In this document: piece by piece, positions 1 to 36,022 of the stretch
How the letters are laid out: each line of letters starts with the position of its first letter
How positions within the stretch are numbered: position 1 is the stretch's first letter
DNA from: a virus
Length of the DNA stretch: 36,022 nucleotides
Virus record (IMG/VR): IMGVR_UViG_3300046648_000130
Location: 1-36,022 of that record
Direction: 5' to 3' (one strand)
Translations under genes and position numbers: made by a program
The notes under the pieces: model-generated
The model's input: only the letters and a program-made list of their open reading frames with translations
The model's database searches: none
Told to the model about the DNA's origin: nothing

Positions 1-120
1 AGGGGTGTGCGAGTATATGAGTAGGGCTTTATGTGTATGGGGTTATCACATATACATATTTAGCCCTACTGAATTCGCTGGACTGATAGCGAGATAGCTA
101 TCGCGATGCGACATCAGCGA
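1..120. other. candidate telomere (tel) region, left side
   Basis: Gene-free DNA next to the 36022/1 junction, between the protelomerase gene and parA, where N15-type phages carry their telomere-resolution site. It holds the inverted repeat at 20-70, the 10-bp palindrome GATAGCTATC at 93-102 (extendable outward past one mismatch), and TCGCGA at 101-106. I did not find the long perfect palindrome expected of a resolved tel core. If the molecule is linear, the hairpin tips may be missing or split between the two window ends. The location is inferred from gene order and from repeats shared with 35995-36011. Confidence 0.4.
20..70. repeat. 51-bp imperfect inverted repeat near the junction
   Basis: The outer arms AGTAGGGCT (20-28) and AGCCCTACT (62-70) are perfect 9-bp complements. 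Inside them a further 5-bp match (TGTAT at 34-38 with ATACA at 52-56) and an AT pair follow. The middle, 39-51, is not palindromic, so this is a pair of converging binding-site-like elements rather than a perfect hairpin. Each arm reads roughly TAGGGCT-A/T-rich-TGTAT. A third related copy lies at 35995-36011 on the other side of the junction. Confidence 0.6.
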
Positions 121-287
121 TATAAGGACAGAGAGCCAGAGCAGCCACGGAAAGGACGCCATACACGAAAGGACGCGACACTCTGAAACGAAGCCATAAG
201 CCCCGCAAAACAAGGCCTACAGGCAAAAGCAGAAAGGACACCGCCCTAGCGGGCGGCACAGTTTATTTATGCGGCGATTTCAAATTA
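121..287. other. gene-free parA leader with short direct repeats
   Basis: No credible gene lies here. GAAAGGACGC occurs at 150-159 and 167-176, and GAAAGGAC at 232-239. A G+C hairpin, CCGCCC-TAGC-GGGCGG, lies at 241-256 and is not followed by a T-run. I cannot assign a function. The stretch could be part of the parA control region or of a centromere. Confidence 0.35.
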
Positions 288-335
288 TGCGTTTTTGCGT
301 TTAGACGCATTTGCGCTTTTACGTTTTTGCGTATA
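288..335. repeat. iteron cluster A (upstream of parA)
   Basis: A run of TTTGCG/ACGTTTTT-type units: TGCGTTTTTGCGT at 288-300, ACGCATTTGCGC at 305-316 and ACGTTTTTGCGT at 321-332. The segment 310-331 is nearly identical to 26175-26196 in cluster C. It ends 40 bp before the parA start, so it is placed to act as a centromere, a parA autoregulatory operator, or both. The repeats are seen directly; the role is inferred. Confidence 0.75.
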
Positions 336-374
336 GGATGCGCAGACCAACCAATAATCATGGAGATCGGCGCA

Positions 375-1034
375 ATGGCAAAAGTCATCGCTGTACAGAA
401 CGAAAAGGGCGGAGCCGGTAAAACGACTACCTCAACCAACCTCGCAAGCTGCATGGCCGTAGGACATGGCCTTCGCGTCCTACTGGTCGACCATGACCCG
501 CAGAGCTCGTCGTCGAAGTGGGCAGCACGCAGAGCGCGCCCCGAGGACGACGTAGCCGACCCGGGCGTGATCCCTGTTATCTCCATGGGCAAGACGCTAT
601 CGCGCGATCTGCCGGCGCTGTCGAGCAGCTACGACATAGTAATCATCGACGGCCTACCGCAAACCGACGTACTCACAGCAGCAGCCGTAAAGGTGGCCGA
701 TCTGGTAATCGTGCCAATCCAGCCTAGCCCATATGACCTATGGGCGTGCGAAGCCACCCTAAACGTTATCAAGGAGCGTCAGGAGCTGAGCGGAGGGCAA
801 CCGAAAGCGGCGCTCCTCGTCAGCCAAGCCCGGCCAAACACACTCCTCGAGCGCGGAATTCGAGAGCAGCTTGAATCCACCGGGTTTTATGTCTTCGAGG
901 CACAAACCATCCGCCGAGAGGCTTACGCCCAAGGCGTGGCGCAAGGCCTGAGCGTTATGGATCTGCCAGCCACCGACAAGGCGCGCATCGAGTTCGAGGC
1001 AATCACCCTCGAAGTACTGGAGCTTCTGAAATGA
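375..1034 (+). CDS. parA: ParA-family partition ATPase
   Basis: A 219-residue P-loop ATPase that should drive segregation of the plasmid prophage. The N-terminus has the deviant Walker A of the ParA/MinD family (NEKGGAGKTT, residues 9-18, signature lysine 11), followed by VLLVDHDPQ and DIVIIDGLP segments (Walker A-prime and B region). It is short and lacks the N-terminal DNA-binding extension of SopA/P1 ParA, so it is like the small type Ib ParA proteins. The ATG at 375 is chosen because GGAG lies 9 bases upstream and the protein then starts at MAKVIAVQNEK; upstream in-frame starts would read through the iterons. It overlaps the next gene by ATGA, indicating a parAB operon. Iteron cluster A directly upstream is the probable site of autoregulation or partition. 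Confidence 0.93.
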   Translation: MAKVIAVQNEKGGAGKTTTSTNLASCMAVGHGLRVLLVDHDPQSSSSKWAARRARPEDDVADPGVIPVISMGKTLSRDLPALSSSYDIVIIDGLPQTDVLTAAAVKVADLVIVPIQPSPYDLWACEATLNVIKERQELSGGQPKAALLVSQARPNTLLERGIREQLESTGFYVFEAQTIRREAYAQGVAQGLSVMDLPATDKARIEFEAITLEVLELLK

Positions 1035-1339
1035 GCAAAAAACTCGACACCAAAAAACTGTTCGGCGAACCACAGGCCCAGGCACCGCGCGCTGGCGACC
1101 TGCGCGCGATCGAGGCGCTCAGCGACGTGAAGCAGGAGCGTATCTACTACGTCGGCCCTGCCAAGTACGCTCGCGGCATCAAGGAACTCAAAAACATGAG
1201 CGCCGAGAGCGTGGCGCTCAAAGATTTCATTGAGGAGGCCTTCGACGACCTTTTCCGCAAATACCAAGCAGGAGAGGGGCGTTTCAAGGTGACCGATCTG
1301 GAAGAGGTAGGCAGACGCATCAGCAATCTGCCCAAGTAA
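1031..1339 (+). CDS. small ParB-like partition partner (candidate)
   Basis: A 102-residue charged protein translationally coupled to parA by a 4-base ATGA overlap. I recognise no full-length ParB domain. The N-terminus is lysine-rich (MSKKLDTKKLFGE) and the rest is predicted to be mostly helical with acidic and basic stretches. Type Ib ParA proteins are usually paired with small, sequence-diverse DNA-binding partners encoded immediately downstream, and this gene fits that position and size. The natural DNA target would be the iterons at 288-335 and perhaps the four related clusters elsewhere. The function is inferred from context only; an unrelated small protein is possible. Confidence 0.6.
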   Translation: MSKKLDTKKLFGEPQAQAPRAGDLRAIEALSDVKQERIYYVGPAKYARGIKELKNMSAESVALKDFIEEAFDDLFRKYQAGEGRFKVTDLEEVGRRISNLPK

Positions 1340-1410
1340 GAAGAGGTGCCCGGCCACGGCGGCAACCGTGACCGAGCGCAGACACAACCAAAACCCTGAG
1401 AGGTGCGATC

Positions 1411-1563
1411 ATGTCCAGAAAGGACTATACCACGCTGCTTGCCCTACCTATAAGCGAGCTGAGCAACCCCGCACACCGCGCACGGCTTGACGAGTTCGCA
1501 GGTGAATTCGCCGCCCCATGCGTCGCCGAGGCCCTTATGGCGCTACTCCGGAGGGCCAAATGA
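1411..1563 (+). CDS. hypothetical protein, 50 aa
   Basis: A short open frame, MSRKDYTTLLALPISELS to LLRRAK, with a GAGAGG-like ribosome site about 8 bases before ATG 1411. Its stop codon overlaps the start of the next gene (1560), which makes translational coupling likely and supports it being real. It has no recognisable domain; the sequence looks helical. It belongs to a run of four tightly packed small genes after parAB. Confidence 0.6.
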   Translation: MSRKDYTTLLALPISELSNPAHRARLDEFAGEFAAPCVAEALMALLRRAK

Positions 1564-1952
1564 TGGCCGTCAATCAAGCGCTTGCCCTCGAGAAAGCCGC
1601 GCAAGATCTCGCGCACTGGCTAAATCTCGACTACTCAAAAACCAAAATGATCGAGCACTACCTCGGAGCGGTAACGCCCGCAGATCCAAAAATCGTCGAG
1701 CTCGTCACGCTGGCCAACCACATCATGCAGCCGCTGTTCGATGCAATCGGCGACGCGGAGATCGAGCACACGTTGCTAACCCACCGCCTCGGCACCTGTC
1801 GGGCGCAGTTCCGCAACCTTTCCGAGTACGTGCAGGCGATCCCCGATCGGATTCCGCCACACAAGAACGCCCACCAGCGCGGAGAGCTGCACGCATGGCT
1901 AAAAAGCCAGATTGACGCAGCCCCTACAGCGCCGGGAGGATCTGCACCATGA
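1560..1952 (+). CDS. hypothetical protein, 130 aa
   Basis: It begins MMAVNQALALEKAAQDLAHW, with GGAGGG five to six bases upstream of ATG 1560. A second ATG at 1563 is also possible. It is predicted to be soluble and mainly helical, ending in a Pro/Ala/Gly-rich tail. Its stop overlaps the start of the membrane protein gene at 1949. I recognise no family. Position suggests an accessory gene expressed with the partition operon in the prophage. Confidence 0.7.
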   Translation: MMAVNQALALEKAAQDLAHWLNLDYSKTKMIEHYLGAVTPADPKIVELVTLANHIMQPLFDAIGDAEIEHTLLTHRLGTCRAQFRNLSEYVQAIPDRIPPHKNAHQRGELHAWLKSQIDAAPTAPGGSAP

Positions 1953-2113
1953 GCCGCGACGCACCGAGCGGCCTCGAGGTCGCCTTCGCCCTACTGTTTG
2001 CCGCCGCAATCTGGATCTTCCAGATCTCGCTTTTCTTCACCCGCCTCGTCCGCAACCTCCGCGCCGAGTGGGACAAGCACGACCAACCACAACAAAGGAA
2101 TGAGCCCGAATGA
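1949..2113 (+). CDS. small single-pass membrane protein, 54 aa
   Basis: The frame starts at ATG 1949 with GGGAGG 8 bases upstream, overlapping the preceding stop by ATGA, and itself ends in an ATGA overlap with the next gene. Residues about 9-33 are strongly hydrophobic (VAFALLFAAAIWIFQISLFF), followed by a basic-to-polar tail, so it is a probable inner-membrane protein with one transmembrane helix. There is no known family. Small membrane proteins next to phage maintenance genes can act in exclusion or envelope changes, but nothing here proves that. Confidence 0.65.
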   Translation: MSRDAPSGLEVAFALLFAAAIWIFQISLFFTRLVRNLRAEWDKHDQPQQRNEPE

Positions 2114-2442
2114 GCCAGCCGAAAGCAATCACCAAAGCAACCCCTCTGACCGACCTCGAGCTTTACGAGCTGATCGTCGCCGCGTACCCCGAGCGTTTTA
2201 AAGAAGACGACGAAAACGGCGACGACCTTTGGGATAGCGTGATGGATTTCGTCAGCGAACTTTGCGAAGACATGAACCCGGACGAGCTCTGCCGCCTGCT
2301 TGGTCGCCTAGTCATGCTGACAATGCCGATGCGAGCAGCGTTTTCCGGCACCCACCGACACGCCCTCGGCGCGATTAGCTTCAACGACGGCGAGGCCTTT
2401 ATGACGGCAGCAGTAACCCGAGAGATCATCACCAAGCCCTAA
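2110..2442 (+). CDS. hypothetical acidic protein, 110 aa
   Basis: Starts at ATG 2110 in an ATGA overlap, with an AAGGA ribosome site about 10 bases upstream. The first half is acidic (DDENGDDLWDSVMDF), the second half more mixed. It is predicted helical and soluble, with no recognised domain. It is the last gene of the parA operon before the rho-independent terminator at 2468-2492. Confidence 0.72.
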   Translation: MSQPKAITKATPLTDLELYELIVAAYPERFKEDDENGDDLWDSVMDFVSELCEDMNPDELCRLLGRLVMLTMPMRAAFSGTHRHALGAISFNDGEAFMTAAVTREIITKP

Positions 2443-2467
2443 ACAGCCAAATGTAACCCGCCCCACA

Positions 2468-2492
2468 AGCCCGCCTCATGGCGGGCTTTTTT
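2468..2492 (+). terminator. terminator of the parA operon
   Basis: A perfect 8-bp stem, AGCCCGCC (2468-2475) and GGCGGGCT (2480-2487), with a TCAT loop and a run of Ts to 2492. It lies 25 bases after the stop of the 110-aa gene. Confidence 0.88.
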
Positions 2493-2499
2493 GTTACCG

Positions 2500-2526
2500 T
2501 GCGCGCTCAATCACGGAGGGCGCGCA
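2500..2526 (+). promoter_or_regulatory. hairpin around the ribosome site of the 2527 gene
   Basis: TGCGCGC (2500-2506) and GCGCGCA (2520-2526) are perfect complements. The loop contains the GGAGG ribosome site, and the GTG start follows the stem directly. In RNA this could reduce or tune translation. It is seen in the sequence; regulation is inferred. Confidence 0.45.
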
Positions 2527-2868
2527 GTGACGCGGACAAACAAAATCATTTTGGCGATCGCCGCGATCGCCGGCATCTTTGCCTACATCAAGTACCCGGC
2601 ATGGCAGCTCGAGGAGGCGCACCGGAATTCTGGTACCGAGGCTTCGTGCTCACTGAGAAAGCTCGACGGCCAGCAGTGGGCGACATGCAAATACGGCCCC
2701 GGTGGCAGCATCTGGCTTAAACAAGGCGACTCATGGATCGCCGCCAACGCGGAAGCGCACGCACGCGCCCAAGCGCTCGCGACATTGCCGAACCGAGGCG
2801 GCGCGGCGCTGTACAACGACCCGAGCGCGGACATCACCGTACCGGCAGCGATCGCGCAGCGCCTGTAA
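2527..2868 (+). CDS. small membrane-anchored protein, 113 aa
   Basis: The GTG start at 2527 is chosen because GGAGG lies 6-7 bases upstream, giving an N-terminus VTRTNKIILAIAAIAGIF. Residues about 5-20 form a hydrophobic anchor or uncleaved signal after two basic residues. The remaining ~90 residues would be outside the cytoplasm and hold two cysteines (SCSLRK and ATCKYG segments) that could form a disulphide. No family is recognised. It lies alone between two terminators, so it is transcribed by readthrough or from an unseen promoter. Such isolated envelope proteins in prophages are often lysogenic-conversion genes; that is only a suggestion. Confidence 0.65.
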   Translation: MTRTNKIILAIAAIAGIFAYIKYPAWQLEEAHRNSGTEASCSLRKLDGQQWATCKYGPGGSIWLKQGDSWIAANAEAHARAQALATLPNRGGAALYNDPSADITVPAAIAQRL

Positions 2869-2880
2869 ATTTCAGCCAAA

Positions 2881-2917
2881 AAAAAAGCCCCACCGCCGCG
2901 AGGCAGTGGGGCTTTTT
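2881..2917. terminator. bidirectional terminator between convergent operons
   Basis: GCCCCACCGCC (2887-2897) pairs with GGCAGTGGGGC (2902-2912) with one mismatch. It is flanked by an A-run on the left and a T-run on the right, so it can end transcription from both the 2527 gene and the tail operon. Confidence 0.88.
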
Positions 2918-3933
2918 CATTCTTCACCTTCTGGATATGTCGCCTCGATCGTGACTCGATACCCCTGCTGCCTGCTGCCGCTCTCGGTGATCTTGTCCAC
3001 CGACCAGCGCCCTTGCATGTACGACGGCCAAGACGCATCGAGAACGATCAGCCCCTCGGCAGCAAGCGCCGGATTTCCCGGGGCATCGATCCGCACCTTC
3101 CCAGCCTCACGACTGGCTTTGCGCAACTGCCCCTCGCCTGCCGCCTTCGCCTCCGCCTCGTTCGCGTAGCGCTTCCGGATTTTCTTGAACGGCTTTTCAC
3201 CCGTCTCGACTACGCACTCCTTGCCCGACTCCCCATCCCACCAAGTCGTTTTGCAGCCCTTTATTTTTACGCGCTCGTCCTCGTCGACGCTGGCGGTAAT
3301 GAATGCCGCGTCACCCGGGCGATTGTTCTCGGTCACCGACAACACAACGTCAGCCATGATCTTGCCCGAGAGCGATTTCAACTGCCCGCGCTTGGCCATC
3401 ACATACAGATTGTCGACCGGTTTGGTCACCGCATCGTGATCGCGCGCAATGCGCGTCAGAAACCCCATGTCGGTTTCATTCGACTGATCGACATGCTCAA
3501 TCCGGATCATGGCCAGCTCAGGAGCCACGCGCGGCGAAAAACCATGCTTGGACACCAACTGGCGAAACAGGGCGCCGAGCGTGGTGTTTTCATAACTGGC
3601 CGTGCGCCGAGCCTTGAACTCCGTTTCATCCTTGGCCGTGAACGGCGCAGCGGTCGCCACAATCAGCAACCGCGACGGAAAAAGGTTCGGCGTGCGGCGC
3701 GTTATCACGAACTCGCCCCGATCGACGAGGCCCGACTCGAGATAACCCACCCGCAGACCGATTTTTCCAGCCGCCGAGGGCAGGCCATCGAGCCCCTCGG
3801 TGTTTACCGTCAGCTTGAGCTGATCGGACTCGATGCCGGCGGCATCGACATGCTCCCAATCAATCAAACGACTGTTAATCAGATCGGCATTTGCCCCATA
3901 AACCTCAACCGCCGGCGTAAATCCAAGTGCCAT
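2917..3933 (-). CDS. D: baseplate hub / late control protein D family (P2 gpD-like)
   Basis: 338 residues, slightly shorter than P2 gpD (387). It begins MALGFTPAVEVYG and carries the family pattern of an N-terminal barrel region, a central segment with SKHGFSPRVAPEL and SNETDMGFLTRIARDHDAV, and a C-terminal beta-rich part. In P2-like and VgrG/gp27-type machines this protein forms the trimeric hub that joins tube and spike. It is last in the minus-strand tail operon, next to gpX and gpU homologues, the usual P2-like neighbourhood. Its stop lies inside the terminator at 2881-2917. Confidence 0.9.
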   Translation of the reverse strand: MALGFTPAVEVYGANADLINSRLIDWEHVDAAGIESDQLKLTVNTEGLDGLPSAAGKIGLRVGYLESGLVDRGEFVITRRTPNLFPSRLLIVATAAPFTAKDETEFKARRTASYENTTLGALFRQLVSKHGFSPRVAPELAMIRIEHVDQSNETDMGFLTRIARDHDAVTKPVDNLYVMAKRGQLKSLSGKIMADVVLSVTENNRPGDAAFITASVDEDERVKIKGCKTTWWDGESGKECVVETGEKPFKKIRKRYANEAEAKAAGEGQLRKASREAGKVRIDAPGNPALAAEGLIVLDASWPSYMQGRWSVDKITESGSRQQGYRVTIEATYPEGEE

Positions 3934-3942
3934 AAAAACCCC

Positions 3943-4155
3943 CTACTCCCAAGCCGAAACCGGCGCAACGGCGGATACTTTCTGCGCGAGCTCCGGCAGC
4001 ACAATAGACACGCCTGCCGGCAGTACCGAGCCATATTCAGCGAGATCCGGATTCAGCAGCCACAACGCCTCCTCCGCTTCATCGTCCGAGCGTCCGCTCT
4101 CGCGATAAAGCAACTGATTTACCGTGTCGCCGGCCTTGCTCCGCACCCTACGCAT
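3943..4155 (-). CDS. X: tail protein X (P2 gpX-like, LysM-type)
   Basis: 70 residues, close to P2 gpX (67). It has the LysM-like pattern of the family: SKAGDTVNQLLYRESG near the N-terminus, LLNPDLAEYGSVLPAG in the middle and VSIVLPEL after it. It is a small tail/baseplate protein. The ATG at 4155 overlaps the end of the gpU gene by 8 bases, and gpD follows after 9 bases, consistent with coupled translation of U-X-D. Confidence 0.88.
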   Translation of the reverse strand: MRRVRSKAGDTVNQLLYRESGRSDDEAEEALWLLNPDLAEYGSVLPAGVSIVLPELAQKVSAVAPVSAWE

Positions 4156-4531
4156 TAACGAATTCCTTCAACTCAATCGACCAGTCGATCAGCATCGCCG
4201 TACCGTCGTCGATAACGTTGCTCTGCTGCTCGTTCACCTTGTCGATCCGCCACCGGCCCCAATTTCGACCGACGCCGTCAACCAAAGGAAATGGCCGGCG
4301 CGCATCGACCATCGCGCGGAGCTCGTCGAGCCGATCCATGCCCAGCGCTCGAGCAGCCTTGCCACTGAGGCGCAGCGTCTCGAGATCCTGGCCGGTTTGA
4401 TGCGTCTTTGGCTTGCTGGCCACGATGTCGAGATCGACCCAACCGCCAGAGCTCGCGCGCTCGAGCCGCTCATAGGCGAACCCGCGCGACAAGCCAAAGA
4501 TAAAGCCACCCAATGCCATTTGCTGGCGCAT
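4148..4531 (-). CDS. U: tail protein U (P2 gpU-like)
   Basis: 127 residues. Family features include a glycine-rich start (MALGGFIFGLSRG), the middle LRLSGKAARALG, and RPFPLVDGVGRNWGRWRIDKV followed by an FVNA end. In P2-like phages gpU is needed for tail assembly, at or near the tail end. The start ATG at 4531 overlaps the stop of the tape measure gene (TAATG); ATG at 4519 is an alternative start. Confidence 0.9.
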   Translation of the reverse strand: MRQQMALGGFIFGLSRGFAYERLERASSGGWVDLDIVASKPKTHQTGQDLETLRLSGKAARALGMDRLDELRAMVDARRPFPLVDGVGRNWGRWRIDKVNEQQSNVIDDGTAMLIDWSIELKEFVNA

Positions 4532-7500
4532 TATCCACCTCCATCAGTCAGGGCCGCGCCTCGGCGCTCAGCCAGCGGATTCGCCATCATCCCCGGCAGC
4601 ATCTGCGAATACATTTTGTCATAGACCTTTTTCGCCAACGCATCAGCGCTCGCCGCGTCCTGCCCGCTGATCTGGAAAACCGGTGCAAACATGATCTGCC
4701 GATTATCCGTATTGGCAGCGGCTGCAATGTCCTTGCTGACCTCCTCCGGAGCGTTCAAACGATCGAACAAACCACCGAGTTTTTCACCCAGCCACGACCC
4801 GATTTCACTGCCAGCCAAACCACCGCCAATGCCACCAATCGCACCGCCGACGACAGTGCCCAAAGGCCCCGCCACAAACGTTCCGATGGTCGCGCCCAGC
4901 GCCGCACCAGTCTCCGCCCCAGCCCAAGCGCCGGCAGCACTGCCAACCCCCGAGCCGATCGCTTTCGCATCGCCGTCCTGAATGCCGTTCACCGTCTCGA
5001 TAGCAGCACCGGCCAACATCAGAGGAACAGCAACCTTGCCCCCGACCTTTGCCGTCGTCTCTACCGCGCCGGCAGCGCGAGCCATCAGACCCGGCTTTTC
5101 AGCCGCTGCCACGACATCCGCCGCCAGATTGGCCGGAGCAACTTTCGCGCCCGCCCTTTCCGCAGTCACAGCGCCAATTGCCGCCCGAGCATTAGGAACC
5201 TTCGCACCTGGCTTTTTCGCGTCGGCAACGTCGGCAGCCGATCGAGCATCAGAGGCTTTAACCCCCGGCTTTTTCACATCAGCGGCGTCAGTAGTTACCC
5301 GAGCGTCAGCGACCTTAGCCCCCGGCTTTTTCACATCTGCAGCGTCAGCAGTCACCCGAGCATCAGAAGCCCTAACCCCCGGTTTTTTCACATCCGCAGC
5401 GTCAGCAGCAAGCCCCGAACCGGGAACTTTCTTTTTCCTTTCGGAAGCACCACCGCCCCCCAAATCCGCCGGCGAGAGCTTAGAGGGCCTTCCTGCTCGA
5501 GCACCTCGCCTCCGTCGCTTGCCACTGCGATCGAAGCCCCCACCGCCTCCGCCAAGCCCGCCCAGCGCGGCATTAAGCCGAGCGACAGCCCTGTCAGCCA
5601 TGGACGCCGTCTGCGCCGTTCTCGCGTCCAGCTTGGCCCGCGCGAGCCCGCCTTTGTTAAACGCCTGACCGATCAACAAGCCCGCAAACTTGAGACCGAG
5701 GGCGCCCACTTTCAAAGCGGCCAGCGCGCCGCCGGCGACGGCAATTGCACCCGTGATACCCGGGAACGTTTCCGCCGCCCAACTCAAGCCATCCACAAGC
5801 GAGCCGATCGGCACTAGAACTGCATTGAGTGCCGGCAGCATCGCGTTGCCGACGAGCGTTGTCAGCCGCTCGAGCTTGGCCTTGAACACGTTCCAGCTTG
5901 TTTGCGAGGTATCGGCGACACCCTTCGCCTCCTGCATCATCGAGCCGTTTTCGCCGAGCGCCGAGGTGGCATATTTCGTTTTGTCTTTCACCATGTCGAA
6001 GGCGCGCTGCACCTCGCCCAAGTTTTGCAACAGCGGCTGAATGGCCCCGATCGATTCCGAGCCGAACAATTGAGTCGCTTTTGCCGCCTGCTCCTCGACC
6101 GGCTGATCCTTCAGCGCATTGAGGACGGCCATAATGGTTTTTGGCGCATCCTTCTGCATGTCGGCAGCAAGATCCTCAGGATCAAACCCGAGCTCTTTCC
6201 ATACCTTTTTCTGACCCTTCGTCGCCGCCTCACCCTTGGTCAGCGCAGCCGTGAAGTTTTTGAAGCCAGTACCGGCGATTTCCTTTTCGGTACCCGGGTT
6301 GAGGAAGGCCGCTGAGAGCGCCGCTGTCTGCTCCGGAGTCAAACCCGACGCCTTGCCCACCGCGCCGTATCGCTTCACGACAGACGCGATGTCAGCCGCC
6401 GTAGCGTTGAAGCTGTTACCGAGATAGTTCGTCGAGTCCGCAAGGTCTAGCGTTTGAGCACGGTTGAGAGCCATCGAAGCCCGCCAGCCGGCCATGGTTT
6501 CGCCGGCATCCTGAGCACTGATATCGAAGGCCGAGGCCATAATCGCCGCGTCACGGGTAAAGTCCATGATCGCCGCTTGCTTCCCGGCCTGATCGACTTG
6601 GCCATCAGCGCCCTTTACATCGTTACCGATGCCAGATTGCCCCGCCGCATACTCGATCTTCGCGAGATCCACCGCACCCATACCGCCCGAGGCGATCAGG
6701 CGATCGCTCGCCAATTTCAGGTTTTGAGAGGCCATTTCCTCTCGGCCACCTGGGGCAAAGTTAATCACCTTGCCCACGTCCGCCATGGCCGTTTCGAGCT
6801 TCATAGCCTTGTCGATCGGGCGACTCGCCAGATAGCCGACCGCAGCCGTCTCGGCGAGCTGGCCACGCAACTCACCTCGAGCCGCGCGATTGGCCTCCAC
6901 CTTGCCTTGCGCACCCTTCACCGCGTCCAGCTTGGCACGCTGTGCAGTCAGCGCCGCATTGACCCGCTCCGTCGCCGCCTTTAGCCGGTTCTGCTCCTCA
7001 GACAGCTTCGACGTATCGACGCCGGCGGTTTTGAGAGAGCTCCCCAGCCGGATCAGCTCCTCGCGTTCACGGCGTTGAGTGCGCTCGAGCGACTTCACGC
7101 TCGCGGTCGTTCGATCCTGCTGCGCATCGAGCTTTTTCGAGGCCTGCGTGACCGAGTCCAGCTCCTTTCCTAGCCGCTGCTGCTCGGCGCGGGCATACGC
7201 CAGATCGACAGTGGACGCCTCAGTCGACGACTCGAGCGCCTTGGTGGCAATAACCGCCTTGCCATAGGCTGAGCTAAGCTCCGCCGCCTTGTTGCTGGCC
7301 AACGACTGCTCGCGAGATAGCCGGGCCTGCTCGGCGCGAGCGGACGCTAACGACCCCTCGGTTTTCTTGAGATCCGCGCCGAGCTTTTCATAGCCTTTCA
7401 TGTCCTTGATCTGACTATTCAGCTTGCGCAACTCGGCCTGCTGAGCCTTTAGCTCCTCCTGCATCCGGCCAGCCTTCTTGCCGAAGTCAGCGAAGGTCGT

Positions 7501-7551
7501 CGAGAACGCATCTTGAGCGGCGATCTTTAGCGAATATTTGCCTTCTGCCAT
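4531..7551 (-). CDS. T: tail tape measure protein
   Basis: 1006 residues; sets tail length and enters the cell with DNA. The N-terminal ~220 residues are heptad-rich coiled coil (KAGRMQEELKAQQAELRKL). Residues about 230-560 match the TP901-type tape measure core (LNRAQTLDLADSTNYLGNSF; YGAVGKASGLTPEQTAALSA). Hydrophobic helices follow near 600-640, then a low-complexity Ala/Lys/Pro repeat zone (about 721-796) and a glycine-rich membrane-like stretch near 860-920. The ATG at 7551 is preferred over GTG 7560 because of ribosome-site spacing. It sits between E/E' and gpU, exactly as P2 T does. Confidence 0.93.
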   Translation of the reverse strand: MAEGKYSLKIAAQDAFSTTFADFGKKAGRMQEELKAQQAELRKLNSQIKDMKGYEKLGADLKKTEGSLASARAEQARLSREQSLASNKAAELSSAYGKAVIATKALESSTEASTVDLAYARAEQQRLGKELDSVTQASKKLDAQQDRTTASVKSLERTQRREREELIRLGSSLKTAGVDTSKLSEEQNRLKAATERVNAALTAQRAKLDAVKGAQGKVEANRAARGELRGQLAETAAVGYLASRPIDKAMKLETAMADVGKVINFAPGGREEMASQNLKLASDRLIASGGMGAVDLAKIEYAAGQSGIGNDVKGADGQVDQAGKQAAIMDFTRDAAIMASAFDISAQDAGETMAGWRASMALNRAQTLDLADSTNYLGNSFNATAADIASVVKRYGAVGKASGLTPEQTAALSAAFLNPGTEKEIAGTGFKNFTAALTKGEAATKGQKKVWKELGFDPEDLAADMQKDAPKTIMAVLNALKDQPVEEQAAKATQLFGSESIGAIQPLLQNLGEVQRAFDMVKDKTKYATSALGENGSMMQEAKGVADTSQTSWNVFKAKLERLTTLVGNAMLPALNAVLVPIGSLVDGLSWAAETFPGITGAIAVAGGALAALKVGALGLKFAGLLIGQAFNKGGLARAKLDARTAQTASMADRAVARLNAALGGLGGGGGGFDRSGKRRRRGARAGRPSKLSPADLGGGGASERKKKVPGSGLAADAADVKKPGVRASDARVTADAADVKKPGAKVADARVTTDAADVKKPGVKASDARSAADVADAKKPGAKVPNARAAIGAVTAERAGAKVAPANLAADVVAAAEKPGLMARAAGAVETTAKVGGKVAVPLMLAGAAIETVNGIQDGDAKAIGSGVGSAAGAWAGAETGAALGATIGTFVAGPLGTVVGGAIGGIGGGLAGSEIGSWLGEKLGGLFDRLNAPEEVSKDIAAAANTDNRQIMFAPVFQISGQDAASADALAKKVYDKMYSQMLPGMMANPLAERRGAALTDGGG
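5164..5391 (-). repeat. four tandem 57-bp repeats in the tape measure gene
   Basis: Four copies of a 19-residue unit, VKKPGVRASDARVTADAAD and variants, in register every 57 bases; the VKKPG codons end at 5391, 5334, 5277 and 5220. A fifth, decayed unit may follow. The repeats lengthen the region after the tape measure core and are a likely site of length change by slippage. Confidence 0.85.
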
Positions 7552-7560
7552 GCCCCGCAC

Positions 7561-8306
7561 CTATTCCTTTTTCACACCGAGGCGGGCGATCGCTATCTCG
7601 TAGCGTCGCATGGCCTTGCCGGCATTCCACTCGAGAATTTCCCGCTCGGTCGCCTGATAAACGAGCGGCACAACATCGAGGATTACTTCGATGTCGTTTT
7701 CTGAAAGTAGGCCGCCGGTTTGTTTAAAAAATCGTCGATCCGCCCTTGCAACTGCGTCCAGTCCGGAACAGTCAGTGCGGCCAGATCCGGCAACATCAAG
7801 CCGGTGCAATGGGCAGTAATGAACTCTGCTCGCTCCGCAGGCGTGGCGAGCTTTTTCATCGCCTTCGTTGCCTTGAGCGCGGGCATTTCGAGCGTCAGCG
7901 AATCAACAGAACGACCCATGACCTCGATCGGACGCAGGAGCTTGACCACGTTCTGATCCGGCTCTTTTTTCTGACTGGTGATCGCCACCACGCGAGAGGA
8001 ACCGCGCTTTTTCGGCGACTCCTCACCGGCCATAAAGTACGAGGACGGCAGCCGCGATTGCTCATGCACGTATTGCGAGATCGTCACGTAGTCCGGACGC
8101 TTGAGCTGATCGAGCTCCGTCTCGGAAAGGCCGGTGGCCAGACCCGCCAGAGCGAAATACTGCGCCTCCTCATCATCACCAACGTCCTCGAGAACCGCCC
8201 GGTGAGCCGCGTAGAACATGGGCAGGAACTGGATTTCGGCGATCTGCTCACCTTTGTCGCTTTGGATTGGAGAAAGCAGCTTGTGCAGCGGAGGTGTCCA
8301 AGACAT
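7561..8306 (-). CDS. tail assembly chaperone E+E' (-1 frameshift product)
   Basis: Inferred fusion: translation starts at ATG 8306, slips back one base at 7722-7731, and continues to the TAG at 7561, giving about 248 residues. The frame used after the slip reads FKQTGGLLSENDIEVILDVV to ARLGVKKE and has no good start of its own. In P2 the E and E+E' proteins are made in this way and help load tube subunits on the tape measure. The shifted frame ends 9 bases before the tape measure ATG, as expected. Peptide data would be needed to prove the shift. Confidence 0.8.
7683..8306 (-). CDS. E: tail assembly chaperone E (unshifted product)
   Basis: 207 residues in the zero frame, MSWTPPLHKLLSP to FQKTTSK. 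It is longer than P2 gpE (about 91) and contains a central basic stretch (SPKKRGSSRVVA) after a helical first half. The start ATG 8306 has AAGGA 8 bases upstream; the earlier in-frame codon falls in the terminator hairpin. Position between tube and tape measure, plus the slippery site near the 3' end, identify it as the E-type chaperone; sequence similarity alone is weak. Confidence 0.78.
   Translation of the reverse strand: MSWTPPLHKLLSPIQSDKGEQIAEIQFLPMFYAAHRAVLEDVGDDEEAQYFALAGLATGLSETELDQLKRPDYVTISQYVHEQSRLPSSYFMAGEESPKKRGSSRVVAITSQKKEPDQNVVKLLRPIEVMGRSVDSLTLEMPALKATKAMKKLATPAERAEFITAHCTGLMLPDLAALTVPDWTQLQGRIDDFLNKPAAYFQKTTSK
7722..7731 (-). other. -1 ribosomal frameshift site
   Basis: On the minus strand the codons GAT TTT TTA AAC contain two overlapping slippery heptamers, T TTT TTA and T TTA AAC, both of the X XXY YYZ type. 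The -1 frame stays open from here to the tape measure gene. T-rich and TTTAAAC heptamers are established -1 sites in phages and viruses. Confidence 0.85.
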
Positions 8307-8325
8307 GAGGGAATTCCTTACAGGC

Positions 8326-8349
8326 AAAAAAAAGCCGCCCGTAGGCGGC
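8326..8349 (-). terminator. terminator after the tail tube gene
   Basis: On the minus strand GCCGCC-TACG-GGCGGC is followed by eight Ts. TACG is a stable UNCG-type loop. It lies between the tube stop and the ribosome site of gene E, so it probably lowers expression of E, tape measure, U, X and D relative to sheath and tube. Confidence 0.85.
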
Positions 8350-8378
8350 GATCAAAGTGAATGGCCAGCCCTGATCGA

Positions 8379-8885
8379 TCAGGCCATCAGCACGGCGCGG
8401 CGGGCATCCTTGAGGATGTCAACGCCGTTGAGGAAGAACGTTTGTGTACGGGTATCGATGTCGATAACCGGGATCCCGTTCTCGAGGCGGTTATAGGTGC
8501 GGCACGCGATCTCGAGAATGGTCACCGGCTTATCACCCATTTTGAGGGTTTTCTCCTCGAGGCTTTTCAGCTTGCCGCCCACCGTGTGATAGGTGAACCA
8601 AGTGTTACCGTCCTGATCTTGGCCAGCCTCGCGGACGTTCAACAGAATGTCCGCCTCGCCACTCACACCGAGAGCCAGCATGATCGGGGCGCCAGTGCCT
8701 TGCAGCGTCAACTTGGCAGTCAAGACCTTGGCACCCTTGGCCATTTCTTCGGCGATGAAGCGGCCCCCCTTCATTTCCTCCATGTCCATTTCGACTTTCG
8801 GCGGATCGAACTCGTCAATGGTATGCATCAACGGCAGGCCTTGCAGAGTGGCCGCGATGGCCTGTCTTACGCGGTTCGTAAACAT
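8379..8885 (-). CDS. FII: major tail tube protein (P2 FII-like)
   Basis: 168 residues, near P2 FII (172). It begins MFTNRVRQAIAATLQGLPL and carries family patterns such as DEFDPPKVEMDMEEMKGG, GRFIAEEMAKGAKVL and CRTYNRLENG. It forms the rigid inner tube of the contractile tail. The start codon overlaps the sheath stop (TAATG). The pair sheath-tube is followed by a terminator, consistent with high, separately tuned expression. Confidence 0.94.
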   Translation of the reverse strand: MFTNRVRQAIAATLQGLPLMHTIDEFDPPKVEMDMEEMKGGRFIAEEMAKGAKVLTAKLTLQGTGAPIMLALGVSGEADILLNVREAGQDQDGNTWFTYHTVGGKLKSLEEKTLKMGDKPVTILEIACRTYNRLENGIPVIDIDTRTQTFFLNGVDILKDARRAVLMA

Positions 8886-10051
8886 TAGAGAACACCTTCC
8901 AAGAACTGCTCGACGATCGCGTCGCTAGCATTGAGCTGATAAACCATGTGCTCGTTCGGAGCGTAACGCCCGTAATCGATCACGATGAACCAAGTGCCGT
9001 TTTTGTATTTCTCGACGCTGTTCAACTCCGGATGGAGGTAAACCTTGCCGCCTGGGATCGTCTCGTCGGCGACGAGGGTTTGCAGCCAGTCGTTGATGCG
9101 CTTCACTTCCTGATCCATGAACGACTTGGTCAGGTTTTTCGACATCGCCTTCTGCGCCGCCTTCACCAGCTTGCGGCTAAGCGCATCATCGAGACCGACG
9201 TAGCTGATAAATTTGCCGGTGATCGAGCGGTTACCGATCAGCGAGAAACCACCGAGGACAGTTCGCGCGTAGTAGCTGATCCCGTAGCGGTTGAGCAGAT
9301 CACCCTCGGTGGAGCTGTCGAGAATGTTGTATTCGACCGAGCGAGAAACGTCCTCGGCGTTGGTAACTTGGTTACCCGGGCTTTCCCACTGCTTGACCGC
9401 TGCAAGCGCTCCGATGGCCAGCGTGGACGGCGGCAGAAACACGTTGGCTTTTGCCGCCTTGGAATACACCGCCGGCATCTGGTGAATGACGAGGCAGCGG
9501 TCGTAACCAAGTTCCGCGCCGCCGAGCTCGCCGCTGTAGGTCACCTGACCCGCGACAGGCACGTCCTTGCCATCGAGCACGACGCGAGCACGGATGCGCT
9601 TGCCAAACGACGCGAACTCGCCCGCCATCGCCTTAGTCCCGGTAAAGCCCGGGGCGCCGATAATGGTCAGATCCTCCGGCACGCCGGACAACGCAGACAG
9701 ACCCAGCTTTTGACCCGAAGTCGGATCAATGCCGCCCATGACATTGTTGATCGTGTCCTCGGGAGTCAAACCCTCCTCCACGATCACCACGTAGATCGGC
9801 ACCTTCACCACCTTGAGGATCTGATAGACCGCGTGCCAGAGCGTGCCCTCCTCGGCACCGGTTGTATCGAGCTGCGCGTGATCGGCGAACGAGCTGATAC
9901 GGATCGGGGAGTTGAGCGGAAGCGTCAGCGCGCGATTAGGCGCAGTACCGACCAGACCGACCACGTTGTCACCGAGGCCGCCCATGGCCTCCGGCGACTC
10001 AGTCGAATTGATCGTAACGCCGTTGTGCTCGAAATTGGTTGACTCAGCCAT
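8885..10051 (-). CDS. FI: tail sheath protein (P2 FI-like)
   Basis: 388 residues, near P2 FI (396). The N-terminus (NFEHNGVTINSTES) and the GLVGTAPNRALTLPLNSP segment are typical of contractile sheaths. The C-terminal domain includes YYARTVLGGFSLIGNRS and VEQFLEGVL. It polymerises around the tube and contracts on injection, which makes this a myovirus. The ATG 10051 overlaps the stop of the 59-aa gene by TAATG. Confidence 0.95.
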   Translation of the reverse strand: MAESTNFEHNGVTINSTESPEAMGGLGDNVVGLVGTAPNRALTLPLNSPIRISSFADHAQLDTTGAEEGTLWHAVYQILKVVKVPIYVVIVEEGLTPEDTINNVMGGIDPTSGQKLGLSALSGVPEDLTIIGAPGFTGTKAMAGEFASFGKRIRARVVLDGKDVPVAGQVTYSGELGGAELGYDRCLVIHQMPAVYSKAAKANVFLPPSTLAIGALAAVKQWESPGNQVTNAEDVSRSVEYNILDSSTEGDLLNRYGISYYARTVLGGFSLIGNRSITGKFISYVGLDDALSRKLVKAAQKAMSKNLTKSFMDQEVKRINDWLQTLVADETIPGGKVYLHPELNSVEKYKNGTWFIVIDYGRYAPNEHMVYQLNASDAIVEQFLEGVL

Positions 10052-10230
10052 TATTTGGCCTCCGATTTGTTGGCCTTCGCCTTGGTTTCTTGAGTGAGCT
10101 CGATGCGCCCGGCGGTCAGCAGGGCCGAAGCCTCTACGGCGAGGAGATCAAGTTTTTCGCCGGCAGCGGCCCAATGACCGCCGCCTTTCGGGAAAGGAAT
10201 CAGCACGGTGTAATTTTTACGGAGGGACAT
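10051..10230 (-). CDS. small structural-region protein, 59 aa
   Basis: MSLRKNYTVLIPFPKGGGHW at the start, then GEKLDLLAVEASALLTAG and a lysine/alanine tail. The beta-strand-then-LIP/GE-L/EA-LL-G pattern resembles small phage proteins that often precede or follow virion genes, including the N-terminus of the 16790 product here. ATG 10230 has GGAG 9 bases upstream; ATG 10245 is a possible alternative. It is coupled to the sheath gene by TAATG and lies just after two terminators. The exact role is unknown. Confidence 0.7.
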   Translation of the reverse strand: MSLRKNYTVLIPFPKGGGHWAAAGEKLDLLAVEASALLTAGRIELTQETKAKANKSEAK

Positions 10231-10249
10231 GCGCAGGATCTCCATGCAC

Positions 10250-10270
10250 AAAAAAAGCCGCAGCGCGGCT
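10250..10270 (-). terminator. terminator upstream of the 59-aa gene
   Basis: AGCCGC (10256-10261) pairs with GCGGCT (10265-10270). On the minus strand the hairpin is followed by seven Ts. It is the second of two terminators between the tail-fibre genes and the sheath group. Confidence 0.75.
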
Positions 10271-10292
10271 TTCGGGTGATTGTCAGATAAGA

Positions 10293-10318
10293 AAACGCCC
10301 CGTCAGTGCGGGGCGTTT
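10293..10318. terminator. strong terminator after the tail-fibre chaperone
   Basis: A perfect 10-bp stem, AAACGCCCCG (10293-10302) and CGGGGCGTTT (10309-10318), with a 6-base loop. The stop codon of the fibre chaperone lies within the right arm. Confidence 0.85.
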
Positions 10319-10760
10319 ATTTGATTTGCTCGAGCAGCCAAGGCGGCGCCGGCGGACGATGCTCAGCGAGCGGAAATTCCTCGCCTTGCGGCCAGTCGCG
10401 CAACTGCCGGCGGTACGCTTGCAGCCCGGTGTATTGCTCAGCCGAGAGCGTAGTCGCACCACCCTCCTCGATCTCATCGCGATGCCTTGACACCAGCGGA
10501 TCACTCGACGCCAATTGCGCGTCGCGCCAAGCCCGCTCGACAACCGCCTGTTCGTCAGAATCGAGCGCCGGCGGATCAATCAGCACCGGCTGACCATCGG
10601 GCCGGGACGACATCTTTTTTGGACTGATCGACAACTCGTCAAGCAATGACTGATAAACACTTGCCGCCACTTCGACCACGTCCGCCGGCATGTCCTCGCC
10701 ATGAATATCAGGACGATAAGCCCCACACATAGACGGACTGAAAAACACGATTTCGCTCAT
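10317..10760 (-). CDS. G: tail fibre assembly chaperone (P2 gpG-like)
   Basis: 147 residues from ATG 10760, with AGGGAA about 6 bases upstream. It starts MSEIVFFSPSMCGAYRPDIH and ends with a Trp-Pro-rich segment (LRDWPQGEEFPLAEHRPPAP), as tail-fibre assembly chaperones of the tfa/caudo_TAP type do. The AYRRQLRDWPQ motif is typical. It directly follows the fibre gene, the usual pairing. It helps fold or trimerise the fibre and is probably not in the virion. Confidence 0.85.
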   Translation of the reverse strand: MSEIVFFSPSMCGAYRPDIHGEDMPADVVEVAASVYQSLLDELSISPKKMSSRPDGQPVLIDPPALDSDEQAVVERAWRDAQLASSDPLVSRHRDEIEEGGATTLSAEQYTGLQAYRRQLRDWPQGEEFPLAEHRPPAPPWLLEQIK

Positions 10761-10762
10761 TT

Positions 10763-12706
10763 TTAGTTCCCTATAGCCCGCCACCAAACCTGCCAGTTCA
10801 CCGAGGACGTGTTCGTAGAGTTTTGCACACGCAGAGTGCAGCCTGTTTTGCTAATCCCCGTCCCCATGACGGCGTGCATTAGGCAATCGCCTCCGACGTG
10901 CACAGGCGTGATGTTTCGCATAGCCGTGGGAAACGGGATTGGAAAGGTTACATAAACGTATCCGTTTGCGTCCGTAACGCCCGATCCCCACTGCTCAATA
11001 AGGCCGTCGGGGCGCTTGGCCCAACCAGCCCCGCCGATACTGGAGGCAAACGCCGGCGAATATTTCAGCGCCGTATCACCACCCTCAAGCACCCAGCCGG
11101 TGCCATCGTTCAAGCGGCGAAAAACAGCCATCGACGACGGCGCCATCGCAATCGGCCCCGCCACGCTGGAAAGGCTGACAAGCGACTGGCCGGGCCTTGC
11201 CTGCACACTAAGCGCCACAGTCGTACTGGCCAGCACAGCGACCACCGAGCCTAACGGCAGATTGGTTGCATCAGGCAAGGTCGCGTAAGCCGATGTACCC
11301 CCGATAGCGACCAAACGACCGACATCCGCCGGGGTTAAGCTCGTATTCCCCTGATAAGCCACCGAATCGGCATAACTACCCAGCGCTTGACGCACAAATT
11401 CAGTTGTAGCCAGCGCTTTGCTGTTATCGAATTTTGGCGGCGTATAACCAAGCGCCTTGGCGTATTGCATCTGCGCCGTGCCCCATGCCCACCACGATGC
11501 CTGACCCGGACTACTCACCACTGTGAGATAGGTGCCTGGCTGCACGGCGATGCTAACGGGATGCTCGCCCGAGCCGACGTTGTACGAATCCGCACCGGCA
11601 CAGTCCACGTTGACAACGTTTCCGCCGATGTTATGGAAGTGAATCGCGCCACCCATTGGCATGGCACTGGCCGGCGGCAACGCCACAGTAAACCCGCCAA
11701 TGGTCGTAACCACCGTGCCGGCTGCTGCCGCCGTCAGCGTGGCCGCAGCTGTCAAGCTGGTAAACCCGCGATAGTTGCCAGCGGCCCGCGCGACAAACTC
11801 AGTCGTAGCCAATGACTTACTGTTATCGAACAGCGCCGCAGTCGGCGCCGTTGGATTGCCCGCCAAAGCTGGCGACAACAACCGCGCAAAACCCGCCGTG
11901 ACATCTTGAAAGGTCAGCGCCGTAGTTCCGACCACGATCGCGCCGTCGGTAATTAATTGCCAGATAGTGTCCGCCTGCACCGCGCCGGTCTCCACCGACA
12001 CGATCATATTTGGCGTCACCTTGCTTGAATTGTCCGCATCCTTTGCGCGAACCCATGCGCCAACGGCTGCCACATACACGCCGTTTTCCCGAGCCAGCGT
12101 CTGGTTTTTCACCAGAACGCGATCACCAGCCACCACGGCAACACCGTCGATCGCCTGAGCACCTACCAGCGCAATATTCGCCGTAGTTGCCACTCGAACC
12201 GACTGCTTTTGATCGAGCTTTGCGAGTTCGTCAGCGACAAAACTTGTCACCCATGCTCGCGTCGCCTTGACGATAGTGTCGTCAATCGACAGCGTGACCA
12301 GCGCCGCGTTGCTCGTCTCAAAAATCGATCGGATGTAGAACTCTTTCCCGGTACCCGATGCCGCCATTGCCGGCTTGTACGACTCCGGATATTTGATAAT
12401 GGCGTACAGAACCCCGGTGTCAGTCCAGAGCCCAGCCTCGCGGACATACCAGCCGCCGACCTCCGGAGGGATCGTTACCTCGGCCAACAACCAATTCGGG
12501 TTTGCCGGATCCTGAAACAGCGCGTTCAAACTGCCGCGCCACACTTCGCGCTTTAGCGCCGTAGCGCTCGCATCCGGATTGTAAACACCGTTTACACCGC
12601 CATCGCCCACCGACATCTGCGTCAGTTTGATGGCCTTTCCGGCGGCTTTGCAGGCCGTCTCGTAAGCGATCCCCGCGTTAGTCAGCAAGGTGTAATAGTC
12701 AGCCAT
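10763..12706 (-). CDS. H: tail fibre protein (P2 gpH-like)
   Basis: 647 residues, like P2 gpH (669). The N-terminal ~150 residues match the phage tail-collar/gpH attachment domain (MADYYTLLTNAGIAYETACK; VGGWYVREAGLWTDTGVLYA). The middle is beta-rich with two copies of a FDNSK-LATTEFV motif. The C-terminal ~85 residues (SIGGAGWAKRPDGLIEQWGS; YVTFPIPFPTAMRNI) resemble gp53-like fibre tips. It binds the host surface, so the C-terminus sets host range. The start overlaps the gpI stop by TAATG. Confidence 0.93.
   Translation of the reverse strand: MADYYTLLTNAGIAYETACKAAGKAIKLTQMSVGDGGVNGVYNPDASATALKREVWRGSLNALFQDPANPNWLLAEVTIPPEVGGWYVREAGLWTDTGVLYAIIKYPESYKPAMAASGTGKEFYIRSIFETSNAALVTLSIDDTIVKATRAWVTSFVADELAKLDQKQSVRVATTANIALVGAQAIDGVAVVAGDRVLVKNQTLARENGVYVAAVGAWVRAKDADNSSKVTPNMIVSVETGAVQADTIWQLITDGAIVVGTTALTFQDVTAGFARLLSPALAGNPTAPTAALFDNSKSLATTEFVARAAGNYRGFTSLTAAATLTAAAAGTVVTTIGGFTVALPPASAMPMGGAIHFHNIGGNVVNVDCAGADSYNVGSGEHPVSIAVQPGTYLTVVSSPGQASWWAWGTAQMQYAKALGYTPPKFDNSKALATTEFVRQALGSYADSVAYQGNTSLTPADVGRLVAIGGTSAYATLPDATNLPLGSVVAVLASTTVALSVQARPGQSLVSLSSVAGPIAMAPSSMAVFRRLNDGTGWVLEGGDTALKYSPAFASSIGGAGWAKRPDGLIEQWGSGVTDANGYVYVTFPIPFPTAMRNITPVHVGGDCLMHAVMGTGISKTGCTLRVQNSTNTSSVNWQVWWRAIGN
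11392..11830 (-). repeat. pair of repeated segments in the tail fibre gene
   Basis: About 40 bp at 11392-11431 and 11791-11830 are similar in DNA and encode FDNSKALATTEFVRQALGSY and FDNSKSLATTEFVARAAGNY. They are repeated shaft motifs. Such repeats can recombine and swap or delete fibre modules. Confidence 0.7.
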
Positions 12707-13431
12707 TAGGCCTCCTGAGGATAGATAGTGATCGACTCAACGACGTAGTGCCCAACAGCCATAAATGACTCGCCGGACGCCTCCACACCATCGCCGATAA
12801 TTGGATAAATAGAGGTCGTCTCAACGGTGTACTGCCCCGCCGCCACGAATGACCGACCGGACTCCTCCAGACCCTCAAGGACAAACGGATAAATACTGGT
12901 CAGCTCGCCGCAAATGGTCGCAGCACCGATGTAATGAGTGCCGAACGCACTGAGCCCCACAGTTACCGAGATAACATCGCGCTCGCTTTTTGCGTCAGCG
13001 AGGCGGCGATCGAGGCGCTCGTCCATTTCCTCCGAATAAGGCTGCTCGGAATACGCCCTGACCGAAAAGCTATACGGCGTACCGCGTGGCGTGCGCTCAT
13101 GCCACGCCACAACATCCGGAATCAACTGCAAGCCCCGCACCGCGTTTTCCAGTGCGCGGCGCGTGCCGGCCTGACGCTTGGTTGGCCACGCGAGCTCAAC
13201 CGTCAACCGTTTCTCCGCCTCCGGAGCATCAGGATTCCACTCACCGACACCCCGATCAGCCGCCAGATACGGCAGAAACTCGACCGGGGTTTGGCGCGGA
13301 TCCATCAGGTCAGGAAACGGCGGATCGATCCGCTCGAGCAGCTTTGCGAAACCGAGATCGAGCGCAGCCTCGAGAGGCGATCGGTTGACCGGCAGAAGGC
13401 CCCGGCGAACGACATCAAAATCGTCCGTCAT
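12706..13431 (-). CDS. I: baseplate/tail protein I (P2 gpI-like)
   Basis: 241 residues from ATG 13431 (ATGA overlap with gpJ). The first ~175 residues match the gpI family: LLPVNRSPLEAALDLGFAK, LPYLAADRGVGEWNPDAPEA, and KRQAGTRRALENAVRGLQ. P2 gpI is 176 residues; the extra ~65 residues here are an added C-terminal tail made of two 28-residue repeats. The protein forms part of the baseplate wedge tip next to the fibre. The tail could form a beta-structured fibre contact; that is inferred. Confidence 0.9.
   Translation of the reverse strand: MTDDFDVVRRGLLPVNRSPLEAALDLGFAKLLERIDPPFPDLMDPRQTPVEFLPYLAADRGVGEWNPDAPEAEKRLTVELAWPTKRQAGTRRALENAVRGLQLIPDVVAWHERTPRGTPYSFSVRAYSEQPYSEEMDERLDRRLADAKSERDVISVTVGLSAFGTHYIGAATICGELTSIYPFVLEGLEESGRSFVAAGQYTVETTSIYPIIGDGVEASGESFMAVGHYVVESITIYPQEA
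12718..12900 (-). repeat. 84-bp tandem repeat in the gpI tail
   Basis: Two in-frame 84-base copies (12817-12900 and 12733-12816) encode TSIYPFVLEGLEESGRSF.. and TSIYPIIGDGVEASGESF.., each continuing to G(Q/H)Y-VE. A third, truncated copy, ITIYPQEA, ends the protein. The units lie beyond the normal gpI length. Confidence 0.85.
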
Positions 13432-14426
13432 AACGTCACGACCTCGATATCGACCGCCGTGCAATATGGCGCCTGATAGGCCGTGGTCACGATCGGAGCC
13501 AAAGGCTCGAGAATCTTGAGCTGCACAGCGCCGGCATTGTGTAGCGTGTAATCAATCCAGCTCGGATCCACGCGCCCTTGCAGCCGATGGCAGCTCAATC
13601 CGTAGGCCTGTAACGATGCCTGAGCCGACGCCTTTGTCAGCCCCGCATCAGGCCCGGGATTGATATAAGCGACCGCGCGGATCTTGTAAGGCACGATCTG
13701 CGCCGCTTGCACCGTGACGGAATCCGTTTCCGGTCTCACATCATCGCGAGCAAAGTGCCCGCGCACGGCGGCCAGGAGCTCGGCGCTTGGCGTACCGTCA
13801 CCGGCCCGAGCCAGCACGGTCACCATCACCTCCCCCGGGCCCGTTCGGCGACCGTTGCCGTCCTTCACTTGCGCGGCATAGCTGCCGGGATCGAACTTGT
13901 AAGTCACCGTGACGACACCGGCAGACGGAGCTCCAACCGTAACGACCGGGCGATCACCCAAGGTCAACACCTCGCGGCGGTACTGCATGCGCGAGCCCGC
14001 TGCCGGAGCGTGCGGAGCGAGGTAATAGCGCAACCGCGCGGCCTCCTCGCTTTCGTAGGTCGGAGGAATCGGCGGATAAGCATCAGGATCGCCGGCATCG
14101 AGCAACTGCCGCTCGAGGCCCATATCCGCGAGGCGAGCATCGAGATTTGAGCCAGTGGCCCACCACGCGAGCATTTGCTTGATTCTGGCGTTGTATTTCC
14201 GCTCCTGCGTCTGCAAGCGAACCGTAAACGCCTCGAGCGCAAGCGTAAGTAGCGCGCTTTTGTTCTCGAGACTGGCTTCCAGCTTGTCCGCGTCCGCCGG
14301 TGACTTGGTGGCCACGTACTCAACTACGAACGCCTTGAACTCCGCGAGGAGATCCTCGAAGTTTTCAACGTGCACGATCTCAGGCTCGGCCAGTTGGTTC
14401 TGACCGGGTATCAGCATGCCGCTCAT
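13428..14426 (-). CDS. J: baseplate wedge protein J (P2 gpJ-like)
   Basis: 332 residues, P2 gpJ being 302. Recognisable stretches are LLAEFKAFVVEYVATKSP near the N-terminus, ESEEAARLRYYLAPHAPA in the middle, and GEVMVTVLARAGDGTPSAEL followed by VRPETDSVTVQAAQ in the C-terminal half. It is the baseplate J / gp47 family, forming the baseplate wedges around the hub. It is coupled by ATGA overlaps both to W upstream and to I downstream. Confidence 0.93.
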   Translation of the reverse strand: MSGMLIPGQNQLAEPEIVHVENFEDLLAEFKAFVVEYVATKSPADADKLEASLENKSALLTLALEAFTVRLQTQERKYNARIKQMLAWWATGSNLDARLADMGLERQLLDAGDPDAYPPIPPTYESEEAARLRYYLAPHAPAAGSRMQYRREVLTLGDRPVVTVGAPSAGVVTVTYKFDPGSYAAQVKDGNGRRTGPGEVMVTVLARAGDGTPSAELLAAVRGHFARDDVRPETDSVTVQAAQIVPYKIRAVAYINPGPDAGLTKASAQASLQAYGLSCHRLQGRVDPSWIDYTLHNAGAVQLKILEPLAPIVTTAYQAPYCTAVDIEVVTL

Positions 14427-14755
14427 GTCACCACCTCAAACTCTTTCGTTTCATTGCGCCAAGTGCCGGAGAAGCGCAGCACCAGACCGGCGCCGTTACG
14501 AGTCGCGACGATTACGTCAGGCTTGAATTCCGAGACCCCGTTGTCAGGGTTATAAAAAGCGTCTGCCGCATGACTCTGCGCGAGCAATAGCAAATCATCG
14601 CCGAGGTTTTGACCCAGCAGGCCCATGACCTCGGCGCCGTACAGCGGACGTTTTTGCCGTGTTCCTAGCGGCGTGGTCAGCGCCCGGGTTGCCCGGTTGA
14701 CGAACGCCGCCCAGCCTTCAACCGTGGCCCCGGTATTTCTATCGATGTCGATCAT
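14423..14755 (-). CDS. W: baseplate protein W (P2 gpW / T4 gp25-like)
   Basis: 110 residues, P2 gpW being 115. It has the GPW/gp25 family core TRQKRPLYGAEVMGLLGQ and the end VLRFSGTWRNETKEFEVVT. The protein is lysozyme-like in name only; it forms the inner baseplate ring that starts sheath assembly. It lies between V and J as in P2, with an ATGA overlap into J. Confidence 0.92.
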   Translation of the reverse strand: MIDIDRNTGATVEGWAAFVNRATRALTTPLGTRQKRPLYGAEVMGLLGQNLGDDLLLLAQSHAADAFYNPDNGVSEFKPDVIVATRNGAGLVLRFSGTWRNETKEFEVVT

Positions 14756-14764
14756 TGGGGGCCT

Positions 14765-15376
14765 TTACGCTGTGCTGATTAGTTTCCCTTGGTGATCCAC
14801 CAGCGGGCCGAGGAAATGGACGCCCGAGGCATTGATCTGCATGCCAACCCCGCCGAGTTTCAGCTCGATCACGTCGGGCTTCATGGTCAAGATGGCCGCA
14901 CCCACCTTGAGCTCCACCCCCTCCCTCGCCGCCTTGAGCGTCGCAGGGCCGTTTTTCCAGTCGAGGACATGGGCTAGCGCGTCATAACTGCTTTCCGTGC
15001 CGTCCTTGTAGGTTCGGCGCGTCAGCGTGGCCACCTTGGACACCGGGGGGAACGCAGCTGAGGTCAATCCGAACAAAGCCACCGACTGCGCCGAGCCCTC
15101 GCCGCCGCCATAGTTGAGCAACAAACACTGCTCACCGACCGAGGGGATCCGCGTTTCGCTCTGCTCGCCGGCGCTTGGATTGAAGAACTTAATCGGCGGC
15201 GTCACCAGCTCCCCATGAGTCACCCGACACCGGCCCGCACCGGCATCGACCTCCTGACAGGTTCCTATTCGGCAGAAACTCTCTGATCGGCGATTGAGAT
15301 CCTCGACCTCGGCCTCGAGCTCGAGCAGCCGATCGATGATCGGGCCAAGCTGCATTCGCAACAGCGCATCAAACAT
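14765..15376 (-). CDS. V: baseplate spike protein V (P2 gpV-like)
   Basis: 203 residues from ATG 15376 (GAGGTG five bases upstream); GTG 15379 is an alternative. P2 gpV is 211. The OB-fold part holds CRVTHGELVTPPIKFFNP and PSVGEQCLLLNYGGGEGS. The C-terminal part is beta-helical (LKVGAAILTMKPDVIELKLG) and ends in a tip with two histidines (GVHFLGPLVDHQG), possibly for metal binding. It pierces the outer membrane. Confidence 0.93.
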   Translation of the reverse strand: MFDALLRMQLGPIIDRLLELEAEVEDLNRRSESFCRIGTCQEVDAGAGRCRVTHGELVTPPIKFFNPSAGEQSETRIPSVGEQCLLLNYGGGEGSAQSVALFGLTSAAFPPVSKVATLTRRTYKDGTESSYDALAHVLDWKNGPATLKAAREGVELKVGAAILTMKPDVIELKLGGVGMQINASGVHFLGPLVDHQGKLISTA

Positions 15377-15378
15377 CA

Positions 15379-15921
15379 CTACACCTCGAGGCGACTGTAT
15401 TGGCCTGGGTCATCCACGCTCTCGACTTCCCACGAATACGCCACAAATGGCGCGTTGTTGCTTGGGCCGAGAGTAGGATCCTCGAGCAACGGAGGCCCGA
15501 GGCCGATCACTTGCGCGAACGTCGCGCCCCATGCGTCGTAACCGGACTCCCCACCTTGGAACATCGAGGGCGAGGTGTAGATATTCTTCGGCACGCCGCA
15601 TTGAAGGCCCGGCAAGCCCCACCGGTTATCCTTGGCCAAATCCGCAAGCACGCCGGCCAGATTCGTCGCCTCAAGCGTCGAATGCTCCCGCCACCGCGCC
15701 ACCACCGCATGCAGAGTCACCGTAACAAGATGCCCTTTGCGCCCGTCCTTGGTTCGCTCTGCCGGCGCCGTGCGCTCGAATTCGATCAGGACAGTCGCGT
15801 CTGTGACCGTGCCGTCAAAATCGTCATAGTTGCCAACCTGAACGCCGATATCGGCAGCCAAGATCGCGTCGCCGATCGCAAAAAACAGATCAGACGGCTT
15901 ATTTAGAACTCTCGAGGACAT
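15379..15921 (-). CDS. tail terminator / minor tail protein (lambda U position)
   Basis: 180 residues from ATG 15921, which overlaps the end of the Z-like gene by 23 bases. Features are LFFAIGDAILAADIGVQVGN near the N-terminus, LIEFERTAPAERTKDGRKGH and VTVTLHAVVARW in the middle. It sits where lambda U or the P2-like tail completion genes lie, after the Z-like gene and before the spike. A tail terminator role (capping the tube and joining head and tail) is the best reading. Similarity by eye is moderate. Confidence 0.7.
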   Translation of the reverse strand: MSSRVLNKPSDLFFAIGDAILAADIGVQVGNYDDFDGTVTDATVLIEFERTAPAERTKDGRKGHLVTVTLHAVVARWREHSTLEATNLAGVLADLAKDNRWGLPGLQCGVPKNIYTSPSMFQGGESGYDAWGATFAQVIGLGPPLLEDPTLGPSNNAPFVAYSWEVESVDDPGQYSRLEV

Positions 15922-16429
15922 ACCGCGCCTCCTGCTCGAACAACTCCACGAAACGTTCCTGCGCACGCTGCTCCCAACGCTCGAGCACGGTCAGCGCAGG
16001 CCCCTCCCAATCCTCTCGAACAACCGCGATCGGGAGCCGCTCGCGCCCTTTGCGCATCCACACCATCGGCGTGCCATTCTTCGGCTGCCCGATAAACGCA
16101 TCCTCGTAGGCCCGATGGCCAACCGAAACACCGGTCGACGTTGTCTTCGGATTCCCGAGGTAATGAACCGAGATTGGCCGCAGTCCGACCCAGACCTTCA
16201 CCTCTTTGCCGGCGGCACGGGTGTACACGTCGTATCGATGCCGCAGAGGGCTCTGCGAGATTTTCAGCTCTTTCGCGATTTCCTTGGTGCTGTGCGTGCG
16301 TAGCCAATTGGCCGTTTTACGCAGCGCCCGGGCCGCAGCGAGATCGAGCTCGCGGCGCATCCGATTCAGGATCTCCGGAACCTGCGCGAGCCCCTCAGAC
16401 AGCGCGAGGTTTAGTTGGAAGCCAGCCAT
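15899..16429 (-). CDS. minor tail protein Z-like
   Basis: 176 residues, lambda gpZ being 192. It has the GPZ pattern: AAARALRKTANWLRTHSTKE, then a beta-rich core with KVWVGLRPISVHYLGNP and AFIGQPKNGTPMVWMRKGRE. In lambda gpZ acts at head-tail joining. It follows the FII-like gene and overlaps it by 35 bases, the lambda order W-B-C-E-FI-FII-Z-U being kept here. Confidence 0.85.
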   Translation of the reverse strand: MAGFQLNLALSEGLAQVPEILNRMRRELDLAAARALRKTANWLRTHSTKEIAKELKISQSPLRHRYDVYTRAAGKEVKVWVGLRPISVHYLGNPKTTSTGVSVGHRAYEDAFIGQPKNGTPMVWMRKGRERLPIAVVREDWEGPALTVLERWEQRAQERFVELFEQEARYVLESSK

Positions 16430-16793
16430 TGGATTTTTCGTCTCCTTGGCGCGCAGCTCGATCGCCGTAAGGCACCAACGTCAAAAGCGATCGGAGCCGA
16501 CCGAGAGGAGCGATCTCGGTGATCGAATACTCGGCATCATCAGCAACGACCTTTGTAGTCGTGTGATCCGCCGGCAGCTCGTCATTGGGTAACTGCACGT
16601 AATCGATGCCCGGCTTTACACGCAGAGTTGCGCCGGTGGATGGACTGCCCGAGCGCTGCATCCGCCCAAACGCCACCGGTGCGCCCCACATCCCGTTGAC
16701 CGAGCGAGGCTTCTGCCCCACCTCGATCAGTTGGACGGTGCAGCCGAATTCCTCGGGATCATAAAAATCCTGCAGGTCATCGGCGCCGATCAT
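16395..16793 (-). CDS. head-tail attachment protein (lambda FII-like)
   Basis: 132 residues, lambda FII being 117. It begins MIGADDLQDFYDPEEFGCTV and has a beta-rich middle (ATLRVKPGIDYVQLPND, ADDAEYSITEIAPLGRLRSL), as in the phage head-tail attachment family. It closes the head after packaging and provides the tail docking site. ATGA overlap with the upstream gene. Confidence 0.82.
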   Translation of the reverse strand: MIGADDLQDFYDPEEFGCTVQLIEVGQKPRSVNGMWGAPVAFGRMQRSGSPSTGATLRVKPGIDYVQLPNDELPADHTTTKVVADDAEYSITEIAPLGRLRSLLTLVPYGDRAARQGDEKSNGWLPTKPRAV

Positions 16794-17233
16794 TTTGCCG
16801 CCTTGCTAGCCGCGGTCTTTTTCGCTTCCAGCGCCGTCACCTGCTCGGCCAACGCCTTTTTGCTCACTTCCAGCGCCTCGAGCTCGCTGGCCAGAGTCTC
16901 TTTGCCCGATTCCAGCGCCTCGAGCTCACCGGTCACGACCTGCTTTTTCAGCTCCAGCGCGTCGACCTCCTCGAGCAACGTCGAATGCTGCTCCGCCAGC
17001 GCGTCGAATTCGGCTTTCGCTTCCGACAGTCCAGCACCTGCATCGTCATTCCCCTGCGCGGCACCGCCGCGATAGCGTTCGATTTCCTCGGCAGTTGCAT
17101 CGCGAGCAGTGGCCGGCAGCATTCCCGCGCGCTCTGCGCGCGTCACTTCCAGCGGCGTACCCTCCGCCACCAATTTTCCTTTGTGCCAAATGTCACTCAG
17201 GACGATAACCAGATAACTCAAAATGAGTTCCAT
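16790..17233 (-). CDS. coiled-coil head protein (lambda FI position)
   Basis: 147 residues; lambda FI is 132. The N-terminus (ILSYLVIVLSDIWHKGKLV) is a small beta domain with VAEGTPLEVTRAERAGML, similar in pattern to the 59-aa protein at 10051. Residues about 60-140 are a strong heptad coiled coil built of LEALE/ALE repeats (LEEVDALELKKQVVTGELEA). It lies between capsid and FII-like genes, where lambda has the packaging factor FI. A scaffold or packaging role is inferred; the coiled coil is seen. Confidence 0.7.
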   Translation of the reverse strand: MELILSYLVIVLSDIWHKGKLVAEGTPLEVTRAERAGMLPATARDATAEEIERYRGGAAQGNDDAGAGLSEAKAEFDALAEQHSTLLEEVDALELKKQVVTGELEALESGKETLASELEALEVSKKALAEQVTALEAKKTAASKAAK

Positions 17234-17261
17234 GAACGGACTCCAGAATCAGAATTAGAAA

Positions 17262-17280
17262 GGGGGCTAAAAGCCCCCTA
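17262..17280 (-). terminator. probable terminator after the capsid gene
   Basis: AGGGGGCT (17262-17269) and AGCCCCCT (17273-17280) form an 8-bp stem with a 3-base loop. On the minus strand a T-rich but interrupted tract (TTCTAATTCT) follows. It would reduce transcription beyond the capsid gene. Confidence 0.65.
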
Positions 17281-17295
17281 AGGCTGCCCGCTTGC

Positions 17296-19149
17296 TTATG
17301 CGGCTTTCTTGCTGACGCAGAAGGAGGACAGGTTGCGGAAACCGGCGTCGCAGTCTTGAAACACACGCACGATCAAGCCGTCGCTGCCGGCCAGTGCGTA
17401 TGGGTCTGGCTTGAGATCCAGTGCGCCCCACATCGCGATCATTGCTTGCGACCAGTCACCATGCACCCAGGTATCCGCCGGCACTTGGTTCGATGCCATG
17501 GAGCCGTAACCGTTGATCTGGTTATCGCGCCAGATCTTGGTGCTATCAGAGCCGTCCGGATCTTCCTTGGTCTTTTTCGCGTAACCGCGCTGTACAACGC
17601 TGGTCAGGTACTTCATTGCGCTTACGTCGGCGTTGAAGGTGGCCACCTTCGTTTCCATGTCGACCAGATCGCCGAACGTGATACCGCCTGCGCCGTAGGT
17701 CAGACCCGGCACACCCGGCTGATTGAGCAGGCCCAGCGGCTGCGAGTCTTCACCGGTGCCGATCAGCATTGCCAGATCCAGAGCAACAGCGATGCCGTTG
17801 ATAAGATCCTGAACAATCATGTTTTCGACGCTCAACGAGGACTGCTTACGCAGTTTTCGCGATACCGGAATCGCACCGGCGATCGTCTTCGGTTTGAGAC
17901 CGAGAGTGGTCAGATCCATGTCCGACAGCGGGACGTTTGCGTTCTCCGCGATCCACGAGAAGTTCGCACCGCCGACCTTTTTCGGAATGTCCACGTCACC
18001 TTGCAGACCCGAGAGAACCTTGGCGCCGAGGGCGATCATCACCGCCTTATTGCGCAGCATGTCGACGAACAGGTCGCTACGCAGGTCGGTAGCAATCAGC
18101 TCCTGACCCTTGCCCGCCGCCGTGGACATGCCGCGCGCGGCCAGCAGGTCATGCGGCACATAGATGCCGCGCGCTTCCTTGCCCATGGCGTCACCGATAG
18201 CGATCGACACCTCGCGCTCGAAACCGGCGTCCTTCCAATCGCCATTTGCCGCAGCATTCAAGGCGCGCATCAGCGAATACTTCTGCACCTCCTGATTGCT
18301 CAGGCCCAAGCCGCGCGCCGATACGTCGATTTTGAATTGCGGCAGATCGCCCTTGGCGCGAACCTCAGGCCCCGGCGCAGTCGCCTCAGGCTTCATACCG
18401 TCGAGGATCTTGGCGCGAACCTGATCGACGCTCAGACCGCCAGTGATCGACGGCATAGCGAGATCATTCACGTTGTGACGCGCGCACAGCGTCAGGATGT
18501 CAGCGGCGCGCTGATTGGCAGCGGCTTCGATCGAGGCCGCATCAGGTACAGCATTGTTTTCAGGAGGCATCAGATTTCCTCGAACGGTTGTGTCCGGTTT
18601 TTCAATTTCAGGGAGAGAGCGGCCTACACCCACAGTCGGGTCAGCCGGAATCGAAACGCTCGAAACCTCGTAAGGCTCCCAGCGCGTGACGCGGTAAAAC
18701 TTGACATCACCCTCGGTACGCTCGAGCTCCATCGTGATCGGGTCATAGCCGACCGAAATGTTCTGGCGGATACCGTCCTTGATGTCCTGCCAGATCTCCT
18801 CGGCGCCGGGGTTTTTCGAGAGGCGCACCCGAGCGCGAAGCTTTTTGTCAGCGTCGAGCCATGCATCCTCGATCACGCCGATCTGCGTCCAGCGATCGTG
18901 CATGTCGAGGAATGGCGCGCCGGATTTCAGCCGGGCCAAATTGACCGACGTTGCGGAGTGATCGAGGATCTCCATGCCGAACCAACGGCGGACGGGGTAC
19001 TCGCTCGAGACCGCAACCTCGACGGTGCGCTTTTCTTCGTCCAGCGTGGACAGGTCGACCAGCATCGACCGATGCAGCGGTTTGCCTTCCAACTGGCGCA
19101 ACAAAATCTCCGGCGACGAATCGCTCGCCGGATTGTTTGGTGGGGGCAT
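17296..19149 (-). CDS. prohead protease - major capsid protein fusion
   Basis: 617 residues combining two head genes. Residues 1 to about 185 match HK97-type prohead protease (S78): FLDMHDRWTQIG with candidate catalytic His84, and NISVGYDP with candidate Ser132. Residues about 270-617 match the HK97-fold major capsid (YVPHDLLAARG; VGGANFSWIAENANVPLSD; AMIAMWGALDLKPDPYA). The linker about 195-270 may act as scaffold. The protease should cut the capsid from the fusion and remove the delta-like linker. An internal ATG with good ribosome site at 18570 may give a second product. The first codon overlaps the portal stop (TAATG). Confidence 0.93.
   Translation of the reverse strand: MPPPNNPASDSSPEILLRQLEGKPLHRSMLVDLSTLDEEKRTVEVAVSSEYPVRRWFGMEILDHSATSVNLARLKSGAPFLDMHDRWTQIGVIEDAWLDADKKLRARVRLSKNPGAEEIWQDIKDGIRQNISVGYDPITMELERTEGDVKFYRVTRWEPYEVSSVSIPADPTVGVGRSLPEIEKPDTTVRGNLMPPENNAVPDAASIEAAANQRAADILTLCARHNVNDLAMPSITGGLSVDQVRAKILDGMKPEATAPGPEVRAKGDLPQFKIDVSARGLGLSNQEVQKYSLMRALNAAANGDWKDAGFEREVSIAIGDAMGKEARGIYVPHDLLAARGMSTAAGKGQELIATDLRSDLFVDMLRNKAVMIALGAKVLSGLQGDVDIPKKVGGANFSWIAENANVPLSDMDLTTLGLKPKTIAGAIPVSRKLRKQSSLSVENMIVQDLINGIAVALDLAMLIGTGEDSQPLGLLNQPGVPGLTYGAGGITFGDLVDMETKVATFNADVSAMKYLTSVVQRGYAKKTKEDPDGSDSTKIWRDNQINGYGSMASNQVPADTWVHGDWSQAMIAMWGALDLKPDPYALAGSDGLIVRVFQDCDAGFRNLSSFCVSKKAA
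18568..18581 (-). promoter_or_regulatory. internal ribosome site and start in the protease-capsid gene
   Basis: GAGGAA at 18581-18576 lies five bases before an in-frame ATG at 18570 (residue 194). The protein from here begins MPPENNAVPDAASIE, similar to the full-length start MPPPNNPASDSSPEI. It could make a 424-residue scaffold-capsid product free of protease, as lambda does with C/Nu3. Confidence 0.6.
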
Positions 19150-20639
19150 TATTTTTCCTCGGATTTTTGAGCCGGCGCCGCAGCACCGATCAGGTTCAGC
19201 GAGCGCAAGTGCTCCTCCTCCCGAGCCATTTCGTCGAAAACCTCATCAGGATCGCGACCGCTTTGGCGGATGTACTCGCTACGGGTTTTGGTGCGGTTGC
19301 CGATCGACTCGGTCGCCGACTTGGCGTCCTTGCTCGGATCCACCCAGTCCCAACCACGCGGAGCCCACTCGAATTTCCTGTAACGGTCGTAACCGCTCGG
19401 AGGGAGATTCAGACGACCCGACAGAACCGCCATGTCCAGCCACGCCCGACCTACAAAATTCAGCAGCTCGCTAATCACGAATTGCTGCGTGTCCTTGTAG
19501 AAGTCGCGCTCATCGAGCTCGCCAGAGCGCAGCGCCGAGAAGTTCACACCCTCGAGATCCTGCGCGAGCTTGTTGTAGCCCGGCCCCAGGCCCGCCGCGA
19601 TACCCCGCAGACCGGCCTTGGTGAACGGCGCAAAGTTCGTCGAGGGATGGTTATTGTTGAAGGCTTTCCACGTCACGCCATACGGCAGCAGCTTGTTCGT
19701 ACCGGCCTCGACGACCTCCTCGATCTCCGCATCGGCCTCATCATCTGCCGGCGGCTCGAGGAACTCGGCGTTCTGCTCGTAAACGCCGGTGATCTTGGCG
19801 CCCTGCTCTGCCGCGACCATTTCCGAGTTGCGATATTCACCGAGGTGATGCAGCTCGAGGGCCGAGGCGTGCGTCCATGTAAAACCCCGGGATTGATGGG
19901 GGCGCCATGGATCGAACGTGTGCCGAAGTTGATCGACCGGAATACGCTGGTATTTTTCCTCCGGCCTGCCGATAAACACGTCGCCGGGATGGTCACGCAG
20001 CAACCAGTACGCGACAGGCGCCTCCCATTCATCGCGCTCGACACCCATACGGATCCGATTGCCGTTGTCGAGCAACTGATTCAGATTGATGTCGAGGCGA
20101 TCGGCCTCGAGGATCTGCACCGCGAAACGGTGGGAGTTTTTGAAGTTCTTCACGATCCGGACCAGCACCTCGCCATCACGCGCGAGCGTTTCGATCCAGA
20201 GCTTTTGGAACGTGATAAACGAGTAAGTCCGCGTGACATCGCAATTGCCACGCTCGCACCACTCAAAAAACTCCGCCTCGATCAGCTTGCGAGTTTTGCG
20301 ATCGGGCTCGCCCGCGATATCAACCGCCTTCGACATGAGGTTGATCCCGAACGGGCCAACGACGTTTTGCTTTAGCAGCCGATAAAAGCGCTTGGCGTAA
20401 CCGTTGTTAATCGACTGCTCGCGCGCCCGGGCAGTTAGCGCGGCGTGATCGCCGTATACCAACTGGTTCGCGTCCGCCGTGGACAGGCGACGCTGCCAGC
20501 TCTGCGTTAGGCGGGAGTTTCGGGCCATCTGAAAGTTACGCGCCGAGCTTGCTTGCGCAGCCCTGCCCGGATCATCTGGCACCGTTGGATCTTGGCGCTC
20601 AGGCGCAGGCGCCCGGGCGGAGCGTCCAAATAGGCGCAT
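19149..20639 (-). CDS. portal protein (lambda gpB-like)
   Basis: 496 residues, lambda gpB being 533. Family segments: ARNSRLTQSWQRRLSTADAN, AREQSINNGYAKRFYRLLKQ, FQKLWIETLARDGEVLVRIV, and the C-terminal WAPRGWDWVDPSKDAKS. It forms the 12-fold ring at the DNA-packaging vertex. It lies between the gpW-like connector and the capsid gene, with a TAATG overlap to the latter. Confidence 0.95.
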   Translation of the reverse strand: MRLFGRSARAPAPERQDPTVPDDPGRAAQASSARNFQMARNSRLTQSWQRRLSTADANQLVYGDHAALTARAREQSINNGYAKRFYRLLKQNVVGPFGINLMSKAVDIAGEPDRKTRKLIEAEFFEWCERGNCDVTRTYSFITFQKLWIETLARDGEVLVRIVKNFKNSHRFAVQILEADRLDINLNQLLDNGNRIRMGVERDEWEAPVAYWLLRDHPGDVFIGRPEEKYQRIPVDQLRHTFDPWRPHQSRGFTWTHASALELHHLGEYRNSEMVAAEQGAKITGVYEQNAEFLEPPADDEADAEIEEVVEAGTNKLLPYGVTWKAFNNNHPSTNFAPFTKAGLRGIAAGLGPGYNKLAQDLEGVNFSALRSGELDERDFYKDTQQFVISELLNFVGRAWLDMAVLSGRLNLPPSGYDRYRKFEWAPRGWDWVDPSKDAKSATESIGNRTKTRSEYIRQSGRDPDEVFDEMAREEEHLRSLNLIGAAAPAQKSEEK

Positions 20640-20642
20640 GCC

Positions 20643-21155
20643 TTACATCCTCGTTTTAACGACCCTCCCGAACGGAGAGCACGTGCGTTGTTCGCTTCGA
20701 ACCTCGCGCGCATACCGCACACGCAAAGCCTCGAGCCGCTCGATCGGGATCCGGTCGAGCCGCATGCCGTCGATTTCGTAGCTCTGCTGATCCTTGGGGA
20801 TCCGCTTCTCGAGGGCCTTTTCGATCAGATCGAGCATGCGTCGGGCATGAGTGCGCGCATCGGTGCCATCAAGGCCCTGCCAGTCCGCGACCACCGTTGT
20901 TTCACCGAACCCGAGGGTTTTGCGATCGTCGCCGCGCGTGACGTAACAGGCCCAGCGATAAAGCCCGGGCGGATAGGTCGCGGTGACCGAGGCGGCAATC
21001 TCAACCTGATAAGGCGAGCCACCGACTGCGATCACATCGAACTGCCCCGGCCCGCGAAATGCGTAGCTCAGGAGCCAACCGGCGGAGGCCGGATAAGCAG
21101 GCTCCGCCCTCGCCCATGCGACAGAGTCGCCAGCGTTTAGCGTTTTAGGTTCCAC
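20643..21155 (-). CDS. head-tail connector, gpW-like C-terminal domain
   Basis: 170 residues, much longer than lambda gpW (68). The N-terminal ~95 residues are beta-rich (DSVAWARAEPAYPASAGWLL; GGSPYQVEIAASVTATYPPG). The C-terminal part, DARTHARRMLDLIEKALEKR then YEIDGMRLDRIPIERLEALR, has the helix-hairpin-helix pattern of gpW. It lies between terminase and portal, the lambda W position. So it looks like an Ig-like or beta-sandwich domain fused to a gpW-type connector. The gpW match is by pattern only. Confidence 0.65.
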   Translation of the reverse strand: MEPKTLNAGDSVAWARAEPAYPASAGWLLSYAFRGPGQFDVIAVGGSPYQVEIAASVTATYPPGLYRWACYVTRGDDRKTLGFGETTVVADWQGLDGTDARTHARRMLDLIEKALEKRIPKDQQSYEIDGMRLDRIPIERLEALRVRYAREVRSEQRTCSPFGRVVKTRM

Positions 21156-21161
21156 GGAGGG

Positions 21162-23255
21162 TTACCCCTTGTTGACTTTGAAGCGCGATCGCTTGACCGG
21201 CGCAGGAGGCGGCGGCACTGGAACGGCTGTAACAGCAGAAGGCGCCGGCGGCGCTGCATCCTTGGGCGCATCGCCCGGCGCATCACCCTCGGCAGCCTCA
21301 CCCCGGGAGGCAGTTTTTAGCTGCGCAAGGGTTAAAGCGCCTGTCTTGAGGCGCTGCAACTTGCTGCGCAAGGCCATGATGTATTGCATCGCCTCGCAGT
21401 CGAGGTAATGGTTTTCGCCGACCTGAGCAAAGCGCCCCTCTGCCTCGCGCCACTCCTCGCCTACCAACTGCTTGCAATAGTCGTCGGTGACTTGCTGGTG
21501 AACGATCCACCACCCGGGCCGGGTGTCGGGACGACCAAACCGGCTATGCACCCAGCGCTTGGCCAGCGGCGAATCAAATGCCCACCTGGCATCCCCTCGC
21601 TTGCGAACCTTGCCCTGCTTGCTGACCTCGACGAGCTCCTTTTTGAAGGGCTTGTCGAGGCGATCACGACCACGCAGCGCAACGGCCTTGCCTTTGTGCT
21701 CATTGATAAAGCGATAAACCTGATCGTCTCGATAACCAATGTCGATCCCGGTTTCGCTGATCGGCACACCGTCGTATTCGGTATCGATCAGATCACCGAG
21801 CAGATCCCACACTTCATCCTGATCGGTATCACCCCAAAGCTCGCCGTGCTCGATCAAGGCCGAGGCAAGCCCCGCATACCATGCGCGAATGACGTAGACG
21901 AGCCGGTTTTTCTGAACGTCGATCGTGCAGAAAATCTTTTTCGGCGCGAGGACGAGCTCGCCCTCTGCATATCCCCAGCGCATACCCTTGATCTCCTCCC
22001 AGCTCGGCGCGTCGCCGGCTTCGGCGTAGCACTCACCGAAACCGGTATTCAAAACGCCTTGCATGGTTGCCGGATCGCCCGAGAGCTGAGCACTGAGCAG
22101 TTTTTTCGCGAGGAAGCCGAAAGACTTTTTCGCGGCGAAGCTGAGGAGACCCGAGATCCAGATCGAGTAATGAGTGAACCCGGCAGTCTCTGCGACGCCC
22201 TCGATCTTGCCGGCCTTGGTGATTGACTCGCCCGGCGCTACAGCGACGCCCCGGGCATTCATCCATTGCCGCCACTTGTCCTCGATCATGCAGCCCTGAC
22301 TTGGGCAAACAAGCCGAGCGTTCTGCTCAGCCTCATCCGGTGAACACTCCTCGGCGGAGCCCTTGCCTGGCCACCAAAGCAGGTCATGCCACGGGATGAA
22401 ATACTCTCCGCAATCCGGGCAAGGGACTGCCCATTCATGCCGCGTTCCGGCCTGCCACAACTGCCAGACCTTCGAGCGAATCGCAGTAGCCTTGCCCTTC
22501 TGCCAGTGCATCAGCCCTGTTTTTTCATGGGGCCGTTTGCTGACCTTGCCGGCGGTTGGCGTCGCCGTATAACCGACTTTCGAATCGACGTATGCGTCGC
22601 CCCGGGCTTCGATGATCTCCATCGTGTCGCCCTCGCTGGTGTTAACCACGCGATCGACCTCGTCCACCAGAATCAAGCCAGCGGAGTCGGCGGCGAGCTC
22701 AGTCGGCGAACCGGCCCAAGCAAACCGGAGCTTTGTGCCGGCGAGCCATTTCACGAACGTTGACGAGCCAGCCGCGTCGAACTTTTTCAGCAGCGAGGCG
22801 GCGCCCTTAATCATGTCCATGAATTTCGGAATGATCGTGTTTTTCAGGAGCGGCGCCGTTGGCGCGACATACATGATCGGCGTCGGGTCTTCATCCAAGC
22901 GGTGACCGCAGATGTTTTCCATCGTCACCGACTTGCCCATCTGCGTTCCCATCACGAACGTGACGCGACTAAAGCAAGGCTGAGCAAATGCCCACGCCAC
23001 CGGGCGCATGTACGGGTTTGCATCTGGATTGAACGGCCCCGGGATTGGCGAGGACGGGGGCATAACACGATTATCTCGCGCCCATTCGTCAGCCGTCCTC
23101 GGGGGCGGCGCCTTCACCATCGTCGCTGCCGTCGATACGGAGTTGGCCAACTTGAGCAACGAGCTCAGATGCGCGAGATTCGAGGCGGTCGGCTGTAGCA
23201 GCTCGGACACGCCGCGTTTCTTCAAATATTCGAGCTCGGCAGAGTGCAGGGTCAT
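21162..23255 (-). CDS. terminase large subunit (lambda gpA family)
   Basis: 697 residues, lambda gpA being 641. The ATPase part has GTQMGKS (103-109), the variant Walker A of this family, and LILVDEVDRV (DE at 198-199). A zinc-like CPDC...CPSQGC segment follows, then the nuclease region (FCTIDVQKNRLVYVIRAWYA; GIDIGYRDDQVYRFINEHKG). It cuts concatemers at cos and pumps DNA. The start is uncertain: ATG 23255 overlaps the small subunit by 167 bases, while ATG 23120 would start just before the conserved RTADEWARDN but lacks a clear ribosome site. Confidence 0.94.
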   Translation of the reverse strand: MTLHSAELEYLKKRGVSELLQPTASNLAHLSSLLKLANSVSTAATMVKAPPPRTADEWARDNRVMPPSSPIPGPFNPDANPYMRPVAWAFAQPCFSRVTFVMGTQMGKSVTMENICGHRLDEDPTPIMYVAPTAPLLKNTIIPKFMDMIKGAASLLKKFDAAGSSTFVKWLAGTKLRFAWAGSPTELAADSAGLILVDEVDRVVNTSEGDTMEIIEARGDAYVDSKVGYTATPTAGKVSKRPHEKTGLMHWQKGKATAIRSKVWQLWQAGTRHEWAVPCPDCGEYFIPWHDLLWWPGKGSAEECSPDEAEQNARLVCPSQGCMIEDKWRQWMNARGVAVAPGESITKAGKIEGVAETAGFTHYSIWISGLLSFAAKKSFGFLAKKLLSAQLSGDPATMQGVLNTGFGECYAEAGDAPSWEEIKGMRWGYAEGELVLAPKKIFCTIDVQKNRLVYVIRAWYAGLASALIEHGELWGDTDQDEVWDLLGDLIDTEYDGVPISETGIDIGYRDDQVYRFINEHKGKAVALRGRDRLDKPFKKELVEVSKQGKVRKRGDARWAFDSPLAKRWVHSRFGRPDTRPGWWIVHQQVTDDYCKQLVGEEWREAEGRFAQVGENHYLDCEAMQYIMALRSKLQRLKTGALTLAQLKTASRGEAAEGDAPGDAPKDAAPPAPSAVTAVPVPPPPAPVKRSRFKVNKG

Positions 23256-23667
23256 TCATCACCGCCATTTCACTTGCCAACCGACTCGGAAGCGCATCGA
23301 GCTGCGTTGCGAACACCGCCGCAATAGTTGTGTGGAAGAACGCGACCGCCGACACCGGCACCAGCCGACCGAGCGCCACGTCGATTTCGATCTGTAGCTT
23401 TTCGCGGCGGGCGCGCTTCAAGGCGCGATCCTCGGCGGATGCGGTACCGGATCCGGTGCCGCCCTCCTCGTCATCTTCGCCGCCAACCTCCCGGCGAACT
23501 TCCCGGGCCATAAGCCACTCGATCGCGGCTTGGCTGTCGATCTTGAGCGGAGTGCCTTTGCCTCCTCCGCCAGCCGTGGGCAAACCATCGGCGATCAGAT
23601 TGGTCACCCACCGCTCCGACTTTCCGATCAGCTCGGCGAGTTCCTTCTTGCTGATTATCTTGCCCAT
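23089..23667 (-). CDS. terminase small subunit (lambda Nu1-like)
   Basis: 192 residues from ATG 23667, lambda Nu1 being 181. The N-terminus MGKIISKKELAELIGKSERW is the winged-helix DNA-binding domain of Nu1-type small subunits (VTNLIADGLPTAGG completes it). A linker and helical oligomerisation and large-subunit-binding region follow. A TTG at 23697 could extend it by 10 residues but would run into the iterons. It would bind cos DNA, probably in the gene-free stretch directly upstream. Confidence 0.88.
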   Translation of the reverse strand: MGKIISKKELAELIGKSERWVTNLIADGLPTAGGGGKGTPLKIDSQAAIEWLMAREVRREVGGEDDEEGGTGSGTASAEDRALKRARREKLQIEIDVALGRLVPVSAVAFFHTTIAAVFATQLDALPSRLASEMAVMNDPALCRARIFEETRRVRAATADRLESRASELVAQVGQLRIDGSDDGEGAAPEDG

Positions 23668-23686
23668 GGAGAAAGGACTCGAAACG

Positions 23687-23755
23687 GAAAAACGCAAAGA
23701 CGCAAAGACGTTTTTAGTCCTTTGCGTTTTTGCGTTTTTGCGCTTGTGCGTAAAC
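23687..23755. repeat. iteron cluster B (upstream of terminase)
   Basis: Left side: AAACGCAAAGACGCAAAGAC (minus-strand copies). Right side: TTTGCGTTTTTGCGTTTTTG and GCGCTTGTGCG (plus-strand copies). The two sets face each other around 23711-23719, with CGCAAAGAC and GTCCTTTGCG nearly complementary. Units match those of clusters A, C, D and E. It is the largest cluster. Confidence 0.75.
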
Positions 23756-23759
23756 AGGT

Positions 23760-23944
23760 TGAGGCCCCGCCGCGTCTGGCCTCACGGCCAAGTGGGTCAC
23801 AGCTTGCGGGAGGCCTCGAGAAAGGAAGAAAGGACTCGAAAAACAAAATCCAAAACCGCGCGAAGCCCGCGAGTTCCGAACCCGTGACGGGCAGGGGGCC
23901 GAGGGAGTACCTAAAATGCAGGGGGCCTGCACCGGCGTGGTGCG
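23760..23944. other. gene-free region, candidate cos site
   Basis: No credible gene. It lies directly upstream of the terminase genes, where lambda-like phages with gpA-type terminase have cos. It is G+C-rich, with a direct repeat GCAGGGGGCC at 23891-23900 and 23918-23927, and a palindrome TGCAGG-GGG-CCTGCA at 23917-23931. These could be terminase-binding or nicking sites. I do not see the lambda cosN sequence itself, so exact ends cannot be given. Confidence 0.45.
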
Positions 23945-24394
23945 TCACGCCTCGGCGGGCGAACCGCACGGACAGGGCAGGCGCTGCCCGGTGCATTCGC
24001 CAGCCAGCGAGGGCGCGCGGGATAGCACCGCGCGGATCTGCTCGAGCGCCTTGGATGCCGTGCCCGTGCTCACCTCATGCAGTGCCTGCTTGAGTCGGTA
24101 ACCCTCGAACTCCCACAGCTTATCCCGGGCCATGGTGCGCGCCTTGGTGATGGCGATCTCGATACCGAGCGCGGGATTGAAGTTCTCCGGACTGGCGCAC
24201 GCGCTCTCGCCGGCACACAGCACGAACCCGCTCGGCGCCACAGCGTAAGCAACCGTGGTCGTAGTGCCTGGGACAACATGAGTCGAGTACGTAACGCCCG
24301 CCATCAGTTGATCGATCATCGCCGGCGTCAGGCGCGGAGCAACGAGGCCGGCGCTGAGAATGATTGCTTCCACCTTCTGTTCTTGCTCAGACAT
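23945..24394 (-). CDS. Gp49-like protein (Sf6 gene 66 family)
   Basis: 149 residues from ATG 24394, with AAGGA 5-6 bases upstream. Family pattern: a short acidic start (MSEQEQKVEAIILSAGL), APRLTPAMIDQLMAGVTY, then TVAYAVAPSGFVLCAGESAC and GIEIAITKARTMARDKLWEF. Members are common in lambdoid and N4-like phages and have no settled function. It lies between lysis genes and the candidate cos region, and overlaps its upstream neighbour by 8 bases. Confidence 0.82.
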   Translation of the reverse strand: MSEQEQKVEAIILSAGLVAPRLTPAMIDQLMAGVTYSTHVVPGTTTTVAYAVAPSGFVLCAGESACASPENFNPALGIEIAITKARTMARDKLWEFEGYRLKQALHEVSTGTASKALEQIRAVLSRAPSLAGECTGQRLPCPCGSPAEA

Positions 24395-24680
24395 CGTGTC
24401 CTTTCCCCGAATGATTGAATCGCTTACACCATGCGTTCGCGTCAGCCAAAGCCGCGCGCCGCGTTTTGAAAATTGGCCCACAGCCGAAACCCGACAGCAC
24501 AAGCGACGGCGGCAATCGATAGAAAGCAAAGCACCATGGCTCAGCCACAGGATCATTCTCGGAGCCGATCAAGTGCTCCGTGACGATCGGAACAAATCCG
24601 GAGCGGCGCGGCCTGACAGACGATATGAAAATCGTTTTCCCCGCGACCAGCTCACTCGCTCGATACTTTTTTCTGGCCAT
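24387..24680 (-). CDS. hypothetical protein, 97 aa
   Basis: Starts MARKKYRASELVAGKTIFIS and ends RFNHSGKGHDV; basic, with three cysteines. G-rich ribosome site (GGGGG, about 5 bases upstream). It overlaps the Rz gene by 29 bases and the Gp49-like gene by 8, so it is embedded in the lysis operon. No family recognised. Confidence 0.65.
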   Translation of the reverse strand: MARKKYRASELVAGKTIFISSVRPRRSGFVPIVTEHLIGSENDPVAEPWCFAFYRLPPSLVLSGFGCGPIFKTRRAALADANAWCKRFNHSGKGHDV

Positions 24681-25197
24681 TGCCGCCCCCGCTCGTTACC
24701 GCATGAGATCCGCGCGCCCACGCTTGCAGCGCCGTCAGTTGCTCGGCGTTGGCGTGACAGTCGGTGTAGTTGTCGTTGACGGTTGCGGCGACGGCAGAGA
24801 GCGCAATTCCCGAGCCGGCATCATCAGTGACCCGGGGGCCTCCGGAAACTGGCACGTTTGCGGCACTTGCGTCGTGCAGCCGGACAAAGCCGCGAGTAAC
24901 AACGCAGGAAGCATCAGCAGCTTTCGACACATAGACCGGAACCTCTTTAGTGATCGTCGCCCCGGCCTTGTAAACCGTGACAATGCGGTCGACGTATTCC
25001 GTAACGACCTTTTCCTTTACTGTGCCCAGCGCCTGACCCTGCTCGAAAGCAGCGTTCAACCGAGCGTTATCCGCTTTCACAGCTTTCGCCTTTTCGGCGG
25101 CGCCGCCATGTTCAACACCCAAGGAGTACAAAAGTACTCCGCACGCGACGAGCACAATAACGATCGCCCCGATCAGCCACCCGCTAACCAGTTTCAT
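24652..25197 (-). CDS. Rz: Rz-like inner-membrane spanin
   Basis: 181 residues from ATG 25197 (ATGA overlap with the lysozyme gene). One N-terminal transmembrane helix, residues about 7-24 (WLIGAIVIVLVACGVLLY), then a periplasmic helical region (EKAKAVKADNARLNAAFEQG). Another reading frame inside it encodes the lipoprotein partner Rz1. The pair fuses inner and outer membranes in the last step of lysis. Identification rests on topology, gene order and the nested partner rather than on strong sequence similarity. Confidence 0.88.
   Translation of the reverse strand: MKLVSGWLIGAIVIVLVACGVLLYSLGVEHGGAAEKAKAVKADNARLNAAFEQGQALGTVKEKVVTEYVDRIVTVYKAGATITKEVPVYVSKAADASCVVTRGFVRLHDASAANVPVSGGPRVTDDAGSGIALSAVAATVNDNYTDCHANAEQLTALQAWARGSHAVTSGGGNGQKKVSSE
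24735..24932 (-). CDS. Rz1: Rz1-like outer-membrane lipoprotein spanin, nested in Rz
   Basis: 65 residues from ATG 24932, wholly inside Rz in a different frame. It starts MCRKLLMLPALLLAALSGC, a lipoprotein signal with lipobox LSGC and lipidated Cys19. The mature part is short and proline-rich (SLPSPQPSTTTTPTVTPTPS), as usual for o-spanins. Nested Rz/Rz1 architecture is well known in lambda. Confidence 0.88.
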   Translation of the reverse strand: MCRKLLMLPALLLAALSGCTTQVPQTCQFPEAPGSLMMPARELRSLPSPQPSTTTTPTVTPTPSN

Positions 25198-25739
25198 AGA
25201 CCCACCATGCAGAGTTCGCGCTGAACCGCGCGGCGTTTGACGATGCCGGAGCATTTCGAGGAAGCGAGTTTGCAATCCTTGCCACCAACATACGTCCAGC
25301 GCATGAACTGCTCAGCGGCCCCGCGCTGATCGCCGGCATTTGCCAACTTCAACAGCGTCGAGCGACCGAGCGCAGGCGTTCCGATGTTGTAGCCGAGATC
25401 CGCAATCGCCACCTTGCACAACAGCGAAACCGGGCCGGTCAGGCGACGCCAGAGGAATTCCAGCACCTCGCGCACATCGCCTTGGAAGTAAGCCGCACAT
25501 TCGTCAGGCGTTGCACGATCGCCGGCGGAGACGCCGCCCGTGTGACCCGTGCAGATCGTCCAAATCCCCCCGGTGTCCGGATAGGCCTCGAAGCGCGTGC
25601 CCTCCATTTCTGGAGTGAGCACGTACAGGCCTGCGGTGATTACGATCCGCTCCGCCTCCTGGGGCATCACGACAGCGGTGCCACTGACCGAAGCCAAGGC
25701 CAGCGCGACAGCAGCAGCAATCCGCTGCACCAGCGTCAT
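25194..25739 (-). CDS. endolysin, T4-type lysozyme (GH24), probable SAR type
   Basis: 181 residues. The catalytic triad of T4 lysozyme is present with exact spacing: Glu46, Asp55, Thr61 in EGTRFEAYPDTGGIWTICTG. The N-terminus has a weakly hydrophobic Ala-rich segment (residues about 7-25, IAAAVALALASVSGTAVVM), which looks like a signal-arrest-release anchor, so export would be by Sec rather than through the holin. Several cysteines could make the disulphide control seen in some SAR lysozymes. ATGA overlaps with holin and Rz. Confidence 0.92.
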   Translation of the reverse strand: MTLVQRIAAAVALALASVSGTAVVMPQEAERIVITAGLYVLTPEMEGTRFEAYPDTGGIWTICTGHTGGVSAGDRATPDECAAYFQGDVREVLEFLWRRLTGPVSLLCKVAIADLGYNIGTPALGRSTLLKLANAGDQRGAAEQFMRWTYVGGKDCKLASSKCSGIVKRRAVQRELCMVGL

Positions 25740-25990
25740 TTGCCCACATCCTCAGCGATGCGAGCGGCGCGCCTGCTCCGCAACATTCGCCACAGCGGAA
25801 CGATCCATTTCCCCACAACGAAATGCAGGATCAGGATCACCGAGTAAGCGGCGGCGAGGATGTACGCCAAATCAAACGGAGTCAGACCACCCACGGTGAA
25901 CGCAGCAGCGAGCGGCGCGAGCTTTGCTGCCTCCGCGCCGGCGGAGACGTTCGCGACCGCCACTGTCGAAACGACATCTTTGCCCACCAT
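25736..25990 (-). CDS. holin-like membrane protein
   Basis: 84 residues from ATG 25990, with GGAGG 6 bases upstream. It has a weak hydrophobic segment about 24-38 (KLAPLAAAFTVGGL) and a strong one about 40-66 (FDLAYILAAAYSVILILHFV), and a basic C-terminus (RMLRSRRAARIAEDVGK). Size, topology and position before the endolysin fit a phage holin, possibly a pinholin given the SAR-like lysozyme. It lies just downstream of two terminators. Confidence 0.82.
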   Translation of the reverse strand: MVGKDVVSTVAVANVSAGAEAAKLAPLAAAFTVGGLTPFDLAYILAAAYSVILILHFVVGKWIVPLWRMLRSRRAARIAEDVGK

Positions 25991-26011
25991 TGAGGGCCTC
26001 CAGAAACGAAA

Positions 26012-26035
26012 AAGCCCCGCACAGGGGCGGGGCTT
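26012..26035. terminator. terminator immediately upstream of the holin gene
   Basis: AAGCCCCGC (26012-26020) pairs with GCGGGGCTT (26027-26035). On the minus strand a T-run follows. It sits only 21 bases before the holin start, so leftward transcription must pass it to express lysis and late genes. Confidence 0.85.
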
Positions 26036-26059
26036 AGGACTAAGACGCGGAAACGAAAA

Positions 26060-26081
26060 AACCCGCACTAGGCGGGCTTTT
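26060..26081. terminator. second terminator upstream of the holin gene
   Basis: CCCGC (26062-26066) pairs with GCGGG (26072-26076), with an A-run on the left and a T-run on the right, so it works in both directions. With the terminator at 26012 it forms a tandem block between early and late genes. Confidence 0.75.
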
Positions 26082-26107
26082 TGGTTCGGTCTTGTGACAG
26101 AATGGAT

Positions 26108-26136
26108 AATTTAGCTTTTTACCCTTACTTTTGCAA
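26108..26136 (-). promoter_or_regulatory. possible leftward late promoter
   Basis: On the minus strand TTGCAA (26136-26131) and TAAATT (26113-26108) are 17 bases apart in a very A+T-rich stretch (26095-26165). Each box matches the sigma-70 consensus at 4 of 6. It would start a transcript upstream of the two terminators and the holin gene. It is weak evidence by sequence alone. Confidence 0.35.
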
Positions 26137-26161
26137 GCTTTTCAGCAATATTTTTTCTTTA

Positions 26162-26198
26162 GCGTTTTTGCGCATATGCGCTTTTACGTTTTTACGCC
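26162..26198. repeat. iteron cluster C (upstream of the late region)
   Basis: GCGTTTTTGCGC (26162-26173), the perfect palindrome GCGCATATGCGC (26170-26181), and GCGCTTTTACGTTTTTACGC (26178-26197). It closely matches cluster A (ATATGCGCTTTTACGTTTTT against ATTTGCGCTTTTACGTTTTT). It abuts the stop codon of the 26199 gene. Confidence 0.75.
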
Positions 26199-26510
26199 TT
26201 AGACGCTCTGACTGTCTTCTGCCCGCATGGCAGAAAGAAACTCAAGGCATGCGATCAGCGTCGACGCCCCGATCGTGCAGGAGCCTACAGGCGTGTCCGG
26301 ATACCACTGCACCAACCATATGCTATTCAGCTCGATCGCCTTCGCGCGCTCCTCCTCACTCACCCACTGCACCCGATCATAATCGCCATCCTCAACAGCC
26401 CTATCAGCCGTGTAGTAATACGATGCATGGTCATTGAATGAGACGCTCAGGCTCGAGAACTCACCACCCATCAATCCCTTCAATAATGACTCTACGGCTC
26501 GAGCGTCCAT
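26199..26510 (-). CDS. hypothetical protein, 103 aa
   Basis: Start ATG 26510 is chosen because GGGAG lies five bases upstream and earlier in-frame starts run into iteron cluster D. The protein begins MDARAVESLLKGLMGGEFSS, has a polar middle with SYYYTADRAVEDGDYDRVQW, and ends DSQSV. Mixed alpha/beta, soluble. No family recognised. Last gene of the early leftward operon, with iteron clusters at both its ends. Confidence 0.65.
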   Translation of the reverse strand: MDARAVESLLKGLMGGEFSSLSVSFNDHASYYYTADRAVEDGDYDRVQWVSEEERAKAIELNSIWLVQWYPDTPVGSCTIGASTLIACLEFLSAMRAEDSQSV

Positions 26511-26523
26511 CGCAACTCCCAAT

Positions 26524-26564
26524 AAGCGCATTTTGCGCAAAAACGTTTTTGCGCAAATGCGCTT
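26524..26564. repeat. iteron cluster D: long near-perfect palindrome
   Basis: A perfect 26-bp palindrome spans 26532-26557 (centre CG at 26544-26545, arms TTTGCGCAAAAAC and GTTTTTGCGCAAA). Beyond it the arms continue to 26524 and 26564 with a single one-base indel (AAGCGCAT against ATGCGCTT). Units ACGTTTTTGCG match clusters A and C. It lies between two genes of the early operon. Confidence 0.85.
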
Positions 26565-26887
26565 TAGCGGCTTGCCCGCATCCAACCGGAGACAGCACCC
26601 TCGAGCGTCGAGAAGCCCGGCTCCTGCTCATGGCACCCGGCACAATACCAACCCCACAACGATTCCCGCTGAAAGAACCGAGGCTGTGCGGACTTCTTGC
26701 AGCCGTGAGGCGGAAGCGTCTGATCGTTCACAAGCCGCCACGTCGACCGCGCGTAAGCAACTGACAGACTTGCAGCGCCGCGAGCCCGGCAGCTCGAGCA
26801 GGCCACAAGCGTTCGATCCGTGGCGGTATCCTTGCGCTCAACAGGCTCCTCGCCGCAATGGATGCAAACCGGGAATTCCTGAATCAT
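26564..26887 (-). CDS. zinc-finger protein, 107 aa
   Basis: Two CxxC pairs near the N-terminus (CIHCGEEP and CSSCRARG) and one in the second half (WYCAGCHEQE), plus a lone Cys, suggest one or two zinc ribbons. The pattern resembles small phage zinc-ribbon proteins such as Lar-type restriction-alleviation proteins, but the match is loose. It begins two bases after the candidate antiterminator stop, in the early operon. Confidence 0.72.
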   Translation of the reverse strand: MIQEFPVCIHCGEEPVERKDTATDRTLVACSSCRARGAASLSVAYARSTWRLVNDQTLPPHGCKKSAQPRFFQRESLWGWYCAGCHEQEPGFSTLEGAVSGWMRASR

Positions 26888-26889
26888 CC

Positions 26890-27753
26890 CTAAATCCCCC
26901 GATCGACCAAAACGAACTCATACCCGTCTAAGCGCTTGAGCAGATCCCGCAAGGCTTCATCATCAAGGCGCCAGAGCTCGTCCTCGCAGAGCTGCCAGCG
27001 CTTTGCCCAATGCTGATCCCAATTTGATTCCGAGACGCCCAGCAGCTCGCGCAGGCGGAACGCCGGGTGTACGGTTTTGCCGCTGTTCGCCAGCGAACGG
27101 AAATTCTGTACGGCGAGGTGCGCGAGAGCCTGCATAGACTTTCGAGTCTTCGCCTGAATCTTGCCGAGCTGAGGCTCCACACGCTGCCACAGCGCGACAA
27201 CGAGCCCAGCCTCGTCGCTCCACTCTTTCGAGTCGCCGTAGCCGTAGCGCAGCCACTGGCCGTATTCCGTGGCCATGGCGCCGACAGTCTTCACGACGTG
27301 CGCGTCCTGAAAAGCAAATGGGCCGAGGGGTATTGCGCCTTTTTTCTTTGGCCGCGTCTCGCTGGCAATCATCCGGGTAGTACCTCGAGCCAAGCTGGCC
27401 ACGTAGTCAGCAGGCAAGCGCCCATCCTCGCCGCCTTCGGTTTGGCAGACAGCCAAATCCTCGAGCAAGCGCCGAGGGAACGAGTCCCGGGTATTTTCAA
27501 TCGTGTAAGGCGCAACGTAGGTGCCATCGTCTTCGCGGTAAAACTGCGGGCCGAGGAACGACCCCAGCACCAACGCGCGAGCCATGCCGCGCTCATGCGC
27601 TTCATACTGACGACGTGGCTTGCGGTGACGTAGTTGTGGGGCCTTTGGTGCCTGGGATCCCTCCACCACCTCAACGTATGTCGATTCAGGCAGGGAGGGC
27701 AGGGGGCGAGCTACAGGCTTGCGCCCGAGGCTCAATATTTGATTGGCTTCCAT
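26890..27753 (-). CDS. candidate late-gene antiterminator (Q-like position)
   Basis: 287 residues from ATG 27753 (GGGAG about 8 bases upstream; an in-frame start at 27807 is less good). The N-terminal ~75 residues are Pro/Arg-rich and probably flexible. The C-terminal ~110 residues hold a helical region, LAHLAVQNFRSLANSGKTV, followed by an HTH-like stretch (FRLRELLGVSESNWDQHWAK). I cannot name a family with certainty. Position late in the early operon, DNA-binding look, and the tandem terminators in front of the lysis genes suggest a Q-type antiterminator or late activator. A replication or recombination function is possible. Confidence 0.5.
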   Translation of the reverse strand: MEANQILSLGRKPVARPLPSLPESTYVEVVEGSQAPKAPQLRHRKPRRQYEAHERGMARALVLGSFLGPQFYREDDGTYVAPYTIENTRDSFPRRLLEDLAVCQTEGGEDGRLPADYVASLARGTTRMIASETRPKKKGAIPLGPFAFQDAHVVKTVGAMATEYGQWLRYGYGDSKEWSDEAGLVVALWQRVEPQLGKIQAKTRKSMQALAHLAVQNFRSLANSGKTVHPAFRLRELLGVSESNWDQHWAKRWQLCEDELWRLDDEALRDLLKRLDGYEFVLVDRGI

Positions 27754-27971
27754 GTCGCTTTGCTCCCATGGATCTCGAAAAGGGTTTGGCAGCCAATGCA
27801 GCGGCATGCCATTGGCTCCGCCTCAAGTCGATCAGGAGCAATCGGATCCCCACACGACACACAGTCTTCAAACAGCGGAACAACGACCACGGCCTTTAAA
27901 ACTCGCTTGGCCGCGAATTCGTCTGCGATCTTGAGTTGCATGTCGACCATACGATCACAAGCATCGGGCAT
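27732..27971 (-). CDS. DksA/TraR-family zinc-finger protein
   Basis: 79 residues. After a helical N-terminus (MPDACDRMVDMQLKIADEFA) comes the family zinc finger CVSCGDPIAPDRL with CRCIGCQTLFE, i.e. CxxCG then CxxCQ. Small phage DksA/TraR proteins bind RNA polymerase through the secondary channel and change promoter choice. GGGAGG lies 6 bases upstream of ATG 27971. Overlaps both neighbours. Confidence 0.88.
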   Translation of the reverse strand: MPDACDRMVDMQLKIADEFAAKRVLKAVVVVPLFEDCVSCGDPIAPDRLEAEPMACRCIGCQTLFEIHGSKATWKPIKY

Positions 27972-28212
27972 GGTCGGCCTCCCGCTTGGCGCCTTCGGTA
28001 GTCAGCCAGTAAGCGACACTCAGCTCGTCGGTGACAGCAAAGCCATAATCCGCCTCGTCCTGCGTTCGCATTGGGAAGCGGCGCTCGACATCGTGGTCGA
28101 AAACTTTCGCCTCGAGGCGCAGGGCGGGAACGTCGCCGCCCGCTGGAACTTCGTTAATCACCAGCACGCGGACATGCGGCGACAGCACGAAAAGACGCAT
28201 CCAGTCAGCCAT
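27955..28212 (-). CDS. hypothetical protein, 85 aa
   Basis: MADWMRLFVLSPHVRVLVIN at the start, then a charged region with KVFDHDVERRFPMRTQDEAD and VAYWLTTEGAKRE. Probably a small alpha/beta soluble protein. GGAGG lies 6 bases before ATG 28212. Overlaps the DksA-like gene by 17 bases. No family recognised. Confidence 0.68.
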   Translation of the reverse strand: MADWMRLFVLSPHVRVLVINEVPAGGDVPALRLEAKVFDHDVERRFPMRTQDEADYGFAVTDELSVAYWLTTEGAKREADHARCL

Positions 28213-28534
28213 GCCACACCTCCGGCAACGGCTTGTGACTGGTCAAAACTTCAAAGGCGTGAGAATCACGGCGCATCAGTTCCGCCATTCGCGAGATCAT
28301 GTTGGCAACGACCTCGATCTCCTCACAGCCAGTTGCTGCCAGCAACGCCGCGAGATCCTCGTCGGTTTTGCGGTAGATCTCGCCACTGAGCACGCGCATT
28401 CCGAGCTTCTCCTCGCGCTCTTTCTTGCGCTTGGTGGCTTCGGATTGACGCATAGCGTCCTGCGCCCGGATCAGCGCAGTACGAGGCGGGCGGACACGTT
28501 TTTTCTTTTCGGGATTTTTGACTGTATCGCTCAC
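28205..28534 (-). CDS. hypothetical basic protein, 109 aa
   Basis: GTG 28534 is chosen (GAGGGG about 6 bases upstream). The N-terminal half is very basic (EKKKRVRPPRTALIRAQDAM; SEATKRKKEREEK), the second half acidic and helical (DLAALLAATGCEEIEVVANM). It may bind nucleic acid. Overlaps the next gene by 8 bases. No family recognised. Confidence 0.65.
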   Translation of the reverse strand: MSDTVKNPEKKKRVRPPRTALIRAQDAMRQSEATKRKKEREEKLGMRVLSGEIYRKTDEDLAALLAATGCEEIEVVANMISRMAELMRRDSHAFEVLTSHKPLPEVWHG

Positions 28535-28544
28535 GGCCAGCCCC

Positions 28545-29147
28545 TCACAAAGTACGCGGGGAGGGCGAAAGCGACAGCGCCGGGAGATCGACGCCGGCGC
28601 CGGCGGCAACTGCGTGCAGCTCGGCAACGATCGCTTGAATGGCTTCGACACCCTTGGTCAGCATTTCCCGGGCGGCGTCCTGACAATCCTCGCGGTCGTA
28701 TTGGCCATCGCCAGACGGCACAGCAGCCGCTGTAAAGAACTCACCAACCTCGGTCATTACTTCGCCGATGCGAGCCCGGGCAGAGCGCACACCATCGACC
28801 GTCCGGATCTCCGGCAGCGGCACATTCATGCAGCCGGCCAGCGCCTGACACTCGGTCAGGATCTGCGTGCGGTACGGCTCTGCTACCTTGTTAATCCATA
28901 GCCATTTCCACTCAAGCGGAAACGGCTTGCTGCCGTGAAAGATCCGAGCGACCTGCTGGCCCCACGCCTTGCGTGCTCGCAGGTATTCGACCCCATCATC
29001 AGGAATACCGAGAGGCTCAATCAAACCGGCAGCGGCCAAGGCCGGGGCCAGCGCGTCATGCGCGAAACGCTCCATAGACCATTCCGAATTTTTAAACCAT
29101 TCGGCGGTCAGGTGGAGCAGGGCTTCCTTTTCCGTACGTTTCGGCAT
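28545..29147 (-). CDS. first gene of the early operon, 200 aa, unknown
   Basis: MPKRTEKEALLHLTAEWFKN at the start; middle with YLRARKAWGQQVARIFHGSK and PLEWKWLWINKVAEPYRTQI; helical end. GAGAGG about 9 bases upstream of ATG 29147. It is divergent from the repressor gene, across the operators, so it is in the cro/cII position of a lambdoid switch. No HTH is plain to the eye. A regulatory role is inferred from place only. Confidence 0.7.
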   Translation of the reverse strand: MPKRTEKEALLHLTAEWFKNSEWSMERFAHDALAPALAAAGLIEPLGIPDDGVEYLRARKAWGQQVARIFHGSKPFPLEWKWLWINKVAEPYRTQILTECQALAGCMNVPLPEIRTVDGVRSARARIGEVMTEVGEFFTAAAVPSGDGQYDREDCQDAAREMLTKGVEAIQAIVAELHAVAAGAGVDLPALSLSPSPRTL

Positions 29148-29160
29148 AGCAAAAAACCCT

Positions 29161-29240
29161 CTCTGTATGGGGCAAATGTGGACTGGCCCACATTCTCTAT
29201 ATACAGAGTGAAATACGCAAGAAAATCTCTGCTTATAGAT
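29161..29240. promoter_or_regulatory. repressor operator region
   Basis: Related sites on both strands: CTCTGTAT (29161-29168), CTCTATATACAGAG (29195-29208, a near-palindrome) and CTCTGCTTATAGAT (29227-29240), giving consensus CTCTRTATAYAGAG. A half-site ATACAGAG also lies downstream of the repressor gene at 29982-29989. They lie between divergent early and repressor genes, the expected place for CI control. Confidence 0.7.
29175..29194. repeat. inverted repeat between operators
   Basis: AATGTGG (29175-29181) and CCACATT (29188-29194) are perfect complements around a 6-base centre. This differs from the CTCTGTAT sites and may bind a second regulator, for example the product of the first early gene. 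Confidence 0.5.
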
Positions 29241-29294
29241 TGGATGCGTTCAGCATTCAGAGAGGACAATAGGCATCAGGAGGAGCAAGCCGCT

Positions 29295-29960
29295 ATGAAA
29301 AAACAGATCACTATTGGCCCCGCTGTATTGCGGCGTCGCCGAGAGCTCGGATGGTCGATGCAACGCCTGTGCGATGAAACAGGTGGAGCCATTTACACCG
29401 GGTACTTGAGCGATATTGAAAAGGAAAATTCGAACCCCTCAGTCGATAAGGCTTATGCGATCGCTGCCGCTTTTGGCACGTCGATCGACAAGCTTATCGA
29501 GGAAAGTATCTCGCCAAACGCCGCACTGGCCCCGTCCGAGCATGCTCGCCGGGTGCCGATTGTGCCGTGGGAACTGGCGCATGAATGGGCGCAAAACCCT
29601 GATATATCTAGGCTTCCGAGTGGTACGCCGTGGGAAGTCCCTCTCGACAGCCAGGCCACACGCGGATTTTTCTTGTCGGTTCGGGATGAATCGATGCACG
29701 CGCCGGCAGGCCCTGCATTTCCAGCCGGCGCGCTGATTTTCGTTGACCCGGCCCAAGAGGCTCGCGTTAACGATTTCATCGTCGGCTACACCTCAGACCC
29801 GACAGCGCCAACGTTCAAAAAACTTGTACAGGATGGTTCACAAAGCTATTTGCGAGCTCTGAACCCTCAGTTTCCAGTCACTCAGATTGATGGCAATTTT
29901 CGAACGATTGGGGTAGTGATAGGCATGGTAATGAAGACCTCTAGGGGCATCATTCGATAA
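29295..29960 (+). CDS. cI: CI-like repressor (HTH + S24 peptidase domain)
   Basis: 221 residues from ATG 29295 (AGGAGG about 11 bases upstream). Residues about 8-66 are an XRE-type helix-turn-helix (VLRRRRELGWSMQRLCDETG; YLSDIEKENSNPSVDKA). The C-terminal half is LexA/CI-like, with catalytic Ser133 (RDESMHAP) and Lys175 (TAPTFKK), 42 apart. The usual Ala-Gly cleavage pair in the hinge is replaced by Ala95-His96 (PWELAHEW). It should keep the early operon off in the lysogen. Two terminators follow. Confidence 0.93.
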   Translation: MKKQITIGPAVLRRRRELGWSMQRLCDETGGAIYTGYLSDIEKENSNPSVDKAYAIAAAFGTSIDKLIEESISPNAALAPSEHARRVPIVPWELAHEWAQNPDISRLPSGTPWEVPLDSQATRGFFLSVRDESMHAPAGPAFPAGALIFVDPAQEARVNDFIVGYTSDPTAPTFKKLVQDGSQSYLRALNPQFPVTQIDGNFRTIGVVIGMVMKTSRGIIR

Positions 29961-29999
29961 AGAGAGAATAATTTTCACTGAATACAGAGAAAATGGATA

Positions 30000-30034
30000 A
30001 ACTGGCGGCCACCCGCTAGTTTTCTTTTATTTTT
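30000..30034 (+). terminator. repressor gene terminator
   Basis: AACTGGCGG (30000-30008) pairs with CCGCTAGTT (30012-30020), one G-T pair, followed by a long T-rich run to 30034. Confidence 0.8.
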
Positions 30035-30052
30035 CAAGACGCACAAAAGCAA

Positions 30053-30083
30053 AAAGGCCGGGGTTTGCGGCCCCGGCCTTTCT
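30053..30083. terminator. second terminator before repA
   Basis: AAAGGCCGGGG (30053-30063) pairs with CCCCGGCCTTT (30071-30081), with A-run and T-run flanks, so it can act both ways. It separates the repressor from repA transcription. Confidence 0.88.
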
Positions 30084-30228
30084 GCTTGATATTCCCCATG
30101 ATACGGGGCCTTTCTGATCCAACCTTGCTATATCGAGGTATCTGTTTAAGCGGGCAGATATCTTGAAAAGGCGGACGTGTTGCTACACGCCATCAGTTTA
30201 GGCCCGACGATTGGGGTGTCAAGCATAA
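30084..30228 (+). promoter_or_regulatory. repA leader with an inverted repeat
   Basis: No gene. GGTATCTG (30137-30144) and CAGATATC (30155-30162) form an 8-bp inverted repeat with one mismatch and a 10-base spacer. CCCC-ATGATAC-GGGG is near 30099-30112. A repA promoter must lie here, but I find no convincing boxes. The repeat could be an operator or copy-number control site. Confidence 0.4.
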
Positions 30229-30259
30229 GCGTTTTTGCGTCTTTGCGTTTTTGCGCAAG
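30229..30259. repeat. iteron cluster E (upstream of repA)
   Basis: GCGTTTTTGCGT (30229-30240), TTTGCGTTTTTGCGC (30242-30256). The two GCGTTTTTGCG units are separated by CT and TTT. It ends 8 bases before the repA start, so it can control repA translation or transcription, or mark the origin or partition region. Confidence 0.75.
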
Positions 30260-30266
30260 GGACGAA

Positions 30267-33200
30267 ATGACACACCATAACGAGAAACAAGACGAGTTCA
30301 AGCTCAGGGACTTTTACGAGGAGCGCTTCGGCTCCCGGCCAGAGTCGCTCGTCGACTACTGCTTCAACGAGATCTCCGACATTGCTTTTCAAGTCGGGAT
30401 CAAGTGGGAATCGATCGCGGGCTCGGTTCACTACAGCGACGGCAAGGGCTCCAAATACCGGGGCAAGATCGACACCGTCGAAAAGAAACACGCCAAGAAG
30501 GTGATGGTCTGGGGCTCCCTCAAACGCACCGATAGCAAGCTCGGCTCTTTTGAATTCCCGACCCTCACGTTCAGCAACAACGTTGCCTCGATCGATGCGG
30601 CCGGCTGGTCTGGCCTTTCTGCTCTGTTTGAACTGTACAAACGCCAAGGTGGCCAGATCACCGACGCGAAGCATGAGCAGTGGAAAAAGGAGCAGGAAGC
30701 CAAGAGTGCGGATCGAGCGCGTAAACGTGCCGAAGCTGATCGCATCGAGGCCGAGATCCTGGCCCGCATCCACGCCGAGCGCGAAGCCTATGAACAGGTC
30801 TGGTTCCGAGGTGGGGCGGTTGAGTTCAAATATCTCGACCCCCAAACCAAGCTTGAGGCGACCGACACCGTTGAACTGATCGGCAGCGAGGACGGCACTG
30901 CACCTTACTTGCAACGCAAGAAAATCAGCGACATCGCGCAATTTGTCGAATTAAAGCGTATGCGTGATCGTCACGGCATCTTTACTGCGGTTCCCCTGCT
31001 CGATATCGACGGCGAGTTTCAGGGCCTCCAGCGCCTGTACGAAAAGAAGAAGTACCAAGGCACCGGCGTCAAAATGGACGGCCTGCATTGCGTGATCGGC
31101 GATATCGAAAACGCAAAGCGCGTCTATGCCGTCGAAGGTTTTGCCACTGGCGCGAGTGTCTTTCTTGCTGAGCATTCAGCACAAAAACAAGCTGCCGTGA
31201 TTATCACGGTCAGCGTTGGTAACCTCTCGAAAGTCCTGCGCAAGTACCACCAGCGTTTCCCGCAACTGCGCATTATCAACGCTGCCGACGACGACCAATT
31301 TACCCGCGCCGGTAACGCCGGGCGCCTCGCCGCCCTCGATCTGCATAAAGAGTTTGGCCATTGGGCCGTTCTGCCGGATTTCAGCGAGCTCGAAGCCGAG
31401 CAGCGCAACACGGATAAGCCTACCGACTGGAACGACTACCACTGCCTTTTCGGTCTCAAAGCCACCTTGAAAAGCCTGCGATCGCGGGAAGTTTTCAAAG
31501 CGTCGACGGACTATTTCGAGTACCGCCTACAGCGGATCTCCATCAGCGGCGAACACGCCGAGAAAGCTGCCCTCGACGCGATCGGCGCCGGGATGTTGCT
31601 TGTACCGATCAAGTTCAGCACGAAAGAGATCGTCGAGCGCGTGCTCGAGGAGCTGCCGGTGGGTTACATGTTCTCGCACTTCAAAATCAAGCGGCGCGCG
31701 ATCTGGCTGGCCAAACTCAAATTGAACGAGGTGCAGGAGCTGCGCGGTTTCTCTGCCGCAGCCTTGGCAAAACCAAACGTCAAATATTTGAAGATCCCAG
31801 GCATCCGCGCCAGCCACGGCGGCACGCTGCTGCCAGATCACATTGCGGATATGGTCGAATCGATGGACGGGTTTGTCATCGTTCGCGCGCCCATGGGCTC
31901 GGGCAAAACCGAAAAGCTGATCGCCCCCGTCATGCAGCACTCGAACCGGGCCGCGTACATCGCCCACCGCATCAGCCTGCTCGACGATGCCGCGACCCGC
32001 TTGAATATCCAGCATTACCAGCAAGTGACCGCGATCGAAATGCTCGACGTTTCGCACATGGCTTGCTGCGTCAACTCGCTGACCAAATCGCGTTTCTACA
32101 ACCGAGAGGAACGCAGTTGGTTCACCACCATCGACACGCTTTGCATCGACGAGGCAAGTCAGGTAATCCGCCACACGACTACCGGCCCGGTTGACTCTCC
32201 TGTTCGGGTTATGGACGCACTCCTCGAGGCGATGGCCAGCGCCAAACGTGTTCTGCTGTGCGACGCCGACGCAAACGATTCTGTTATCCGGCTGTGCGAG
32301 GAAGCGGCCCCGGGTAAACAGATCACAATCATCGAAGTAACTGGCGCGATGGATCACATAACCGTCAAACACTCCGACCTCGACAGCGTCTGGCAAAAAG
32401 CGCTCGATCTGATCCTCGCCGGCAAGCGTGTACTCGTAGCCAATGACTCCGCCGAATCGGCAAAGAAGCTGGCCGCAATGGTCAACGAGAAACGGCCAGA
32501 AACCAAGCTGCTGCTAATCCACCGCGATTCCAAGTCAGATCCAGCCGTCGACGCGTTCCTCGCGGATCCATGCGGCGAGGCGGTTCACTATGACGCCTTG
32601 ATTTATTCGCCTGCGATTTCCTCAGGCGTGTCTATGACCATCCCGCATTTTCAGCACCATATTGGTATTTTCAGCGGCAACACGATCGGCCCGAGCGATG
32701 CAGTCCAGATGCTCCGCCGCGACCGTACCGCCCGCGATTATCTGATCGGCATCGGCCACAGCAACAGCCAGCGCGAGACGGATCGCGAGGCCATTTACCG
32801 TGGTTGGCTTGCCGCCGATGTCATCAGTTGCGAGTTTGAGGAAACGACCACCGAGATCCTGCTACGCCGCCAAAAAACTGCATTCGACGAGCTTTATCTG
32901 TCTGCCACAGCCAACGAAAACCGGGCAAAGAATAATTTCGCCAATAACCTGCTGCTCATGTTGCACGCCGACCGCTATAAGGTTGAGCGGGTAGCCACAG
33001 ACGACATGCTCGCGCGGGCTTCCCGCAAAAACCGCAAGGTCGCGGGGCAGTTGGTTTTTGGGCGACGCATGGAGCTGATCGAAAGCGTCAAGACTCCCAA
33101 CGAGGAGGAGTTTGCCAAGCTTGACCGCATGGAAGTGCGGAGCGAGGAGGAGGCTGCGCAGATCGATCGCTACCAGATCGAGCGCCAGCTCGGCGTTGAG

Positions 33201-34022
33201 CAGATCACTGCCGACGACGTAGCGTTTTATGACGATCGCGGGATCTCAAAGGTTATCGGCCTTGAGCTGCTGCAATCGACAGAGGAGCAGGCTCGCACTT
33301 ACGACAAGGCCCAGCGCAAGGCGCGCGTAGTCCTTTCCAAAACACGGTTTAAAACGGCTGCACGCGGTTTCCTGCTGGATACCTTCGCTGTGCTGGGGAT
33401 CGACCCGCAAACGGGCGCTGGCGAGTTCTCCGTGGACTCCTGCGGTCAGGTTCTCGACAAAATTCTGAGCAGCCAGGAATCAGCAGAGCTTTACAACTCT
33501 CTCAAGCTTGGCGCGCTGGTCAATTTCGGGCGCAAACGCGGCTGTGCAACAACCCTCGTTAAATCGATTCTGATCCGCCTCGGCTTGGGCGTGGATAAGC
33601 GTAAGTCCAACGGGAAGTTTCTTTACCAGATCAACCCGGAGCACTGGGGTTTCATGATCCGCTACGTGAACAACCGCGCCGCGATCGGTATTCACTCGCT
33701 GACCACCCACGAACACGCAGCCACGCCGCACACGCCAAAGCCCGGTATTGACGCTGCTGAGGCTGCGCCAGCGCCTGACAGGGACACTTTGCAGGGTGAG
33801 TGTATAGCGTCAGATGAAAAGTATCCCTTGGAGCTGCGCGAACGCCTATACGCTGCCGCTCGTCGCAATTTCACCCCTCTCGGTTTCACGTTGAGCGAGA
33901 TAGTGGAAGGCTTGCGGCCCGAAGTGGCGGTGGGGTTTGCTCAGGAGGGGGCAGATCCTCGAACCATTGGCTTCATGCTTCGTTACGCACAACAGCTACT
34001 ACAAGCCAACCACTCGGATTAA
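30267..34022 (+). CDS. repA: replication protein RepA (TOPRIM primase + helicase)
   Basis: 1251 residues, as large as N15 RepA (about 1324). TOPRIM: YAVEGFATGASV (VEG at about 288-290) and INAADDDQF (DDD at 341-343). Helicase: APMGSGKTEKL (Walker A, about 541-548) and LCIDEASQ (DE at 628-629), as in the viral origin-binding-helicase family. It would initiate, prime and unwind; in N15 the origin lies inside repA. ATG 30267 is chosen (AAGGGA 6-8 bases upstream); an earlier start at 30177 would translate the iterons. The C-terminal ~300 residues are unassigned. Confidence 0.94.
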   Translation: MTHHNEKQDEFKLRDFYEERFGSRPESLVDYCFNEISDIAFQVGIKWESIAGSVHYSDGKGSKYRGKIDTVEKKHAKKVMVWGSLKRTDSKLGSFEFPTLTFSNNVASIDAAGWSGLSALFELYKRQGGQITDAKHEQWKKEQEAKSADRARKRAEADRIEAEILARIHAEREAYEQVWFRGGAVEFKYLDPQTKLEATDTVELIGSEDGTAPYLQRKKISDIAQFVELKRMRDRHGIFTAVPLLDIDGEFQGLQRLYEKKKYQGTGVKMDGLHCVIGDIENAKRVYAVEGFATGASVFLAEHSAQKQAAVIITVSVGNLSKVLRKYHQRFPQLRIINAADDDQFTRAGNAGRLAALDLHKEFGHWAVLPDFSELEAEQRNTDKPTDWNDYHCLFGLKATLKSLRSREVFKASTDYFEYRLQRISISGEHAEKAALDAIGAGMLLVPIKFSTKEIVERVLEELPVGYMFSHFKIKRRAIWLAKLKLNEVQELRGFSAAALAKPNVKYLKIPGIRASHGGTLLPDHIADMVESMDGFVIVRAPMGSGKTEKLIAPVMQHSNRAAYIAHRISLLDDAATRLNIQHYQQVTAIEMLDVSHMACCVNSLTKSRFYNREERSWFTTIDTLCIDEASQVIRHTTTGPVDSPVRVMDALLEAMASAKRVLLCDADANDSVIRLCEEAAPGKQITIIEVTGAMDHITVKHSDLDSVWQKALDLILAGKRVLVANDSAESAKKLAAMVNEKRPETKLLLIHRDSKSDPAVDAFLADPCGEAVHYDALIYSPAISSGVSMTIPHFQHHIGIFSGNTIGPSDAVQMLRRDRTARDYLIGIGHSNSQRETDREAIYRGWLAADVISCEFEETTTEILLRRQKTAFDELYLSATANENRAKNNFANNLLLMLHADRYKVERVATDDMLARASRKNRKVAGQLVFGRRMELIESVKTPNEEEFAKLDRMEVRSEEEAAQIDRYQIERQLGVEQITADDVAFYDDRGISKVIGLELLQSTEEQARTYDKAQRKARVVLSKTRFKTAARGFLLDTFAVLGIDPQTGAGEFSVDSCGQVLDKILSSQESAELYNSLKLGALVNFGRKRGCATTLVKSILIRLGLGVDKRKSNGKFLYQINPEHWGFMIRYVNNRAAIGIHSLTTHEHAATPHTPKPGIDAAEAAPAPDRDTLQGECIASDEKYPLELRERLYAAARRNFTPLGFTLSEIVEGLRPEVAVGFAQEGADPRTIGFMLRYAQQLLQANHSD

Positions 34023-34082
34023 ACTGTATAGAAAACCAGTAAGTCATAATGCCAGCATCACAATGGAAAGGGAGGGCGAGGA

Positions 34083-34343
34083 ATGCAACACATGGAACAA
34101 ATCGAACAAGCGGCACGCCGTTTGTACAGGATCCAAGCCAACTTGGAGTTGGTCGCGAAGGCTGGGCCGGAGGCCGGTCTCGCGAATGTCATGGAAGTAA
34201 ACGATCTGATTCGGGAGGAGGTGGCGAGAGTGCTGATCCTTCTGGATCAGGCGGGGCAGGTTCAGGCAATGCCGGCAGCGATCGCGCCGGCATTGAAGGA
34301 GAAAGGGGAGGTACTGGCGTTTAGGCCTTCGCCAACTGCGTGA
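34083..34343 (+). CDS. small helical protein downstream of repA, 86 aa
   Basis: GGAGGGCGAGGA precedes ATG 34083. The product (MQHMEQIEQAARRLYRIQAN onward) is helical and has LIREEVARVLILLDQAG in the middle. Its end overlaps the protelomerase end by 23 bases in convergent orientation. No family recognised. It is expressed with repA. Confidence 0.68.
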   Translation: MQHMEQIEQAARRLYRIQANLELVAKAGPEAGLANVMEVNDLIREEVARVLILLDQAGQVQAMPAAIAPALKEKGEVLAFRPSPTA

Positions 34344-35976
34344 ACGCCTCGCGACTTGCGGCCATCCGGTCGGCGCCCTCGCCTCGCGCCACCTCCACGC
34401 CGTTGAGAGTTAGCACAGCAACCCACAGGCCGTCATCGGCCCGGTGAGTAACCAAATGCGGTTTAGCGTTGGCCACCTCGCGTGGTATCTCGGCAGCAAT
34501 GGTATTAAGCGGACGAACAGGCGCAGATAGCGCCTCCGCTGCCAGCGCGAGATATTCTTGAATGATCGGGCGATAGCTCCCGACGTTCACACTGATAGAG
34601 CGCTGAATGATCTTAGCCGCCGGCTCAGCTTTAACGGTGGCCTTTACCCAAGAATGAATTTTCTCCATGGCTTCGCGCCCCTGAATGCTGGGGTGCGAAT
34701 CAAGGGCTTGCAGCGCCTCGAGGCGGCTGAGAGTCTTTTCCGCTGGCGCTGAGCCCTCGGAAGGCTCGGTGTAATCCACCTTGAATTGCTTGTAACTCTC
34801 CTGCGTGTCCATGTCTTCGTGACCGAGCATTTCCCGCCAGAAAACCTCCTCATTCACCTTGCGCCAGCGCTTGTCGTGTTTGAAGTGCGCCTCGAAAACC
34901 ACGCGCGCCCAAATGGCTCGGGTGTCCTTGAAAACCCGGCTTTCATCTTTGAAAACCCGCTTTGTCAGCGTGTTGAGTGTCTTGGCCGTGCGACGGTTTA
35001 CCTCGGTGTTGCTTTTGTCCTGCAGATCGATAACCGCCGGCAGTTCGCGCAAGCGCTTGATGGCCTCGAGCACGATATCGGCGCTGAGCAGGGTGTAAAT
35101 CCTGTAGCTCGAGCTGTAGTCGACGCCCATGCGCTGCTTGGCCTGACCGCTGAACTCGAGTTCAAACTCGCCGACCTTTTTGAACCGGCCTTGCTTGAGA
35201 ACTTCAATCGCTCGGCGCCCGGTGGCCATCGCGACCCCCAGGGCGAGATAGGAGTAGTACGGTGACGATCCGTCGCCGCGATCCTGATACTGAGTAAGCA
35301 GCTCGCTCGCGGTTTTGACCAGCCAGTGATAGTTGATCTCGATAGTGTTGGTTGCCTTGTGCTCGAGCACCTCGGCAGCTTTTTCGCCAAGCTGGTCACG
35401 CGTCACCATCGGCAGCGACAAGTGACGCATGATTTCGTGATCGAGTTTCATCTCGCGAATTTCTTTATAGGCGGCATCGTCACCGGCCCGGCGGATATCG
35501 TTTTTCAGATCGCGATGCGCGATGCGCAACGTGGTGATGTCGTCCATTGCCGCCATGGCGAGAAGCTGCTCAGCGTAGCGGGGGTGATGCTTGGCCATGC
35601 GGCGGCATGACTCCTCGATCGCGTGATGGCGCCAGTTTTTGGCGGTGATCGCCTTGCGGATGTCAGTCAGATACCGGCGGTAAGTGGTGGCCTTGAGCTT
35701 GTCGTCGTCCTTCTTGCGCCGATCCTCATAGAGCTTCGTCCGGACGCGATGCGCCAGCCGTCCGAGGCGCTTGGTTTTCTCCGCGCGGCTCAATTCTTCG
35801 TTGTTGTCGATCAACTCGATCTGCTCGAGCAGATTCTTAATCAAAACGCCGAGCTCGACTTTCTGCCGGGTAGCGCCGCCAACGTTGCCGAAGGAGGTGC
35901 GCTCCTGTTCACCGAGCGGATCTTTCGATCGAGGCTTGCTGACCGGACTGGCCTTCTTTGCTTCTTGCTTTTTCAT
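34321..35976 (-). CDS. protelomerase (hairpin telomere resolvase)
   Basis: 551 residues; N15 TelN is about 631 and the KO2 TelK about 640. Catalytic residues of the tyrosine-recombinase-like core appear with TelK spacing: Arg254 (ATGRRAIEV), Lys280 (SGQAKQR), Lys350 and Arg353 (KDTRAIWAR), His386 (LGHEDMD), Tyr395 (TQESYKQF). The intervals 353-386 (33) and 386-395 (9) equal those of TelK (383-416-425). It cuts the tel palindrome and makes closed hairpin ends. AAGGAGG lies 7 bases before the ATG. The N-terminal ~220 residues are helical and basic. A plain integrase is unlikely. Confidence 0.95.
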   Translation of the reverse strand: MKKQEAKKASPVSKPRSKDPLGEQERTSFGNVGGATRQKVELGVLIKNLLEQIELIDNNEELSRAEKTKRLGRLAHRVRTKLYEDRRKKDDDKLKATTYRRYLTDIRKAITAKNWRHHAIEESCRRMAKHHPRYAEQLLAMAAMDDITTLRIAHRDLKNDIRRAGDDAAYKEIREMKLDHEIMRHLSLPMVTRDQLGEKAAEVLEHKATNTIEINYHWLVKTASELLTQYQDRGDGSSPYYSYLALGVAMATGRRAIEVLKQGRFKKVGEFELEFSGQAKQRMGVDYSSSYRIYTLLSADIVLEAIKRLRELPAVIDLQDKSNTEVNRRTAKTLNTLTKRVFKDESRVFKDTRAIWARVVFEAHFKHDKRWRKVNEEVFWREMLGHEDMDTQESYKQFKVDYTEPSEGSAPAEKTLSRLEALQALDSHPSIQGREAMEKIHSWVKATVKAEPAAKIIQRSISVNVGSYRPIIQEYLALAAEALSAPVRPLNTIAAEIPREVANAKPHLVTHRADDGLWVAVLTLNGVEVARGEGADRMAASREAFTQLAKA

Positions 35977-36022
35977 CTTCGCGCCTCCTTAGGCATACAC
36001 ACTTAACCCTAGCCCAAATTAT
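35977..36022. other. candidate tel region, right side, with third TAGGG motif
   Basis: Right end of the window, upstream of the protelomerase ribosome site. On the minus strand TAGGGTTAAGTGTGTATG (36011-35994) resembles the two arms of the 20-70 repeat, e.g. TAGGGCTTTATGTGTATG at 22-39. CATACACA is shared by both ends (35994-36001, and on the minus strand at 32-39). The match is partial, so the ends are not simple copies of one hairpin half. Confidence 0.45.

Follow-up and report, generated by a model that had tools for sequence, protein, structure and literature searches.

A long palindrome in a telomere phage lies in one of five dispersed 8-bp-periodic arrays that are candidate ParB-bound sites of a type Ib partition system

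The window, that is, the whole stretch of DNA analysed (36,022 nt, IMG/VR record IMGVR_UViG_3300046648_000130), belongs to a linear-plasmid (telomere) phage, which encodes ParA, a small ParB, TerS, a Q-like protein, a cI-like repressor, RepA and a protelomerase. Near the left end, parA (375–1034, plus strand) encodes a short ParA ATPase of 219 aa. Read from the ATG at 375, this protein has a match to phrog_164 that begins only at position 219 of the 500 in the profile, and it lacks the N-terminal HTH extension, as is typical of type Ib. The same type is indicated by the position of parB (1031–1339, plus strand), which overlaps the end of parA (1034) and lies directly downstream of it, and by a repeat array at the par promoter. 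The product of parB is a small ribbon-helix-helix-like protein of 102 aa, far from the long ParB of the N15 type (SopB, 342 aa). At the other end of the window, repA (30268–34022, plus strand) encodes an N15-type replication protein and telN (34321–35976, minus strand) encodes the protelomerase. The minus strand also carries terS for the terminase small subunit (23089–23697 as the listed ORF, with the true start probably near 23668), the gene for the Q-like antitermination protein (26890–27807) and a Lar-like ORF (26564–26887). A candidate late promoter, TTGCAA-17-TAAATT (26100–26131, minus strand), was read by eye and is conserved in relatives; it scores under the cut-off of the promoter scanner, and a terminator comes after it. 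The TTGCAAAAGTAA core, which is followed by a -10-like box, and the GC-rich terminator are conserved in most relatives, and this strongly conserved element and its equivalents in relatives are probably the Q-dependent late promoter.

The palindrome under study stands where the early leftward operon ends. It has the Lar-like gene on one side and a small ORF on the other, with the Q-like gene upstream of it and the probable late promoter downstream. The sequence-only reading had described it as a 26-bp perfect and 41-bp near-perfect palindrome within the early operon, with one indel outside the perfect arms, and this description was borne out. The arms at 26532–26544 and 26545–26557 (13 + 13) form a perfect 26-bp palindrome, and a DNA self-search gave a 95% match across 41 bp between 26524–26564 and its own reverse complement. 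No longer perfect palindrome exists anywhere in the window, and the palindrome is far beyond chance (13-bp arms were reached in 0 of 30 first-order Markov simulations of the window). The self-match search with the palindrome also matched 293–331.

Analysis of periodicity revealed that the repeated unit is a tetramer box, RCGY, plus four AT-rich bases, recurring every 8 bp. Runs of at least three period-8 RCGY boxes were found in the window only in five arrays, S1 to S5 (six runs, as S2 gives two), at 289–332, 23692–23751 (two runs in one register), 26162–26197, 26535–26562 and 30229–30256, while 0.015 such runs were expected on average from 200 second-order Markov simulations. Additionally, a search for GCGTTTTTGCG that tolerated one mismatch gave 12 matches in the window against 2 expected. 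Over-represented 8-mers in the window did not by themselves reveal the motif, because boxes and spacers are degenerate, while the period-8 tests did. Each array contains four or more boxes, and none is assigned to a strand. S1 (289–332, six boxes) overlaps the probable parA promoter, S2 (23684–23751) lies upstream of terS, S3 (26162–26206) lies just upstream of the probable late promoter, and S5 (30229–30256), which consists of direct repeats only, lies 12 bp ahead of the start codon of repA. S4 (26526–26570) is the array that contains the palindrome. It follows the Lar-like ORF immediately, overlapping its stop codon, and has the boxes GCGC, GCGC, ACGT, GCGC, GCGC and GCGG, with RCGY cores at 26526, 26535, 26543, 26551 and 26559. 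Its register is 8 bp except for a single 9-bp step, which is what the sequence-only reading had seen as the indel, and it appears palindromic because boxes stand in both orientations. Together S3 and S4 flank the small ORF that separates the late promoter from the Lar-like gene. In one relative (G001) all that is left of this ORF is a short remnant, and a single array occupies its place; S3 and S4 may derive from one array of an ancestor that was split or duplicated around an inserted gene. A further short motif, (G)AAAGGAC, recurs at 121–240 (left end and parA region) and around terS at 23670–23690 and 23820–23850, and is found in relatives and VP882 as well.

Conservation was examined in 16 IMG/VR loci (15 records) recruited by protelomerase, which were scanned with a weight matrix trained solely on the repA-upstream arrays. 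In relatives whose sequence includes the regions concerned, the matrix recovered the arrays at parA, at terS and near lar and the late promoter (scores of about 30–46 against shuffle maxima of 16–25, with a few weaker matches at 20–25). The check in related phages proposed by the sequence-only reading had a divided outcome: in the three nearest relatives, G001–G003, the octad array is kept and the perfect palindrome is lost (longest perfect arm 5). The palindrome as the conserved unit was rejected on this basis, and the comparison indicates that palindromy is incidental and that the octad array is what is conserved. In G002 and G003 no array stands right at the late promoter, and the S4 array is kept about 400 bp away from it. 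VP882, phiHAP-1 and MAR (a partial record) also have period-8 arrays together with a short ParA and a small ParB-like protein, and in VP882 and phiHAP-1, scanned as complete genomes, the arrays are at places equivalent to those in the window. The scan of N15, which has long SopA and SopB, gave nothing above its own shuffles except one match at 22.7. Box letters vary by clade (RCGY, GTAC, GTTC or GTGC). The octad arrays are unannotated in the VP882, phiHAP-1 and MAR records examined, and literature searches limited to openly available papers returned no description of them, which is weak evidence of novelty. A phage-plasmid of the same family from a clinical isolate, Pseudomonas aeruginosa pPHPALO418 (CP075795), carries the same kind of parAB and array; its record is filed as a circular plasmid.

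To relate the arrays to ParB, we collected 55 loci encoding relatives of the 102-aa protein (45 distinct proteins). The array upstream of parA could be read in each of them except one in which the contig is cut (L099), and in most it runs into a -10-like sequence, as autorepression would need. Ribbon-helix-helix proteins read DNA through alternating strand residues, and the array letters match the predicted DNA-contacting strand of ParB. With motif class rules that were fixed after the sequences had been inspected, the strand [EG]R[IV]Y[FY] pairs with RCGY boxes (12 of 45 distinct ParBs), KQLK with GTAC (15 of 45) and KKIPL with GTTC (9 of 45), while the strands KR[LIV]P, KPLR and RRIP pair with GTGC, GTAC or mixed boxes (9 of 45), KR[LIV]P mostly with GTGC or mixed GTAC/GTGC. 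Among the 45 proteins, adjusted mutual information with site class is highest for columns 39, 37 and 40, and the whole strand ranks third, not first, among 90 contiguous ParB windows; this covariation is confounded by phylogeny, as most motif classes are single clades and so do not amount to many independent cases.

Support for a ribbon-helix-helix fold of ParB is moderate. Pfam Antitox_RHH is matched by 38 of 43 ParBs and RHH_3 by 10 of 43, with weak E-values (best 1.9e-5 and 1.3e-4, respectively). A first AlphaFold model (11 sequences) was too weak (pLDDT 54), and the monomer model (pLDDT 77) predicts two helices after the strand region, where this fold would have them. Foldseek with the model obtained no significant fold match, Arc repressor reached only Z 3.1 in a second look, and the ParB profile obtained only chance matches among PDB sequences.

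The best explanation, to which we give a probability of about 0.8, is that S4 is one of five dispersed octad arrays serving as candidate ParB-bound centromere or operator sites of a type Ib partition system. Among the options raised by the sequence-only reading, a ParB-type site is the one best supported, as the same 8-bp-periodic motif recurs ahead of parAB and at three more loci and appears to covary with ParB. Each ribbon-helix-helix ParB dimer would read one box and its AT-rich spacer through the beta-strand, adjacent dimers, facing either way, would line up with the 8-bp register, and a head-to-head pair of boxes would give the look of a palindrome. We infer that the arrays bound by ParB would form the centromere that ParA moves while the prophage is a linear plasmid. 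Given where the arrays sit, at the parA promoter, ahead of repA and of terS and next to the late promoter, ParB bound there probably has the further effect of adjusting partition, replication and the lytic genes. The array at terS may serve packaging too.

Two known systems offer the best reading by analogy, pSM19035 as a mechanistic and N15 as a positional model. The delta/omega system of pSM19035 (ParA and a ribbon-helix-helix ParB) has six parS sites of 7–10 heptads WATCACW each, which lie over promoters and double as centromere, and at least four contiguous repeats are required for full ParA activation (PMC9499535). All five window arrays reach that number of boxes. The window resembles it in having several arrays of short repeats, direct and inverted, at promoters of partition and copy-control genes, and a small ParB that may have the same fold. 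It differs in that its units are octads (4-bp box and four AT-rich bases), not heptads, that it is a linear phage-plasmid of Gram-negative hosts, and that arrays also stand at terS and the late promoter. The centromere sites of N15 are dispersed in its genome, and the window phage is likewise a telomere phage with several separate candidate centromere sites instead of one. However, the Sop proteins of N15 are long (387 aa for SopA, 342 aa for SopB) and its separate sites are single inverted repeats with arms of GTGCGACC, whereas the window phage has a short ParA, a ParB of about 102 aa and octad runs, in S5 with direct repeats only. The title of Ravin 2008 (cited in PMC11652158) states that the N15 sop system facilitates late gene expression. 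The ribbon-helix-helix ParG of TP228 parFGH is comparable to the ParB studied here, but that system has one continuous centromere adjoining the par genes (review PMC5016525), while the window arrays are dispersed. The type of parA and small parB-like gene is shared with VP882, phiHAP-1 and VHML-type telomere phages, with GTAC/GTGC-like boxes in the VP882/phiHAP-1 type versus RCGY in the window.

The arrays could also be operators only, with ParB as a global repressor or activator of phage promoters, the parA array alone as centromere and S4 without a role in segregation. Every array flanks important gene starts, S3 abuts the likely late promoter, and the ParB of pSM19035 regulates promoters of partition and copy-number genes via parS (PMC9499535). 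However, multiple sites also act as centromere in pSM19035 (six; PMC9499535) and N15 (four, IR1–IR4; PMC7205306), and S4 lies 3' of a gene and persists in G002 and G003 at a distance from their late promoter, so that we consider this explanation possible but doubtful. It is improbable that another phage DNA-binding protein, such as the cI-like repressor, a CII-like activator or the terminase small subunit, binds the arrays. Sites for cos and terminase usually lie near terS, which one array adjoins, repressors too have dispersed operators, and CB operators are annotated in N15; but no high-scoring array is present between the cI-like and CII-like genes of the window, where cI operators should be, motif class tracks the ParB strand residues, and the parA-upstream arrays are present in the loci recruited by ParB. 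The perfect inverted repeat directly after a stop codon would suit a cruciform or a transcription structure (attenuator or terminator), which we regard as very unlikely: the arms abut without a loop, S4 has no T-run terminator, S5 is purely direct repeats, and the loss of the palindrome in G001–G003 despite conserved octads argues against the cruciform considered by the sequence-only reading. The chance that S4 is an alternative protelomerase resolution site, as that reading also suggested, is negligible. The palindrome length is similar and the genome encodes a protelomerase, but the S4 palindrome is lost in G001–G003, S4 is not a long palindrome with the conserved core adjoining telN, as a protelomerase target (telRL/tos) would be, and the real targets in relatives differ in core and lie between telN and parA.

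These targets are palindromes of 60–80 bp centred between CCATTCTATAC and GTATAGAATGG (also given as TTCTATAC and GTATAGAA), and the widespread TTCTATAC/GTATAGAA-type core, even allowing up to 3 mismatches, has zero matches in the window. In the clade of the window phage (G002), the target arms end in CCATTATATAC and GTATATAATGG around one base (CCATTATATAC-A-GTATATAATGG). The telomere-resolution palindromes were located at 8372 in G005, 17167 in G008, 7854 in G009, 8550 in G010, 1530 in G013, 24185 in G014, 18740 in G015 and near 1578 in G002. At either end the window contig stops just before the telomere target, as it should in a prophage assembled from linear DNA with hairpin ends. One contig of 31,688 bases (IMGVR_UViG_2713897325_000002; L014/L009, G006) forms, over its whole length, a perfect inverted repeat about the telomere palindrome (centre 15844), and is either a head-to-head dimer or the product of assembly through the hairpin; some Pseudomonas plasmid records of 75–79 kb with two parB places may resemble it. 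A second repeated motif, TGGGTGTATA/TATACACCCA, flanks the telomere palindrome in 9–13 copies (G008 16929–17391, G009 7745–8084, G010 8320–8781), possibly as protelomerase- or replication-related sites.

Beyond the window, the dispersed arrays suggest a more general proposal, for which we put the odds at about even: telomere phages like VP882 and phiHAP-1, including Pseudomonas elements, would have a centromere of dispersed octads that a small ribbon-helix-helix ParB reads, this ParB would link segregation with replication, packaging and late transcription, and a strand code (ERxYF-RCGY, KQLK-GTAC, KKIPL-GTTC and KRxP-GTGC-type) would make co-resident phages compatible. If true, this would fill in the centromere that is missing for linear plasmid prophages of the VP882/phiHAP-1 class and provide natural specificity variants of ribbon-helix-helix ParB proteins that are open to residue swaps. 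It would also suggest the way in which a model quorum-sensing phage connects partition to its lysis-lysogeny and copy-number circuits.
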